NCBI GenBank assembly: GCA_009837355.1
Contig: VXTR01000019.1
Span: 1-57,778 of the forward strand
Length of the DNA stretch: 57,778 nt
Reading direction: 5' to 3'
From: Chloroflexota bacterium
GTDB taxonomy: Bacteria > Chloroflexota > Dehalococcoidia > Lucifugimonadales > UBA3495
Below are positions 1 to 57,778 of the stretch, in pieces. The first letter of the stretch is position 1. The number at the start of each line of letters is the position of its first letter. A program made the position numbers and the translations under genes. A model generated the notes under the pieces. It made no database searches, was not told where the DNA came from, and was given only the letters and a program-made list of their open reading frames with translations.

Positions 1-55
1 AGGCTTGCTCACAGTCTACACCCCAACCGGCATCCCGACTTTTGAGACAGGCTCA
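1..55. other. Possible insertion-sequence end at the left edge
   Basis: Read on the minus strand from position 55 leftward, the sequence starts TGAGCCTGTCTCAAAAG. This resembles the terminal repeats of several insertion sequence families. The same ten bases TGAGCCTGTC begin the non-homologous stretch at the right edge of the window (57725), followed by a similar CCCAGAAAA. I infer that the window is a contig that ends in copies of an insertion sequence. No transposase is visible here, so the identity is unproven. The ribosome binding site of the next gene begins immediately after it. Confidence 0.3.
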
Positions 56-68
56 GGAGGGGAGAACC

Positions 69-497
69 ATGTCAACGATTCCAGGGCTGGATAGACCCGC
101 CCCGGTCCCCAATGATCTGACCAGGCCCTTCTGGGACGCCTGCAACGAACGGCGGCTGGTCTTGCAGAACTGCACCGCCTGCCAGAGGCTGCACTATCCA
201 CCCACCCCGCGGTGCGATCAATGCGGCACAGCCGACAATTTCGAGTGGAAAGAGGTTGCAGGCAAAGGACACATCGACGTGTACATGGTGATACGCGACT
301 CCCGCATACGGGGGTTCCGGTCGGCCCAGCCCATTAACTTCGCGGTGATAACCCTGGATGAGGACCCGGGCATTAACTTCCTCTCCAACCTGCAGGGAAC
401 CCCGCCGGGCGAGGTTCCGGTGGGCGCTCCAGTGGAACTGATATTTGAGGAAACCGGCACGGGCCAATTGGTCCACGAGTGGCAGGTGGTCTCCTAG
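69..497 (+). CDS. Zn-ribbon domain-containing OB-fold protein (DUF35 family)
   Basis: A 142-aa protein. Residues 30-60 form a rubredoxin-like zinc ribbon with Cys35, Cys38, Cys49 and Cys52 (CTAC...CDQC). The rest is an OB fold of the DUF35 type. In this family the protein partners a thiolase-like enzyme: the zinc ribbon docks on the thiolase and the OB fold helps hold the acyl-CoA, as in acetoacetyl-CoA synthesis or the steroid side-chain aldolase Ltp2/ChsH2. The ATG at 69 is chosen because a ggagggg ribosome site precedes it; an upstream TTG at 42 lacks one. A thiolase-like gene follows 53 bp downstream, so the pair probably forms one complex. The acyl-CoA substrate cannot be read from the sequence. 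Confidence 0.85.
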   Translation: MSTIPGLDRPAPVPNDLTRPFWDACNERRLVLQNCTACQRLHYPPTPRCDQCGTADNFEWKEVAGKGHIDVYMVIRDSRIRGFRSAQPINFAVITLDEDPGINFLSNLQGTPPGEVPVGAPVELIFEETGTGQLVHEWQVVS

Positions 498-550
498 ACC
501 ACCGCATCCTGTAAACCAGGCCGACAACGCAGAGCGCAGGAGGGGTTCAA

Positions 551-1846
551 ATGGTCAGCGACAGGAGTTGGATGCGAGATCGGGAAGGCATGGGGCTGTG
601 GGAGCACCGGGGCAAGGTCGCCGTCGTCGGATGGGGCCAGTCCCACATTGATCGGCGCTGGGATGGCGTCACCATGGACCGCAGTTGCGGCGGATTGACC
701 AGGGAGGCGTGCCTCAAGGCCATCGCGGACGCTGGCCTGTCCCTGGACGACATTGACGGGCTTATCACCAGCGCGGAGACCCGCGCCGAGCAGACCTGGG
801 CGCCGCGCCCCTACTTCGACCCGCCCTACGACACCGAAGACGGCCTGACCTTCGCGTCGGCAGAGTGGATAGAACGGGAAATAGGGCTCAAGAACGTAAA
901 GTATCGCAAGTCAGATGCGCCCTACATCGGCCCCATGATGGGCCTGGCTGCCCAGGCAGTGGGCGACGGCCTGTGCGAAACCGCCCTCGTCTGGTACCCC
1001 ATGGTCAACCTTTCGGGGAGGTACGGGCATAACAATCCGCAGAACAACAACCCGGAGGCTCCTGGTCCCAGCGCTTTCACCCTCCCGTGGGGCTACCAGA
1101 ACGGCGCCATGTTCAACAACCTGGTGATCTTCCAGCAGTACTGCAAGAAGTACGGCAAGTCCCACGACGGGCTGGCCGACCTCTGCCTCAACCTGCGCCG
1201 AAACGGCCTGCTGACCCCCTGGAGCTACTACGCCCTCCACGAGCCGTATCAGCTCACACGTGAGGACTACCTGAACGGGCGTGTGATTGAGGAGCCGCTG
1301 GTCATCTACGACTGTGACCGGCCGGTCAATACCTGCGCCGCCTTCATCTTTACCACCGCAGAACGCGCCAAAGACCTCCGGCAAAAGCCGGTGTACGTCC
1401 TCAATCACGCCCAAACCGGGGGCCGCGGCCGCAGCACCATGTCAACGCTGGAAGAACACCAGGAGGCCGTCGCCAGCCTGGCGCGGAGGATGTGGGAAGG
1501 TTCCGGCCTGGGTCCCGATGATGTTGACATCTTCAACCCCTACGACGGCTATCTGACCTTCACCCAGCAATTCCTGGAGGGCTTCCAGTGGCACGGCGTC
1601 AAGTGGGGCGAAGCCCACGACTTCTACGCTGAGGACATTCGGGTGGAAGGGCCGCATCCCTTCCTGTCCAGTGGCGGCAATAATGGAACGGGCCGAACGC
1701 GGTCCTGCCTTTTCTCCGATAGCCTGGAGCAACTCCGCGGCACGGCGGGAGCGCGTCAAGTAACGGTCAAGGCCGACACGGCTCTGGCCGGCTGCAATAC
1801 TCCCGACAGCAACGGCTTCCTCATGTTGAGCAAGCACCCCAGCTGA
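551..1846 (+). CDS. Thiolase-like (SCP2/Ltp2-type) acyl-CoA enzyme
   Basis: A 431-aa thiolase-superfamily protein preceded by ggagggg (537-543). The N-terminal part shows KVAVVGWGQS and the ADAGLSLDDIDGLIT helix-strand typical of thiolases. GDGLCETALVW lies around residue 140. The C-terminal half holds NPYDGYLTF and a glycine-rich stretch FLSSGGNNGTGRTR. Canonical thiolases carry GHPLGATG there; the histidine position reads asparagine here, which points to the lipid-transfer/aldolase-type branch rather than a degradative thiolase. It sits directly after a DUF35 gene and probably acts with that protein on an acyl-CoA substrate. Which reaction (condensation, thiolysis or retro-aldol cleavage) cannot be settled from the sequence. 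Confidence 0.8.
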   Translation: MVSDRSWMRDREGMGLWEHRGKVAVVGWGQSHIDRRWDGVTMDRSCGGLTREACLKAIADAGLSLDDIDGLITSAETRAEQTWAPRPYFDPPYDTEDGLTFASAEWIEREIGLKNVKYRKSDAPYIGPMMGLAAQAVGDGLCETALVWYPMVNLSGRYGHNNPQNNNPEAPGPSAFTLPWGYQNGAMFNNLVIFQQYCKKYGKSHDGLADLCLNLRRNGLLTPWSYYALHEPYQLTREDYLNGRVIEEPLVIYDCDRPVNTCAAFIFTTAERAKDLRQKPVYVLNHAQTGGRGRSTMSTLEEHQEAVASLARRMWEGSGLGPDDVDIFNPYDGYLTFTQQFLEGFQWHGVKWGEAHDFYAEDIRVEGPHPFLSSGGNNGTGRTRSCLFSDSLEQLRGTAGARQVTVKADTALAGCNTPDSNGFLMLSKHPS

Positions 1847-1849
1847 CCG

Positions 1850-3031
1850 TCAGCCCGGCTTCCCCGAACCATCGCCGTCAAACCCCAACAGCTCAGCGCC
1901 CGGTTCGATCTCCCTGGTCTGGGCCAGCACGTTGAAGTCGCCGTATTCGTCCGGGTCCACCAGGGTCATCATGGCGATGCGGCGCAGTTCCCTTCGGGCA
2001 GCCGTGTGTCCCCCAGGCTGCTGGGCGTCGAGTATCGAGTGGAAGCCGAGGTTGGCCAGGAACCGGCTCTGCGTGGCACAGCCGACTGTTGCCAGCCCGC
2101 GGACTTCGCCCAGCCGCTTCAGGGACGTGAAGTCCACCTGGCAGGTGATGTCCTGCTCCCCCACGTTCCGGTACGGGTCGTCGCTGACGTCGTGCCGGTA
2201 GTGGCAGACCAAGGTGCCCTGAGCGTTGTGCGGCGAGTAGAGGTCAGTGGCCGGTTGGCCGTAGTCGATAGTGAGAACAAACCCGCGGTCTAGTGAAGCG
2301 GAAACCTGGTCAACCCAGTCCTCCATCGCTAAATTCACCTCTCCTTGGTATCCTTCGGGCAAGGATAAGCCCAGGACGGCAAGCCTCTTTTCGATGTGGG
2401 GTGTTGACGGCTCAGCGAGCGTTTCCGTGAGCTTCTCGGCAACCAGTGTAACATACACCTCCTTGACCCTTCCGTCCTGGATGCGGAACCGATGGACGGG
2501 AAAGTTGTCGATCAGCTCGTTGGACAGGATGCAACCGGCAACGTTTCGGAATGCCCCGAGTCCAGCGGTTTTCACTCTTTGGATTCTTGAGGCCGCGTCC
2601 GGCCGGCCCGGGGACGTGGGATGGGTGATCCCGGCGCAGCGGTTCAGGCTATGGTCGTCTGATTCGGGCCAGCCAGGCTCGTAGTCAGCGCAAACGTAGT
2701 AGAGGGCCTCGGCGAATCGTGGAGTTTCCCGGCGGCAGGCTGCGACAATGGATTGAGCGAGGACGCCATCCCCGGAACCCGCCTCAATCACGTGGAAAAC
2801 GGACGGGTTACCAAGGATGTTCCACATCTGCTCCAGTTGCCGAGCGACCAGCGCGCCAAACACCGGGTGCATCGTGGGGGATGTCCCGAAATGGGCGCTG
2901 ATTCGATCCCGCCGACCGGAGTAAAAGCCTCCGTTGGGCGAGTACAGGCAGGTCTGCATGAACTGGGCAAACGTGATCTGCCCGTGTTTTTGAATCAGCT
3001 CCCTGATCTCCTGTTCAACCGCCGAAGGCAA
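1850..3031 (-). CDS. MidA/NDUFAF7-family SAM-dependent methyltransferase
   Basis: A class I methyltransferase of the COG1565 (MidA) family, about 393 aa. Early residues show ITFAQFMQTCLYSPNGGFY, the family N-terminal signature. The SAM-binding loop reads EAGSGDGVLAQ, and ILSNELIDNFPVHRF matches the NELxDxxPV motif. In mitochondria this family methylates an arginine of a complex I subunit; the bacterial target is unknown. No ATG precedes the conserved N-terminus. I place the start at TTG 3031, five bases after the stop of the upstream NHL gene and behind a short aggg; a longer reading would overlap that gene. It is co-transcribed with the NHL gene. Confidence 0.8.
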   Translation of the reverse strand: MPSAVEQEIRELIQKHGQITFAQFMQTCLYSPNGGFYSGRRDRISAHFGTSPTMHPVFGALVARQLEQMWNILGNPSVFHVIEAGSGDGVLAQSIVAACRRETPRFAEALYYVCADYEPGWPESDDHSLNRCAGITHPTSPGRPDAASRIQRVKTAGLGAFRNVAGCILSNELIDNFPVHRFRIQDGRVKEVYVTLVAEKLTETLAEPSTPHIEKRLAVLGLSLPEGYQGEVNLAMEDWVDQVSASLDRGFVLTIDYGQPATDLYSPHNAQGTLVCHYRHDVSDDPYRNVGEQDITCQVDFTSLKRLGEVRGLATVGCATQSRFLANLGFHSILDAQQPGGHTAARRELRRIAMMTLVDPDEYGDFNVLAQTREIEPGAELLGFDGDGSGKPG

Positions 3032-3036
3032 CCCTA

Positions 3037-3918
3037 TCAGCCCTGGCGAACGAACTTGTCGATGCCCGTGCCGTCGCTGAGCCCAACGTAGATGTCGCCG
3101 CGGGAGTCCACCCAGCTGCCGTGGCCGGGGCCCCGGCAATCAAAGCGGGACAATACGTTTCCGGAAGTGTCCAGCACGCTCACCCTGGCCGACGAATCGT
3201 TGACGCTGCCCTCGCTGACCACCAGGTTCCCCTCGCTGTCCACCGAGATGTCCATGGGCCGCTGGATGTCGTCCCAGATAGTGATGAACTCGCCGTCCAG
3301 GCTGAAGAGCTGCATCCGGTGATTTTCCCGGTCGCAAAGGAAAACGGTGTCGTTGTGGATCAAAAGGCTGTGAGGAAGGTGGAAGTGCCCCGGCGCGCTC
3401 TTCCCAGGTTCGCCCCAGGACTGCTTGAGTTGACCGTCCCAACTGAACCGGTGGACCCTGGCGTTGCGGTATCCGTCGGCCACGTACAGGTCGCCCGACG
3501 GAGCCGGGACCAGTTCGGCGGGGTAGTTGAAGGGGCCGGCGGAACGCGGGCACAAGTCGCCCGGGTTCTCGCAGCCGGTGTCGGAATGGACGCCGTGGCG
3601 CCCCAGCATCTGTATCGGCTTGCCGTCGATGGTGTACACCAGGCACACGGAGTTGTCCCGGTCGGTCAGGTAAACCGTGTCGTCGCCGTCGATGTAGATG
3701 CCGTGGGCGAAGGTGAAGGCGCCGTTGCCCCAGCTGTCCAGCAGGTTGCCATCGCGGTCGAAGATGAGGATGGGCGGGTCCTTGCGCTGGAAGGCGAACA
3801 CACGATCCTGGGAGTCGGTTGCGATGGCGCTGACCATGGCGAAGGTATCGCCCCCGGGCAGCTTGGCCCAGTTCTCAATCACTTCATAGGTGTACTTTCC
3901 GCTTCCTACCGTCGTCAT
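3037..3918 (-). CDS. NHL-repeat beta-propeller protein (copy 1)
   Basis: A 293-aa protein made of NHL repeats forming a six-bladed propeller. Repeated blade motifs include VFAFQRKDPPILIFDRDGN, VYLTDRDNSV, LYVADGYRNARVHRF and VFLCDRENHRMQLFSLDGE. The arrangement resembles peptidyl-alpha-hydroxyglycine amidating lyase and related NHL hydrolases. No signal peptide is visible, so it is probably cytoplasmic. A clear ribosome site aaaggagg precedes ATG 3918. A paralogue at 6740-7633 shares the start TVGxGKYTYE and the same repeat order. It is the first gene of a two-gene unit with the MidA-like methyltransferase. Substrate unknown. Confidence 0.8.
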   Translation of the reverse strand: MTTVGSGKYTYEVIENWAKLPGGDTFAMVSAIATDSQDRVFAFQRKDPPILIFDRDGNLLDSWGNGAFTFAHGIYIDGDDTVYLTDRDNSVCLVYTIDGKPIQMLGRHGVHSDTGCENPGDLCPRSAGPFNYPAELVPAPSGDLYVADGYRNARVHRFSWDGQLKQSWGEPGKSAPGHFHLPHSLLIHNDTVFLCDRENHRMQLFSLDGEFITIWDDIQRPMDISVDSEGNLVVSEGSVNDSSARVSVLDTSGNVLSRFDCRGPGHGSWVDSRGDIYVGLSDGTGIDKFVRQG

Positions 3919-4104
3919 TATTCTGGCCTCCTTTTGCCTTGGTCGGAATCTTCCTGGTTGACGCCGCTATTGTAACGCGGGAAACGCTTTAACGAGACCA
4001 CCTTGCCCCCGCAGAATTGCGCGGGCGGCATCGGTCCGTGTCATCGCCGCCGAAGCGCCGCGTGCCATATAATGGCGCCGGCAGATACAAGCGAGGTGAA
4101 CGCT

Positions 4105-4518
4105 ATGGCGAATTTGCAACGGACGGCGATAATCAGCGACCGGGCTCCGCAACCCCTAGGAGCCTATTCGGTCGGAATGTCGGTAAATGCCGGGAAACTC
4201 ATCTACGTGGCGGGACAGGTTGGTGTTGACCTTTCGGGCGCCCTGGTAGGCCCCGGCGATGCCGCGGCCCAGACGCGCCAGGTTTTTCAGAACATTGGCG
4301 GTGTCTTGGAGTCGGCCGGCGCCGGGTTCGACAACGTAGTGGAATTCACGACCTACGTAGTCGGGCGCGACGCGGTGCAAGGCTTCATCGATGGCAGAAA
4401 CCAGGTCTTCCCGGAGATATTCCCCAACGGCGACTATCCGCCCAACACCCTGCTGGTGATCGACGGCCTGGTCCGTGAGGAATTCCTGGTGGAAATCAAG
4501 GCAGTGGCTGCTCTATAG
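4105..4518 (+). CDS. RidA (YjgF/YER057c/UK114) family protein, divergent
   Basis: A 137-aa protein with the Rid fold: SDRAPQPLGAYSVGMSVNAG near the start, IYVAGQVGVD in the middle and NTLLVIDGLVREEFLVEIKA at the end. True RidA enamine/imine deaminases use a catalytic arginine in the PxR segment near the C-terminus. Here the segment reads PPNTLL and the arginine is missing, so imine hydrolysis by the known mechanism is unlikely and it belongs to another Rid subgroup. ATG 4105 follows gcgaggtg; an upstream GTG-type extension lacks a ribosome site. A TATAAT box lies at 4068-4073 without a clear -35. Confidence 0.85.
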   Translation: MANLQRTAIISDRAPQPLGAYSVGMSVNAGKLIYVAGQVGVDLSGALVGPGDAAAQTRQVFQNIGGVLESAGAGFDNVVEFTTYVVGRDAVQGFIDGRNQVFPEIFPNGDYPPNTLLVIDGLVREEFLVEIKAVAAL

Positions 4519-4522
4519 ATTC

Positions 4523-5623
4523 TCAGAAGTCCGGTTGCGGCGGCGCTCCCCAGCCCTGGGGGATGTTGACCAGGTTCGACTCCAGGTCCTGAACGGAGGT
4601 CTGGCCGCAGTAAGCCATGGCCCGGTCAATTTCCTCCCGGAGCAGTTCCAGGACCCCGTGGACGCCCTCGGCTCCGTTGACGGCCAGCCCCCAGTAGAGG
4701 GGACGCCCGATGCCAACGGCTCTGGCGCCCAGGGCCAGCGCCTTGACCACGTCGCTGCCGCGGCGGACGCCGGAGTCAACGTACACTTCGCAATTGCCCT
4801 TGACGGCATCGACGACCTCGGGCAGCATCTCGATTGCGCCCATAGTCATGTCGAGCTGGCGTCCGCCGTGGGTGGATACCAGTATGCCGTCCACACCGCT
4901 TTCGGCGGCGATATGGGCGTCTTCGGCGGTGCGGATGCCTTTGAGCACCAAGGGCAGGCCGGTGAGGTTGCGGAGCCATTCCAGCTCCTGCCAGGTGAGA
5001 GGAGCGGTGCGGTTGACGTTCCAGCCGACGGACTCGTCGGTGCCGCGCAGCACGTTCTCCGGCTTGTTGACGCCACGGAAGTTGCCTTGCTCGAAGTTCC
5101 GGTCGTACCGGTTGCGCAGGTCGCGCTCCTTGGGGCTGGGCGTGGGGGTGTCCACCGTCAGGGTGATGGCCTTGAACCCGGCCTCTTCGGCACGGCGGAC
5201 CAGCATTTCGGTGAGGTCGTAACCCCGGTGGTAGAGCTGGAAGAAGAGGGGGCTGGTGGCTTCCTCAGCGACCTCTTCCATGCTGCAGTTGGAGCCGGTG
5301 CTGAGCATCATCAGGGTGTTGGACATACTTGCGCCGCGGGCGGTGGCCACTTCGCCCTCGGGATGGGCCCGGTGATGGGAACCGGCGGGGCAGACAAACA
5401 CCGGCATACTGAGTTCATTGCCCAGCATGGTGGTGGACAGGTCTCGCTCCGTGATGTCGCGGAGGAACCTGGGGCGCAGGGTCAGTTCCTCGAAGGCGGC
5501 GCGGTTGCGCCGGGTGGTGAACATATCCATAGCGCCGGCGTCGATGGTGTCCCAATCGTCGTGGGGCAGCGCCAGCCTGGCGCGGTCCTCGTAGTCGTAG
5601 AGGTTAATAGGGTCGAGTCGCAT
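4523..5623 (-). CDS. FMN-dependent alpha-hydroxy-acid oxidase/dehydrogenase
   Basis: A 366-aa TIM-barrel flavoenzyme of the glycolate oxidase / lactate dehydrogenase family. MPVFVCPAGSHHRAHPEGE binds FMN near residue 85. FFQLYHRGYD, ITLTVDTPTP and LPLVLKGI (lysine contacting N1 of FMN) follow. The active-site signature reads STHGGRQLD, with the catalytic histidine and arginine kept but Thr in place of the usual Asn. VDSGVRRGSDVVKALALGA and GRPLYWGLAVNG bind the phosphate. It oxidises a 2-hydroxy acid to a 2-oxo acid; the acceptor is not known. The start at ATG 5623 follows gggaggtcaag. It is the last gene of the five-gene selenoprotein operon. Confidence 0.88.
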   Translation of the reverse strand: MRLDPINLYDYEDRARLALPHDDWDTIDAGAMDMFTTRRNRAAFEELTLRPRFLRDITERDLSTTMLGNELSMPVFVCPAGSHHRAHPEGEVATARGASMSNTLMMLSTGSNCSMEEVAEEATSPLFFQLYHRGYDLTEMLVRRAEEAGFKAITLTVDTPTPSPKERDLRNRYDRNFEQGNFRGVNKPENVLRGTDESVGWNVNRTAPLTWQELEWLRNLTGLPLVLKGIRTAEDAHIAAESGVDGILVSTHGGRQLDMTMGAIEMLPEVVDAVKGNCEVYVDSGVRRGSDVVKALALGARAVGIGRPLYWGLAVNGAEGVHGVLELLREEIDRAMAYCGQTSVQDLESNLVNIPQGWGAPPQPDF

Positions 5624-5699
5624 CTTGACCTCCCTGAGTAGAGTTGACAACGGGCATACTTTACGGCCTGGAGCGGCTGCGGGCAAGTCTCGTTGGAAA

Positions 5700-6713
5700 C
5701 TACAGGGTGTGCACCGCCGGTATGACCTCACGGCCCACCAGGTCAATATGCTCCAGCACCTCGGCCTGGGACATTTCCGGGTAGAACAGCCGCAGCGCCA
5801 CGTCGGTGAACCCCATTTCGTGGTAGGCGGCAATCTGCTCGATGCACTCCTCGGGGCTGCCTACCAGGAAAGTGTCGTCCATCAGCGTTTCCAGGTCGCC
5901 GGTTACCTTGCGGGTCAGCTCGTGGTCGGCGCCGTGGAGACCGTGCTGGGCGTACACCTCATACTTCCTGGCGAGCTTATCTTTGGCCCGCTCCAGCGCC
6001 TCCTCATGGGTCGGAGCGCAGAAGAACTCGCGGACGATGACCATGTCCTCCGGCACGTCGTGGCCGCTCTCCTCAAGGGTCTGATGGTACAGGGATATCT
6101 GGCGCCGGATGGTGGCGTTGGACTGGGCGGGGCCGACGTAGAAAATGTCGCCGCTCCGGCCGACCCGGCGCACCGCCGGATCGCTCATCGCGGCCTGCCA
6201 GATCTTGGGGTGGGGCTGCTGGTAGGGCCGGGCGGTGGGCCGCGCTCCGGTAACGTGATAGTAGCGTCCATGGTGGGTTACCTCGTCGTCGCTCCACAGC
6301 CGTCGCATCAGGCCGAGGGCTTCGGTGCAGCGGGCGCCGCGCTGGGACATCCTCGTTCCGAAGGCTTCAAACTCCTCCGGGCGGTAGCCCAACCCGATAC
6401 CGAGGATGAAGCGTCCTTCGGCGATGTGGTCGAGGGTCGCGGCCTGCTCAGCCACGTCCACCGGATTCAGCAGCGGCAGCAGCAGGACCGAGGTTGCCAG
6501 GGTCATGTTGCCCGGCTCGGCGGCAAGGCGCGCCAGCACCGGCCAGGGCTGGAAGTGCTGGAAGGGGTCGATCAGGTAGTGATGACCCCAGCAGTAGATG
6601 TCAAATCCGGCGTCGCGGGAGGCGCGGAACTGCTCCAGGTGGTTTTGCCACTGCTGCTGATGGTCGATGCTGTCCCGCTGCACCACATGACCGACCTGGT
6701 AACCAACGCGCAT
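5700..6713 (-). CDS. Luciferase-like (LLM class) flavin-dependent oxidoreductase
   Basis: A 337-aa protein of the bacterial luciferase-like monooxygenase family (FMN or F420 cofactor). The N-terminal TIM barrel shows LATSVLLLPLLNPVDVAEQA, then ATLDHIAEGRFILGIGLGYR, both characteristic. DDTFLVGSPEECIEQIAAY near residue 280 is the usual C-terminal signature. Members add oxygen to, or transfer hydride to, diverse small organic molecules. Two other paralogues sit at 25287-26249 and 53039-53917. It lies in the operon with an NHL protein (26 bp upstream) and the hydroxy-acid oxidase (76 bp downstream), which suggests a shared catabolic pathway. The cofactor and substrate cannot be told apart from sequence alone. 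Confidence 0.85.
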   Translation of the reverse strand: MRVGYQVGHVVQRDSIDHQQQWQNHLEQFRASRDAGFDIYCWGHHYLIDPFQHFQPWPVLARLAAEPGNMTLATSVLLLPLLNPVDVAEQAATLDHIAEGRFILGIGLGYRPEEFEAFGTRMSQRGARCTEALGLMRRLWSDDEVTHHGRYYHVTGARPTARPYQQPHPKIWQAAMSDPAVRRVGRSGDIFYVGPAQSNATIRRQISLYHQTLEESGHDVPEDMVIVREFFCAPTHEEALERAKDKLARKYEVYAQHGLHGADHELTRKVTGDLETLMDDTFLVGSPEECIEQIAAYHEMGFTDVALRLFYPEMSQAEVLEHIDLVGREVIPAVHTL

Positions 6714-6739
6714 AGCGTCACCCTTACGCAGACCGGGCT

Positions 6740-7633
6740 CTACCCTCCAACGTGGCGGTACTTGATGAGCCGCTCGCCTTCGAGGTTCTGGTTGACGTAG
6801 ATGTCGCCATGGGAATCGACCCAGACGGCGTGGGCGCCGTTGCCCCAGCCGGCGTCGGAGGGACTGCCCCAGCGGGCCAGGACGTTGCCGTTGATGTCCA
6901 GGATGGACATGAAACCGTCCAGTTCCGGCACGTACACTGCTTCGTCATCGTCAATGTAGATGTCGCAGGGTCGGGCCAGGTTCGGCCACTGCTCCAGGAA
7001 GTTGCCCTCGGCGTCGAAAATCTGCATCCGGTTATTCTCGCGGTCGGCCACGAACACCCGCCCGTCCGTATGCACCCAGACCCCGTGGGGGACGTGGAAC
7101 TCGCCGGGGCCGGTCTTGCCGGGCGCGCCCCAGGAGTCCACCAGCTGGCCGTCGGGGGTGAACCGGTGCACGCGGGCGTTGCCGTAGCCGTCGGAGATGT
7201 ACAGCAGACCGTCCGGGGAGATGGCGATGTCGCTGGGGCGGTTGAACGGGCCGGCCGCGCGGAGGGCAGGGTCGCTGTAGTTGCCCGACCAGCCGGTGTC
7301 CGAGGGCTGATCCCACTGGCCCATAGTCATCAGAAGGTTGCCGCTGGGGTCGTACTTGAGGACGACATGGCTGTTCTTGACCGGCAGGTAGAGGTTCTCG
7401 TCCCCGTCGATGAACATGCCGTGGGCATCGGTGAGCACACCCTCGCCCCATGAGGCGAGGTAGTTGCCGTCCCGGTCCAGGACAATCAGCGGGTGTTCGC
7501 CCCGGTTGAAGAGATACACCCGGTCCTGGGAGTCGGTGACGATGGCCGTCTGCCCCAGCGTCCATCCTTCAGGCAGCTTCTCCCAGTTCTCGACCCGCTC
7601 ATAGGTGTACTTGCCATTGCCGACGGTTGCCAT
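6740..7633 (-). CDS. NHL-repeat beta-propeller protein (copy 2)
   Basis: A 297-aa NHL propeller, paralogous to 3037-3918. Blades are marked by VYLFNRGEHPLIVLDRDGN, LYISDGYGNARVHRFTPDG and VFVADRENNRMQIFDAEGN. The two copies share a nearly identical opening (TVGxGKYTYE...ENWxKLPxG) and DTGxxxxxxDPxxRxxGPFN loops. No export signal is seen. The start ATG 7633 has a gagagga ribosome site. It lies between the UGSC selenoprotein gene and a luciferase-like gene in one operon. Related NHL proteins include lactonases and amidating lyases, but no catalytic set is evident enough to assign a reaction. Confidence 0.8.
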   Translation of the reverse strand: MATVGNGKYTYERVENWEKLPEGWTLGQTAIVTDSQDRVYLFNRGEHPLIVLDRDGNYLASWGEGVLTDAHGMFIDGDENLYLPVKNSHVVLKYDPSGNLLMTMGQWDQPSDTGWSGNYSDPALRAAGPFNRPSDIAISPDGLLYISDGYGNARVHRFTPDGQLVDSWGAPGKTGPGEFHVPHGVWVHTDGRVFVADRENNRMQIFDAEGNFLEQWPNLARPCDIYIDDDEAVYVPELDGFMSILDINGNVLARWGSPSDAGWGNGAHAVWVDSHGDIYVNQNLEGERLIKYRHVGG

Positions 7634-7685
7634 TCGTCCTCTCTCGCTCGCGCCCGGTGAACCGGGAGACAGCTTGTTGGTCGCT

Positions 7686-8243
7686 TTAGTAAGTGGTCAG
7701 GGTGTCGATGACTGCCTGTTCCAGCTCGCCGGCGCGGACTGAGACCTGGTCGGGCGTCAGGCCGCCCAGGGGGTGAGGAATGCCCAGGGGGTGGAAGTCG
7801 CCGCGGCCGAAGGTGCGGGCGTGGCGGAAGGCGGAGTTCAGGAACGGGTCGGTGCAGAGCACCACCGTGGGGATGCCGAGGTTTTCCAGGGTCATTGCGT
7901 CGTGCACACTGCACGCGGTGCAGGACCCTCAATCCGCAATGGCGGTAACCACGAAGTCGCATCGCTGGGAAAGGTCGGTGATGATGTCATCGGTGGCCGG
8001 CCGGGAATAGACGAACTTGTCCACGGCGATGATGTCGCCCAGTTCCAGGTCTTTGGCCATACGCTCGCCGATGTTGCGCAACAGGAGGTCGGCGTTGGCC
8101 TTGCGGTTGCCCAGAAAGCCGCCCACCTTGTCGTGCAGCGTGTCCAAACGGGGCGCGGCCCGCCAGCGGGAGGCGGCATCCGGGTCGATGGGCAGGGCCA
8201 GGCCCAGTTCCTGCATTCGTTCCTGGTAGTTCGTTACAGTCAT
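7686..8243 (-). CDS. UGSC-family selenoprotein (in-frame UGA read as selenocysteine)
   Basis: A 185-aa protein interrupted by a single in-frame TGA at 7929-7931, codon 105. Reading through gives TAIAD-U-GSCTACSVHDAMT, the signature of the UGSC (seleno)protein family, and the homology continues on both sides: GGFLGNRKANADLLL upstream, LGIPTVVLCTDPF downstream. The U/C-x-x-C redox motif resembles the selenocysteine site of glycine/betaine reductase protein B. Directly after the UGA the transcript can fold: GGGTC at +1 to +5 pairs with GACCC at +36 to +40, and GTGCA-GTG-TGCAC puts a GU-containing apical loop at +20 to +22, where bacterial SECIS loops sit. Start ATG 8243 has gaggt upstream. selA, selB, selC and selD are not in the window. 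Confidence 0.87.
7886..7928 (-). promoter_or_regulatory. Candidate bacterial SECIS hairpin
   Basis: The 42 nt immediately after the UGA codon contain a 5-bp outer stem (GGGTC/GACCC) and an inner hairpin GTGCA-GTG-TGCAC whose loop starts 20 nt after the UGA. An alternative inner pairing, CTGCAC-CGC-GTGCAG, competes with it. Bacterial SECIS elements lie within the coding region just 3' of the UGA and are bound by SelB through a small GU-containing loop. The folding is by eye and not energy-calculated. Confidence 0.55.
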
Positions 8244-8265
8244 GGTTACCTCTGCAATTTTCGGA

Positions 8266-9300
8266 TCAGCGTTCAATCTTGCGCGTTATCCTCTGGGATC
8301 CCCAGCCGGGCAGGTAGGCCGAGTGGGGGCCGCCGGCGCCGCCGGCGACGAAGATGTTGATGCGGTCCGGGGCGCGGACCACCGGCACCATCTGGTCGTC
8401 GTCGTCAGCGTTGATGTACCGAGGCCAGAAGTGGCCGCGGCGGGAGTCGCCCTGGGGCGGGCCGCCCTGTTTGATTTTGCTTACCGGCTTGCGGGCGTGC
8501 TCGTAGAGGAACTGGCGGATGTCCCGCTTGTTCCAGCCGTCCCTGTGGAGGAACTTGGCGTGCTCTGGGCCAATCACTACCATGGTGTCGCCCATTACGT
8601 ACATCTGAACGTTGCCCAGGGTGCACATGGTGTCGGCCAGCACGGTCAGGAAGTTCCGCGAGTGGGAAGCGTGGTACATGATGTTGTGCGGCGCCTCGGC
8701 CGGGAACACGGACACCGTGCTGTCGGTGGGGGCGAAACCCAGCTCGACGTGCATCGGTTCCCAGGGGTTGGCGTCCTCGTCTTCGGCGACGCAGTAGGTA
8801 TAGGCGCCGGGATGGCCGAAGGTAGCCTTGTTGGTCTCGCCGGGTATGGCGCCGCCCAGGTTGAGCAGGACCAGCTTGACCGCCCGGCCGATGGTGGCGT
8901 TGGCTCGCCAGCCGGAGCCAAAGCAGTTGTAGCCGCCGTTGATGTCCAGCTCCTTGACGATGGGGCCGTTGACGATTAACAGGGGAGTGTGGATGCCGGT
9001 GGAGCACATCACTCCGCGCAGGTTGAACCGCTCGTCCATCATCGCTTCAAGGGCGGTGATGATCACCGGCATATGCTCCGGCCGGCATCCCGCCATGACC
9101 GCATTGACCGCGACGCGCTCCACCGTGGCCCGTCCGCCCAGGGGCGGCAGTTCGGCGATGAGTTCGTCGCCGCCGCGGCCGGCGCTCTCCACGAAGCGGC
9201 GGACCAGAGGTTCGGACGGCGGCACCACCGGCAGGCCATCGGTCCACCCGGTCTCGAACATCAACTCAATGGCATCGGCAACGTCTGTGGAAAACATCAT
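8266..9300 (-). CDS. Conserved protein of unknown function, partner of the UGSC selenoprotein
   Basis: A 344-aa soluble protein I cannot assign to a named family. Recognisable blocks are FETGWTDGLPVVPPSEPLV at residues 16-34, GRATVERVAVNAVMAGCRPE near residue 56, RGVMCSTGIHTPLLIVNGP near 95 and ANATIGRAVKLVLLNLGG near 130. Several cysteines (GVMC, MAGC, GYNC) could be redox active. It ends 22 bp before the UGSC selenoprotein start, in the same operon, so it probably forms a complex or acts in the same step. No signal peptide or membrane segment is visible. The start is one of two adjacent ATG codons at 9295-9300; no strong ribosome site precedes them. Confidence 0.7.
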   Translation of the reverse strand: MMFSTDVADAIELMFETGWTDGLPVVPPSEPLVRRFVESAGRGGDELIAELPPLGGRATVERVAVNAVMAGCRPEHMPVIITALEAMMDERFNLRGVMCSTGIHTPLLIVNGPIVKELDINGGYNCFGSGWRANATIGRAVKLVLLNLGGAIPGETNKATFGHPGAYTYCVAEDEDANPWEPMHVELGFAPTDSTVSVFPAEAPHNIMYHASHSRNFLTVLADTMCTLGNVQMYVMGDTMVVIGPEHAKFLHRDGWNKRDIRQFLYEHARKPVSKIKQGGPPQGDSRRGHFWPRYINADDDDQMVPVVRAPDRINIFVAGGAGGPHSAYLPGWGSQRITRKIER

Positions 9301-9392
9301 CGGCCTGTCAGGGAGGTAGGATCAGCCATAGTCAGCCGAGAGCGAGTGTAGTGGCCGCACATAGCGCTGTCAAACGGGCCGGCAGGAGGCTA

Positions 9393-9421
9393 TTGACTGA
9401 CGAACGTTCGTTCTTTATTAT
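9393..9421 (+). promoter_or_regulatory. Sigma-70 promoter overlapped by a LexA (SOS) box, for imuB-dnaE2
   Basis: TTGACT at 9393-9398 and TATTAT at 9416-9421 are separated by exactly 17 bp. Inside the spacer lies CGAACGTTCGTTCT (9401-9414), which fits the Gram-positive/Chloroflexota-type LexA site CGAACnnnnGTTCG except for the last base. LexA bound there would block RNA polymerase. It stands 91 bp upstream of the imuB-like start, so damage induction of the error-prone polymerase cassette is expected. Confidence 0.75.
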
Positions 9422-9511
9422 TTACGGGCGAGGTCATTGGTAGACCTCGCGCCGACAGCTATGAACCAGCGTACTGCGAGCCATCCCTTTCCCCATCCCG
9501 GAGGATGCGGC

Positions 9512-10956
9512 GTGAAAATCGCCTGCGTCCTGGTTACCCACCTGCGGGCCAAGGTGGAGATGCGAAGGCAGCCCCACCTGAAGGGCCGTCCCGTCGTCAT
9601 CATTGACCGCTCCCTGGGCCGACCCCTGGTCATTGACCATTTTCCCGCAGCGTCCAACGTATCTGCCGGAATGACCCTGGAGCAGGCCCTGTCCCGCCAA
9701 ACCGACGGCGACGTTCTCGAAGCCGACGAAGGAGCCTACCGGCGGGAGTTTCAGCGGATGCTCCTTTCCCTGCAGAGAGTCAGCGACCGGGTGGAGGGAG
9801 CGGAGATGGGCACGGCCTACGTGCGCCTGGACGGGTTGGAGAGCATGTACAGTGGAGAGGCCCGGCTCGTGACGACCCTGCTGAACGCGACGCCGCAGTA
9901 CCTGGCGCCCAGGGTCGGCGTGGGAAACGCCAAATTCCCCGCTTACGTGGCCGCCCGGACCAGCCACACCCTGGGGTCAGTCAGGGTTCCCCCGGAGGCC
10001 GCTCATTTCCTCGCGCCTCACTCCGTTGACCTGCTGCCCCTTCCCCCTGCGGTCAAGGAGGAAATGCGCTGCTTCGGTTTGCATACCCTGGGCGACGTAG
10101 CGGTGATGAAACCGGAAGCGCTTATCAATCGCTTCGGCCCGGAGGGTCAACGGGCATGGGAACTCGCCCAGGGCATTGACGGTTTCCCCTGGTTCCCCTC
10201 AAGCACGAGGAGCCCGTCGTGGAACACGCTGCCCTGCCCTTTGCCTCGGCGTCTCTGGAACTCCTGCTGGCGGCGATGGACACCCTGCTGCGACGGGCCT
10301 ACGCCCAACCCCGAATGCGGGGCCGGTACGCCGGGGGAGTGGCGCTGGAGTGTGCCCTCTACCGAGTCGCGCCCTGGCAGAAAGACTTCCACTTCAGGCG
10401 GGCTGTGGGAGACTGGCAACGGGCCTCCCGCATCCTCCGGGGTCAACTGGAAAGTGACCATCCCCGGGCTCCGGTAGAGGAGGTAACCCTGTCGCTGTCC
10501 GGCATCACCGGGGAGTCGGGCTCACAGTTGAGCCTGTTGTCCGACTTGCGGAGCGATCGGGAAGGGCGGCTGGCCGAGGCCGAGCGGCAGCTTCAAGCTC
10601 GCACGGGGGGCAAACCTGCTCTCTACCGAGTGGTGCCGGTGGCCCCCTGGCATCCGGCGCCCGAGCTGCGAGCCATGCAGGTCCCGCTGGACCCTTCCGG
10701 AGCCGGCGAAATGCGACCCCTGTCTCTGCCGACCCCGGTTGCAGTCCGCGAGGGACCGGAGGGCGAGCCGGAGGCGGTGCAGTTGGGGAATCGCTGGCGG
10801 CGGGTGGCTCACGTCGAAGACCGGTGGTGCTTCGACCTGTGGTGGATGCCTCAACCCCTGGCCAGGAACTATTACCGGGTCGGCAGGGAGGACGGCGGGG
10901 AAGTAACCTTGTTCCGGGACCGGCGGGAGAACCGCTGGTTCCGGCAGGACCCGTAG
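9512..10956 (+). pseudogene. imuB: ImuB-like Y-family polymerase homologue with a one-base frameshift
   Basis: Two overlapping open frames make one protein of about 481 aa if a single base is restored. The first frame, from GTG 9512 behind ggagg, holds the Y-family start KIACVLVTHLRAKVEMRR, palm and thumb. It loses homology after AQGIDGF near 10185. The second frame picks up exactly there with PLVPLKHEEPVVEHAALPF and continues to 10956. One C is missing from the cccc run at about 10186-10190. ImuB is the inactive polymerase subunit that links DnaE2 to the clamp; the catalytic acidic residues of active Y polymerases are also not evident here. The frameshift may be a real mutation or a homopolymer sequencing error. 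dnaE2 follows after 19 bp. No imuA-type gene is present. Confidence 0.8.
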
Positions 10957-10975
10957 CGCGGCCGGACGGCTTCCC

Positions 10976-13900
10976 GTGTCTGCCGGCTACGTGGAATTCC
11001 ACGCCAAGAGCTTCTATTCCTTCGGAACGGGGGCCTCCCACGTCCACGAGTTGCTGGCCCAGGCAGGGGAGTACGGGTATTCCGACCTGGCCCTGACCGA
11101 CGGCAACCTGTGCGGCGCCCTGGATTTCGCCCGACTGGCCGGCAGCCTGGACATCCGGCCCATCACTGGTGGCGAGCTCACCCTGACCGACGGCTCTCGT
11201 ATTGTCCTGCTGACGAAGACTCGCCAGGGTTACACCAACACCTCCCGCCTCTTCACCTTGGCCAACGCCCATGACCGCCGGGAGCCCCGGCTGTCTCCGG
11301 CGCACCTGCCGGAACATGCCGGGGGTGTGATACTGCTCACCGGCGGGCGCGACGGCCCCCTATCCAGGCTGCTGGCGGAAGGCTGTCGCAAGGAGGCCCG
11401 CCGGCTTCTGAACGACTACCGGGAATGGTTTGGGCCTGAAGGAACGTACGTGGAACTCCAGCAGAACCTGCTGAGGGGAGACACCCAGCGCAACCGGGAG
11501 TTGGCGGCCCTGGCCTGCGAAGTCGGCGCGCCAATCGTTGCCACCAATGATGTCCTATACCACCGTCCGGAGCGCTGCCGGCTGCAGCACGCTCTGGTCG
11601 CAGCCCGGCGCAACACCACCATCGAGCAGGCCCTGCCTTACATACAGCCGAACCATCACCTCTGCCTGAAACCACCCGCAGAGATGGCGGCCCTTTTCCG
11701 GGAATACCCCGGGGCCATCGCCAATACTGTCAGAATCGCCGAGCAATGCGATTTCAACCTGGCCGACGACCTGGGCTACACGCTGCCCGACGCTGCAGTG
11801 CCGGAAGGTTATACCCCCAGCAGCTACCTGGAACGCCTTTGCCTGGAGGCCGCCCAGCGTCGCTACGGGGCGGTGTCTCGCCAGGTGCGGGAACGCCTGG
11901 CCGAGGAGTTCCAGCTGATTGATCGCCATGGCTTGGCCGGATTCCTGCTCCTCTACCGGGAAATAGTCATGCTCGCCCAGGAAATCATGGAGGAGAAAGG
12001 CCTGGCCCATCCGGAGATTCCCCTGGAGGAGCGGCCGCCGGGCCGCGGTCGGGGTTCCTCGGTGGCCCTTCTGGTGGGCTACCTGACCGGCATCAGCCAC
12101 GTTGACCCCCTTCGGTGGGGCCTGACCCTGGAGCGGTTCATCTCCGAGGACACCAGCCTGCTGCCCGACATCGACCTGGACTTTCCCCGTGCCTTGCGGG
12201 ACGAGCTCATCGGGCGGGTGCATCAACGCTTCGGGCCGGAGCACGCCGTCCTGGCCGGAGCCGTCTCCACCTATTCGGCCAAGGGCATCGTCCAGGACTT
12301 GGGCAAGGCCCTGGGGCTGCCCAAAGAGGACCTGAAGCGTCTCTCCCGGCAGCTCTCCCGCGACGGAGCGAAACTGCGCGACGAAATGCTGGCCCTGCCC
12401 GATTTCCGAGACCGGGTGGATGCTCCCGGCTGGCGGGAACTGGCAGACCTGGCTCCCCAGTTGATGCACGCTCCCCGCAGCCTGGGACAGCACGTGGGCG
12501 GCATGGTTCTGAGCAGCGAACCCCTGCCGGAACTGGTCCCGATACGGGCCGGAGCCACCCCCGGACGTTACATCATGGATTGGAACAAGGACTCCGTTGC
12601 CGACGCCAACTTCGCCAAGATTGACCTCCTTTCCCTGCCAGTGCTGGACCAGTTGGAAGAGGCCCTGGACCTGATCGAAGCGAAGCAGGGCCGCCGTCCC
12701 GACCTGGGCCGGGTCAGCCCCAACGACCCCTCGGTGTACGACATGATCAACCAGGGAAAATCCAAGGGGGTGTTCCTACTGCAATCGCCGGCCCAGTTGA
12801 AGATGGCCCAGCGCCTGAAATCCCGCAACCTGCTCGACTTGGCCTACCAGGTAGCCCTCATCCGCCCGGGGGTGGGTGTTCAGGGCAGCGCCGTAAGCCA
12901 GTTCGTGGAGCGTTACCGCCACGGCGCTGCCTGGGAGTACGACCATCCCCTGGAAAAGCGGGCCTTGGAGCGAGGCTACGGCATCATCGTCTGGCAGGAG
13001 CAGGTGGTGCAGCTCATCGGGGACGTGGCCGGCATGACCGCCGCCCAGGCCGATGAAATCCGGCGCGCCTTCGCCAGGCCCAACAACGACCATCTCATCG
13101 CCCGGCATCGCGCCCGCTTCCTGGAAGGCACCGGGGAGAAGGGAGTGCCTAAGGATGCGGCCGAGCGGATATTTGCCAAGATCAACGGACAGTATATGTT
13201 CCCGGAAAGCCATTCCCACGCTTTCGCGGTTACCGCCTACCAGGCGGCCTGGCTGAAGCGGTATCACCCCCTGGAGTTCTTTGTGGCCCTGATTAACCAG
13301 AAGCCCATGGGCTTCTACCCGGTGGAGACGTTGAAACAGGACGCCCGACGCTTCGGCGTCCCGTTCCTCAACCCATGCGTCAACCGCGGCGGCGTGGACT
13401 GCATCCCTTATGACGACTCGCTGCTGCTGGGCCTGCGGTTCATCAAGGACGTGGGGGCAGCTTCGGCGGCGCTTATCGTTAGCGAGCGGGAGGGCCACGG
13501 CCCCTACGCCGGTCCTGCCGACCTGGTGCGGCGTACCGGGCTGAAACCGCAGGGGGTGGAATCGCTGGTGATGGCCGGGGCCTTCGACACTCTGACGCCC
13601 AACCGTCGCCAGGCTCTCTGGGACGTGGGCTTGGGCATCCGACCCGGCAGGAACGGGCAGCGGGCCTTCGCCGGCGCTGTGAATGGGGACGTTCCCAACA
13701 TTCCCGACTTCACCGCCGATGAGAAGATGGCCGGCGAGTACCGGGTCCTGGGCATCTACCCCAATGGGCACCTCATGGAATTCGTACGGCCCAGCCTCGG
13801 CGCCGACGTGCTGCCCGCCGCCGCCGTGGACCGCGCCGCCGAGGGAGCGGAAATTCTGGTGGCCGGCTGGCCCATTGCCCGGCAGCACCCCAGGGGGGAG

Positions 13901-14119
13901 GACAGCACGGTGTTCGTGACCATCGAGGACGAGACCGGGGACGCTCAGGTTATCCTGTGGCCACAGGCTTTCCGGGAAAACCGCCGGCAGTTAGGCAGCC
14001 AGGTGCTGGTGGTGCGCGGAACCGTTTCCCGGTGGGACGGAACCGCCAACGTAATCGCTTCCGACGTGCGGGGCATCCACCCCCACGTGCCCATGCCCGC
14101 CTCCCATGACTGGCGTTGA
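10976..14119 (+). CDS. dnaE2: Error-prone DNA polymerase III alpha subunit DnaE2
   Basis: A 1047-aa C-family DNA polymerase. The PHP domain begins at YVEFHAKSFYSFGTGAS and includes GYSDLALTD. The polymerase palm carries LLPDIDLDFP near residue 400, with the catalytic aspartates, and a third acidic segment near NFAKIDLLSL. GIIVWQEQVVQLI and FPESHSHAFAVTAYQAAWLK are typical of DnaE2. A helix-hairpin-helix region and an OB domain (VFVTIEDETGDAQVILWP) close the protein. It performs translesion, mutagenic synthesis with ImuB after DNA damage. The start is GTG 10976 with a poor ribosome site, 19 bp after imuB, which suggests coupled translation. Regulation is expected from the LexA-box promoter at 9393. 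Confidence 0.93.
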   Translation: MSAGYVEFHAKSFYSFGTGASHVHELLAQAGEYGYSDLALTDGNLCGALDFARLAGSLDIRPITGGELTLTDGSRIVLLTKTRQGYTNTSRLFTLANAHDRREPRLSPAHLPEHAGGVILLTGGRDGPLSRLLAEGCRKEARRLLNDYREWFGPEGTYVELQQNLLRGDTQRNRELAALACEVGAPIVATNDVLYHRPERCRLQHALVAARRNTTIEQALPYIQPNHHLCLKPPAEMAALFREYPGAIANTVRIAEQCDFNLADDLGYTLPDAAVPEGYTPSSYLERLCLEAAQRRYGAVSRQVRERLAEEFQLIDRHGLAGFLLLYREIVMLAQEIMEEKGLAHPEIPLEERPPGRGRGSSVALLVGYLTGISHVDPLRWGLTLERFISEDTSLLPDIDLDFPRALRDELIGRVHQRFGPEHAVLAGAVSTYSAKGIVQDLGKALGLPKEDLKRLSRQLSRDGAKLRDEMLALPDFRDRVDAPGWRELADLAPQLMHAPRSLGQHVGGMVLSSEPLPELVPIRAGATPGRYIMDWNKDSVADANFAKIDLLSLPVLDQLEEALDLIEAKQGRRPDLGRVSPNDPSVYDMINQGKSKGVFLLQSPAQLKMAQRLKSRNLLDLAYQVALIRPGVGVQGSAVSQFVERYRHGAAWEYDHPLEKRALERGYGIIVWQEQVVQLIGDVAGMTAAQADEIRRAFARPNNDHLIARHRARFLEGTGEKGVPKDAAERIFAKINGQYMFPESHSHAFAVTAYQAAWLKRYHPLEFFVALINQKPMGFYPVETLKQDARRFGVPFLNPCVNRGGVDCIPYDDSLLLGLRFIKDVGAASAALIVSEREGHGPYAGPADLVRRTGLKPQGVESLVMAGAFDTLTPNRRQALWDVGLGIRPGRNGQRAFAGAVNGDVPNIPDFTADEKMAGEYRVLGIYPNGHLMEFVRPSLGADVLPAAAVDRAAEGAEILVAGWPIARQHPRGEDSTVFVTIEDETGDAQVILWPQAFRENRRQLGSQVLVVRGTVSRWDGTANVIASDVRGIHPHVPMPASHDWR

Positions 14120-14169
14120 GGGATCGGCGGAGGCGCTTGACCGCACAGCCTGCGGATTGTTGCCCTTTC

Positions 14170-14198
14170 TTGCCCTGTCATGCTCGACGTGATAGATT
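14170..14198 (+). promoter_or_regulatory. Putative sigma-70 promoter for the ABC transporter operon
   Basis: TTGCCC (14170-14175) and TAGATT (14193-14198) are spaced by exactly 17 bp in the 107-bp gap between dnaE2 and the substrate-binding protein gene. The match to consensus is moderate, and no operator is evident. Confidence 0.4.
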
Positions 14199-14226
14199 CG
14201 CCATGTTGACGTGGGAGGGATAACAG

Positions 14227-16266
14227 ATGACCTCGGTGAAATTGACGATACTTTGCGCCTCGTTGCTGTCGATGTTCGTGTTGCTGGGATGTCGTCCGGA
14301 GGTGGTTCGTGAGGAAGTCGTAAGGGAGGTGGAAGTAGTGGTTACGGCCACGCCCGCGCCCGGCGCATCCGCTCAAACCGGGCAACCGTCCGCGCCGACC
14401 GACCGGGCTCCCGACCCCACGCCAGGCCAACAGCCCGCCGTGGCAACGCCGGAAACCTCCACCGCCGGCGATGTAACCGAAAATGTGTACCAGCTGGGCA
14501 TCTCGGAAGATCTGACCACGACCAACTACTGGACGTACCTGGGGCCGGATGGGACCATCTGGAACTCGTACGTGCTGGGCGGCAGCAAGCCTTCCCTCTA
14601 CTCGTACTCGGCGCAGCGGTATGACTGGGTACCGTCGCTGGCAGAGGATTTCCCGACGCCGCTGGCAGAGGAAACCGTAGCCGGCCAGAACCTCTGGACC
14701 ACTGAGGTTCCCCTGAAGCAGGGAGTGAAGTGGAGCGACGGCAATGACGTCACCGCCGAAGATTTTGTCTTCACCGCGCATACTGTTGCCGAACTGGAGC
14801 TTTCCGGCAACTGGCCGTCCATAGTTGATTCCGAATACTTCGACCATGCGGAAGCGTTGGATCCCTATCGACTCAAGATCTACTTCAAGCAGAAGCCCGG
14901 CCTGGCGCGCTGGCAGTTCGGAATGGCCTTCATGCCCATTCTGTCGAAAACGTACTGGGAGCCGGTAGTGGCCGAGGCGAAACAGGCCGGCGATGTCATC
15001 GAACAGCAGAAAGTCCTGTACGCCCACGTTCCGGAGAGCGAACCCACCGCCGGGGGATTCGGATTCACCAGGTGGGAGCGCGGCGCGTACGCGGAAAAGG
15101 AACGAAACTCCAACTACTACTTCGCCGACAGCGTGGTAGCGCTGTACGCCAACGGCGCGTACGCTGAGTCCAAGACGGGAGCCTACGAGTTTACCGCATA
15201 CGGCGAACCCGGCGGCGATAAGACGCTGGAGTACACGGTGGGTCCCTACGCCGGCAGCGCGATCTACTCAATCTACAGCAGCCAGGATGCCACGGTACTG
15301 GCGCTGAAAAAGGGCGACATCGACTTCATGCTGAATCCCCTGGGCCTTTCCCGAGGCTTGCAAGAACAGTTGGAGGGCGAGGACGGACTGGCGGTAATTG
15401 AAAACGCCTCGGACGGCATGAGGTATCTCAGCTTCAACTTCCGCAAGGAACCCATGGGCAACAAGGCGTTCCGGCAGGCGGTGGCAACGTTGATCGACAA
15501 GGAATTCCTGACCAGCACCGTTTTGCAGGGCGTGGCCATCCCCATGTACACCACCGTGCCGGAAGGCAACCGCGCCTGGTACAACCCCGACGTGCCGCTG
15601 ATCGGCAAGGGTTTGAGCCGGGGCGAGCGCATCAGCCAAGCCGTGCAGTTACTGAAAGATGCCGGGTTCACTTGGGAAACGGAGCCTCGCATCAGCGAAG
15701 ATGGCAGGTTTGTGGAGCAGGCCGGCGAGGGATTAAAAATGCCCAACGGCGAGCCGATGCCGGCTATGGAAATCCTGGCGCCCAGCCCGGGCTACGATCC
15801 GCTGCGCTCCACTTTCGCCATCTGGATTGAGCGGTGGCTGAACGAAGTTGGCATTCCCGTGCGGGCGGACCTGACCGGCTTCAACCTGATCGTGGACAAG
15901 GTGTTCACTCGTCAGGACTTTGATATGTGGATCCTGGGGTGGAAGTTGACCGCCTACCCCGACTACCTGGAAGCCTTCTTCCACAGCCGCCACTCAGGAC
16001 TGGAAGGCCACAACGCCGGAGGCTACAACAACCCGGAGTTCGACCGGCTGGCCGACCGACTGCTGGCCGAAACCGACCTGGAGTCGGCCCGTCAACAGGT
16101 TTTCGAGATGCAGGCATTCTTGGCGGAAGACCTGCCTTACGTGGTGCTGTTCGACACTCCCCTGGTTGAGGCGTACCGCAGCGGCCAAGTTGATTATCCC
16201 TACACCGAAACTTGGGGCGGACTCCAAAGTGCGTCAGGGATGCCGGCGCTAGTGCACTTCAAGTAG
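14227..16266 (+). CDS. ABC transporter substrate-binding lipoprotein (SBP_bac_5, oligopeptide type)
   Basis: A 679-aa extracytoplasmic solute-binding protein. The signal peptide ends in the lipobox LLGC, with lipidated Cys22. A Thr/Pro/Ala-rich linker to about residue 80 tethers the domain to the membrane. The family 5 fold follows: LKQGVKWSDGNDVTAEDFVF near residue 162, NKAFRQAVATLIDK near 415 and a C-terminal LAEDLPYVVLFDTP. It captures a peptide, glycoside or similar solute and delivers it to the permeases encoded just downstream. The ribosome site gggaggg precedes ATG 14227. It is the first gene of a five-gene transport operon. The solute is not predictable from sequence. Confidence 0.9.
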   Translation: MTSVKLTILCASLLSMFVLLGCRPEVVREEVVREVEVVVTATPAPGASAQTGQPSAPTDRAPDPTPGQQPAVATPETSTAGDVTENVYQLGISEDLTTTNYWTYLGPDGTIWNSYVLGGSKPSLYSYSAQRYDWVPSLAEDFPTPLAEETVAGQNLWTTEVPLKQGVKWSDGNDVTAEDFVFTAHTVAELELSGNWPSIVDSEYFDHAEALDPYRLKIYFKQKPGLARWQFGMAFMPILSKTYWEPVVAEAKQAGDVIEQQKVLYAHVPESEPTAGGFGFTRWERGAYAEKERNSNYYFADSVVALYANGAYAESKTGAYEFTAYGEPGGDKTLEYTVGPYAGSAIYSIYSSQDATVLALKKGDIDFMLNPLGLSRGLQEQLEGEDGLAVIENASDGMRYLSFNFRKEPMGNKAFRQAVATLIDKEFLTSTVLQGVAIPMYTTVPEGNRAWYNPDVPLIGKGLSRGERISQAVQLLKDAGFTWETEPRISEDGRFVEQAGEGLKMPNGEPMPAMEILAPSPGYDPLRSTFAIWIERWLNEVGIPVRADLTGFNLIVDKVFTRQDFDMWILGWKLTAYPDYLEAFFHSRHSGLEGHNAGGYNNPEFDRLADRLLAETDLESARQQVFEMQAFLAEDLPYVVLFDTPLVEAYRSGQVDYPYTETWGGLQSASGMPALVHFK

Positions 16267-16334
16267 CCGTGGCTTAGCTAACGTCTGCTTTCTGTACTGG
16301 CGTCGCCCCTCTGCTCCGGTAGCAGCGTGTCACA

Positions 16335-17486
16335 ATGACTAATTATTTGCTCCGGCGGTCGGGCCAGATGGTCTTGACGCTCTTCTTGATTGTCACGCTC
16401 GCCTTCTTCCTGGTGCAAGCCCAGCCGGGGGACTACGCGGCGTTTTACTCCCTCAATCCCGACATTCCCGCAGAGGCAAGGGAGCAGATCAAAGCCTCTT
16501 TCGGCCTGGACAAACCGCTCTGGCAACAGTACCTGATTCACATGAAAAACACGCTCACCGGGAACTTCGGCGTATCCTTCGGCCACTATCCCCGCCCGGT
16601 GATAGAGGTGCTGGCCGAGCGGCTGCCACGCACGATCGTATTGTTCCTCTCCGCGACGGCCGTGTCGTTCTATTTGGGGTTCTTCCTGGGTAAGGCCATC
16701 GCCTGGCGCCGGGGCGGTGTGCTGGAGTATGCCGCGACCATCTCGGGTGCGACGCTGTTCACCGCGTTCACGCCGGCCTTCGCACTGATGATGATTTGGA
16801 TTTTCGCGTTCAAGCTGGGTTGGCTGCCCGTGGGCAAGTTCCTGGACCCCCTGATCTGGCGCGGCGCGGAAGTAACCGCCAACCATGTGTTCAGCTATAT
16901 GCTGGCCACGGCGGCGGCCTTCGTCGTTTTTGCCTTCCTGACCTTGCTGGTGGCCAGGAAATCGGGGCGTTTCGCGACGGGTCGGTTGCCGTTCCTGATT
17001 ATCGCGGCCGGCGCGGTGGCCATTCCGGTCGCCTGGGCCTTCACGGGAATCGGTTACCTGGCGCTGGACATCCTGCGGCACATGATCCTGCCCATCGCCA
17101 CCCTGACGCTCATCTCCTTTGCCGGCACCATGCTGCTGACGCGCAACAGTATGCTGGAGACGATGCGCGAGGACTATGTGATGGCGGCGCGAGCCAAGGG
17201 GCTGCCCGAAAAGGTGGTGCGGGACCGGCACGCGGCCCGCAACGCCCTGCTCCCGGTGATTACCAGCCTGGTGTACAGCCTCATTTTCGCCATCGACGGC
17301 AGCGTCATCATCGAGGGCGTATTCTCCTGGCCGGGCACGGGAATGACGTTGCTGCAAGCAGTGCGGTCGGAGGATTTGCCGCTGGTGATGGGCGCCATGG
17401 TGTTCATCGGGCTGTTCTCCCTGCTGGCCCACGTGATTGTGGACGTGCTGTACGTGTACCTCGATCCCAGGATCCGTTACCAGTGA
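16335..17486 (+). CDS. ABC transporter permease, DppB/OppB type
   Basis: A 383-aa inner-membrane protein. It opens with NYLLRRSGQMVLTLFLIVTL, the usual first helix of DppB-type permeases, followed by the periplasmic loop with FGLDKPLWQQYLIHMKN and GNFGVSF. The coupling (EAA) loop reads MVAARAKGLPEKVVRDRHAA-like (MAARAKGLPEKVV) near residue 285. The protein is about 50 residues longer than most family members because of an extra hydrophobic segment near residues 185-245. It pairs with the permease encoded directly downstream. The start ATG 16335 lacks a strong ribosome site. Confidence 0.88.
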   Translation: MTNYLLRRSGQMVLTLFLIVTLAFFLVQAQPGDYAAFYSLNPDIPAEAREQIKASFGLDKPLWQQYLIHMKNTLTGNFGVSFGHYPRPVIEVLAERLPRTIVLFLSATAVSFYLGFFLGKAIAWRRGGVLEYAATISGATLFTAFTPAFALMMIWIFAFKLGWLPVGKFLDPLIWRGAEVTANHVFSYMLATAAAFVVFAFLTLLVARKSGRFATGRLPFLIIAAGAVAIPVAWAFTGIGYLALDILRHMILPIATLTLISFAGTMLLTRNSMLETMREDYVMAARAKGLPEKVVRDRHAARNALLPVITSLVYSLIFAIDGSVIIEGVFSWPGTGMTLLQAVRSEDLPLVMGAMVFIGLFSLLAHVIVDVLYVYLDPRIRYQ

Positions 17487-17501
17487 TTGATCGATTGCCT
17501 G

Positions 17502-18518
17502 ATGATTGAGCGGCCGCCAAATCAACCGCCGGCGATGGGCGAAGGAACGTCCCTGTTTGAAGATGCGCCGGAGATTGATCTGAGCCGGGGGCGGTTGGAC
17601 CTGGCCCTGGTGCGGCTGCGGATGGCGTGGCGGACATTGCGCGACGGTTGGGCGGTATTCGTGGAGAGTCGCATCGGCGTGCTGTCGCTGGCCATCATCG
17701 CCATATTCGCGCTGATGGCGTTCTCGCACCCGATCCTGATGGCGACCGTGTGGACGCCCGACGTGTATGACCCGGTGACGGGTTACGCTTTCGACCGATT
17801 TGAACACCCCTCGCCGCCCGACTGGAGGCACCCACTGGGCACCGACTCCCTGGGCCGGGACATTCTGAGCCAGCTCCTGTTCAGCACCAAGTCCGAGTTC
17901 ATCCTGGGCATCACGGCTGCGCTGGTAACCGTGGGCATAGCGACCACGGTGGGCGCGGTGGCCGCGTACTACGGCGGGCTGGTGGACTCGCTGCTGATGC
18001 GGCTGGCCGACCTGATCATCGCCCTGCCCGGGATCTCCCTGCTTATCGTGCTGAGCGCGCTGTTCAACCTGAACCTGTTCTACCTGGCGCTGATCATCGG
18101 CGTACTGGGTGGTTTCGGCGGCACGGCCATCATCCTGAAATCCCAGGCCCTGAGCATACGGGTCAAGCCCTACATCGAGGCCGCGCGGGCGGCCGGCGGC
18201 GGCCACTTCCACGTGATATTCGTACACATCATCCCCAATCTTCTGCCGCTTTCGCTGCTGTACATGATGTTCACGGTAACCGGCGCCATCTTCGCCGAGG
18301 CCGTGCTGTCCTTCCTCGGCCTTCTGGACATCAGGATGAGTTGGGGCATCATGATTCACACGGCCAACACCGGCGGCTACTTGCTCGCCGGCGCCAACTA
18401 CTGGTGGCTCATCGTCCCTGCCGGCGCGTCCATCACGTTGCTATGCAGCGCGTTCTACCTGGTGGGCCGCGCCCTGGACGAGGTGGTGAACCCCAGGCTG
18501 CGGCGGCACGACAGGTAA
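17502..18518 (+). CDS. ABC transporter permease, DppC/OppC type
   Basis: A 338-aa inner-membrane protein. The family hallmark HPLGTDSLGRDILSQLLFS sits near residue 112, and the coupling loop YIEAARAAGGGHFHVIFVHI near residue 225. ALMAFSHPILM is the first membrane helix. It forms the translocation channel with the upstream permease. ATG 17502 is preferred; an in-frame TTG at 17487 lies immediately after the previous stop and would add five residues. The stop codon overlaps the start of the next gene (taATG), which indicates coupled translation. Confidence 0.88.
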   Translation: MIERPPNQPPAMGEGTSLFEDAPEIDLSRGRLDLALVRLRMAWRTLRDGWAVFVESRIGVLSLAIIAIFALMAFSHPILMATVWTPDVYDPVTGYAFDRFEHPSPPDWRHPLGTDSLGRDILSQLLFSTKSEFILGITAALVTVGIATTVGAVAAYYGGLVDSLLMRLADLIIALPGISLLIVLSALFNLNLFYLALIIGVLGGFGGTAIILKSQALSIRVKPYIEAARAAGGGHFHVIFVHIIPNLLPLSLLYMMFTVTGAIFAEAVLSFLGLLDIRMSWGIMIHTANTGGYLLAGANYWWLIVPAGASITLLCSAFYLVGRALDEVVNPRLRRHDR

Positions 18519-19522
18519 TGACGATGACCACCGCAGACAATCAACCCCTCCTCAAGGTGGTTGACCTGTCGCTGTCGTACCTGACGCGCCAGGGGCCGGT
18601 GCCGGCGGTCCAGTCGGTGAGTTTCGAACTGGGCCGCGGGCAGTCGCTGGGACTGGTGGGAGAGTCGGGCTGCGGCAAAACATCCGTCGCCAACTGCCTG
18701 ATGCGGCTGCTGCCCGACAACGGACGGCTTACCTCCGGGCAAGTGCTGCTGGAAGGCCAGGACCTGCTGCCCATGTCCGAAGAGGAGATTCGCCGCTTCC
18801 GGTGGCGGCGCATGGCCATGGTATTCCAGGCGGCCATGAACGCCCTCGACCCGGTGTACCGCGTCGGACAGCAGGTGGTGGAGGCCATCGAGGCCCACGG
18901 CATCGAGGAAACCACCGCCCAGGCTCGCCAGCGAGTCGCCCGCCTGTTCCGCATGGTGGGACTGGACCCGCAGCTGATGGACCGCTACCCCCACGAGTTC
19001 AGCGGCGGTATGCGTCAGCGGGCGGTTATCGCCATGGCCCTGGCCTGCGACCCGGCCGTTATCATCTCCGACGAGCCCACCACCGCGTTGGACGTCATCG
19101 TGCAGGATCGCATCCTGCGGGAGCTGAAAGGGGTGCAGCGGGAACTCAGCATGGGCATGATCTACATTACCCACGACATTGGCGCAGTGGCCGAGGTAAC
19201 CGACCGGGTCGGCGTGATGTATGCCGGCCGCCTGGTGGAGCTGGGCGACACCGTTGACGTGTTACACGCTCCCATGCACCCATACACGGCCGCCCTCATG
19301 TCGTCCTTTCCCAGCATCAGCGGCGAAAAGAAGGCGCTGGGGACCCTGCCCGGCGAGCCCCCCAACCTGGTCAACCTTCCCACCGGATGCCCCTTCCACC
19401 CCCGCTGCGCCCATGCCACCGAGGAATGCCGGCGGGAGTTCCCGCCCCAGGCCCAGCGGGGCAGCCAATGGGCGGCCTGCTGGCACCCGCTGAATGGAGC
19501 GCAGGAAAGTGAGCAGTCCTGA
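18518..19522 (+). CDS. ABC transporter ATP-binding protein, OppD/DppD type
   Basis: A 334-aa ATPase. Walker A reads GESGCGKTS near residue 46, the Q-loop [12 protein letters not shown] follows, the signature is [15 protein letters not shown], and Walker B with D-loop reads [13 protein letters not shown]. The C-terminal oligopeptide-transporter extension carries [19 protein letters not shown], whose cysteines bind an Fe-S cluster in some family members. It powers the permease pair upstream. The start overlaps the upstream stop (taATG). A second ATG six bases later is also possible. Confidence 0.9.
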
Positions 19523-20531
19523 CAGTGGGCCGCTGCTAGCCGTTGACGGCCTGAACAAGCGCTTCCCCATCGGCGGCGGCCTGTTCCGCAAGCCCACCGA
19601 CTTCATCCACGCCGTCGATGACGTATCCTTCCGCATGAGCGCCGGGGAGAGCCTGGGTCTGGTCGGTGAATCAGGCTGCGGCAAGACCACGGTGGGTAAG
19701 CTGCTGGTCAAGCTGCTGGAACCCACCGACGGCAGCATCACCTACCGGTTCGCCACGCCGGCCATGGACCCTCACCTGGCGGGACCGGTGGAGACGTCGA
19801 ACATCAGGAGTCGACAACTGGGGGCATTCCGGCGCCAGGTTCAGATGATTTTCCAGGACCCTTACGAATCCATGAATCCCCGGCGCACGGTGTACGACAC
19901 CATCGCCGAGCCGCTGGTGGTGCAGGGCATTGGCCACGTGCAGGAACGATTAGACCGCGTCTCCGAAATCCTAGACTTGGTGGGACTCACCCCGGCCGGC
20001 ACGTTCCTGTTTCGCCGCCCCCATGAACTCTCCGGCGGGCAGCGTCAGCGGGTGGCCATTGCCCGCGCGCTGGTCATCGGCCCATCCTTCGTGGTCGCCG
20101 ATGAACCGACCTCCATGCTGGACGTGTCCAGCCGCACGGCAATCATGCTGCTGATGCAGGAACTGGCGGAGCGGCTGGGCATCGCGTACTTGTACATCAC
20201 CCACGACCTGGCGGTGGCCCGGTATATGTGCCACCGCATCGCGGTGATGTACCTAGGCAAGATCGTGGAGCTTGCGGACACCGAGGAATTGCTGCGCAAC
20301 CCATTGCATCCCTACACCCGCGCCCTGCTGTCGGCGGTGCCCAGTCCCGACCCCACGCGCCGCCGCGAACCGCCGGATATACTGGGCGACCTCTCTCTGC
20401 CGGTGAACCCACCCCAGCGTTGCCGTTTCTACGACCGCTGCCCGCTGGCTACGGATCTATGCCGGCGCGAGCCTCACCCGCCGCCAGAGGAAAAAGCCCC
20501 GGGCCACTGGGTAGCCTGCCATCTGGCATGA
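19494..20531 (+). CDS. ABC transporter ATP-binding protein, OppF/DppF type
   Basis: A 345-aa ATPase. Walker [10 protein letters not shown] near residue 59, Q-loop [16 protein letters not shown], signature [15 protein letters not shown] and Walker [14 protein letters not shown] are all present. The C-terminal extension has [17 protein letters not shown], again with conserved cysteines. It heterodimerises with the OppD-type ATPase. The gene overlaps the preceding one by 29 bp. GTG 19509, behind ggag, is an alternative start that would shorten the protein by five residues. It is the last gene of the transporter operon. Confidence 0.9.
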
Positions 20532-20740
20532 CTCGCATGTTGCTTGGCAAAACAAACCGGCCGGAAGGCCAAGCTGCGAGACGATCAGCACGTAGTCACC
20601 GTGAACAGCAACTCAGACGCCACCGGTGGTACAATAGGCAATCAGCAGGCTCGCCGGCTCTGGTCGCTAAGTACACGTGGTGATGCCGATATACGTGCAG
20701 CGGCAGCAAGCCTGGTCGGATGCCGCCCGGAGGTCTTCAA

Positions 20741-21346
20741 ATGACGGCAGCATCGCACGTGGCCATCCCCGCCCGGCGTGGCAAAGCCGCTTTCGTGTCC
20801 GCTGGTCGTAGTGTACGGGTTATCAACACCCATGGGCAGCAGGTGGTTGACACTTGGGCTTTCCGGCGCGACGAACCGACCGAGTTCATGTCCATGGAGC
20901 ACTCGCGTACTGCGTTGGGCCGCATCATGCCTACCCTGGGGCAAGCCATGGTCACCAACCGGCGCCGGCCTATCCTCACCCTGACCGAGGACACTTCCGG
21001 CGGCATTCACGACACCCTTCTGGCGGCGTGCGACCGCTATCGCTACGAACTGCTGGGCTGCGAAGACTACCATGATAACTGCACCGATAACCTGGCGTCC
21101 GCCCTAGCCGAGCTCGGCCTAACGCCGCCGGAAACGCCGGCCCCGTGGAATCTGTTTATGAACATCCCGGTAGCCTCCGACGGTACAGTACGCTTCCAGC
21201 CGCCGGTGTCTCAGCCGGGCGACTACGTAACCCTGCGGGCAGAGTTGGATTGTGTCGTCGTTTTCTCCGCCTGCCCGCAAGATATGGTTCCCATCAACGG
21301 CATCGCCTGTGTACCCACCGAGGCGCACTTCCAGGTGACTCAGTAG
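20741..21346 (+). CDS. DUF1989 (urea carboxylase-associated) family protein
   Basis: A 201-aa protein of the DUF1989 family. Characteristic segments are VRVINTHGQQVVDTWAF, EFMSMEHSRTAL, LGCEDYHDNCTDN and PWNLFMNIPV. Relatives include the two subunits of carboxyguanidine deiminase in guanidine breakdown and proteins beside urea carboxylase; they bind a metal through conserved Cys/His residues. No urea carboxylase or guanidine gene is nearby, so the substrate here is open. ggagg at 20730 supports ATG 20741. An M20 amidohydrolase gene follows after 13 bp, probably in one operon, which hints at hydrolysis of an amide or amidine. The 209 bp before it hold no recognisable feature. Confidence 0.8.
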   Translation: MTAASHVAIPARRGKAAFVSAGRSVRVINTHGQQVVDTWAFRRDEPTEFMSMEHSRTALGRIMPTLGQAMVTNRRRPILTLTEDTSGGIHDTLLAACDRYRYELLGCEDYHDNCTDNLASALAELGLTPPETPAPWNLFMNIPVASDGTVRFQPPVSQPGDYVTLRAELDCVVVFSACPQDMVPINGIACVPTEAHFQVTQ

Positions 21347-21359
21347 GAGATCACACACT

Positions 21360-22595
21360 ATGACCACTCAACCCGTGGCAGCGATTGACTCCCTGGCCGC
21401 CAGTTCCAACTCCGCGATTGAGGCCGCCCGCCAGGATCTTTTTGACCTCTCCAGGGACGTACACGCCCACCCGGAACTGAACTACCAGGAGTACTACTCC
21501 GCCAACGCCTTGGCCGAGTTCCTGGAGCAACACAGCCTTGCCGTGGAACGGGGTATCGGCGGCGTGGAAACGGCCTTTCGCGCCACCATCCCCGGCGGCG
21601 CCGGCAGCGGCCCGACCATCGCCGTGCTGGCCGAATACGACGCCCTGCCCGAAATCGGCCACGGCTGCGGACACAACCTCATCGCCATGGCTGCCATGGG
21701 CGCGGCCCTGGGCTTGCAGGCCAACGCGGCGCAACTGCCGGGCCGAGTGGAGATAATCGGCACACCGGCCGAAGAGGGCGGCGGCGGCAAGATTCGCCTC
21801 ATTGATGCCGGGGTTTTCGACGGCATCGACGCCACCCTGTCATCCCACCCCTTTTCCAACCGCACCATCGTGCCCGCCGTCGCGCCGAAGGGAGAAAGCT
21901 GGAGCCTGGCCATGGTCGGCTACCGCTATATGTATCACGGCAAGGCGGCCCACGCCGCCGCCGCGCCCGAGGCCGGCGTCAACGCCCTGAACGCCGTCAT
22001 CCACCTGTTCACCGGCATCGACGCCCTGCGCCAGCACCTGCGGGACGACGTGCGCATTCACGGCGTCATCACCGACGGTGGGCTCGCCCCCAACGTGGTG
22101 CCGGAGTTCGCCGCCGCCAATTTCATGCTCCGTTCCCGCGATGGGCGATACCTCAGCGATGAGGTGGTGGGCAAGGCGCTGCAAGTGGCTGAAGGAGCGG
22201 CGTCGATGACCGGCGCTCGCCTTGAAGTAGAGGAGTTCTATCCCTTCTACGAAAACGTGCAGCCTAACGTAACCCTCGCCCAGGCCGTGGCCGCCAACCT
22301 GCAGTCGCTGGGCGTCAGGCTGGACGACCCGATACCGGGACGGGCCGGCAGCGGCGCGTCCACCGACTTCGGCAACGTCAGCCAGGTGATGCCGGCCTAC
22401 GAACTGCGGTACGCCGTCAGCGAGACGCCAGTGCCGTCCCACACCCGGCAGATGTGCGAAACCGCCATCACCGATTACGCCCTTTCCAGCGCCTTGCAGG
22501 TGGCGAAAGCTCTCAGCCTGACCGCCGCGGACCTGCTCCGCGACTCCACCCTCGTGGAATCTGCCAAAACCGAATTCGCCGACCGCCGACCCTAG
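21360..22595 (+). CDS. M20 family amidohydrolase (AbgB/aminoacylase-like)
   Basis: A 411-aa di-metal amidohydrolase of peptidase family M20D. Metal ligands are visible in DVHAHPELN, EYDALPEIGHGCGHN and GTPAEEGGGGK, and the dimerisation lid follows. YHGKAAHAAAAPEAGVNALN near residue 195 is the signature shared with AbgB and N-acyl amino acid hydrolases. It removes an acyl or p-aminobenzoyl group from an amino acid-like substrate. It lies 13 bp after DUF1989. Its stop codon overlaps the convergent RidA gene by four bases (ctag). Confidence 0.88.
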   Translation: MTTQPVAAIDSLAASSNSAIEAARQDLFDLSRDVHAHPELNYQEYYSANALAEFLEQHSLAVERGIGGVETAFRATIPGGAGSGPTIAVLAEYDALPEIGHGCGHNLIAMAAMGAALGLQANAAQLPGRVEIIGTPAEEGGGGKIRLIDAGVFDGIDATLSSHPFSNRTIVPAVAPKGESWSLAMVGYRYMYHGKAAHAAAAPEAGVNALNAVIHLFTGIDALRQHLRDDVRIHGVITDGGLAPNVVPEFAAANFMLRSRDGRYLSDEVVGKALQVAEGAASMTGARLEVEEFYPFYENVQPNVTLAQAVAANLQSLGVRLDDPIPGRAGSGASTDFGNVSQVMPAYELRYAVSETPVPSHTRQMCETAITDYALSSALQVAKALSLTAADLLRDSTLVESAKTEFADRRP

Positions 22596-23059
22596 CCCCC
22601 GTCCACCTCAATCACGCAGTCGCAGATGACCGCCGTGTCTCCGGGTAGAGCGGCCATCCCCGGCGCCGAACGAGCGTGCTGGCCGCGTTCGCCATACAGG
22701 GCCACGAACAAGTCGGACGCGCCGTCCACCACCGCCGCTTGCTGGGTGAAAGTGGGCGCGCTGTTCACCATCCCCACCACCTTGAGGATTCGAGTAACCC
22801 GGTCCAGGTCGCCCAACTCCGCTTTCATCCGGGCCAGCAGGTTCAAAGCCGCCCAGCGCGCCGCCTCGTAGCCCTGCTCCACCGTCAGGTCGGCCCCCAG
22901 CTTGCCGGAGATGCCCTCGCCCGTAGCCATCCGGGAGCCGACGCCGGCCAGCCACATCACGTTGCCGCTGCGGGTGATGGCTAAGTAGTTGCCCACCGGG
23001 TCCGGCGGCGGCGGCAGCTCGTATCCCAATTCGCGCAGCTTTGCCTCAACTTCGGCCAT
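22592..23059 (-). CDS. RidA family protein (YjgF/chorismate mutase-like subgroup)
   Basis: A 155-aa protein beginning MAEVEAKLRELGYELPPP, the start typical of the subgroup with a longer N-terminus. Core segments are WLAGVGSR, EQGYEAARWAALNLLARMK and HARSAPGMAALPG. The arginine of HARSA is retained, unlike the RidA-like protein at 4105. These proteins clear reactive imines and enamines or act on related nitrogen compounds. ggagg precedes ATG 23059. A very similar protein is encoded at 26254-26724. It converges on the M20 gene. Confidence 0.88.
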   Translation of the reverse strand: MAEVEAKLRELGYELPPPPDPVGNYLAITRSGNVMWLAGVGSRMATGEGISGKLGADLTVEQGYEAARWAALNLLARMKAELGDLDRVTRILKVVGMVNSAPTFTQQAAVVDGASDLFVALYGERGQHARSAPGMAALPGDTAVICDCVIEVDGG

Positions 23060-23153
23060 TGCGGTTTCGCCTCCCTGTTGTACGCCGTTATCAGCGTCCG
23101 CTATGGTAGCATTCGAACAGCATAATTTCAGGTCCTGACGAAAGGGGGACGCC

Positions 23154-24017
23154 ATGAAAGGTATTATGGCCACTACTTCCGACCGCATCGACCTGCTGGA
23201 GCGCGAGGCCCAGCAGCTTTTGAGCTTCCTGCACGGCCTGTCCCTGGAGGAATGGCAGGCCGCCAGTGCCTGCGCCGGCTGGACCATCGCCGACGTGGTG
23301 GGGCACCTCACCAGCGTTGACCTGGCCAACCGTATGCTGCGGGGGCTCGACGGCGACCATTCTCCGCCGGAGGGTTCGCCGGCGCCGGAGCAACACGACG
23401 AGAGCGCCTTTGCCCAAAGCATCTACCAGCGCGCCATTGACGCCAGCAGCCGTTTGGGCGACGGGCTCCTCGACGACTTCGCCCAACGCATTGACGAGGC
23501 CATCGCCCTGTTCCGGCAGGTGCCGTCCGACCGGTGGCACAACCTGGTCTATTGGCCGCCGGGCCCGCTGACCATGGACACCCTGCTCACGCAGCGCATC
23601 GCCGAGCTGACGATGCACGCTTGGGACATTCGCTCCCGGCTGGAGAGCGACTACCACCTGTCCGACGGGAGTGTCGCCGCACTGCTGGACACCGTGGGTC
23701 GGGCCGCCCGCCGCGCCTTTCGTCCCGACCCGTCGCTGCGAGACCATCCCTTCCGCTACCGGTTCCAGATCACCGGCCCGGAGGCGCGGGTGATTGATCT
23801 GGTACTCAGCGACGCTATGGCGGAGATTGCGGAACAGTCTCCCAGCGTATTGTCTGAGCCGGCGCACGTAACCTTCGAATGCGGTGGCGAGACTTGCGTA
23901 CTGGTAGTGTATGGCCGCCTCACGCCTAACGATGCCCTCACCGACGGGCGGCTGCGTGTGGTGGATGGAGAGGTTGTCCTGGCTGCCGCCTTTGGCGACC
24001 GTTTCGTCGGTGGCTGA
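23154..24017 (+). CDS. Maleylpyruvate isomerase/DinB-like metal-binding family protein
   Basis: A 287-aa protein. The N-terminal half is a four-helix bundle of the DinB / mycothiol-dependent isomerase type: SFLHGLSLEEWQAASACAGW followed by TIADVVGHLTSVDLANRML with the metal-binding histidine, and ELTMHAWDIRSRL with a second histidine. The C-terminal half, from about residue 195, resembles an SCP2-like beta-rich domain (HVTFECGGETCVLVVYG). Members catalyse thiol-dependent isomerisation or transfer, but the thiol used here is not known. The start ATG 23154 has an agggggac ribosome site. Confidence 0.75.
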   Translation: MKGIMATTSDRIDLLEREAQQLLSFLHGLSLEEWQAASACAGWTIADVVGHLTSVDLANRMLRGLDGDHSPPEGSPAPEQHDESAFAQSIYQRAIDASSRLGDGLLDDFAQRIDEAIALFRQVPSDRWHNLVYWPPGPLTMDTLLTQRIAELTMHAWDIRSRLESDYHLSDGSVAALLDTVGRAARRAFRPDPSLRDHPFRYRFQITGPEARVIDLVLSDAMAEIAEQSPSVLSEPAHVTFECGGETCVLVVYGRLTPNDALTDGRLRVVDGEVVLAAAFGDRFVGG

Positions 24018-24060
24018 CCCGGGCCCGATTGGACGGTAGGCGGCGAATCCGCTCGGAAGG

Positions 24061-25266
24061 TCAGGGCAGCGCGCCCTCTCGCCTGAACACGTCGGCGAGC
24101 TTTTCGATGCCCTCCCATATTTCCTGCTCGGAGGGCAGGGCGAAGCAGAGCCGGATGTAGCTGGCGGCGGCGTCCGGGTCGGCGGACCATTCCGGGCCGG
24201 GGTTGAACGCGATGCCCTCACGGAGGGCCGGGCCGGCCAGGTTTCGGGAGTCAACACCGTCAGGGAGCTTGACCCACAGGTACATCCCACCCCGGGGAAC
24301 TACAAACTCCACGCTGGGGCCGAAGGACTCCCGGAGGGCGCTGCTGAGGGTGTCGCACTTGCGTTGCAAGGCCGAGCGCATTTCCAGGATGTGGTTTTCG
24401 TAGTGATTGGTGAAGTAGTCGCCCACAATCATCTGGTCCATGACGCCCGTGCCGCCGTCGCCCTTGCGGGACAGCAGGCGGCTCATTACTTCCCACGACG
24501 CCACCACGTAGCCCAGGCGCGTGCCCGGCCCCAGGGTCTTGGAGAAAGAGCCGATGTGCAGCACCCGGTTAGCGTCGTCCAGGGAGCGGATGGCGTTTTC
24601 GTACTCGCCCTCAAAAATCAGGTCGGCGTAGCATTCGTCCTCGAAAATCGGTACGCCGTACTCCTGGCTCAGATCCAGCAGCCGCCACCGCCGTTCCATG
24701 GTCAGCACGGTGCCCGTGGGGTTCTGCAGGGTGGGGATGGTATAGATGTACTTGGGGCGCACTCCCTTGTTTCGCAAGTCTTCCAGAAGTTGGGCGAGAT
24801 AGTCCATACGCATCCCGTCCTGGTCCAGCTCAACGGCGACGATGTTGACCTTGCGGCGTCGCAGGTTTCCCAGTGCGCCGGAGAAGCTGAAGGCTTCGAC
24901 GATTACGGTATCGCCCTCCTCCAGCAGGATTTCGTTAATCAGCTCGATGCCCTGGCCGGAACCGGAGGTAATCAGCACGTCGTCGATGGTGGTGTGGATG
25001 CCCCGATGCTCCGCCAGCTTGTCCACCAGGAACTGGCGCAGAGGGAGAATGCCCTGGGGCCCGCCGGAGAAGTTGTACATGGAGATGTTCCTGGGGTCGC
25101 CGCGGAACACCCGGGCGGCGGACTCGATGAACTCCTCGGTGGGCACCATATCGGGGTCGCTGTGGCCGCCGATGAAGTTGTACCTGGGGTGGCCTTCCCA
25201 CGGCGCCGCCGGAGCCGGCAGACCCCGGTTGAAGAGCGTGGAATAGTCAAGACCGTTCTCTGCCAT
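24061..25266 (-). CDS. PLP-dependent class I/II aminotransferase
   Basis: A 401-aa fold-type I enzyme of the 2-aminoadipate aminotransferase / MocR-domain type. ITSGSGQGIELINEILLEEG forms the cofactor loop. IPTLQNPTGTVL and VPIFEDECYADLIF contact the pyridine ring. The Schiff-base lysine lies in HIGSFSKTLGPGTRLGYV near residue 240. The C-terminal arginine region is SYIRLCFALP. It moves an amino group between an amino acid and a 2-oxo acid. It is the last gene of an operon with dodecin, RidA and a luciferase-like enzyme, 20 bp after the latter. RidA proteins commonly remove the enamine by-products of PLP enzymes. Confidence 0.88.
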   Translation of the reverse strand: MAENGLDYSTLFNRGLPAPAAPWEGHPRYNFIGGHSDPDMVPTEEFIESAARVFRGDPRNISMYNFSGGPQGILPLRQFLVDKLAEHRGIHTTIDDVLITSGSGQGIELINEILLEEGDTVIVEAFSFSGALGNLRRRKVNIVAVELDQDGMRMDYLAQLLEDLRNKGVRPKYIYTIPTLQNPTGTVLTMERRWRLLDLSQEYGVPIFEDECYADLIFEGEYENAIRSLDDANRVLHIGSFSKTLGPGTRLGYVVASWEVMSRLLSRKGDGGTGVMDQMIVGDYFTNHYENHILEMRSALQRKCDTLSSALRESFGPSVEFVVPRGGMYLWVKLPDGVDSRNLAGPALREGIAFNPGPEWSADPDAAASYIRLCFALPSEQEIWEGIEKLADVFRREGALP

Positions 25267-25286
25267 AGACTCGACCTCCGGTGTCG

Positions 25287-26249
25287 TCAGCTGACGTGGG
25301 GCAGCACTTCCTCGGTGAACCGGGCCAGCTGTCCCATCTGGTCGGGCGAGGCAAACCGGACGATGAAGTAATCGGCCCCGCTATCCTGGTACGCCTTGAT
25401 GGCGTCGATGCAGCCCTGGGGCGGGCCGAACACGCAGAGCAATTGCTTGCTGACGACGTCGTAGGGGATGCTGTAATAGGCGCGCATAAACCCGTCGCCC
25501 TCGGCCACGGCGGAGGCATCATCGTCCTTGAGGTTCACGGAGATGTACAGGCAGCGGCCTATTTCCGAAGGATCGCGGCCCATTTCTCCGGCCTGCTGCT
25601 CAATCCGTTCCCAGCAGCGGGTGAACAGCTCAGGCGACGGCACGTTGGTTATCCAAGCGTCGCCCTGCTCGGCTACGCGAGCCAGGCCCCGGCGCACCCA
25701 GTTGCTGGAAATCCACAGCGGTATGGACGGCTGCACGGGCCGTGGTTCCAGCTGGACGTTATCCAGCGGGTAGAACTCGCCGTCGCTGCTCACCGGCTCC
25801 CCCGTCCACAGCACCCGCATCGCGCGGATGCTTTCCTCCATCCGGGGCGCGCGTTCCGCGATGGGAACGCCGACGGCGGCGTGTTCGTCAATGAACATCT
25901 GGTTGTTGCCGCGTCCCGCGCCCAGGCCCAGGATGGTACGCCCGCCGGAGATGTTGTCGATGGTGGCGGCGGCGTGGGCCAGGTGCACGGGATGGCGCAG
26001 GGCGTTGAGCAGCACGGCCGTGCCTATCTTGACCCGATTGGTACGGGCGGCGATGGCGGCCATAGCCGTCAGCGGTTCCAGCCGGGGCTTGGAGGTTACG
26101 CTGTCGCCCACCCACACCGAGTCGTAGCCGGCCCGCTCGGCGGTCTCGGCCATTTGCCAGGTCTGTTCGACCCTGGGGCCGCCGCTGTCGGCGTACACCA
26201 GCACGCCCCGGGTGGGCAGCAGCACGCCAAAGTTGTCTGCCAACGTCAT
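25287..26249 (-). CDS. Luciferase-like (LLM class) flavin-dependent oxidoreductase
   Basis: A 320-aa TIM-barrel flavin or F420 oxidoreductase. FGVLLPTRGVLVYAD opens the barrel, AERAGYDSVWVGDSV follows, and RVKIGTAVLLNALRHPVHLA and SGGRTILGLGAGRGN are the family signatures. The start is set at ATG 26249, four bases after the stop of the upstream RidA gene; a start at 26273 would run into that gene. It lies with RidA, dodecin and an aminotransferase. Substrate unknown. Confidence 0.85.
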   Translation of the reverse strand: MTLADNFGVLLPTRGVLVYADSGGPRVEQTWQMAETAERAGYDSVWVGDSVTSKPRLEPLTAMAAIAARTNRVKIGTAVLLNALRHPVHLAHAAATIDNISGGRTILGLGAGRGNNQMFIDEHAAVGVPIAERAPRMEESIRAMRVLWTGEPVSSDGEFYPLDNVQLEPRPVQPSIPLWISSNWVRRGLARVAEQGDAWITNVPSPELFTRCWERIEQQAGEMGRDPSEIGRCLYISVNLKDDDASAVAEGDGFMRAYYSIPYDVVSKQLLCVFGPPQGCIDAIKAYQDSGADYFIVRFASPDQMGQLARFTEEVLPHVS

Positions 26250-26253
26250 AGCG

Positions 26254-26724
26254 CTAGTCCGCAACTTCGACAATCATCTCAATCTCGATGGGCATATTGC
26301 CGGGCAGGGTGGCCATGCCGACGGCGGAACGGGCGTGCCGTCCCCGTTCTCCAAAGAGTTCGACGAGCAGGTCGGACGCGCCGTTGGCGACCAGGGGAGG
26401 TCCGGTGAAATCGGGCGCGGAGTTGACCATGCACAACAACTTGACGATGTGGCTCACCTTGTCCAGGTCGCCGATGGCGGCTTTCAGGTTGGTGAGCAGG
26501 TTGAGCATAGTCTGGCGGGCGCAGTCGTAACCCTGCTCCACCGTAACTTCAGCGCCGAGCTTGCCGGTGTGGAGCAATCCGCCGCCGGGCAGCCCCGGCC
26601 CGGTGCCGGACAGGAACACCAGATTTCCCGTTCGCACGAAGGGGATGATATTGCCGGCTCCCGGCGGTCGTGGCGGGGGCAGTTGGTAGCCCAGTTCCTT
26701 TAGCTTGTTCTCAATCTCGGACAT
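26254..26724 (-). CDS. RidA family protein
   Basis: A 156-aa protein closely related to that at 22592-23059: MSEIENKLKELGYQLPPP at the start, VFLSGTGPG, EQGYDCARQTMLNLLTNLK and HARSAVGMATLPG. The catalytic-type arginine is retained. It is probably a reactive-imine deaminase or relative that protects the neighbouring PLP aminotransferase pathway. ATG 26724 follows aggagcg. It is the second gene of the operon, 15 bp after dodecin. Confidence 0.88.
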   Translation of the reverse strand: MSEIENKLKELGYQLPPPRPPGAGNIIPFVRTGNLVFLSGTGPGLPGGGLLHTGKLGAEVTVEQGYDCARQTMLNLLTNLKAAIGDLDKVSHIVKLLCMVNSAPDFTGPPLVANGASDLLVELFGERGRHARSAVGMATLPGNMPIEIEMIVEVAD

Positions 26725-26739
26725 GATAACGCTCCTTGC

Positions 26740-26973
26740 CTAATCTTCCCTGATGTCCTCGCCGGAGTCCACGCGGAAACCGACGCCGACCTTGACCTGG
26801 TACCAGTTGGCCCGGCCATCCTCAATGGTGCCGCGGATTTCTTTGACCTCGAACCAGTCCAAGTTGCGGATGGTCTGGGCGGCCCGGGAGATGGCTCCGT
26901 CCAGGGCCTCCTGCACGCCGTCGCTGGAAGAGCCGACCAGTTCGATTACCTTGTAAGTGCTTCCCACTGCCAT
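26740..26973 (-). CDS. Dodecin family flavin-binding protein
   Basis: A 77-aa protein. TYKVIELVGSSSDGVQEAL, ISRAAQTIRNLDWFEVKE and YQVKVGVGFRV match dodecin along its full length. The tryptophan of LDWFEV is the residue that sandwiches the flavin ring. Dodecins form hollow dodecamers that store riboflavin or FMN. It heads an operon with a luciferase-like flavoenzyme, which makes a flavin-buffering role plausible. Confidence 0.92.
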   Translation of the reverse strand: MAVGSTYKVIELVGSSSDGVQEALDGAISRAAQTIRNLDWFEVKEIRGTIEDGRANWYQVKVGVGFRVDSGEDIRED

Positions 26974-27049
26974 GTTTCACTCCGTTATGCGCTGCCGGCC
27001 TGCCTCATCATTCGCGGGCATAGCCATGTTTCGGTTGCAGCGGCGAATA

Positions 27050-27415
27050 TCATACCCATACCGGCAGGTTGGGGCAACCGTACCGAGGCTCCAAGGGCGG
27101 AAGGTCCCAATCGAGGAGCCGGTCGTAGCGGTGGTCCCAGGCATAGCGGAGCAGATTGCAGACCATGACGCCGGGGTAGGGGATTTCATCCTTGCGCCGG
27201 CTCTCGTTGAGGTATTCGGCGAGGTTGCCGTAGGTGTCGGACCGGAGGCCGGCGTCAGCGAAGCGCTGGATGACCTGGTGGGTTTTGGGAGGATTGGAGC
27301 GCTGCCAGTCGTCGGCGACGGCTTCGGCGACGCGGCGGGCTTTGATGATGTCGAGTTCGCGGGCGAAGCGGCGCTTGATGGCGTCAATGCGGCGGCGGAG
27401 TTGGGAGATGGTCAT
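27050..27415 (-). CDS. Hypothetical protein
   Basis: A 121-aa protein I do not recognise. The first 45 residues are basic and alpha-helical (RRRIDAIKRRFARELDIIKARR). The rest contains DTYGNLAEYLNESRRKDEIP and a Trp/Tyr-rich end with YAWDHRYDRLLDWDLPPLEP. It lies 67 bp downstream of the terminase-small-subunit-like HTH gene on the same strand, so it may belong to the same mobile or phage-derived module. No signal peptide or membrane segment is seen. Confidence 0.55.
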   Translation of the reverse strand: MTISQLRRRIDAIKRRFARELDIIKARRVAEAVADDWQRSNPPKTHQVIQRFADAGLRSDTYGNLAEYLNESRRKDEIPYPGVMVCNLLRYAWDHRYDRLLDWDLPPLEPRYGCPNLPVWV

Positions 27416-27482
27416 GATGGTTGCCTCGTGGGGGAACGATTTACCGGGATGCAGGGGATTATCGGGATTGGAGTGAGGTGGG

Positions 27483-28019
27483 TTATTGTAGGTGGCTGAT
27501 GGCGTTTTCCAGGTTGTCGAGGTCGGAGCGGAGGTTTTCGAGGTCAGCGGCGCGGAGGTTGAAGGAAAGGGTGTAGTTGACGGCGCGGAGACGGATGGCC
27601 GGGTCGGGGTCGCTCATGGCGTCGGCGAGAACGGAGATGCAAAGAGGGGTGAGGGAGAGGAGTTTTTGCCGAGCGATGTTGGCGGATTGGCGGCGGAGTT
27701 CGTCGAGGCAATTGCTGAAGACGGGATTGGTAAGCCAACGGTAAAGGGTGGATTCGGCGACATTAGCAGCGCGGGCGGCCTGGGCAATGGTGGGGAGGCA
27801 GGCGACGATAGGAAGGGCAGCCTGCTGGCGTGGCGAAAGGGCGGAAAAGTCGATTTCCCTCCCATTTCCTCTCATTTCCTCTAATCCAAGTAGGGCTGGC
27901 GGCGGGTCAGGAGGCAGAATGGGAGCAGGGAGAGGGGTTTTGGGAGCGATTTCAGAGGTTTTGGGAGGCTGATGAGAGGATTTGGGAGAGCGGTTTTTGC
28001 GATGTTCGGACGTGGACAT
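27483..28019 (-). CDS. phBC6A51-like helix-turn-helix protein (phage terminase small-subunit type)
   Basis: A 178-aa protein. Residues 1-45 are a Pro/Ser/Lys-rich disordered tail. Residues 60-105 read LSPRQQAALPIVACLPTIAQAARAANVAESTLYRWLTNPVF, a helix-turn-helix of the kind found in phage terminase small subunits and related DNA-binding proteins. The C-terminal helices (DPDPAIRLRAVNYTLSFNL) resemble the second domain of that group. The coding strand is strongly pyrimidine-rich in the tail region, unlike its neighbours. It may be a phage remnant or a domesticated regulator; no other phage structural gene is nearby. Confidence 0.6.
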   Translation of the reverse strand: MSTSEHRKNRSPKSSHQPPKTSEIAPKTPLPAPILPPDPPPALLGLEEMRGNGREIDFSALSPRQQAALPIVACLPTIAQAARAANVAESTLYRWLTNPVFSNCLDELRRQSANIARQKLLSLTPLCISVLADAMSDPDPAIRLRAVNYTLSFNLRAADLENLRSDLDNLENAISHLQ

Positions 28020-28119
28020 AGGGTAATTCCGGGCCTGGGTGGCAAGTTGGATTTGGATTGCTGGTTAATATAGTACGGATGTACGTCTAGCGGAGGCAAG
28101 GGGGAAGTGTCAGCAATGC

Positions 28120-29457
28120 TCATTCCATGCGGCGTATGCGGGGGAGGCCGAGCATGGTCATTACGCTGATTCCGGTCAGCGTCGCGCCGTTGATGAGCAA
28201 CGCCATGGGCGCGCCCACCGCGCCGGCCAGGGCGCCGACCCCCACGTGTCCCACCGGCGCAAACCCGATGCTCAACACCCAGGAACCCATGGCCCGGCCC
28301 CGTTCTTCGTCGGGCACCAGGTCCTGCATCAGGGTTTTGTAGAGCGTATCCACGGAGTGGGCGCAGGCGTTGGTGAAGAGCAGCACCAGCAGAAAGGTGT
28401 AGATATTGCCGGCCAAGGAGAACGCCATCAGCCCCAAGCCGAAGCCGATGGCGGTGGCAAACATCAGCAATCCTTTGCGGCGGGTTGCGCCCAAGCCGGC
28501 CAACAGCCACAGTCCGATCAGTCCGCCGGCCTGGCGTCCCGCCGTCATCACGCCCAACCCCGTCGCCCCGACGTGAAGCACCTCTTTGGCGAACACCGGC
28601 AGCAGGGTCATGTGGGTGAAACCCAGAACCTCGGTGGTTGCCGTCAGAACCATGAGGACCAGTATCAGGCGGTGTTCCCGCACCACCTGAGCGTAGCCAA
28701 CGAGGTTCCTCAAAACGGACACCGAGGACGTTCGCAGGGTACGGCCCGGATTGGCAATCGCCAGGATGGTAGCGGCGGAACCCAGATAGCAAACCGCCGA
28801 AGCGATGAACTGCCAGCCCGGGCCCAGCAGGTCAATCATCGCGCCGGAAGCCAGCGAGCCGACGATGCCGCCGCCCTGCATGGCCATGGCGCCCAGCGCC
28901 AGGCCGTTGAGGGCATGATGCTGGCCGACGATGTCGTAGGTGAACGTCTGCCGCACGGTGATGGTGAAGGCCATCGCGCTGCCCAGGGCCAGCACCAGCG
29001 CGATGATGACCCATACGCTGGCCAGCCCGAAGAGCAGCAGCAGGCCCATCAGCAGCGCCGCGCCGGACGCGCCCAGCGTGCCGATTCGCAACAGCGACCG
29101 CCGGTCCCAACGGTCGGCGATGGCGCCGGAGAGAATCCCCAGCACGAAGAAGGGCAGCATCCGCGCGCCGGCGCCGACGCCCACCATGAACTCGGAGCCG
29201 GTCAGATCGAAGATGAGCCAGCCCACCGACACCTGCTCCATCCCCGTGGCCAGCGAATACAGCACCGTCGATGCCCATAGCAGCCGGAAGTCCCGGAAGC
29301 CCAGGGACACGCCCCATTTCCCGATAACGTTCACGATTGGCGGATGATACACCCGCCGCCGTGAATCGCGCCGTTCGGGGGCCGCCCGGTTTCGTAGGGA
29401 ATCCACCCTCGTCCACTTCGGTATAATAAGCGTCGGCATATTGCACTCGCGGCCCAC
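28120..29457 (-). CDS. MFS transporter (MFS_3 / enterobactin-exporter-like)
   Basis: A membrane protein with about 12 helices. FRLLWASTVLYSLATGMEQV is the first helix, SGAIADRWDRRSLLRIGTLG is the MFS loop 2-3 signature, and a second half repeats the fold (LPVFAKEVLHVGATGLGVM, VPDEERGRAMGSWVLS). It resembles multidrug or siderophore exporters driven by the proton gradient. The start is uncertain: the ATG at 29457 gives a 445-aa protein with an unusual basic 50-residue leader that overlaps a TATAAT box for the divergent gene. A GTG at 29334, just before the first helix, is a reasonable alternative. Confidence 0.8.
   Translation of the reverse strand: MGRECNMPTLIIPKWTRVDSLRNRAAPERRDSRRRVYHPPIVNVIGKWGVSLGFRDFRLLWASTVLYSLATGMEQVSVGWLIFDLTGSEFMVGVGAGARMLPFFVLGILSGAIADRWDRRSLLRIGTLGASGAALLMGLLLLFGLASVWVIIALVLALGSAMAFTITVRQTFTYDIVGQHHALNGLALGAMAMQGGGIVGSLASGAMIDLLGPGWQFIASAVCYLGSAATILAIANPGRTLRTSSVSVLRNLVGYAQVVREHRLILVLMVLTATTEVLGFTHMTLLPVFAKEVLHVGATGLGVMTAGRQAGGLIGLWLLAGLGATRRKGLLMFATAIGFGLGLMAFSLAGNIYTFLLVLLFTNACAHSVDTLYKTLMQDLVPDEERGRAMGSWVLSIGFAPVGHVGVGALAGAVGAPMALLINGATLTGISVMTMLGLPRIRRME
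29422..29427 (+). promoter_or_regulatory. Possible -10 box of the antitoxin gene
   Basis: A perfect TATAAT stands 53 bp upstream of the antitoxin-like ATG at 29481. No good -35 hexamer lies 16-18 bp before it, so the promoter is only tentative. Confidence 0.35.
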
Positions 29458-29480
29458 AGATGCGCTGAAAAGGGGGACGT

Positions 29481-29714
29481 ATGAAGACGATGATCGTGGA
29501 TGATGGCTTGTTTTCGGCTCTTGAAGCCGCCGCCGAACTCAGCGGCAGAACAGTCCAGGAATTGGTCAATGAAGCTCTCGTGTCCTGGCTGGCGGACGCG
29601 GCAATGGATGATGCTGAGCACACCGCCATCGAGAAGGCTCGTGCCGAAGCTGCTGAACAGGGCGGAGTCGAGTTCGAACTATTCTTCGATGAGCTTTTGG
29701 AGGAGCGAACCTAA
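29481..29714 (+). CDS. Ribbon-helix-helix-like antitoxin
   Basis: A 77-aa acidic protein. MKTMIVDDGLFSALEAAAEL followed by SGRTVQELVNEALVSWLAD has the strand-helix-helix layout of a small CopG-like DNA-binding domain. The remaining acidic helix (EKARAEAAEQGGVEFELFF) could wrap a toxin. aaaaggggg precedes ATG 29481. The next reading frame starts at its stop codon and looks like the first third of a RelE/ParE toxin, so this is probably the antitoxin left from a broken pair. Confidence 0.55.
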   Translation: MKTMIVDDGLFSALEAAAELSGRTVQELVNEALVSWLADAAMDDAEHTAIEKARAEAAEQGGVEFELFFDELLEERT

Positions 29715-29822
29715 TTGCCGTTGTCATATCGGATTGAGTTGGCGCCAGCAGCTCAGCGCCAGACACGACGTCTATCGTCGGAGGATGCCAGACGAGACGA
29801 GCGCACGTATAGACGTTTGTGA
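29715..29822 (+). pseudogene. Truncated RelE/ParE-type toxin remnant
   Basis: A 35-codon frame starts with TTG immediately after the antitoxin stop. It reads LSYRIELAPAAQRQTRRLSS, the typical first strand and helix of RelE-family ribonucleases, and then stops at 29820-29822. The rest of a roughly 90-aa toxin, including the catalytic C-terminal strands, is not found in any frame of the next 60 bases before the GMC gene. It is too short to be active. Confidence 0.5.
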
Positions 29823-29883
29823 ACAGGCGATTATTGCCTAAGTGTTATTATTCTCCAACGTCTGACCGAGAGCGAAATTCCTA

Positions 29884-30325
29884 ATGAAATACGACACCAT
29901 CATCATCGGGGCCGGGTCGGCCGGCTGCGTGCTGGCGAACCGGCTGTCGGAGGACGCTGGCCGTTCCGTGCTGCTGCTGGAGGCCGGGCCGGATTATCCC
30001 GATCCGGACCTGCTGCCCGCAGAGCTCAAGCATGACATGAACCAGGCTGCCTCCGAGGAGGGCGCGGCGCACAACTGGTCTTTCGTCGGCCAGTCCACGC
30101 CCCAGAACCCGCGCCTGCTCCACGTGGCCCGGGGCAAGGTAACCGGCGGCAGCAGCGCCATCAACCACCAGATCCTGCTGCGCGGCCTGCCCGAGGACTT
30201 CGACGCCTGGGCCGCCGCCGGCAACGACGAGTGGAGCTACCGGAAGACGCTGCCCTACTTCCGCCGGCTGGAAAACGACGCCGATATTCGCGATGACTTC
30301 CACGGCTCTGACGGGCCCATCCCGG
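29884..30325 (+). pseudogene. GMC family oxidoreductase, 5' part (interrupted by transposon)
   Basis: Residues 1-147 of an FAD-dependent glucose-methanol-choline oxidoreductase. YDTIIIGAGSAGCVLANRL is the dinucleotide-binding motif, LLLEAGPDYPDP contacts the ribose, and VTGGSSAINHQILLRG is GMC signature 1. The frame runs into the transposon and stops at 30357 after ten foreign residues. Joining 30325 to 34694 restores the frame exactly (GPIP-VWRHRRDDW). The intact gene would encode 514 aa, the normal length of the family. The fragment lacks the substrate-binding domain and is not expected to be active alone. Confidence 0.9.
30318..30325. repeat. Target-site duplication, left copy (catcccgg)
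   Basis: The eight bases catcccgg directly precede the left inverted repeat and are repeated exactly after the right one at 34686-34693. Eight-base duplications are the norm for IS1595-family transposition. Confidence 0.93.
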
Positions 30326-30364
30326 GGGGCCTATTTACGCCCATAGCCACCAGTTGAAAACAAT
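30326..30364 (+). repeat. Left terminal inverted repeat of the IS1595 element
   Basis: 39 bp beginning GGGGCCTATTTACGCCC. It matches the complement of 34647-34685 at 36 positions; mismatches fall at positions 18, 26 and 35 of the repeat. Confidence 0.93.
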
Positions 30365-30398
30365 AGGGCCGGGGCAATGCCATCACAACCCCGGCCCT
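30365..30398 (-). terminator. Hairpin terminator at the left end of the element
   Basis: agggccgggg (30365-30374) pairs with ccccggccct (30389-30398), a 10-bp perfect stem with a 14-nt loop. On the minus strand it is followed by ATTGTTTTC, so it can end the GIY-YIG-like transcript and also limit read-through from the element into the host gene. Confidence 0.6.
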
Positions 30399-30460
30399 GG
30401 ACAAATGTCCCCGCCAGTGGAGGCAATGCGCAGTCTAGCGATGTTAGAATGTGATGTCAA

Positions 30461-30949
30461 TTAGGCATTCAACTTGGGAAAATGAACAGCGAACTCAGCG
30501 CGGACTCGCTGCCAAAGCTCGGGATCGGGTACCCGCCTCTTGCTGATTTCGTTGATAACTTGGTACCCTGTCGTTGACAAGTCGTTGATAAGTTCGCGTT
30601 CCATGGCGAGGATTTTCCTCTTTTGTTCATCAAATTCGTGCTTATCTGTGGTCGCCGGGAAGATTGGGCCGACAGCGACCATTCGAATTTCTCCGCATTG
30701 CCACGGGTCAATGTCCGCGAAACAGGGGGATTGCTTGAAGACGGAGTACGTCGTGCTGTTCTTCGGAATCCGATCAATGTGTATCCAGAAGCGACGGAAT
30801 GGTGATTTTGCAATCGTGCCGTTGTTACTTCCGGTCATTCCGACGTAAATTAGTTCCCCCTCTGGGGATTCCACTCTAAGGACATACAGCCACAGGCCAT
30901 CCATGGTTGTCGCGCCCGGGATTGATAGGGTATGAGTGCGAATTGGCAT
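30461..30949 (-). CDS. GIY-YIG-like domain protein (transposon cargo)
   Basis: A 162-aa protein. GLWLYVLRVESPEGELIYVG near residue 18 resembles the GIY...YIG two-strand motif of this nuclease fold. It is followed by a conserved-looking RRFWIHID, and later by AMERELINDLSTTGYQVINE, where the fold expects a catalytic glutamate and an asparagine. The start is ATG 30949 behind ggaagg; a longer frame to 31117 would overlap the divergent gene. It sits inside the IS1595 element as passenger. It could be a nuclease or a non-catalytic relative; the similarity was judged by eye. Confidence 0.55.
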   Translation of the reverse strand: MPIRTHTLSIPGATTMDGLWLYVLRVESPEGELIYVGMTGSNNGTIAKSPFRRFWIHIDRIPKNSTTYSVFKQSPCFADIDPWQCGEIRMVAVGPIFPATTDKHEFDEQKRKILAMERELINDLSTTGYQVINEISKRRVPDPELWQRVRAEFAVHFPKLNA

Positions 30950-31044
30950 AATTTCCTTCCGATGTTTGGGTACTTGACGATGATGCCCGCTGCTGGCTGA
31001 ATGGAGATAACACACCAGTGCCCACAGAGGACAGGAGCAGGACA

Positions 31045-31374
31045 ATGCCTTTTTATTTCCCCCCAGACATTGATTGGGATGCCTACAACACGGAAATACA
31101 CAGCATTTGGCGCTCAATAAGAGCCAGGTACCCGGATATTATTTTGATTCCGGGGGACACAGAAGACTTTGGCGTTGCATTGGCAGTGGTTTTCCCAGAC
31201 CATACTCCGGTGTCGGAGCGTGGCGAGATCTTCGATGATATCAGAGGGATGCATAAACAGTCGCCCAACAAGTACGTCGCTAATGGGGACATTGTGTATC
31301 GTTACCATGACGACGAAATTCCCTACAGCGATATCCCTATCAACAACGAATGGGTTGACAATCTCCTAGGCTAA
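31045..31374 (+). CDS. Hypothetical protein (transposon cargo)
   Basis: A 109-aa acidic, soluble protein without a recognised domain. It begins MPFYFPPDIDWDAYNTEIHS and contains RYPDIILIPGDTEDFGVALA and VANGDIVYRYHDDEIPY. aggag at 31033-31037 supports ATG 31045. It is transcribed divergently from the GIY-YIG-like gene across 95 bp, and ends before a strong bidirectional hairpin. Confidence 0.6.
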   Translation: MPFYFPPDIDWDAYNTEIHSIWRSIRARYPDIILIPGDTEDFGVALAVVFPDHTPVSERGEIFDDIRGMHKQSPNKYVANGDIVYRYHDDEIPYSDIPINNEWVDNLLG

Positions 31375-31397
31375 CCCAGCGCAAGCGATCTCTACAA

Positions 31398-31429
31398 GAG
31401 CCCCAGGAAGCTTAGGCATCCTGGGGCTC
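31398..31429. terminator. Bidirectional hairpin between convergent cargo genes
   Basis: gagccccagga (31398-31408) pairs perfectly with tcctggggctc (31419-31429) around a 10-nt loop. It lies between the convergent genes ending at 31374 and 31441. Its right part, starting cttaggcatc, recurs with one mismatch at about 32218-32239 near the start of the lipoprotein gene. Confidence 0.6.
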
Positions 31430-31440
31430 ATTCATGTCCA

Positions 31441-32208
31441 TCAGCCGAAATCCTTTTGATACATCCGAGCCCAGTCGCCTTTGGGTATCAGACGCCAAGC
31501 GCCTGAATGTATCAACTGAAACTCCCGAGTTTCTTGTTCCCATCCGCTACAATGTCCCGGGATGTTGGGTCTCGGAAGATTGCTATATTCAATCCAATAA
31601 CAGTATTCATCCTTGCTTTTGTACTTCATTGCCATTTCATAGCATTGTTCGTCTCTTGGCGCTTGGGACAAACCCGTTATTGCGATGAATTTGTATTTCT
31701 TTGAAAAACTCCCATCCCGCGAGAATGTGTACCATTTCTTACCAGCGTCGTAATCCTCCACGCCCGTGTAGCATCCGATGATGACCAATCGGTCTAGTAC
31801 CACGGCATCCCGCTTGCTGTGAGCGTCTTCCACTCCGAGTATGGTTTTTATATTCCATTTGTCGGCAATCGTGGGAACCGGAGTATTGGTTGGTCTTTGA
31901 GTAACGGTTGGCCTCGGCGTAATGGTTGGCCTCGGCGTGAATGTGGGCGCGCGCGTCCGGGTTGGTGTCGGCTTAGGCGTCGCAGTTGGCTCAGGTACGG
32001 GCGTATATGTTGGATAAAGTGTATAGGTTGGGTATGGCGTGTAGGTTGCCGCCGGGGTGTGCGTTGCCAATGGTTCCAACGTCGGCATTGGTGTGTAAGT
32101 TGGCGCAGGTGTGGATGTGTCCGCTGGAATCTCAACCGTAATAGTCTCCGGCTGGCAGGCCAGAGCGAACAGGACGGCGGCGATGGCGATGGCTATGATG
32201 GCTTTCAT
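31441..32208 (-). CDS. Lipoprotein with Thr/Pro-rich stalk (transposon cargo)
   Basis: A 255-aa protein. Residues 1-17 are a signal peptide ending in the lipobox LALAC-like FALAC, giving a lipidated cysteine. Residues 20-115 form an extended stalk of TPxPTxTP repeats. The C-terminal 140 residues are a small domain with paired cysteines (IIGCYTGVED, DEQCYEM, DEYCYWIEYS, GHCSGW), unknown to me. The protein is anchored outside the membrane. ATG 32208 is preferred; ATG 32238 or 32226 would overlap the upstream membrane-protein gene by up to 20 bp. The stalk style resembles that of the host protease at 49170. Confidence 0.7.
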   Translation of the reverse strand: MKAIIAIAIAAVLFALACQPETITVEIPADTSTPAPTYTPMPTLEPLATHTPAATYTPYPTYTLYPTYTPVPEPTATPKPTPTRTRAPTFTPRPTITPRPTVTQRPTNTPVPTIADKWNIKTILGVEDAHSKRDAVVLDRLVIIGCYTGVEDYDAGKKWYTFSRDGSFSKKYKFIAITGLSQAPRDEQCYEMAMKYKSKDEYCYWIEYSNLPRPNIPGHCSGWEQETREFQLIHSGAWRLIPKGDWARMYQKDFG

Positions 32209-32218
32209 CGGAAGCAAC

Positions 32219-32584
32219 TTAGGCATCTTGGGGCTCACTCTTTTGTTGGTAGTTGGTATTCACGAAGTCTCGGCGTTCTGGTTCCGACCGGTCAAATGCC
32301 ACCATGATGAAGTAGATCAGGGACCAGACCGGCACCAGCAACCAGAAGATTGCCCAGGGGTCTCTGCCCGTGTCTTTCAAACGGGCAACGAACGCGGCAA
32401 TTTGGATGTACCCGGTGATGATGAAGCCAGCCACGACGGGCCACATCACCGGGTCGGTGCCGGTGGTGAACACATTCATCAAGACCGCCGCCGCAACCAC
32501 GGCCAACCACGCACCCAGATACCAACCCAAGAACGGCGGGCACTTCAACCGCCCGCTGAACTTCAAAAACTGGAAAAATGCCAT
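32219..32584 (-). CDS. DUF805-like small membrane protein (transposon cargo)
   Basis: A 121-aa protein with three to four hydrophobic helices. FVARLKDTGRDPWAIFWLL followed by VPVWSLIYFIMVAF resembles the RLHDxGRSGWW motif and last helix of DUF805 proteins. GWYLGAWLAVVAAAVLM and WPVVAGFIITGYIQI form earlier helices. It ends 10 bp before the lipoprotein start, so the two cargo genes are probably co-transcribed and may both act at the membrane. Function unknown. Confidence 0.6.
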   Translation of the reverse strand: MAFFQFLKFSGRLKCPPFLGWYLGAWLAVVAAAVLMNVFTTGTDPVMWPVVAGFIITGYIQIAAFVARLKDTGRDPWAIFWLLVPVWSLIYFIMVAFDRSEPERRDFVNTNYQQKSEPQDA

Positions 32585-32588
32585 TTAG

Positions 32589-32613
32589 GAACCCCCTGCG
32601 TATTCGGGGGTTC
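32589..32613. terminator. Hairpin upstream of the cargo membrane-protein gene
   Basis: gaaccccc (32589-32596) pairs with gggggttc (32606-32613) around a 9-nt loop, immediately upstream of the ATG at 32584. It could insulate the cargo operon, or be part of its leader. Confidence 0.45.
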
Positions 32614-32652
32614 TGCTTACTGGCAGCCCCCCTTGCGTTCGGATGGACGCTT

Positions 32653-32775
32653 GCCAGAGACGCCGACAATCCGCTGTCGCGGAAACCGCCGCAAGAGGAG
32701 CCATGTGAGGCTCCATCCACGAATACGGTTTCGCGCGGATATTGGGTTAGATGCGGACGTGTCCGCGTCTCTGGC
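32653..32775. ncRNA. Candidate structured RNA inside the transposon
   Basis: A nested set of inverted repeats spans 123 nt of otherwise gene-free sequence. The outer stem is gccagagacgc (32653-32663) with gcgtctctggc (32765-32775). The middle stem is cgcggaaaccg (32678-32688) with cggtttcgcg (32726-32735), with one bulge. The inner hairpin is gagcc-atgtga-ggctc (32698-32713). This is more ordered than a simple terminator. It might be a regulatory RNA of the element, a transposition end structure or a small non-autonomous insertion. No known RNA family is recognised. Confidence 0.4.
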
Positions 32776-32874
32776 AGGGGGACTTTATCAGCCCCGGCCG
32801 GCGGTGTCAATTTGTAAATTCGCGGGCGGCCACAATCCAGGGCATATTGGGCATGTTCCTGATACAGTAAAAAA

Positions 32875-32898
32875 CCGGGCAGGGTGCATCCTGCCCGG
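32875..32898. terminator. Hairpin before the transposase operon
   Basis: ccgggcagg (32875-32883) pairs with cctgcccgg (32890-32898) around gtgcat. On the minus strand it is followed by TTTTTTACTG, a good intrinsic terminator, and it faces transcription leaving the transposase unit. The same stem core recurs at 34394-34422 on the other side of the transposase. Confidence 0.55.
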
Positions 32899-32929
32899 CT
32901 CAAACCACAACCCCCACGGAGGCCATACT

Positions 32930-33148
32930 ATGTCCCCAAATACGTCCCCATTGGAGTGGCTACAAGAACAATTATACCATATCCCGAATAGCGATAACAA
33001 TTATTGCGATTTGCAATTTGATGATTTAACATCAACCGGAAGAGCCGACCGGCCCAAACCACCGCACCACGCCAAGCGATGGAAGCCGGCTAAATATCAC
33101 CCGAATACACGCGGACGCGGCCACCACGCCTTCGGGGGTGGCCGATGA
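32930..33148 (+). CDS. Small ORF translationally coupled to the transposase
   Basis: A 72-aa ORF with its own cggagg ribosome site, 8 bases before ATG 32930. Its stop overlaps the transposase start as ATGA (33145-33148). The protein begins MSPNTSPLEWLQEQLYHIPN and ends in a basic tail (KRWKPAKYHPNTRGRGHHAF). I do not recognise it. The coupling suggests a regulator or accessory of transposition, or simply a leader that sets the transposase level. Confidence 0.55.
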   Translation: MSPNTSPLEWLQEQLYHIPNSDNNYCDLQFDDLTSTGRADRPKPPHHAKRWKPAKYHPNTRGRGHHAFGGGR

Positions 33149-34368
33149 ATTTGACTTACAGCAAACGCTCCGGCCCTATCCTTTTCGGTGGCCTTGGCGA
33201 TTTCTACGAGGAAAGCGACCACCGGCGCTTGACGGATTTTCTGTATATCTGGCTGTCTGAAGGGGAAGACCCCCACGAGGACGAGATAGTGACAGGCGGC
33301 GGATTCTCAATCACACACGATGGCGAGATCATTTATCGGGATGGCTCCGAACTAATTCCGGAAGTCCAATTTATTGCCAACCGGGAAGCCAGAAGGAGTT
33401 ATGCCTCTGATGCAGGACGAGACATCATCAGCACCCTTGAACTTACTGACCGACTGATACCCGATGAGGAAGCCGCTATTGATTTTGTGGAGGAAGCGAT
33501 ATGGGAGGGTGTTCCAATGTGTCCGCACTGCCTGTCAACCGACACCTATCGCACTTTGAATGGTAAGCCGATGCGCCACCGCTGCCGCGGATGCAGGAAG
33601 TATTTCTCAGTGAAAATTGGTACACCAATGGAAAGAACAATGCTGCCGCTGCGGACGTGGATTATTGCCATTCATTTGATGCACACCGGGCGCAAGGGCA
33701 TATCAGCAATTCAGCTCCGCAAGCATTTAGGCATCACCTACAAGACTTCTTGGTTCTTGGAACATCGCATCCGTAAGGCAATGGAAGACGACAACTTCAT
33801 TATGTCCGGCATCGTCCAGATTGACGAGACCTACGTCGGCCCCAATGAGCGGTGGAAGCGTGCGAAAGACAAACTCCATGATCGCTGGCAAGAGGGCAAG
33901 GTGTTGGTCATGGGCTTCCGCGACCACAACGGCAGAACTGTATTGTTCCCGATGCCCGATACCACCCGCAGGACATTGGAGGCGCAAATCCAGGCCAGAA
34001 TTGAACCCGGCTCCACCATCTATACCGACGGTCATCAGGGATACATGAATATCCCCAACCTCGGCTACAAACATGAGTGGGTGAATCACAGTGTGGGCGA
34101 ATTTGTGGACGGGATGGCCACTACGAACGGCATTGAGAGTTGCTGGACGTTGCTCAAACGTGGCTATGTAGGCACCTTTCACTACATGTCCGCCAAGCAT
34201 CTTCACCGCTATTGCAGTGAGTTTGCATTCCGCCTCAATAGCGGCCCCGGCAACGGCTTGGAGACCATCGCCAGGACAATCAGGGCAATGGTGGGGAAGC
34301 GCCTAACTTGGGACGAATTGGTTTGTGGCCCGCCGGAGCAAAGCCGAGATGCGCATCTGGCAACGTAG
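33145..34368 (+). CDS. IS1595 family transposase (ISXO2-like)
   Basis: A 407-aa transposase. A zinc ribbon CPHC...CRGCRKYFSVKIGTPME lies near residues 125-160, then RTWIIAIHLMHTGRKGISA and YKTSWFLEHRIRKAM. The catalytic core shows the first Asp in VQIDETYVGP, the second in IYTDGHQGYMNI, and the third residue in NGIESCWTLLKRG, followed by KHLHRYCSEFAFRLN. The 120-residue N-terminal extension before the zinc ribbon is longer than in simple IS1595 members. It starts within the stop of a 72-aa ORF. It moves the element by cut-and-paste or copy-out, giving 8-bp duplications. Confidence 0.95.
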   Translation: MNLTYSKRSGPILFGGLGDFYEESDHRRLTDFLYIWLSEGEDPHEDEIVTGGGFSITHDGEIIYRDGSELIPEVQFIANREARRSYASDAGRDIISTLELTDRLIPDEEAAIDFVEEAIWEGVPMCPHCLSTDTYRTLNGKPMRHRCRGCRKYFSVKIGTPMERTMLPLRTWIIAIHLMHTGRKGISAIQLRKHLGITYKTSWFLEHRIRKAMEDDNFIMSGIVQIDETYVGPNERWKRAKDKLHDRWQEGKVLVMGFRDHNGRTVLFPMPDTTRRTLEAQIQARIEPGSTIYTDGHQGYMNIPNLGYKHEWVNHSVGEFVDGMATTNGIESCWTLLKRGYVGTFHYMSAKHLHRYCSEFAFRLNSGPGNGLETIARTIRAMVGKRLTWDELVCGPPEQSRDAHLAT

Positions 34369-34393
34369 CAGTGATGCGAATGTGATAAAATTA

Positions 34394-34422
34394 GACCCGG
34401 GCAGACACTACCTGCCCGGGTC
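34394..34422 (+). terminator. Terminator after the transposase
   Basis: gacccgggcag (34394-34404) pairs with ctgcccgggtc (34412-34422) around a 7-nt loop, 25 bp after the transposase stop and followed by ATTTGATT. It shares its stem core with the hairpin at 32875-32898, so the two bracket the transposase unit. Confidence 0.65.
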
Positions 34423-34476
34423 ATTTGATTGCGACCACCGTGCCACTCAGGAAACCAACTAAAGGAGGACAACCCT

Positions 34477-34542
34477 ATGAACTCAGCAAAAGTTTGGGCA
34501 TTCGCCTGGGTCACCTTCGCGGTAGTCGCTGCACTGATCTAG
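34477..34542 (+). CDS. 21-residue hydrophobic peptide with strong ribosome site
   Basis: aaaggagg at 34461-34468 stands 8 bases before ATG 34477. The frame encodes MNSAKVWAFAWVTFAVVAAL plus Ile, then TAG. It is one predicted membrane helix with a lysine near the start. It lies downstream of the transposase terminator and inside the right inverted repeat boundary. The near-perfect Shine-Dalgarno makes translation likely. It might be a small membrane-active peptide (toxin-like or maintenance function); no antitoxin is evident. Confidence 0.5.
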   Translation: MNSAKVWAFAWVTFAVVAALI

Positions 34543-34646
34543 CCAGTACGTACATCTATTCTAAACTGCGACCCATCCCGTTGTAATTGGGTGGAATTAG
34601 TTACTATTTTATTCACCCGGGTTGCTTGATGCGGCTGCCGTGTTAG

Positions 34647-34685
34647 ATTGCTTTCAACTTGTGGCTACGGGCGTAAATAGGCCCC
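34647..34685 (-). repeat. Right terminal inverted repeat of the IS1595 element
   Basis: The complement of these 39 bp begins GGGGCCTATTTACGCCC and matches the left repeat at 36 of 39 positions. Confidence 0.93.
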
Positions 34686-34693
34686 CATCCCGG
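34686..34693. repeat. Target-site duplication, right copy (catcccgg)
   Basis: Exact second copy of the eight bases at 30318-30325, immediately outside the right inverted repeat. Confidence 0.93.
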
Positions 34694-35796
34694 TGTGGCG
34701 GCACCGGCGGGACGACTGGCTGCCCCTGCAGGCGGCTTTCTACCAGGCTTGCCGCGACGCCGGCTTTCCCGACGACCCGGACCTGAACCACCCGGAGGCT
34801 ACCGGCGTGGGCGCGATGCCCCTGAACAATCCCGGCGGCGTGCGGATGAGCACGGCGATAACCTATCTGGACGCCTGCCGGCATCGGCTGAACCTGACTA
34901 TCCGGCCTGACGTGCTGGCTCGGCGCATCGTGTTTGAGCGTGGTTCGACAGGCTCACCACGAGCGGTTGGCGTGGAGGTTGAGAGCGGCGGCGAGGTATT
35001 CACGATTGAGGGGGACGAAATCATATTGAGCGCCGGGGCCATCGCATCGCCGCAGCTGCTGATGCTGTCCGGTGTCGGGCCGGCCGCAGAGTTGGAGTCG
35101 CTGGGCATTGACGTAGTTCACGAGCTGCCGGGCGTGGGGCGGGGTATGAAGAATCACCCCTCGGTTTCCATCGTGTACCGCTCGCAGCCGGGGCATCGGC
35201 TGGCGCCGGACGCGCCGCGCAACCAGGTGGGGTTGCGGTTCACCGCCGCCGGCTCGGCGATGCGCAACGACGTGCAGGTGCAGCCCACCACGTCCTACCC
35301 CGAAAGCAGGGACGCGCCCAACATCCGCATCGGCTGTCGCCTGGAATACCCCTACAGCGTGGGGCTGCTGACCCTGACCTCGGCCGACGTGTCGGTGCAG
35401 CCGTACCTGGACTTCCGCTTTCTCACCGACGAACGGGACACCGACCGATTCCGCGACGCGGTGCGCCGCACCGTGGCCATCTTCGAGCATCCGGCCTTCG
35501 CCGAGCTGCTGGCGGAACGGCTGTCGCCCACCGACGCCGACCTGGCCGACGACGACGCGCTGGACGCCTGGCTGCACCAGAACGCCGGCATCGCCGGCCA
35601 CTCCTCGGTTACCTGCAAGATGGGGCCGGCGTCGGACCCGCTGGCGGTGGTGGACCAGTTTTGCAACGTGCACGGCCTGGCCGGCCTGCGGGTGATTGAC
35701 GCCGCCGCCATGCCCGACATCGTGCGGGCCAACACCAACGCCACCATCATAATGATGGCCGAGCGGGTCGCGGATTTTATCCGGGAGGGCAGATAG
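34694..35796 (+). pseudogene. GMC family oxidoreductase, 3' part
   Basis: Residues 148-514 of the interrupted FAD-dependent oxidoreductase. LPLQAAFYQACRDAGFPDDP begins the substrate domain. DEIILSAGAIASPQLLMLSG is GMC signature 2. GIAGHSSVTCKMGPASDPLA holds the active-site histidine, and the end GLRVIDAAAMPDIVRANTNA is typical of the family C-terminus. A GTG at 34693 could start translation but yields a protein without the main FAD-binding motif. A dispersed repeat sits in frame at 34939-34962 and encodes GSTGSPR. The intact enzyme would oxidise an alcohol or aldehyde. Confidence 0.9.
34939..34962 (+). repeat. Dispersed palindromic repeat inside the GMC coding region
   Basis: cgtggt (34939-34944) and accacg (34956-34961) flank tcgacaggctc, forming a small hairpin. 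It lies in frame and adds a GSTGSPR-like loop to the protein. The core gacaggctca recurs at 46-55 and, inverted, at 57725-57734. Confidence 0.5.
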
Positions 35797-35822
35797 CCCC
35801 TACGTTCCGTTTGCGGGAGTTC

Positions 35823-35850
35823 CTGGATTCCGGCTTTCGCCGGAATGACG
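35823..35850 (+). repeat. Intergenic dispersed repeat (copy A)
   Basis: ctggattccggctttcgccg and the next eight bases form a hairpin, attccggc-tttc-gccggaat. A near-identical unit lies at 40301-40328, with compensating changes in the stem (attcccgc-cttc-gcgggaat). The paired changes suggest the structure matters. It can also end the GMC transcript. Confidence 0.7.
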
Positions 35851-35884
35851 GTGTGGGCGGGAATGGCGGCGCCAGGTGGAACAT

Positions 35885-36898
35885 CTACTCAATGCGGTAC
35901 ACGCGGGCTGCGTTGTCGTGGAACATGGCGGCGCGCTCGGTGGCCGAGTAGCCGGCGGTCATGCGCTTGAAGGCGTTGTACATGACGTTGTAGGAGTAGG
36001 ACACCTTGTCCGGCGGGAAGTTGCTCTCGAACAGACACCGCTGCGGGCCGAACTGGTCGATGCAGTAGCGCATCAGCGGCCCCATGGCCTCGGCCAGTTC
36101 CTCGGAGCCGATGGGCTGGGCCCTGGTGTGCCAGTCGAAGCCGTAGCGGGGCTGGCCCACGCCGCCCAGCTTCATCACCACGTTGGGACACTGGGCCAGC
36201 TTGGCGATGCCCTCGCGCCAGGCCGGCATCACCTCGTCGTCGCGGTTGGCGTAGGGGCCGATGCGCATCAGGCCGCCGATGTGGTTGGACACGATGGTAA
36301 GGTCGGGCACGGCGTTGGCAAAGTCGGCCAACTCGCCCAACTGCGGGAAATAAATCACGTTGTCGTAGGCCAGGCCGCGCTGGGCCAGAACTCGCGCGCC
36401 GGCGCGAAACTTGGCGTCGGCCAGCTGGCCCTGGACGCTGCGGCTTTCAACTTCGGGGTGAGGATCCCAGCCGGTGTTGTGGCGGATGCCGCGGAATCGG
36501 TTGGGACTGGCGGCCTGCAGCGCGTCCAGGACGCGCGCTACGTCATCTCCCAGGTTCAGGTTGGCGTGTCCGACGATGGCGGCGGCGGCTCGCGTGGGGC
36601 CGTAGAGTCCGGTGGTGCTGGCGGCGGCCAGACCCTGCACGAACTCCACCTCGCCGACAGGACGCAGCTCCTCCGGCCCGTCCGGGCGATACATGGAACG
36701 GGCCTCCAGGAACACGGTGGAGCGCACGTTGTGTCCGCTGTTGACGTCCGCCGCCAGTTCGTGGAGCAAATAGCGGTGGTAGGGAACCCGCTCCGTGCGG
36801 AAGTCCCAGAAATGATGATGGGCGTCGCAGATGGGCAGTTCGGGTTCCAGGGTGGGCTCGGTGGTCAGGGCCAGCCAGTCGTTGTCTCCGTAGGGCAT
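35885..36898 (-). CDS. Amidohydrolase 2 family metal-dependent hydrolase
   Basis: A 337-aa TIM-barrel hydrolase of the amidohydrolase_2 type (2-pyrone-4,6-dicarboxylate lactonase / decarboxylase relatives). The first metal-binding motif ICDAHHHFWDFR is at residues 23-34, HANLNLG and IRHNTGWD mark middle strands, IVSNHIGG supplies another histidine, and CLFESNFPPDKVSYSYNVMY carries the C-terminal acidic residue region. It is likely to hydrolyse a lactone or ring-cleavage product, or to decarboxylate an aromatic acid. It lies 50 bp downstream of the alpha/beta hydrolase gene on the same strand. The start ATG 36898 has a gaggcg ribosome site. Confidence 0.83.
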   Translation of the reverse strand: MPYGDNDWLALTTEPTLEPELPICDAHHHFWDFRTERVPYHRYLLHELAADVNSGHNVRSTVFLEARSMYRPDGPEELRPVGEVEFVQGLAAASTTGLYGPTRAAAAIVGHANLNLGDDVARVLDALQAASPNRFRGIRHNTGWDPHPEVESRSVQGQLADAKFRAGARVLAQRGLAYDNVIYFPQLGELADFANAVPDLTIVSNHIGGLMRIGPYANRDDEVMPAWREGIAKLAQCPNVVMKLGGVGQPRYGFDWHTRAQPIGSEELAEAMGPLMRYCIDQFGPQRCLFESNFPPDKVSYSYNVMYNAFKRMTAGYSATERAAMFHDNAARVYRIE

Positions 36899-36948
36899 AA
36901 CAGCGCCTCCATACCGTGGGGTTGCCGCCCAACCCTAACACAGCAGCG

Positions 36949-37764
36949 TCACCCCACAGCGTACCGCACAATGAACCGGCGTATGGCCTCAAAGTACTGG
37001 CGGAAGCCCACGTACATCAGGTCGTTGTGCCCGGCGGCGGGGATGATGACCAGGTGCTTGTGCTCCGCCTGGATGTTGTCGTGCATGGCGATGGCGTCGG
37101 CGATGGGCGCCGTTTCGTCCATCTGCCCGTGAATCACCAGCGTGGGGATGCTGATGGAATAGACCTTGGCGTGGTAGGCGTCTTCCAGCGCCTGCGCCGC
37201 TGCTGCGTCCAGGCCGAGGGTGAACCGGCCCAGGTTGGGCCGCCCGCTCTCGATGATTACGCCGTTGATAGTTACGCCCCCCTCACCCCGGCCCTCTCCC
37301 GCCAGGGGAGAGGGGGATGATGCGGCTGCCAGCTCAAAGGCGCTGTGGCGGCCCATGGAACGGCCCATCACGTACAGCGGCCCGGTGAAGCGCAGCTCGG
37401 CCATGGTTGACCGCAGCCAGTCCAATACCTTGCGGGCATCGGACAGCATCGGATTGAACGCCGGCGAGCCGCCGGACGCTCCGTAGCCCCGATAGTCAAC
37501 TACGAAGAAGTTGGCGCCGATGCGGTTGTAGAAAGGGGCGACGGTATCGTAGCCGGCCGCCGTTTCGCCGTTTCCGTAGAAAAACAGTACCGTGGGGTTT
37601 TCCCGTCCCACGGCAAAGAACCGGCCGGACAGCTGCACCCCGTCTTCAACGGTGATGGCGTAGTCCACCGCGCCCTCCGGCGTTTCCGTCCAGTGCCGGC
37701 GAGGGTAGAAGGATGAGCCAGACGCCTGGGGACTGTCCAGCGCGGAATAGTCAACGGCGGCCAT
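36949..37764 (-). CDS. Alpha/beta hydrolase
   Basis: A 271-aa hydrolase of the BEM46/ABHD17-like type. TVLFFYGNGETAAGY is the oxyanion strand, FFVVDYRGYGASGG follows, the nucleophile elbow is MGRSMGR, the acid is in VIHGQMDETAP, and the histidine in PAAGHNDL. A dispersed GC-rich repeat at 37277-37316 is inserted in frame and encodes SSPSPLAGEGRGEGG between two core strands. This suggests that the protein tolerates a surface loop there, or has been damaged. The start ATG 37764 lies 7 bp after the upstream jelly-roll gene. Substrate unknown. Confidence 0.82.
   Translation of the reverse strand: MAAVDYSALDSPQASGSSFYPRRHWTETPEGAVDYAITVEDGVQLSGRFFAVGRENPTVLFFYGNGETAAGYDTVAPFYNRIGANFFVVDYRGYGASGGSPAFNPMLSDARKVLDWLRSTMAELRFTGPLYVMGRSMGRHSAFELAAASSPSPLAGEGRGEGGVTINGVIIESGRPNLGRFTLGLDAAAAQALEDAYHAKVYSISIPTLVIHGQMDETAPIADAIAMHDNIQAEHKHLVIIPAAGHNDLMYVGFRQYFEAIRRFIVRYAVG
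37277..37316. repeat. Dispersed hairpin repeat within the alpha/beta hydrolase gene
   Basis: ccctctccc (37292-37300) pairs with gggagaggg (37306-37314). The unit is of the widespread bacterial repeat type that encodes LAGEGRGEG when read in this frame. It is in frame with the hydrolase and keeps the gene open. Confidence 0.65.
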
Positions 37765-37771
37765 GTCAGCT

Positions 37772-38284
37772 CTACCACTCAAAGCCGAGCTGGGCGTAGC
37801 GGATGAAGACGGTGCCGAAGGGGTCGCCCAACGGCCCGTTGACGGCCAGGACGGCGATGGTGTGCTTGTTTCCCGGCTGGGCGTCCGCGGTTACGGGAGT
37901 GCGCATGGACACGTTGAAGCCCTGCACGACGCCCCGGTCGCGGTTGCACTCGCCGTCAATCCAGATTTCGCCGTAGTCGTCCACGCAGGTCTCGAACTGG
38001 ACGCGCATCCCGTTGGTGGGCTGGCCGGCGATGGTGTCGGGGATGGTGATGGTGGTGCGATACCAGGCGAAGGTGAAGCCGCCGGAAACCCGCCCCGGCA
38101 AGTCGTGGCAGATTTCCCAGCCGGAATCGTCATAGTCGGCCAGCCGCGCCGGACTGCCGCCGGTTGCTTCTGCTACCAGTCCGCCGTTCTCCTCGCCTGG
38201 AATGTAGCCCACGGCGTAGCGCCACACCGATGACATCGCCGCCTGGCCGTCCGGCTCTCCGATGTTGATGGTTGCTCTTGGCAT
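37772..38284 (-). CDS. Galactose-binding-like (jelly-roll) domain protein
   Basis: A 170-aa protein. WRYAVGYIPGEENGGL, ADYDDSGWEICHDLPGRVSG, FTFAWYRTTITIPDTIAGQP and CVDDYGEIWIDGECN match the sugar-binding jelly roll found at the N-terminus of beta-galactosidases and in stand-alone carbohydrate-binding proteins. No signal peptide is seen. gggggtgag precedes ATG 38284. It is the first gene of a unit with the alpha/beta hydrolase and the amidohydrolase. It may bind a sugar or another ligand for those enzymes. Confidence 0.68.
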   Translation of the reverse strand: MPRATINIGEPDGQAAMSSVWRYAVGYIPGEENGGLVAEATGGSPARLADYDDSGWEICHDLPGRVSGGFTFAWYRTTITIPDTIAGQPTNGMRVQFETCVDDYGEIWIDGECNRDRGVVQGFNVSMRTPVTADAQPGNKHTIAVLAVNGPLGDPFGTVFIRYAQLGFEW

Positions 38285-38369
38285 ATTCTGCTCACCCCCT
38301 TGTCAGTATGCTCTGCGCCACATAGTACCGCAAAATGTGCTTTAATGACGCCACAAGAGAGGTGGCGCT

Positions 38370-39044
38370 ATGGCAAAGAGAAAAGGTACGGCCCTGCTGG
38401 TCGTCTATGCTGACGTTGACGTAGAGAACGACGCCGAGTTCAACGCCTGGTACAACGAGGAACACGTCCCGGAGCGACTGAGCGCGCCCGGATTCCTGGA
38501 CGCGGCCCGCTACGAAGCCCTGCGCGGCGGCCCCCGCTATTTGGCCGTGTACGAGCTGGAATCGGCGGACGCGCTGCAAACCCCCGAGTACCGGCACATG
38601 AGCGAGAACCCCACCGACTGGACCAGGCGGATGTCGCCCAACGTGGTGGGACGCGGCACTCAGCGGCTGGTCTGCACCCAGATTTACCCGTCGGAAAACG
38701 ACGACCACGTCATGGGCCGGGGCATGGCTCCCGCGCTGCAAATCGGACGCATGGACGTGCCGGCGGACATCGAAGAGAAGTACAACTATTACTACGACAA
38801 CGAGCGCACGCCGGCCAATCTGCAGATCCCCGGCTGCCTGCACGTGCGCCGCTACCACGTGGTCGAGGGCAGCCCCAAGTACCTCACGATGTACGAGTTC
38901 GAGCACGAAAAGGTGCCGGAAACCGTAGCGTGGGAAAACCAGCGCAAGCAGGACCGGATGCACGATTACATCGGCGGCAGCTACGGACACGCCCACGGCT
39001 CGCCCGGCGTGTACCGACGCATCCTGCCACCCCGCGCGTTCTAG
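38370..39044 (+). CDS. EthD/DUF4286-like dimeric alpha-beta barrel protein
   Basis: A 224-aa protein with two ferredoxin-like repeats. The first has LLVVYADVDVENDAEFNAWY and NEEHVPERLSAPGFLDAARY, the second NYYYDNERTPANLQIPGCLH and YLTMYEFEHEKV. This layout is shared with EthD-like and DUF4286 proteins that act on small aromatic or lipophilic compounds. ggtggcgct precedes ATG 38370. It heads a plus-strand run with PNPOx-like, SDR and enoyl-CoA hydratase genes. No catalytic residue can be named. Confidence 0.7.
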   Translation: MAKRKGTALLVVYADVDVENDAEFNAWYNEEHVPERLSAPGFLDAARYEALRGGPRYLAVYELESADALQTPEYRHMSENPTDWTRRMSPNVVGRGTQRLVCTQIYPSENDDHVMGRGMAPALQIGRMDVPADIEEKYNYYYDNERTPANLQIPGCLHVRRYHVVEGSPKYLTMYEFEHEKVPETVAWENQRKQDRMHDYIGGSYGHAHGSPGVYRRILPPRAF

Positions 39045-39055
39045 GAGCCGCGACC

Positions 39056-39487
39056 ATGCCACGCCGTATGACGTCGCAGGAAGCCCACGACTTCCTGGAC
39101 AGCAAGCCGGGCTGGATTGCCCTCACCACCGTCGGCCCGGACGGGTTCCCACACACCGTGCCCACCGGCTACTTCCGGCTGGGCGACGACATCCTGCTCG
39201 GCGTTCGCAACAACACCCTCAAAATACGCAACATCCGCTACAACCCCAGGGTCAGCCTGATGATTGAGAGCGGCAGCACCCGCCAGGACATCAAAGGCCT
39301 GATGATCCAGGGCAACGCCACCGTCATTGACGATCCCGACGAGTTCCTGCACTACGCCCGCGAGGCCGCCAAGCTGCGCGGCGTTCCCGACGCCGACCTG
39401 CCCACCGAGCCACGCCCGGGCGCGGCGTACATCAAGGTAACGCCCCACCGCATCCGTTCGTGGGACTACTCGGCGGACGCGGGCTAA
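39056..39487 (+). CDS. Pyridoxamine 5'-phosphate oxidase-like (split-barrel) flavin protein
   Basis: A 143-aa split beta-barrel protein. WIALTTVGPDGFPHTVPTGY is the first hairpin, NNTLKIRNIRYNPRVSLMIE the cofactor-binding segment, and GLMIQGNATVIDDPDEF the next strand. Family members bind FMN or F420 and reduce or oxidise small molecules. taggag precedes ATG 39056, 11 bp after the upstream stop, so it is in the same operon as the EthD-like gene. Confidence 0.82.
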   Translation: MPRRMTSQEAHDFLDSKPGWIALTTVGPDGFPHTVPTGYFRLGDDILLGVRNNTLKIRNIRYNPRVSLMIESGSTRQDIKGLMIQGNATVIDDPDEFLHYAREAAKLRGVPDADLPTEPRPGAAYIKVTPHRIRSWDYSADAG

Positions 39488-39544
39488 CCTTTGCGCCGGC
39501 ATATCTTCCACTATTGACCAATTTTGAACGGCAGGAGGCCGAGA

Positions 39545-40297
39545 ATGCGGCTGGAGAACAAGGTAGCCCTGATTAGCGGCGGCGCGCGTGGTATGGGCGC
39601 CGAGGAGGCCCGGCTGTTCGCCCGCGAGGGCGCGAAGGTGGTCATCGGCGACGTGCTGGACGCGGAAGGCCGTCAGACCGAAGCCGCCATCAACGAAACC
39701 GGCGCCGAATGCCTCTTCGTCCACCTGGACGTAACCAACGAGGACGATTGGCACAACGCCGTCGCAGCCGTGGTATCCCGATTCGGCAAGGTGGACATCC
39801 TGGTCAACAACGCCGGCATCTCCACCAGGGGCGGCATCGAAGACCTGACCGCAGCCCAGTGGGACCGCACCATGGACATCAACGTCAAGGGCGTGTTCCT
39901 GGGCACCCGCGAGGTGATACCTGCAATGCGGGACGCCGGCGGCGGTTCCATCATCAACATCTCATCCGGCGCCGGCATCGCGCCGGCTCCCGGCACGTCG
40001 GGAGCCTACGCCGCCAGCAAGGGGGCCGTGCGCCTGTTCACCAAGTCCACCGCCATCCAGTACGCCGCCGAAGGCATCCGCTGCAACTCGGTGCATCCCG
40101 GCCCGGTGCAAACGCCGATGCTGGGCGACACGCCGGAGGACGAGGTCAGGGTCGCCGCCCAGGTGGGCCGCGTTCCGCTGGGCCGGGTCGGACGGCCCGA
40201 GGAAATCGCCTACGGAGTGCTCTACCTGGCCAGCGATGAATCGTCCTTCGTCACCGGCTCCGAGCTGGTGATTGATGGGGGACGGACGGCGCAGTAG
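39545..40297 (+). CDS. Short-chain dehydrogenase/reductase (SDR)
   Basis: A 250-aa classical SDR. VALISGGARGMGAEEARLFA is the glycine-rich NAD(P) loop, DVL follows strand two, LVNNAGIS is the NNAG motif, and IINISSGAGIAPAPGTSGAY with YAASK gives the Ser-Tyr-Lys catalytic set. HPGPVQTPML and SSFVTGSELVIDGG close the fold. The enzyme resembles 3-alpha/20-beta-hydroxysteroid and cyclohexanol dehydrogenases. caggagg supports ATG 39545 over an upstream in-frame ATG. Confidence 0.9.
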   Translation: MRLENKVALISGGARGMGAEEARLFAREGAKVVIGDVLDAEGRQTEAAINETGAECLFVHLDVTNEDDWHNAVAAVVSRFGKVDILVNNAGISTRGGIEDLTAAQWDRTMDINVKGVFLGTREVIPAMRDAGGGSIINISSGAGIAPAPGTSGAYAASKGAVRLFTKSTAIQYAAEGIRCNSVHPGPVQTPMLGDTPEDEVRVAAQVGRVPLGRVGRPEEIAYGVLYLASDESSFVTGSELVIDGGRTAQ

Positions 40298-40300
40298 GTC

Positions 40301-40328
40301 CTGGATTCCCGCCTTCGCGGGAATGACG
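40301..40328 (+). repeat. Intergenic dispersed repeat (copy B)
   Basis: Same unit as 35823-35850, with stem attcccgc-cttc-gcgggaat. It lies between the SDR stop and the enoyl-CoA hydratase start. If read through it encodes the WIPAFAGMT peptide commonly produced by such repeats, which explains a spurious upstream extension of the next frame. Confidence 0.7.
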
Positions 40329-40349
40329 ATGACTGGAAAGGAGATAACC

Positions 40350-41198
40350 ATGCCGCCCAACCTGGTGCCCTATCTGCTCTACGAACCCGAAGAGTCGGGG
40401 ATTCTGTGGATAAAGTTCAATCGCCCGGAGCGGATGAACGCCCTCATCGGCTCGTCTGAGGAGAACGGCACTGTGGCCAAGGTGGGCGAATATATGCGCG
40501 CCGGCGACGACGACCCCAACGTGCGGGTGATAGTGCTGACCGGCGTGGGGCGCGGCTTCTGCTCCGGCGCGGATATGCGTCGCGACAACGACCCGTCGAT
40601 AACCGGCGAGAACTTCATCGGCAACCGGGGCACCCAGCCCGGCCCGGACGCCGCCCGCGAGCACTTCTACCACGGCTTCACCAAGCTGCACCGGGACATC
40701 TCCCAGGTCCGCAAGCCCACCATCGCCATGGTCAACGGGCCTGCCGTCGGCTCCGGCATGGACATGGCCTTGCACTGCGACATCCGCCTGGGCTGCGAGA
40801 ACACGCGGTTCATCGGCTACCAGCAGCTGGGCCAGATTATGGAGAGCGGCGGCAGCTACTACCTGCCCAAGATGGTGGGACTGGGCCGCGCGCTGGAGTT
40901 CGCCTACACCGGCCACCTGGACGCCCAACGCGCCTACGAGTGGGGCCTGCTCAACCACCTGGTGGCCTCCGAAGACCTGGAGCAGACCACCCGCGACCTG
41001 TGCGACCGCATCATCCGAACTCCGCCGATGGTGCAGTGGATCAGCAAGCGCATCATGCGCGCCGCCCTGGACAGCACGCTGGAGACTACGATGACCCTAA
41101 CTTCCAACGCCGGCGGCATCCTGAGCGGCTCGGAGGATGCTCACGAGGCCCGGCGGGCGTTTTTGGAGAAGCGGGCGCCTGAGTTTAAGGGGCGGTAG
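40350..41198 (+). CDS. Enoyl-CoA hydratase/isomerase
   Basis: A 282-aa crotonase-superfamily protein. IKFNRPERMNALIG begins the fold, GVGRGFCSGADMRRD is the first oxyanion-hole segment, and AMVNGPAVGSGMDMALHCDI the second. YQQLGQIMESGGSYYLPKMVG covers the catalytic-residue positions. It hydrates or isomerises an enoyl-CoA, probably in acyl-CoA catabolism. aaaggag at 40338-40344 supports ATG 40350. A paralogue is at 43451. Confidence 0.9.
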   Translation: MPPNLVPYLLYEPEESGILWIKFNRPERMNALIGSSEENGTVAKVGEYMRAGDDDPNVRVIVLTGVGRGFCSGADMRRDNDPSITGENFIGNRGTQPGPDAAREHFYHGFTKLHRDISQVRKPTIAMVNGPAVGSGMDMALHCDIRLGCENTRFIGYQQLGQIMESGGSYYLPKMVGLGRALEFAYTGHLDAQRAYEWGLLNHLVASEDLEQTTRDLCDRIIRTPPMVQWISKRIMRAALDSTLETTMTLTSNAGGILSGSEDAHEARRAFLEKRAPEFKGR

Positions 41199-42101
41199 TT
41201 AAGGCTCTGGCATCCATTGCTGGCCGTTGCTGATGACTCGTGCTTGGTTGAAATTCTGGCACGGGTTTTTCTGTCCGTCGTCATTTCTGACCGTTCTTAC
41301 GTTCTCTCGGAGCGCTGGCTTTGCCCAGCTACCCTGCCCTGCCGCATCGGCCCCCCAGATCTTGCGGGGAGGCAAGATTATATCGCCACATTCTGGCGCG
41401 CCTGCTGCGACGTAGTCTCCCCGGGATACGCACATCGCTGACAAGGCGCAAACGAAAGCTGCACGATGTTCGTGGTGTGTGATGTCGTTCAGACACTGTT
41501 CCAAGAGGCGACTGGGAGCAAATCGTTCGATAAGGTCGTGCAGATAGCCGTTTGATACTGCAATTTCCCAGTATCTGTCAGATCTTTCATCGTCTTCATT
41601 TTCGCCTTGTCTTTCGTCAAAGTCCCTGTCGGAGAGGAGGAAAGCAAGAAAGGCGTCCGGGTATGCTTCTACCACGCACGATCCATGAATCGCTTCAGGG
41701 TGGTGCGCCGCAGCTAAATCGAGACGCCCTTCACTTTGGAGTCGGAGGAGCAAGTTAGCCAATAGAGATGCTTGATGATGGAGGTGCTGACCGTTGCCGG
41801 AGTGGGTCTGTCCTAACTTGCAGCGTTCCCGAAGAAGACCTCGGTTGAGCAAAGCCTCGGCTGCTCGGTAACAGCTTACTACTCTCAAACCCGAGGCAAG
41901 AGGACCATCTATCCCGACTCCCTGTAGGTTTGTATGGTGACAGATGAGACGTCGCAAGTCTACCAACCGCTGACGAGTGCGACTGGTAGTGTTCCTCAAT
42001 TCCCACCGAAACTCGGTTTGGTCAATTGTTATGAGGCACAACCCCGTGGTGTCATCGGATTCGGACCAACCGGGGTCGATGCCAAGGTAATGTTCGGGCA
42101 T
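41199..42101 (-). CDS. DUF429 family protein (predicted RNase H-like nuclease)
   Basis: A 300-aa protein. YLGIDPGWSESDDTTGLCLI opens the RNase H-like fold with an aspartate, GVGIDGPLA is the second acidic strand, and VVEAYPDAFLAFLL plus HHEHRAAFVCALSAM match later family motifs. Members are predicted nucleases without a proven role. The region is less GC-rich and uses rarer codons than its neighbours, which suggests horizontal acquisition. It converges with the enoyl-CoA hydratase gene without a gap. Confidence 0.72.
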   Translation of the reverse strand: MPEHYLGIDPGWSESDDTTGLCLITIDQTEFRWELRNTTSRTRQRLVDLRRLICHHTNLQGVGIDGPLASGLRVVSCYRAAEALLNRGLLRERCKLGQTHSGNGQHLHHQASLLANLLLRLQSEGRLDLAAAHHPEAIHGSCVVEAYPDAFLAFLLSDRDFDERQGENEDDERSDRYWEIAVSNGYLHDLIERFAPSRLLEQCLNDITHHEHRAAFVCALSAMCVSRGDYVAAGAPECGDIILPPRKIWGADAAGQGSWAKPALRENVRTVRNDDGQKNPCQNFNQARVISNGQQWMPEP

Positions 42102-42144
42102 GGCTGTTATCTCGTCTTTACGGTCACTGGGCGGTAAAGAGTTT

Positions 42145-42225
42145 CGTCAGAAGCAGGATTTTGATGAACAAGATTGCAGGCCGCATCCTGAGAATCCAAT
42201 AATCGGGCGAAACCTGCTTCTGACG
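42145..42225. repeat. Inverted repeat between DUF429 and nitroreductase genes
   Basis: cgtcagaagcagg (42145-42157) and cctgcttctgacg (42213-42225) are perfect 13-bp inverted repeats separated by 55 bases. It may be a small palindromic mobile unit or a terminator for the minus-strand nitroreductase transcript. No poly-T follows. Confidence 0.55.
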
Positions 42226-42232
42226 GACCATC

Positions 42233-42757
42233 CTACCCGTCCGAAAACGTCAATTCCTGCCCGAACCGTTCGCCGTGGGTTATCTCGGCCATGGGCTTGC
42301 GCGGCGTCCCCGTTCCAGCCGGCCGCATGATGCGATAGCCGAAGGGGAGCACGGTGATTAGTTCGTGGTCGTCGGGGATGCCCAGCAGGGTCTTGGCTTC
42401 GACCTGCTGCTCGCCGCGGATGCCGACGAAGCAGGTGCCCAGGCCCTCCGACCAGGCGACCAGTTCCATTTGCTGCAAGGCGCGGCCGGCGTCCAGCTGC
42501 GGCCGGCGCGTTTCGCCCATCACCACGGCGATGGCCAGGGGAGCGCTCCCGATGAACGACCCCTGGGTGCAGATGCGTCCCAGATTGGCGATGGTGTCGG
42601 GATTGCGCACCACGATGAAGTGCCAGGGCTGCGTGTTGCTGGAGCTGGGCGCCCAGCGCGCGGCCTGCAAGATGCGGTGTAGCACGTCGTCGGGCACCGG
42701 GTCGGGTTTGAAATCGCGGATGGTGCGTCGCCGCCTGATACATTCAAATACGTTCAT
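42233..42757 (-). CDS. Nitroreductase family protein
   Basis: A 174-aa FMN-binding reductase. RRRTIRDFKPDPVPDDVLHR is the signature start, AARWAPSSSNTQPWHFIVVR binds FMN, and EGLGTCFVGIRG with VLPFGYRI are late motifs. It reduces nitro compounds, quinones or enoates with NAD(P)H. It lies 32 bp downstream of a second nitroreductase, and the two may function as a pair. Confidence 0.9.
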   Translation of the reverse strand: MNVFECIRRRRTIRDFKPDPVPDDVLHRILQAARWAPSSSNTQPWHFIVVRNPDTIANLGRICTQGSFIGSAPLAIAVVMGETRRPQLDAGRALQQMELVAWSEGLGTCFVGIRGEQQVEAKTLLGIPDDHELITVLPFGYRIMRPAGTGTPRKPMAEITHGERFGQELTFSDG

Positions 42758-42789
42758 GTCAAAACCTCCGGTGATGCTCTCTGTGTGAC

Positions 42790-43431
42790 TCAGTCGGCGA
42801 TGTACGGCTGGCCCCAGCGGTCTTGGAACACCACGTCGCTCAGCGGGCCGCGACGCACCGGGCCGAAGTTGCCCATGGGGTAGCCGATGGGCAGGATGGC
42901 GTAGGAGTGGACGCGGGGCGGCAGTCCCAGGATGGCCTCAACCTCTTGTTCGTGGCGCAGGTGGCGGCTGGTCAGCGTGGCCCCCAGGCCCAGGGCGCGG
43001 GCGGCCAGCAGCATGTTCTGCACCGCCGGGTAGATGGACGCGCCGGCCCAGCGCGGCGCCGGCTCGTCGCCGTCGTCCTGGCAGGCCACAATCCACACCG
43101 GCGCCTCGTGGTAGTGCTCGGTGAGATACTCCACGGCGTCGTGCTGGCGGCGGTAGCGTCCGGGACTGGAGCCCGGCGGCGGCTCGCTGCCCCGGTAGCG
43201 TGGGCCGACCACCTCATCAAAGGCTTTCCGGTACCACTGCTGCACCTGCTCCTTGATGCTGCGGTCCTTGACGACCAGGAACCGCCAGCGTTGGTTGGCT
43301 CCGCCGTTGGCCGCCCACTGGCCAGCTTGGAGTATCTGGTGAATCAGCTCGTCGGGCACCGGGTCCGGCTTAAGCCGACGCATGGCCCGGGTGGTTCGCA
43401 TGATGTGAAACAGTTCGGTTCCTTCTGGCAT
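42790..43431 (-). CDS. Nitroreductase family protein
   Basis: A 213-aa FMN-binding reductase related to the preceding one: TTRAMRRLKPDPVPDELIHQ, AGQWAANGGANQRWRFLVVK, RALGLGATLTSRHL and ILPIGYPMGNFGPVRR. It is longer than the neighbour because of a loop after the second helix (GSEPPPGSSPGRYRR). The gene is 19 bp downstream of the enoyl-CoA hydratase gene on the same strand, so the three may be one operon. Confidence 0.9.
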   Translation of the reverse strand: MPEGTELFHIMRTTRAMRRLKPDPVPDELIHQILQAGQWAANGGANQRWRFLVVKDRSIKEQVQQWYRKAFDEVVGPRYRGSEPPPGSSPGRYRRQHDAVEYLTEHYHEAPVWIVACQDDGDEPAPRWAGASIYPAVQNMLLAARALGLGATLTSRHLRHEQEVEAILGLPPRVHSYAILPIGYPMGNFGPVRRGPLSDVVFQDRWGQPYIAD

Positions 43432-43450
43432 GGTATGAACCTCCGGTGTG

Positions 43451-44218
43451 TCAGAATCGCGGTGGCCGTTTTTCCAGGAATGCGGTCATGGCCTCGTGGG
43501 GGTCGGGCGTGGCGAAGCACAGGGAGAAGGTCTTGATGCTGTACTCAGCGGCGGCTTCCTCGCCCATCTCCAGCCACGCCGACACGATTTGCTTCTGCGC
43601 GGCCAAGACGTAACGACTCATCCCCAGGAACGTCTGCGCCGTCTCCAGGGCGGTTTTCTCCAGGTCGGCTTTCGGGACCACCCGGTCAACCACGCCCATT
43701 TGCAACGCCTCCTCGGCGTCGATGGTTTCGCCGGTCAGCAGCAGCCGGCGGGCCCGGCCCAAGCCCACCGTTGGCGGCAGCAGGGACGCCTCAATCACGG
43801 AAGGCAGGCCGACGCGCACCTCCGGCAGCCCGAACACGGCATCCTCAGCGACGATGCAAATATCACAGGCCAGCGCCAGCTCGAACGCGCCGCCCAGGCA
43901 GGGGCCGTGTATGGCGGCCACCACCGGCAGCGGGGAGTTGAGCAGGCCCCGGGCGGCGGCGTGCAGCGAGCGGATGAACCGCTCCGCCGACAGCGGCTCC
44001 AGGTCTTTCATCTCGTGCAGGTCAACGCCGGCGGAGAAGGCCCGACTGCCGACCCCGCGCAGGATGATGGCGCGGATGGACTCGTCCCGGCCGCACTGCT
44101 CGACCTGCTCGGCCAGCGTGCGGAAGACATCCGGCCCCAGCAGGTTCAGGTCGGTGCGGCCCTTTATTCCCAGGGTGGCGATGGCATCCTGCCGTTTCAA
44201 GAGTACGCCGGTGGTCAT
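43451..44218 (-). CDS. Enoyl-CoA hydratase/isomerase
   Basis: A 255-aa crotonase-family protein. IRAIILRGVGSRAFSAGVDL and VVAAIHGPCLGGAFELALAC form the oxyanion hole, FGLPEVRVGLPSVIEASLLP the active-site loop, and EALQMGVVDRVVPKADLE the C-terminal motif. The start ATG 44218 follows ggggaaag; a longer frame lacks support. It heads a unit with two nitroreductases. Confidence 0.9.
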   Translation of the reverse strand: MTTGVLLKRQDAIATLGIKGRTDLNLLGPDVFRTLAEQVEQCGRDESIRAIILRGVGSRAFSAGVDLHEMKDLEPLSAERFIRSLHAAARGLLNSPLPVVAAIHGPCLGGAFELALACDICIVAEDAVFGLPEVRVGLPSVIEASLLPPTVGLGRARRLLLTGETIDAEEALQMGVVDRVVPKADLEKTALETAQTFLGMSRYVLAAQKQIVSAWLEMGEEAAAEYSIKTFSLCFATPDPHEAMTAFLEKRPPRF

Positions 44219-44294
44219 GCTGCTTTCCCCAATAATCAATCCGTCTATAATCATTCCGTCAGCGCCCGATTCTAGCATGGAATGGAGAAACCTT

Positions 44295-44696
44295 ATGACT
44301 GCAAACCAGTGGCCCGACAGCGCCGCCGGAGCGGTGGCGGCGATTGAGGCGTTCATGGCGGCGTTGAACGCTTGCGACGACAGCGCGCTGCTTGACCTGC
44401 TGCACCTGCCCCACGTGCGCATCTCCGGCGGCGGCGTGGCCATCTGGCACGACCGCAGCGATCTGGAGGCAACCTACCTGAGGGATTTCTACCAGCGGGC
44501 CGGCCCCGACTGGCATCACACCATTCTCGATTCTGCCGACGTGCTGCACAGCTCGGAGCATAAAGTCCACGTGCTGATACAGTTCACCCGCTGCGACGCC
44601 GACGGCGCGGCCATCGCAACGTACCGCTCCCTGTGGATCATGACCCGCGTTGACGGACGCTGGGGAGCGCAGGCGCGTTCCAGCTTTGCGCCCTAA
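44295..44696 (+). CDS. SnoaL/NTF2-like protein
   Basis: A 133-aa protein with the cone-shaped NTF2 fold: AVAAIEAFMAALNACDDSAL, HLPHVRISGGGVAIWHDRSD, WHHTILDSADVLHSSEHKVH and YRSLWIMTRVDGRWGAQARS. Members are isomerases, cyclases or ligand-binding proteins. tggag supports ATG 44295. It converges on the YkgJ-like gene with a 4-bp overlap. Confidence 0.72.
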   Translation: MTANQWPDSAAGAVAAIEAFMAALNACDDSALLDLLHLPHVRISGGGVAIWHDRSDLEATYLRDFYQRAGPDWHHTILDSADVLHSSEHKVHVLIQFTRCDADGAAIATYRSLWIMTRVDGRWGAQARSSFAP

Positions 44697-45040
44697 TCCT
44701 CGCCGCCCTCCCAGCCTGAGATGGCGCAGCCGGGTTCGGGTTTGCGCGGGAAGTCTCGGCAGCACTGGGGCCGCGAGTCGTAAATCCGGCAGCCATTAGT
44801 GGCCTGGTCCAGCATCGGGCAAGACTCGCCCGGGTGGTCCAGGAACAGCAGGTTGCCCCCGTCATCGGCGGCGGGAGTGATTTCGGCCTTTACCCCCAAG
44901 CGGGCCGCTTCCCGGCGGAAGCCGTCAACCTCGCCCGGTTCCAGCCTCAGGATTAGGGGGCCGCGGCAGCACATCGCCCGGCACTGCTCCATGCAGATGC
45001 GGCTGGCGGCCTCTGGCGTGATATTGAGCATTGGCGTCAT
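44693..45040 (-). CDS. YkgJ family cysteine-cluster protein
   Basis: A 115-aa protein. Cysteines in CMEQCRAMCCRG, ESCPMLDQATNGCRIYDSRP and QCCRDFP match the YkgJ/CxxCxxCC family, which binds a metal or Fe-S cluster. The precise role is unknown. It overlaps the DUF2277 gene by four bases, so the two are coupled. Confidence 0.83.
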   Translation of the reverse strand: MTPMLNITPEAASRICMEQCRAMCCRGPLILRLEPGEVDGFRREAARLGVKAEITPAADDGGNLLFLDHPGESCPMLDQATNGCRIYDSRPQCCRDFPRKPEPGCAISGWEGGED

Positions 45041-45249
45041 CGAGCGGGGGTTGGGGTGTTCAGCGAGTCCAGCAGGGCGCGCGCCGCCAAGGCAACGTCG
45101 TCTACCGCCTGGTCAAAGGCCGGCGCGTTGGCTCGCGAGGGCTGACGGTAGCCGCTGATTTTGCGGACGAACTGCAATGCCGCCGCGCGCACTTCATCGT
45201 CGCTGGCCGGTTCGTCGTTCCGCCGCAGGGTCTTGATACTTCGGCACAT
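45037..45249 (-). CDS. DUF2277 family protein
   Basis: A 70-aa protein that matches DUF2277 along its whole length: MCRSIKTLRRNDEPASDDEV, AAALQFVRKISGYRQPSRAN and AFDQAVDDVALAARALLDSL. Function unknown. It is the first gene of a pair with the YkgJ-like gene (ATGA overlap). Confidence 0.88.
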   Translation of the reverse strand: MCRSIKTLRRNDEPASDDEVRAAALQFVRKISGYRQPSRANAPAFDQAVDDVALAARALLDSLNTPTPAR

Positions 45250-45398
45250 TTTAGGTTTCCGTGAATGAGGGGGTTTGCGCGGTGGATGCCGGGGGAAATC
45301 CGGAATGAGGTGTAGGGTCCGGCGTTTGCCGTCGCCGCGCCCGATATGTTACCCTGCCTGCAGCCAATCTACCACCATCGGGAGGCGGAAAGGCGCCG

Positions 45399-45728
45399 AT
45401 GATTACATTCAATTGCACCATCCAGGAAGGCATTATTCCCGATGACCTGCGGCCGAAGCTGGCGTCGGAACTGGCCCGAATCAGCACCGGCATCCTGGGC
45501 GGCAACTCCGACGACGTAACTGTGCGTTGGATTGAGATACCCCGCGGTTTCGGCTTTCGCGGCGGACATTTGTCCACTACCTCGGCGGTGCGCGGCGAAA
45601 TACCGCCCGGCTGCCAGCAGGAAACACGTGTGCGGCTGATGCAGGCCATCCAGGACCGCTGGATGGAACTCACCGGATGCACCACCGCCGAACTGGTAGT
45701 ATCCGCCCGCGACCGAAGAGAAACCTAG
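45399..45728 (+). CDS. Tautomerase-like protein (MIF/4-OT superfamily)
   Basis: A 109-aa protein. MITFNCTIQEGIIPDDLRPK and SDDVTVRWIEIPRGFGF resemble the beta-alpha-beta unit of the 4-oxalocrotonate tautomerase superfamily. The usual Pro-1 nucleophile is absent (the second residue is Ile), so classical tautomerase chemistry is doubtful. It is adjacent to a true Pro-1 tautomerase-like gene and may form a heteromer with it. Confidence 0.5.
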   Translation: MITFNCTIQEGIIPDDLRPKLASELARISTGILGGNSDDVTVRWIEIPRGFGFRGGHLSTTSAVRGEIPPGCQQETRVRLMQAIQDRWMELTGCTTAELVVSARDRRET

Positions 45729-45760
45729 TCCCGTCAAAACCACCGTAAGGAGCGAAAACC

Positions 45761-46168
45761 ATGCCGTACTACCGCTGCTTCACCCCCAAAGACGCGCTGA
45801 CCTTCGAACAGCGCCAGGACATCGCCCGCGCCTTCACCGACATTCATTGCGGCAACACCGGCGCGCCCCGCAGCTTCGTCTCGGTGTCCTTCTTTGAGAC
45901 GCCCCACGCCGAGCAGCCCGATTTCAGATCGACCTACTACGTGGACGGCGCCAACCGGGCCGGCCGCTCCGAGGACGTCAAGCAGCAACTGCTGGCCGAC
46001 CTGACCCGTGCCTTCGGCGAAATCGCCGACGTGCCCTCGGACATGATTGACGGGCGCATCACCGAAAATCCGGCGTCGTGGACCATGGAAGGCGGATTCG
46101 TCCTGCCGGAACCCGGCCAGGAAGGGCCGGAGTGGTACGCTGAAGTGGCTGCGTCCGCCGCCGACTGA
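45761..46168 (+). CDS. Tautomerase family protein (cis-CaaD-like)
   Basis: A 135-aa protein starting MPYYRCFTPKDALTFEQRQD, with Pro-1 after removal of Met. NTGAPRSFVSVSFFETPHAE and STYYVDGANRAGRSEDVKQQ follow, as in the cis-3-chloroacrylate dehalogenase-like branch. Pro-1 acts as general base in isomerisation or hydration-dehalogenation. aaggag supports ATG 45761. secA begins 17 bp after its stop. Confidence 0.8.
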   Translation: MPYYRCFTPKDALTFEQRQDIARAFTDIHCGNTGAPRSFVSVSFFETPHAEQPDFRSTYYVDGANRAGRSEDVKQQLLADLTRAFGEIADVPSDMIDGRITENPASWTMEGGFVLPEPGQEGPEWYAEVAASAAD

Positions 46169-46185
46169 AGGCGGCTCACTCGCTC

Positions 46186-48864
46186 ATGGTAACGTTCCTG
46201 AAGAAAATCGTTGGTGACACGCCGGAGCGCGCCGCCGAAAAGCTGCGCGGCCAGCTGGTTCCGATAGTCAACGAACTTGAAGACTCCGTCTGCAGCCTGG
46301 ACGATGCCGGCCTGCGCGCCAAAACCGACGAGTTCCGCAGTCGCCTGGCCGACGGCGAGTCGCTGGACGACCTCCTGCCGGAAGCCTTCGCCGTAGTGCG
46401 CGAGGCCGCCCGCCGCCAGTTGGGGCAGCGTCACTACGACGTGCAGCTCATCGGCGGCGCGGTGCTGCATCAGGGCAAAATCGCCGAGATGAAAACCGGC
46501 GAGGGCAAAACCCTGGTCGCTACACTGCCGGCTTACCTCAATGCCCTCACCGGCGACGGCGTTCACGTCGTTACCGTCAACGACTACCTGGCCCGCCGCG
46601 ACCCGGTGTGGATGGGGCCGGTGTACAACCTCCTGGGCCTCACCGTCGGCTGCCTCCAGCACGACGCCGCCTACATCTACGACCCCGAACTGCTGGACGT
46701 CGGACGGGGCGGGTTCGAGCATCTAAGGCCCGCGCTCCGCGAGGACGCTTATCAGGCCGATGTCCTATACGGCACCAACAGCGAATTCGGGTTCGACTAC
46801 CTCCGAGACAACATAGCCACCAGGCTGGATTTGCGCGCTCAGCACGGACGCGGCGTTTTCGCCATCGTTGACGAAGTGGACAACATCCTGATTGACGAAG
46901 CTCGCACGCCACTTATCATCAGCGGCCCGGCCCAACAGCGCGACGAGTATTATAGAGACTGCGACCGGCTGGCCAGCCGTCTGCGGGAGTATGAGGACTA
47001 CACCATCGACGACCGTACTCAGGCCATCTCGCTCACCGAGGCCGGCATCGCCAGGGCGGAGCGTCATCTGCGCGTGGAGAACCTGTACGACCCCGAAAAC
47101 TTCCACCTGGTGCAGTACGTTGAGAACGCCGTCGTCGCCCACGTGCAAAAAATCAGGGACAAGGATTACGTCGTCCAGAATGGCGAAGTGATAATCGTTG
47201 ACGAGTTCACCGGGCGTATGCAGTTCGGACGCCGCTGGTCTGACGGCCTGCACCAGGCTGTGGAAACCAAGGAGGGCATCAAGCCCCAGACCGAAAGTAT
47301 TACCTACGCCACCATTACCCTGCAGAACTACTTCCGGCTGTACGACAAGCTGGCCGGAATGACGGGAACCGCCGTTACCGAAGCCGAAGAGTTCTACAAG
47401 ATTTACGGCCTGGAAGTGGTGGCGGTTCCCACCAACCAGCCGATGATCCGGGACGATGCCACCGACCTCATCTTCGCCACCGACGATGGCAAGTGGAACG
47501 CCGTGGTCAACAACATCATTGAGAGATCTGGCTCCGGCCAGCCGGTTCTGGTGGGCACTACTTCCGTCGAAACGTCGGAATTCCTCAGTGACCGCCTGCG
47601 CAAGCGCGGCGTGCCTCACCAAGTGTTAAACGCGCGCAACCACGAGCAAGAAGCATCCATTATCGCGCAAGCAGGCCGCTCCGGCGCCGTTACCGTATCC
47701 ACTAACATGGCCGGCCGCGGCACCGACATCGTCCTCGGCGGCGCCGACACCGACCGCGACGACTGGCAGGAGGAGCACAACCGCGTCATCGGGCTGGGCG
47801 GCCTCCACGTCATCGGCACCGAGCACCACGAAGCCCGCCGGGTTGACAATCAGCTGCGGGGGCGCGCCGGACGCCAGGGCGACCCCGGCAGCAGCCAGTT
47901 CTTCGTCGCCCTGGAAGACGAGCTGATGCAGCGCTTTGGCGGCGACCGCATCAAGAACGTGATGAGCTGGACCGGACTGAATGACGATGAGCCGCTGGAG
48001 AACAAGCTCATCACCAAGTCCATCAACAGCGCACAGGTCAAAGTTGAGGGACATCACTTTGACCTGCGCAAACACCTGTTGAATTTCGACGACGTGCTTC
48101 AGCAGCAGCGCACAGTCATCTACGAGCAGCGCTCCCGCATCCTGGCCGGCGATGGCCTGCAGCAGCGGTTGATCGAAATGCTGCTGGCCGAGTTCGACGA
48201 CCTCATAGCGACGCACCTGCAGGCCCGCCACGCCGACGATTGGAACGTTGACGGTTTCCTCGCCGGCCTGCGCCAAATCTGCCCACCGCCGCCCGAGATG
48301 AACAGCGCCGAAAGCGTCCTGTCCTTACGCAAGGAGCAGATTGCCGACGTCCTGGAGCAGCACGCCGAAACCCTCTATCAAGCCAAGGAGCGCGAACTGG
48401 GTTCCGACGGCATGGCCACCCTGGTGCGCCTGCTGATGCTCAAGTCCATCGATACCCACTGGGTGAACCATCTGACGCAGATGGAAGACCTGCGCACCGG
48501 CGTCGGCCTGCAGGCCGTAGGCCAGCGCGACCCGCTGACGGTGTACCGCACCGAGGGCCAGCGGGCTTTCACCGAGCTGAACCGCCAGATGCAGCGGGAA
48601 ATCACCCACACCCTATTTCACGTTACCCTGGCCCCCGAAGCGCCGGGGCAGCGGACACCTCCGGACGCTCCCCTTCAGGACGATGCCCCGACGGCGCGAC
48701 GCGGTCGAGCCGCCGACCGGGCTCCGGTCAGTCCCATGGCGGCGGTGGCGTCCTCGGGCCGTACTGCCGTTGCGCCCCAGGCCGGACGCAAGATTGGCCG
48801 CAACGCCAAGTGCCCCTGCGGCAGTGGCCGCAAATACAAGCGCTGCTGCGGCGCTAACAGCTAA
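46186..48864 (+). CDS. secA: Preprotein translocase motor ATPase SecA
   Basis: An 892-aa SecA. Walker A lies in EMKTGEGKTLVATLPAYLNA near residue 100, followed by VHVVTVNDYLARRD. Walker B reads FAIVDEVDNILIDEARTP, where the usual DSVD/DEVD signature is DEVD. The preprotein cross-linking domain, VSTNMAGRGTDIVLGG of the second RecA domain, and GRAGRQGDPGSSQFFVALED are present. The C-terminus carries the zinc SEC-C motif KCPCGSGRKYKRCCG. It drives protein export through SecYEG. Confidence 0.97.
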   Translation: MVTFLKKIVGDTPERAAEKLRGQLVPIVNELEDSVCSLDDAGLRAKTDEFRSRLADGESLDDLLPEAFAVVREAARRQLGQRHYDVQLIGGAVLHQGKIAEMKTGEGKTLVATLPAYLNALTGDGVHVVTVNDYLARRDPVWMGPVYNLLGLTVGCLQHDAAYIYDPELLDVGRGGFEHLRPALREDAYQADVLYGTNSEFGFDYLRDNIATRLDLRAQHGRGVFAIVDEVDNILIDEARTPLIISGPAQQRDEYYRDCDRLASRLREYEDYTIDDRTQAISLTEAGIARAERHLRVENLYDPENFHLVQYVENAVVAHVQKIRDKDYVVQNGEVIIVDEFTGRMQFGRRWSDGLHQAVETKEGIKPQTESITYATITLQNYFRLYDKLAGMTGTAVTEAEEFYKIYGLEVVAVPTNQPMIRDDATDLIFATDDGKWNAVVNNIIERSGSGQPVLVGTTSVETSEFLSDRLRKRGVPHQVLNARNHEQEASIIAQAGRSGAVTVSTNMAGRGTDIVLGGADTDRDDWQEEHNRVIGLGGLHVIGTEHHEARRVDNQLRGRAGRQGDPGSSQFFVALEDELMQRFGGDRIKNVMSWTGLNDDEPLENKLITKSINSAQVKVEGHHFDLRKHLLNFDDVLQQQRTVIYEQRSRILAGDGLQQRLIEMLLAEFDDLIATHLQARHADDWNVDGFLAGLRQICPPPPEMNSAESVLSLRKEQIADVLEQHAETLYQAKERELGSDGMATLVRLLMLKSIDTHWVNHLTQMEDLRTGVGLQAVGQRDPLTVYRTEGQRAFTELNRQMQREITHTLFHVTLAPEAPGQRTPPDAPLQDDAPTARRGRAADRAPVSPMAAVASSGRTAVAPQAGRKIGRNAKCPCGSGRKYKRCCGANS

Positions 48865-48869
48865 CGTGT

Positions 48870-48893
48870 AGGGGCGAATGATCATTCGCCCCT
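48870..48893. repeat. Perfect 24-bp palindrome downstream of secA
   Basis: A perfect palindrome (half-site aggggcgaatga) lies 6 bp after the secA stop, between convergent secA and YHS genes. It can fold as an intergenic terminator-like hairpin. The sequence type is a known dispersed palindromic unit in diverse bacteria. Confidence 0.6.
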
Positions 48894-48917
48894 CGGTGTT
48901 TAAACGGCTGTTGTTCT

Positions 48918-49151
48918 TTACTTGTCTCGCCTGAACAGCCGGCGCACGATCGTCAACGGCTGCGGCTGGGGTTCCTCCATCGCGATGGGCCGGTTCCGTC
49001 CCGTGGCCCAGCCCTCCGGGTCCCGCTCGAAGGCAATGCGGCAGCCGGCCGCGCAGAAGTAGAAGGTCTGACCCTCGTATTCGCTGCTGCCGCCGTTGGG
49101 GTTGTCGGTGTCCACCTGCATCAGGCAGATGGGGTCAGTTGCCGTTGCCAT
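48918..49151 (-). CDS. YHS domain-containing protein
   Basis: A 77-aa protein. DPICLMQVDTDNPNGGSSEY and GQTFYFCAAGCRIAFERDPE are the metal-binding YHS signature, with Cys in PICL and the CAAGC pair. YHS domains accompany copper and heavy-metal ATPases and hydroxylases. It is 18 bp downstream of the protease and CopA genes on the same strand, which suggests a role in copper handling. ATG 49151 is the likely start; one three codons upstream is possible. Confidence 0.8.
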   Translation of the reverse strand: MATATDPICLMQVDTDNPNGGSSEYEGQTFYFCAAGCRIAFERDPEGWATGRNRPIAMEEPQPQPLTIVRRLFRRDK

Positions 49152-49169
49152 GCTCTTCACCAGCCTTTT

Positions 49170-50189
49170 CTAATAGTCTATCAGCCGGTCTGCCAGCCAT
49201 AGCCGCACGAAGTCGGACGAGATGGCGAAGCCAAAGCTGTCAACCCGGAAGCCGATTCCCTTCCGGGTATTCACTCCAACAACTTCACCGTAGCGGTTGA
49301 TTAGCGGCCCTCCGCTATTGCCGGGATTAATGGCGGCGTCCGTTTTCAGACACTCCACCTCTTCGTCCTCTCCCAACCAGGGGCAATTATGCTTTGTCGA
49401 AATGATACCGGACGTGATGGTCATTTCCTCACCAAAGGCGGACGTGAGGGGATAGCCCAGGGCAGTTACCGAGTCGCCGAGGCTGGGGCCGCCCTCCGGC
49501 GCGAATTCTAGCACGGATAAAGTCGCGATGTCCGGGTGACGCACTTCCAACACGGCCAGGTGGTCTATGTCCGAGTTTCCGGCCCTGACGCCGACAACTT
49601 GCAACCGCCTCTTCTCGTCGTCGGGGAAAACGGTCCACAATGCCCACTGGTCCGGAAAGTCCACGACGTGGGCGTTGGTGATGAGGCCAACCCGCTCCTT
49701 CCCTTCCGTTTTGAAAATGAATCCGGTGCCTATTATGCGGGTGTGATACCCGATGGGAACCACTGCCAGCTTGGTGCGTTCGATAACTTGCGCCAGCGTG
49801 GGCGTAGGTGTCGCCGCCGGCGCTACGGTGGGCGTGGGCTGCGGCGTCGCCGTCGGTTGGGGCGTGGGCTGCCCTTGGGGCGTGGCCGTGGGTTGGGGCG
49901 TCGGCGACGGTTGCGGCGTCGGTTCCGGTTGGGGAGTAACCATGGGCTGCGGCGTGGCGGTCGGCCGGGGAGTGGTAGTAGGCTGCGGCGTAACCGTAGC
50001 GACCTCACCCAGCATCCGGCTCACCCGCGCGTCCACCGTGGCCACGATGTCCGGCGTGATGGTGGGAACCGGCGTGTCCGTCGGCACCGGCGTCGGGACC
50101 AGCTCCGTCCCCTGGCAGGCCAGGAGCAGAACGAACGACAGCAGCAAGGCTCCCCTCGCCCAGGCGCTGTGCAATATGCTCATAGCCAT
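49170..50189 (-). CDS. Trypsin-like serine protease lipoprotein with Pro/Thr/Gln stalk
   Basis: A 339-aa lipoprotein. The signal peptide ends in LLLAC with Cys25. Residues 30-130 form a low-complexity stalk of TPQPTATP-like repeats. The protease domain holds His in ITNAHVVD, Asp in NSDIDHLAVLEV and Ser in INPGNSGGPLINRYG, with GEVVGVNTRKG after it. It is HtrA/DegP-like but has no PDZ domain. It is surface anchored. The ATG overlaps the CopA stop (TGATG), so it is translated with the copper ATPase and might act in copper stress or envelope quality control. Confidence 0.87.
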   Translation of the reverse strand: MAMSILHSAWARGALLLSFVLLLACQGTELVPTPVPTDTPVPTITPDIVATVDARVSRMLGEVATVTPQPTTTPRPTATPQPMVTPQPEPTPQPSPTPQPTATPQGQPTPQPTATPQPTPTVAPAATPTPTLAQVIERTKLAVVPIGYHTRIIGTGFIFKTEGKERVGLITNAHVVDFPDQWALWTVFPDDEKRRLQVVGVRAGNSDIDHLAVLEVRHPDIATLSVLEFAPEGGPSLGDSVTALGYPLTSAFGEEMTITSGIISTKHNCPWLGEDEEVECLKTDAAINPGNSGGPLINRYGEVVGVNTRKGIGFRVDSFGFAISSDFVRLWLADRLIDY

Positions 50190-52504
50190 CAACCCAGCCT
50201 GGCCCGTCGCAGCCGCAGGGAATTGCTGACCACGCTCACCGAGCTGAACGCCATGGCCAGCGCCGCCAGTATCGGGTTCAGGAACCCGGCGTCTCCGAAG
50301 AAGAACGTCAATCCGCCCGGCACGCCGCCCAAAGCCGTAAACACCGGATACAGCGCGCCGGCCGCCACCGGAATCAGCAGCGCGTTGTAGAAAAACGCCC
50401 AGAACAGGTTTTGCCGTATCGTTCGCATCGTGGCCCGGGACAGCCGCAGCGCGGTGGCGATCCCGGCCAGATCGTCGCGCATCAGCGTGATGTCCGCCGA
50501 CTCCCGGGCGATGTCGGTTCCGCCGCCCATGGCGATCCCCACGTCGGCCCTCGCCAGCGCCGGCGCATCGTTGATGCCGTCGCCGGCCATGGCCGCTGCG
50601 TCGCCGCCGGATTGCAGCCGGGCAATCGCGTTGGCCTTGTCCGCCGGCAGCATCCCGGCGTGATATTCCTCGATGCCACACTGGGCCGCCACCGCCGCAG
50701 CTACTTCGGGCCGGTCTCCGGTCAGCATCACCACGCGCACGCCCAGCGACCGCAGCGACGCCACCGCCTCCGGTGTGCCGGGTTTTACCGCGTCGGCCAC
50801 TGCGATGACTCCCAGCATCCGGCCGGCCACCGCCACGAACACCGGCGTGCTGCCCTGGCCGGCGAGCCGGTTGGCGGCATACGACAAGTCGGCGTCCATC
50901 GCTGCGCCCGCGCCCATCACGATGGACTCGTTGCCCACCGCCACCGCCTGCCCGTCCACGGTGGCCGTTACGCCGGCCCCGCGTTGCGCCACGAAATCCG
51001 TGGCGGCGGCCAGCGTCAGGCCATCCTCCCGGGCTTGCTCAACCAGCGCCTTGCCGATGGGGTGCTCCGAAAACTGCTCCGCCGACCCCGCCCAGCGCAG
51101 CACGTCGGCCTCTGCAACTCCGTCGGCAGCGACCACTGCCGACACCCTGGGTCGCCCCAGGGTCAGCGTGCCCGTTTTGTCCACCGCGACCACGTTGACG
51201 CGATGGGCCGTTTCCAGCGCGGTTGCGCTGCGTATCAGGATGCCACGCTGAGCGGCCCGACCCACTCCTACGATGATGGCCGTCGGAGTGGCCAGGCCCA
51301 GGGCGCAGGGACAGGCGATGATGAACACGGCCACCAGGGTCAGCATGGCGTAGGAAATGCTGGGCGTCGGCCCCAGGAACAGCCAGACCAGCGCGGCGGC
51401 AATGGCAATCAGTCCCACCGCCGGCACGAACCACGCCGATACGCGGTCGGCCAGCCGCTGCACTGGCGCCGCCGAACCCTGGGCTTCCTCCACCAGCCGG
51501 ATGACCTGGGCCAGCGTGGTGTCGGCGCCTACCCGGATGGCGCGCATCAGGAAGCCGCCGGTGCCGTTCAGGGTGCCAGTAGCGACGCTGTCGCCGGTGG
51601 CTTTTTCCACCGGCATACTCTCGCCGGTGAGGGCGGACTCATCCACCTCGGTAGCACCGCTGACTATCTCGCCGTCCACGGGGATTTGCTCACCGGGCCG
51701 CACCGCCAGACGGTCGCCCACGGCCACCTGCTCAACGGGAACCTCAGTGATGTCGCCGGCGTCATCCAGCAGGTGCGCCGTCGGTGGCCGCAAATCCATC
51801 AAACGGCCGATGGCGTCCGACGTCCGCGAGAGGGCGCGGGCCTCCAGCCATCGCCCCAGCAGCACCAGGGCGACGATGATGGCGGCCATGTCAAAGTGCA
51901 GCCCGTGTCCAACCACCTCCAGCGCGTCGGGTGCGAAAAGCATCAGGAGCACCGAAATGGCGCTGTAGCCGTAGGCCACGCTGGTGCCCAGGGCAATCAG
52001 CGTGTGCATATTGGGCTGCAAGCGGCGCAGTCCGGCCCATCCCGCCACGTAGAAGGGCCAGCCGGCCCACAGCTGCACCGGCGTCGCTACCGCCCACAGC
52101 AGCAGGGGATACCACCGGAGCGCCACCAACCCCACTCCGTCCTGCCATGGCAGCGCAACGAAGCGGGAAAGCAGCAGCAGCAGGATGCCGCCGGCCATGG
52201 CCACCAGCAGCCGACGGAGCAAGTCTCGCTCTTCGTCGCTGCGGGCGTGGGCTGCTGACACCTCTCCGGCATCAGTGTCCAGGCGATAGCCGGCGTCGGC
52301 GACGGCACGGGCCAACTCGTCCAAGGGCGGGTCGGCGACGGCATCGGCGTCAAGGCTTACGGTGGCGCGGGCCGTGGCCAGGTTCACCGACACGTCGGCG
52401 ACGCCGGGCACGGTTCGCATCGCCTCGCCCACGTGGTACACGCAGGCGGCGCAGGTCATGCCGGCGACGGGGAAGGTGAGGGTATCGGAACGGGATTGGG
52501 CCAT
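50189..52504 (-). CDS. copA: Copper-translocating P-type ATPase
   Basis: A 771-aa P1B-type ATPase. One heavy-metal-associated domain with [11 protein letters not shown] lies at residues 15-25. TGESMPVEK is the actuator motif, [15 protein letters not shown] the membrane CPC motif that defines copper or silver transport, [12 protein letters not shown] the phosphorylation site, [10 protein letters not shown] the HP motif and [20 protein letters not shown] the hinge. It pumps Cu(I) out of the cytoplasm. No CopY/CueR-type regulator is next to it. It is followed by the protease and YHS genes. Confidence 0.95.
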
Positions 52505-52529
52505 AGGCCCATTATAGCAACCGCGGCAG

Positions 52530-52970
52530 CTAGGCCGGGCGGAACATCGGGAGGGTAATGTTGTCGTCGATTTTCTCGAAGACTACCGTTACGGGCATGC
52601 CGCACTGCACGGCGTCGGGTCGTATTTCGCCCTCGGCGAAGTCGATGCCAACCAGCCAGGTGGGGATGCGCGCGCCCTCTTCCAGCTCGACGACGGCGGT
52701 GATGTAAGGAACCTTGTCCCGGAAGGCGGGGATGGGAGCGCGGTGGACGATGGCGAAGGTGTGGAGAGTGCCGCGTCCGCTGCTCTGAACCCACTCGGTT
52801 CCGGGGCGGAAGCAGTCGGGGAAGGGGCAAAAGTCGCGAGGGTAGAAGAAGGTACGTTCGCCGCAGGCGCAGCGGCGCAGCCACAGTTCGCCGGCCTTGC
52901 ACTTTTCCCAGTAGAAGTCGGACTCGGGCTGCGGCACCGGCAGGGGAATCTGAGGAGCGGCGGTTGTCAT
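52530..52970 (-). CDS. Zn-ribbon OB-fold protein (DUF35 family)
   Basis: A 146-aa DUF35 protein: [20 protein letters not shown], a zinc ribbon with C34/C36 and C48/C53 (atypical CxC and CxxxxC spacing), then an OB fold, [20 protein letters not shown] and [20 protein letters not shown]. Unlike the copy at 69-497 no thiolase gene is adjacent; it is the last gene of the long operon starting at the acyl-CoA ligase. It may serve a thiolase encoded elsewhere. ATG 52970 is the likely start; a longer frame overlaps the upstream gene. Confidence 0.82.
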
Positions 52971-53038
52971 CTTGCAAAACTCCGGTTGAGGGATTGGACG
53001 CCGGCAAGGATAGCACAGACGGACGCCAGCGCAAACAC

Positions 53039-53917
53039 TCACCGCACCGCCGGCATTACCTCCGCCGCGATGGTCTCCATGGCGGGAAACACCTCGGCCG
53101 GGTCGCCGGAGTAGGGCGACACCACCATGCGGGAAACGCCAACGTCGGCCAAAGCCTGGGCGTTGGCCCGCATCTCCGCCGGCTCCGTGCCCAGCGTAAA
53201 CCGACCCGGACGGCCACCCTGCAAGGGCACGCTGACCGACACGGGAATGGACGCCGGGTCGCGGCCGGCTTGCTCCGCCTGCTCGTGCAGGTAGCGGATG
53301 CCCTGGGCCAGGTCTTCCGGCGGCATGGCGGTGGGATGCCAGCCGTCGCCGCGGCGCGCTGCCCGGCGGATGGCCGCCCGACTGGTGCCGCCAATCAGCA
53401 GCGGGATGCCCTCGGCACGAACCGGACGCGGCGAAAAGGCCATGTCGGAGAACTGGAAGAACCGTCCCTCGTGGCGGGGATCGTCCTCTTGCCAGAGCGT
53501 CTTCATGATGGCGATGGACTCGTCGGTGTACGGGCCGCGCTCGGCAAAAGGCACCCCCATGGCCTCCAGCTCGGTGTCAATCACTCCCACGCCCACGCCC
53601 AACGCGACGCGTCCGCCGGAGAGCTGGTCCAGCGTCGCCGCCTGCTTGGCCAGCCGCATCGGGTTGTGATAGGGCAGCACCAGCACGCTGGTGCCCAGGA
53701 TGACCCGCTCCGTCTGCGCGGCGGCAAAGGCCAGGATGGTCAGCGGGTCGTAGTAGGGACGCCGGCCGATGCGTTCGTACACGTAGCTCACGTTGAACAC
53801 GTGGTCGCTGGCCCACACGGAATCGTAGCCCAGCTCCTCGGCGCGGGCGGCGACGCTCACCACGTCCCGCACGTCGGTGAGGCCCTGGTTGTTGGAAAGG
53901 GAAAAGCCGATGTTCAT
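53039..53917 (-). CDS. Luciferase-like (LLM class) F420/FMN-dependent oxidoreductase
   Basis: A 292-aa TIM-barrel flavin/F420 enzyme. ARAEELGYDSVWASDHVFNV, VILGTSVLVLPYHNPMRLAK and LDQLSGGRVALGVGVGV are diagnostic; the last is close to the F420-dependent MSMEG-type group. RPVRAEGIPLLIGGTSRAAI follows. It lies between DUF488 and DUF35 genes in the long minus-strand operon. Substrate unknown. Confidence 0.87.
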   Translation of the reverse strand: MNIGFSLSNNQGLTDVRDVVSVAARAEELGYDSVWASDHVFNVSYVYERIGRRPYYDPLTILAFAAAQTERVILGTSVLVLPYHNPMRLAKQAATLDQLSGGRVALGVGVGVIDTELEAMGVPFAERGPYTDESIAIMKTLWQEDDPRHEGRFFQFSDMAFSPRPVRAEGIPLLIGGTSRAAIRRAARRGDGWHPTAMPPEDLAQGIRYLHEQAEQAGRDPASIPVSVSVPLQGGRPGRFTLGTEPAEMRANAQALADVGVSRMVVSPYSGDPAEVFPAMETIAAEVMPAVR

Positions 53918-53943
53918 GGTCAGTCCTCAAAGAAGCGGCGGCG

Positions 53944-54381
53944 TCAAACCAGGTGGACAATCTTCACGTCGCCCCAGTGTCGCTGCAGGTGCTCGGCAAC
54001 CAGGCGACGATGGCAGCGGTCAGCGGTAGGCTCGCTGCACAGCAGGCAACTATCGGCGATTATATCCCGTGGCAGGGAAGCGTGGATGAGGCGGCGCTCA
54101 ATCTGGCGGGTGAAGATGGGAACGTACTCGTCCCAGGTAACCCGCTTGCCGCGATAGGCGTCCAGCAGTTCGTCAGAGGGGGCCAGCTTGGGCAAATGGA
54201 TATAGTCCATTCCGCACAATTCCCGCAGAAACCACGCCAGGTCATCCTTCTTGGAAAATCCGGCAAGCCCCGAGGTGTTGCGCCGACGGATGTCCACTAC
54301 GCGCTTGGCGCCGGACTCCCGCAGCAGGCCAAAAAACTGCGCAGCCGACTTGCGCGTAAAGCCAATGGTGTAGAGTTTCAT
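53944..54381 (-). CDS. DUF488 family protein
   Basis: A 145-aa DUF488 protein: MKLYTIGFTRKSAAQFFGLL, VVDIRRRNTSGLAGFSKKDD, WDEYVPIFTRQIERR and LLCSEPTADRCHRRLVAEHL. The Cys/His-bearing C-terminal motif CHRR is typical. Function unknown; members often lie in operons with dual-OB or restriction-like genes. It starts at ATG 54381 inside the stop of the preceding DUF488 gene (ATGA). Confidence 0.85.
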   Translation of the reverse strand: MKLYTIGFTRKSAAQFFGLLRESGAKRVVDIRRRNTSGLAGFSKKDDLAWFLRELCGMDYIHLPKLAPSDELLDAYRGKRVTWDEYVPIFTRQIERRLIHASLPRDIIADSCLLCSEPTADRCHRRLVAEHLQRHWGDVKIVHLV

Positions 54382-55013
54382 AGGGCACCATGCCAATCGT
54401 CGCCGGCGGGCGGCGGTCTCTCACCGACGTAAGCGAACTTGCGCACCTGACGCTCCAGGGCCTCGGCGATTACATCGTCGCGGGTGCGGAACATATCACC
54501 GTCGGGGGGCAGTTTGTGAACCTCTACCAGCCGCAGCATGGTAGCGTCGTGAGCTTCCAGCCCGCCGTCTGCCAAGATGTGGCCGACGGCGACGCCACGC
54601 TCCACCAGGTTGCGGGCCACGAGCAGCGTGCGGTGGCACTCCAGCGGCTCCTTTTCGGTGCACACCAGGGCGACTTGTCCTTCGTCGGCAGCGCGGATGA
54701 CCCGGCGGATGCCGTCGTCAAAGTCGTCGCTATCGGCTACGCGGTTATACCGGACGCGCCCGTCAGCGTCGTAAGATGAACGGTCCGCAGGCCGGCCACC
54801 CAGCTCGCCACCCAGGTAGGTGTAGCCAATGCCGACATCCTCCAGCGCACTCCGCAGGGCGTCGTGATTGAACTGCGACGCATAGCGGCTGTACGGAGCG
54901 GAGCGGACATCGACCACCTCGTCAACGCCGTGTCGCACCAACAGTTGCAGGAACGCGTCTGCCTCATGGTTGGAATGGCCGACGGTAAGGATGGGATATT
55001 GGGTCAGGCTCAA
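54378..55013 (-). CDS. DUF488 family protein (longer paralogue)
   Basis: A 211-aa DUF488 protein: LTVGHSNHEADAFLQLLVRH, EVVDVRSAPYSRYASQFNHD, YTYLGGELGGRPADRSSYDA and LVCTEKEPLECHRTLLVARN. The C-terminal 50 residues are an extra helical tail. The start is TTG 55013 behind ggagg. The two DUF488 genes are tandem and overlap by four bases, so they probably form a complex. Confidence 0.87.
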   Translation of the reverse strand: MSLTQYPILTVGHSNHEADAFLQLLVRHGVDEVVDVRSAPYSRYASQFNHDALRSALEDVGIGYTYLGGELGGRPADRSSYDADGRVRYNRVADSDDFDDGIRRVIRAADEGQVALVCTEKEPLECHRTLLVARNLVERGVAVGHILADGGLEAHDATMLRLVEVHKLPPDGDMFRTRDDVIAEALERQVRKFAYVGERPPPAGDDWHGAL

Positions 55014-55027
55014 TATGTAGTCCTCCG

Positions 55028-55714
55028 TCAGGGCTTGATTATAGTCGCGATGAGTTTGTAGGCATAACCCTCGAAGGGTTCGCCCAAGCTAATGACCAAA
55101 TATCTCTCGCCTACCGGATAGTCGCGGTACGACAAGTTCACTGAGCCGTTTTCGCTTTCCGGGTCGGTAATGCGAAGGCAATACTCCTCGCCGTCATAGT
55201 TGAACGAACCGCGCAGTATGGGGAAATCGGCACTAGGGTGAGAGGGTTCGGACACGGTTACGGTCAATGCGCTAACTCGTATCAGACGCAGCGAGTTATC
55301 AATAGCGTCGGTATCATCAATGGGAACCCGGTCGTTCTGGCCGGCGAGTGTACTATAGCCATTAGTCCAGAGTGGAGCATCCCGGTCAGTCATGGAATGC
55401 AGGTCGTTCCATAATACGCGCCCGGTTTTAGTCCAGCGGAGGCCGGGGTTTAGCAGCCAATTTTCCTGCTGGTACGTTTTGGGGTGAGGTCTGAGCAGGG
55501 GCACGTCGATAATGTCCAGCACCTGTGGGTCTTCGCCGTCAGCATAGCAGCGCTCCCGTTCCGAAACCTCTTCATTCTCCCGGCTGCTGACCGGGCGAAT
55601 CCAGCCGCCCGCCCTCCTATCGGGCAGCAGTTCCTTGCCCGCAACGCAGCGCCCGCCATACTTGCGAGAGTTGGCAAGACAGACGATGCGCTTGACGGTG
55701 GGAGCAGCAGGCAT
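55028..55714 (-). CDS. Dual OB domain-containing protein
   Basis: A 228-aa protein. KRIVCLANSRKYGGRCVAGK, GWIRPVSSRENEEVSERERC, VLDIIDVPLLRPHPKTYQQE and NWLLNPGLRWTKTGRV are the signature of the dual-OB family, which is thought to bind nucleic acid. It stands 14 bp before the DUF488 pair in the same operon, a known association. It might be part of a nucleotide-sensing or defence-like module; that is inference. Confidence 0.72.
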   Translation of the reverse strand: MPAAPTVKRIVCLANSRKYGGRCVAGKELLPDRRAGGWIRPVSSRENEEVSERERCYADGEDPQVLDIIDVPLLRPHPKTYQQENWLLNPGLRWTKTGRVLWNDLHSMTDRDAPLWTNGYSTLAGQNDRVPIDDTDAIDNSLRLIRVSALTVTVSEPSHPSADFPILRGSFNYDGEEYCLRITDPESENGSVNLSYRDYPVGERYLVISLGEPFEGYAYKLIATIIKP

Positions 55715-55717
55715 ATA

Positions 55718-55945
55718 TCAGTCTGCCACGTGGGACTGCCTCTCCGCATCGCGCGCGGATTCTGCGGCCACGAAGTACGACGCCGGGTAGAGGTAATCCT
55801 CTTCCGTCTCGTCGATGACGCGTATGAGGCCGTGCTGCTCGGCTTCTTCATCCGGTATCGTACGATAAGTTTTTTGCACTACCAGTGAGGCCTGATAGCC
55901 GTCGCTGTTGATGCAGATAACCTGTTCGGCGTCCATAAGGCTCAT
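55718..55945 (-). CDS. Small hypothetical protein in the DUF488/dual-OB operon
   Basis: A 75-aa acidic protein without a recognised domain: AEQVICINSDGYQASLVVQK, YRTIPDEEAEQHGLIRVIDE and DYLYPASYFVAAESARDAER. ATG 55945 overlaps the stop of the upstream PRAI-like gene (ATGA). The dual-OB gene starts three bases after its stop. This tight packing suggests that it works with the dual-OB and DUF488 proteins. Confidence 0.6.
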   Translation of the reverse strand: MSLMDAEQVICINSDGYQASLVVQKTYRTIPDEEAEQHGLIRVIDETEEDYLYPASYFVAAESARDAERQSHVAD

Positions 55946-56700
55946 TTTAGCAACCGTTCTGCCGCCTCCAAATACCCCACCGCCGCCCCAACGTCCAGCA
56001 CGTCATCCGCGTCGCGCAGCCGTCCCTCGGCGTCGATGCTGACGTGGCCCCACTGCGGCAGCAGCGGCGACAGCAGTTCGTAGATGTTGTCAGCGCAGAG
56101 GCCGCCGGCTACCACCAGCCCCAAATCCGGCGCAGCCTCAGCGATGGCCGACAAGTACCGCGCCGACGCTGCCGCGTCCAGCGGCCGGCCCAACCCCTCC
56201 GAGGCGTCCACCAGCACGTCGGTAACGATGCCAGCGTACTCAGCGCAGCGGCCAGCCAGCGCGATGGCATCGCCGTTCACCGACGCCATGGCCTCCCGCC
56301 CGGCCTGCAGCACGATGCGTTGCGGATGGCTGCGACGCCGATACTCAACCAGCGCCGACGGTTCGGGCCAGGGCGCGCCGCGCGTGGCGTTGATCTGCAC
56401 GCCGTGGCAGTTAGGGCCGCCCACCTCGCTGGCCCGCGTCAGCGCGTCGGCCAGGTTCGCGCCCGGCTGCGGACGGTAATGGACCAGGTTCAAACAGCGC
56501 GGGTCGTCAGCAAAGATGCCGGCGATGGCGTCCGTCGCCGGGCAGCGGTTGGCCGCGTCGCTGGGCTCGCCGGCCAGCAGGGCGTTGCTGAGCAGGACGC
56601 CGCACATCAGCAGCCGCTCCGGCGCATCGGGCAACGACGCTAGAACCGCGGCAACCTCGTCGGGTGAAGTAAAGCCCGTGATACCGATGTAGGGCATCAT
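55942..56700 (-). CDS. PRAI-like TIM-barrel protein
   Basis: A 252-aa protein with the eight-strand pattern of phosphoribosylanthranilate isomerase. GITGFTSPDEVAAVL begins the barrel, NCHGVQINATRGAPWPEPSA covers the middle, LVDASEGLGRPLDAAA follows, and LGLVVAGGLCADNIYELLSP is the phosphate-binding GGL motif. The canonical catalytic Cys/Asp set is not evident, and no other tryptophan gene is near. The start is ATG 56700, overlapping the ligase stop (TGATG); a GTG just upstream is possible. Confidence 0.6.
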   Translation of the reverse strand: MMPYIGITGFTSPDEVAAVLASLPDAPERLLMCGVLLSNALLAGEPSDAANRCPATDAIAGIFADDPRCLNLVHYRPQPGANLADALTRASEVGGPNCHGVQINATRGAPWPEPSALVEYRRRSHPQRIVLQAGREAMASVNGDAIALAGRCAEYAGIVTDVLVDASEGLGRPLDAAASARYLSAIAEAAPDLGLVVAGGLCADNIYELLSPLLPQWGHVSIDAEGRLRDADDVLDVGAAVGYLEAAERLLK

Positions 56701-57725
56701 CACCCGCCGTTCAACCCCAGCTGCTCGGCGGCCATCTGCCGCAGCAGGTACTTCTGCACTTTGCCGCTGGAGGTCATCGGGTAGTCGTCCACCACCAGCA
56801 GATGGCGCGGAATCTTGAAACTGGCCATCTTGCCCCGGCAGAAGGCGTCCAGGTCGCCGTCGTTGATGGCCTGGCCCGGCTCCACTACCACGCAGGCGCA
56901 GGCGACTTCCGACAGGCGCGGGTCCGGCACGCCGATGACCTGCGCCTTGCTGATGGCGGGATGCTCCAGCAGAAACGCCTCCACCTCCGTGGGGTCAACG
57001 TTCTCGCCGCCCACCTTGAGCATATCCTTGTAGCGGCCCAGGAAACGCACGCTGCCGTCGTCCCGGATAGTGGCCACGTCGCCGGTGTGGAACCAGGCCT
57101 CGCCGTCAATCGCCTCGGCGGTGGCCTCAGGGCGCTTGTAGTAGCCCTGCATGGTGGCGTAGCCGCGCACGCACAGCTCGCCCATGGTGGACGGCGGCAG
57201 CACGTCGCCGGTGTCGGGGTCGATGACCTTGAACTCGTAGCCGGGCAGCGGGTGTCCGCTCTCCACGCAGCGGTCGTCAACGGGCGCGTCCAGGAACGTC
57301 CGCGTCGCGCCGACGCCGACCTCGGTCATGCCCCAGGCGGACAGGGTGGGACAGAACTTCTCCTGCGCCAGGCGGGCGACGGGTTCGCTGCTGGCCATCC
57401 CCACGGCGAGGAGAATGGTGCGCAGACTGCTGCGGTCGGTTTGGTCCACGTCGGGATGGTGGCACAGGTCGTAGAAGTGGGCGTCAAAGCCGTTCATCAC
57501 CGTGGCTTGCTCCGCTTCAATCAGCCGCAGCGTCTCGCCGGCCTCAAACATGGTGGTCAGCACGACTTTCGCGCCGGTAACCCACGACATCAGCGGCCCC
57601 TCGTACAGCCCGAAGCAGTGGAACAGGGGCAGGTACATCAGGATGACGTCCCGAGACGACATAGCCATCCGGTTGGCGGCGTCCGTGATGGTGCGGATGG
57701 GATTGTGGCAGTGCATCACCCCCTT
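56700..57725 (-). CDS. Acyl-CoA ligase (AMP-binding family), 5' truncated
   Basis: The C-terminal 340 residues of an adenylate-forming ligase: MYLPLFHCFGLYEGPLMSWV, AWGMTEVGVGATRTF (A5-like), GELCVRGYATMQGYYKRPEA (A7), FHTGDVATIRDDGSVRFLGR (A8), DMLKVGGENVDPTEVEAFLL and MTSSGKVQKYLLRQM with the catalytic lysine (A10). The ATP-binding loop YTSGTTGxPKG should precede KGVMHCH, but the sequence beyond 57725 has no such motif and instead resembles an insertion-sequence end. The gene is therefore broken or continues on another contig. It normally activates a fatty or aromatic acid as an acyl-CoA. Confidence 0.85.
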   Translation of the reverse strand, partial: KGVMHCHNPIRTITDAANRMAMSSRDVILMYLPLFHCFGLYEGPLMSWVTGAKVVLTTMFEAGETLRLIEAEQATVMNGFDAHFYDLCHHPDVDQTDRSSLRTILLAVGMASSEPVARLAQEKFCPTLSAWGMTEVGVGATRTFLDAPVDDRCVESGHPLPGYEFKVIDPDTGDVLPPSTMGELCVRGYATMQGYYKRPEATAEAIDGEAWFHTGDVATIRDDGSVRFLGRYKDMLKVGGENVDPTEVEAFLLEHPAISKAQVIGVPDPRLSEVACACVVVEPGQAINDGDLDAFCRGKMASFKIPRHLLVVDDYPMTSSGKVQKYLLRQMAAEQLGLNGG

Positions 57726-57778
57726 GAGCCTGTCCCAGAAAACCCGTGTACGACCCGCAAGGAGTGGTGAATGCCTAT
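57725..57778. other. Possible insertion-sequence end interrupting the ligase gene
   Basis: From 57725 the plus strand reads TGAGCCTGTCCCAGAAAA, close to the complement of the left window edge (TGAGCCTGTCTCAAAAG) with about 14 of 17 bases equal. The ligase homology stops exactly here. I infer that an IS lies at each end of the window and that assembly stopped in it. No transposase is visible within the last 54 bases. Confidence 0.35.

Follow-up and report, generated by a model that had tools for sequence, protein, structure and literature searches.

The minus strand of the window (the whole stretch of 57,778 nucleotides of Chloroflexota DNA that was analysed) carries at 7686 to 8243 what is confirmed as a single UGSC-family gene with an in-frame UGA that codes for selenocysteine (Sec). 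The gene lies within an operon, and the features of the locus are the following.

8266 to 9300, minus strand: partner gene encoding 344 residues; its stop codon TGA (8268-8266) precedes the start of UGSC by 22 nt
8249 to 8253, minus strand: AGAGG ribosome-binding site, 5 nt before the ATG at 8243, as read from the sequence
7686 to 8243, minus strand: coding sequence of the UGSC-family selenoprotein (185 residues, Sec at residue 105)
7929 to 7931, minus strand: UGA codon read as selenocysteine (codon 105, the U of the UGSC motif)
7901 to 7915, minus strand: upper stem and apical loop of a predicted bacterial SECIS (arms 7915-7910 and 7906-7901, loop GUG at 7909-7907)
6740 to 7633, minus strand: NHL beta-propeller gene, the next gene downstream of UGSC
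5700 to 6713, minus strand: luciferase-like (LLM) monooxygenase gene, the fourth gene of the operon (PF00296, 213.7 bits)

Read from the sequence, the UGSC gene opens with the ATG at 8243-8241 and closes with a TAA stop at 7688-7686. A plus-strand reading of the same interval was rejected because its frame is not open. Open reading frame calling with table 11 returns a frame at 7929-8276 that terminates at the in-frame TGA, and the sequence-only reading, which had held that two apparent reading frames split by standard gene callers are one UGSC gene, is borne out on both counts. The read-through protein contains the stretch IADUGSCTACSVHDA and with it the U-GSCTAC motif that had been named as diagnostic. 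It scores 149.3 bits against the Pfam family UGSC (PF24696, curated cut-off 25), in a match that covers residues 34-194 of the 196-residue read-through product and spans the U at its residue 116. The NCBIfam equivalog model NF041046 is passed narrowly (127.3 bits, cut-off 125), again with a match that crosses the TGA. UGSC has been described before as a selenoprotein family, though a functionally uncharacterised one, and the window gene is an added member of it.

A hairpin follows the UGA at about the 20 nt where a GU-loop SECIS had been anticipated. Counted from the U of the UGA as nucleotide 1, its 6-bp stem pairs nucleotides 17-22 with 26-31 around the loop GUG, with a spacing of 19 nt. The hairpin satisfies the published constraints on bacterial SECIS elements, which are a loop of 3-9 nt, a G within the first two nucleotides of the loop and a spacing of 16-37 nt (PMC13188914). 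Its folding energy alone is not significant against shuffled sequences (z = -0.67) and was dropped as proof of a SECIS; covariation and a synonymous-codon null were used instead. In 31 sequences, a subset picked by the author to represent the variants, five of the six stem pairs change on both sides, and none of 500 shuffles does as well. All six pairs are formed in 73 of the 84 distinct sequences of the full set, compared to a mean of 3.9 and a maximum of 11 of 84 under resampling of synonymous codons. Pair 21-27 is C-G in 62 sequences and G-C in 17, a swap that couples the choice between TGC (Cys) and TGG (Trp) to the last base of the codon two positions further on. The serine codon that lies over the loop is AGT in 76/84 sequences, while the partner genes seldom use AGT (37 of 680 serine codons). 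An Rfam scan of 7600-8400 gave chance matches only. The GU-loop bacterial SECIS downstream of the UGA is confirmed as a prediction from comparative sequence data, with strong support from covariation.

Conservation, selection, RNA structure and machinery form four independent lines, all drawn from sequence, and they answer in the affirmative whether the UGA serves as a sense codon. A genuine stop codon, or an assembly or sequencing error, that leaves a truncated 104-residue protein or a pseudogene would agree with the splitting of the gene by standard ORF finding and with the unexceptional energy of the single hairpin. However, the TGA is kept at the Sec codon in 43/43 homologous loci from other GTDB genomes and separate assemblies, and each of the nine UGSC paralogues in the genome of the window has one TGA. 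The titles of the 43 records name SAR202 cluster, Dehalococcoidia and Chloroflexota metagenome-assembled genomes (MAGs), and identities in the aligned set range from 31 to 95%. Replacement of the U by a Cys codon, proposed earlier as a point to look for, occurs in none of the 43 loci. The coding region also remains under selection past the TGA, where the earlier proposal would have suffered from a loss of conservation: relative to seven close homologues, Ka/Ks is 0.03-0.09 downstream of the TGA with the SECIS codons excluded, as low as the 0.05-0.15 found upstream. Together with the covarying SECIS and a full Sec machinery, these values leave the genuine stop with next to no probability; by the conservation data, it is "refuted in practice". 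At L024:6885-7022, an incomplete duplicate of the C-terminal part of UGSC, with 80% identity, is found downstream of the intact gene.

The machinery for Sec insertion is encoded in the same genome, as the sequence-only reading had implied in calling for selA to selD. A tRNA-Sec with a UCA anticodon (66.4 bits), SelB (354.8 bits), SelA (556 bits) and SelD (382 bits) are all present. The SelD gene (C39:7224-8144, L021) has an in-frame TGA of its own, and SelD is probably itself a selenoprotein. A genome-wide reassignment of TGA to another amino acid would likewise keep the frame open once the codon is read as a residue. Against it, the partner gene directly upstream terminates at the TGA at 8268-8266, and this use of TGA as a normal stop means that recoding is gene-specific and that the code is not reassigned. 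With the UCA-anticodon tRNA-Sec, the complete Sec pathway and the conserved SECIS also in place, a reassigned code is extremely improbable.

The expectation that selenoproteins are sparse in Chloroflexota fails for this class. Of 393 genomes sampled from the class, 254 have a selA match above the cut-off and 133 have UGSC. According to a hand tally, a strong selA match is present in about 122 of the 133 UGSC genomes versus about half of the others. The UGSC genomes that do not have a strong match are mostly incomplete.

The partner gene, the nine-fold paralogy and the operon were absent from the sequence-only reading. The genome of the window encodes nine UGSC genes and nine partner homologues, and each pair is adjacent or fused. 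On contig C64, both are fused in a single reading frame, and on contig C62 a short gene lies between them. In the homologous loci of other genomes, the partner is located upstream on the same strand in 42/43 cases. UGSC is therefore one half of a strict module with the 344-residue partner, which looks new as far as could be checked. A 2008 survey describes a fusion of UGSC to a conserved domain termed "Unknown_1" (PMC2398784), and this domain is possibly the partner found in the window. The 344-residue partner has no match in Pfam or NCBIfam, and a Pfam scan of 30 partner homologues gave no consistent family. Searches of the PDB by sequence with the UGSC and partner profiles returned nothing credible.

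The order partner, UGSC, NHL beta-propeller and LLM monooxygenase is kept in most orthologous modules, down to about 57% identity, with the placement of the LLM monooxygenase judged in those loci long enough to show it. The NHL protein at 6740-7633 is similar to the lyase portion of peptidyl-glycine alpha-amidating monooxygenase (PDB 3fvz, E 1.6e-21). An operon that combines an NHL lyase-like protein with a flavin monooxygenase suggests that the window's UGSC protein probably takes part in the breakdown of one organic compound. Elsewhere in the window, a second NHL gene is found at 3037-3918. A family-5 solute-binding lipoprotein (SBP_bac_5, 154 bits) is encoded at 14227-16266, about 6 kb from UGSC and on the other strand. 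A Y-family (ImuB-like) polymerase gene at 9437-10956 appears to be split over the overlapping frames 9437-10477 and 10219-10956, which suggests a frameshift or an error; immediately downstream of it is a gene for a DnaE-type polymerase (10976-14119).

The family is greatly expanded in a second genome of the class, a 5.0 Mb MAG (G027; 96% complete, 7% contamination) in which the UGSC search gave at least 150 matches. The 0.6 Mb examined around these matches (L183-L258) hold 162 UGSC domains, 157 with a TGA at the Sec position and five that do not code for Sec. The motif is of the U-G-[S/G/A/T]-C type in 151 of the 157, and the remaining six have N, D or L as the third residue. The genome thus carries at least 157 Sec-coding UGSC domains. 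A mixture of strains was rejected as the source of these copies, since no copy shares more than 91% identity with its nearest paralogue (median 69%) and many copies sit together on single contigs of about 350 kb. The domains are spread over 161 UGSC frames, of which 109 are UGSC-partner fusions, and in 44 of the 52 others a partner gene lies no more than 600 nt away. Downstream of the TGA, 117/150 cases show a hairpin of 5 bp or more whose loop begins with G, against 19 expected (maximum 25) from synonymous resampling. Twenty control stretches of the same genome (400 kb) contain neither UGSC nor partner. A third genome, a MAG of 2.7 Mb (G028; 95% complete, 1% contamination), gave 46 UGSC matches.

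The largest set of bacterial selenoproteins given in a May 2026 review comprises 63 genes, and at least 157 Sec-coding domains amount to more than twice that set. That number of Sec codons within a single family would invalidate the upper bound reported so far. The expansion looks new as far as could be checked: no paper on UGSC expansion in SAR202 or Chloroflexota was found in the open literature, with subscription journals and preprints outside the search. It may have been overlooked because standard annotation would cut each gene at the UGA. The expansion would show that Chloroflexota with ties to the SAR202 group of the dark ocean use selenium in bulk for catabolism.

Five UGSC domains of G027 (L226, L227, L255, L205 and L192) have lost the Sec codon and have gained no Cys in the same motif. 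Four of the five are fusions that retain the partner domain along with its conserved Cys72, and the Sec-less copies are possibly neofunctionalised. A joint loss of Cys72 and Sec was considered and rejected, as these four fusions keep Cys72 and four Sec copies do not have it. The two losses are uncoupled, which argues against an obligate Sec-Cys72 pair.

Neighboring genes in G027 may point to uptake of substrates. Family-5 solute-binding proteins occur at 16 per 100 kb beside the modules versus 2.5 in control stretches, and 78% of the 99 modules that could be assessed lie no more than 3 kb from one, compared to 11% of random points. This link was measured around the modules of G027; for the window's own module, the nearest such gene is the one about 6 kb away on the other strand, which counts against it there. 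Other neighbors are 2-hydroxyacid dehydrogenases, MmgE/PrpD, LarA-like proteins and CoA transferases. These solute-binding proteins and the conserved operon with the LLM monooxygenase are consistent with a catabolic role for UGSC.

The AlphaFold2 model of the UGSC protein (pLDDT 86.6) takes on a predicted flavodoxin/Rossmann-like α/β fold, in which the Sec position would fall in the turn that joins a strand and a helix. A profile of 213 UGSC sequences aligns in hhalign with GrdB/PrdB-like selenoproteins of related genomes at a probability of 94.3% (P 1.1e-7), Sec on Sec, whereas unrelated control profiles reach at most 2.5%. With fewer sequences, the probability is 83%. Weak NCBIfam matches of the UGSC protein to GrdF and GrdB fall on the same stretch. 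The homology spans only about 70 residues, and the GrdB model TIGR01917 gives 18.3 bits, well under its cut-off of 602.2. By these profile comparisons, the Sec domain of UGSC is a remote homolog of the Sec domain of the GrdB/PrdB reductases. This relation, together with the placement of the expanded modules beside family-5 solute-binding proteins, looks new as far as could be checked. Two GrdB/PrdB-like proteins are encoded elsewhere in the genome of the window (C46:55752-56174, L168, and C34:5231-5644). In the former and its relatives, the sequence LTPT-U-PLC spans an in-frame TGA, and the genome thus has further selenoproteins of the GrdB/PrdB superfamily. The Sec seems to be the point where the Pfam GRDB model itself stops.

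A thioredoxin-like redox protein, active in oxidative defence or protein-thiol repair with the partner as its reductase or client, has been considered for UGSC as well. Such a role would fit the UxxC motif, and a likely Trx-like fold was suggested in 2008 (PMC2398784). In contrast, flavodoxin/Rossmann-like entries lead the fold matches of the AlphaFold2 model, and no thioredoxin-fold entry is among the matches listed, which is not proof of absence. The homology runs to GrdB/PrdB instead, and at least 157 copies beside solute-binding proteins fit substrate-specific catabolism better than general redox defence. A thioredoxin-like function is therefore rather improbable.

For the partner, hhalign detects no relation to GrdB-like proteins (0.8%). 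No Pfam match of the GrdE/PrdA pyruvoyl-subunit type was found among partner members up to E 10, a search with limited sensitivity for a very distant relation. Conservation is high in both halves of the module. Among 159 UGSC domains, U is conserved in 97%, G in 100% and C108 in 97%; among 150 partner domains, Gly71 and Cys72 are conserved in 100% and 97%, respectively. Residues G22, N66, MAGC 69-72, NGP 111-113, E173 and W180 of the partner are invariant. A Foldseek search with the partner model yields a weak and not confident best match (E 7.7e-3, probability 0.41), and the second half of the model may resemble class I fumarase and IRG1/MmgE entries in a weak and patchy way. UGSC and partner could consequently be a catabolic pair with a chemistry other than that of GrdB, such as a selenolate-dependent lyase, an isomerase or a metal-dependent dehydratase in which the partner is the main catalyst. 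Most of the invariant residues sit in the partner, and MmgE/PrpD and LarA-like genes beside some modules point in the same direction as the fold resemblance. The weakness and patchiness of the fold matches stand against such a chemistry, as does the conservation of the Sec and Cys of the U-x-x-C motif, which is among the highest in UGSC. This alternative is unlikely, though it deserves consideration.

The best explanation, which we hold to be moderately probable, is that UGSC is a SECIS-directed selenoprotein and serves with the partner as a subunit of a two-component, GrdB-like catabolic enzyme. Homology, covariation and a machinery encoded in the same genome support readthrough, in which SelB and Sec-tRNA-Sec would decode the UGA under the direction of the SECIS hairpin, itself part of the codons that follow. 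The UGSC protein would be one subunit, and the protein encoded 22 nt upstream the other. Their strict adjacency or fusion argues for a two-component enzyme, presumably a physical complex. By analogy to the glycine and proline reductases, to whose GrdB/PrdB the Sec domain is remotely homologous, the selenolate at the helix start may attack a small substrate, held by the partner, at a carbon or a heteroatom. The neighboring Cys of the U-G-S-C motif could then resolve the intermediate as a selenosulfide. Such an enzyme would cleave its substrates reductively, and the other paralogues may serve other substrates. The modules would then represent substrate-diversified catabolic selenoenzymes.

In its widest form, the proposal is that UGSC and its partner constitute an unrecognised two-component selenoenzyme family with a GrdB/PrdB-related Sec domain, that SAR202-type Chloroflexota use its paralogues for the uptake-coupled breakdown of many organic compounds, and that amplification in at least one lineage has produced upward of 150 Sec genes, more than in any other known bacterial selenoproteome. 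We regard this combined statement as evenly poised between true and false. The function of UGSC becomes approachable through its obligate partner, the operon and the remote link to C-N-cleaving reductases, and the solute-binding proteins beside the modules could report the substrates. The expansion most of all, but also the strict pairing and the tie to GrdB, sets the gene well above one more selenoprotein.

Compared to the UGSC family as reported from the Olavius delta symbiont and Global Ocean Sampling, the window gene passes both curated cut-offs and shares the Sec in U-G-S-C and the SECIS directly downstream. The family has been reported as a lone protein of unknown function, whereas the window gene is one of nine paralogous pairs with a partner. 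With GrdB (the selenoprotein B of glycine/sarcosine/betaine reductase, PF07355) and PrdB (D-proline reductase), UGSC shares the remotely related Sec domain, the UxxC motif and a multi-subunit organization, which for UGSC is a proposed one. Unlike these proteins, UGSC falls far below the GrdB cut-offs and does not have the GrdB N-terminal half; its partner shows no detectable relation to GrdB-like proteins and gave no pyruvoyl-subunit Pfam match among the matches listed. Thioredoxin-like UxxC selenoproteins have in common with UGSC a U-x-x-C motif at the start of a helix; UGSC differs in its predicted flavodoxin/Rossmann-like fold and in its obligate partner gene.
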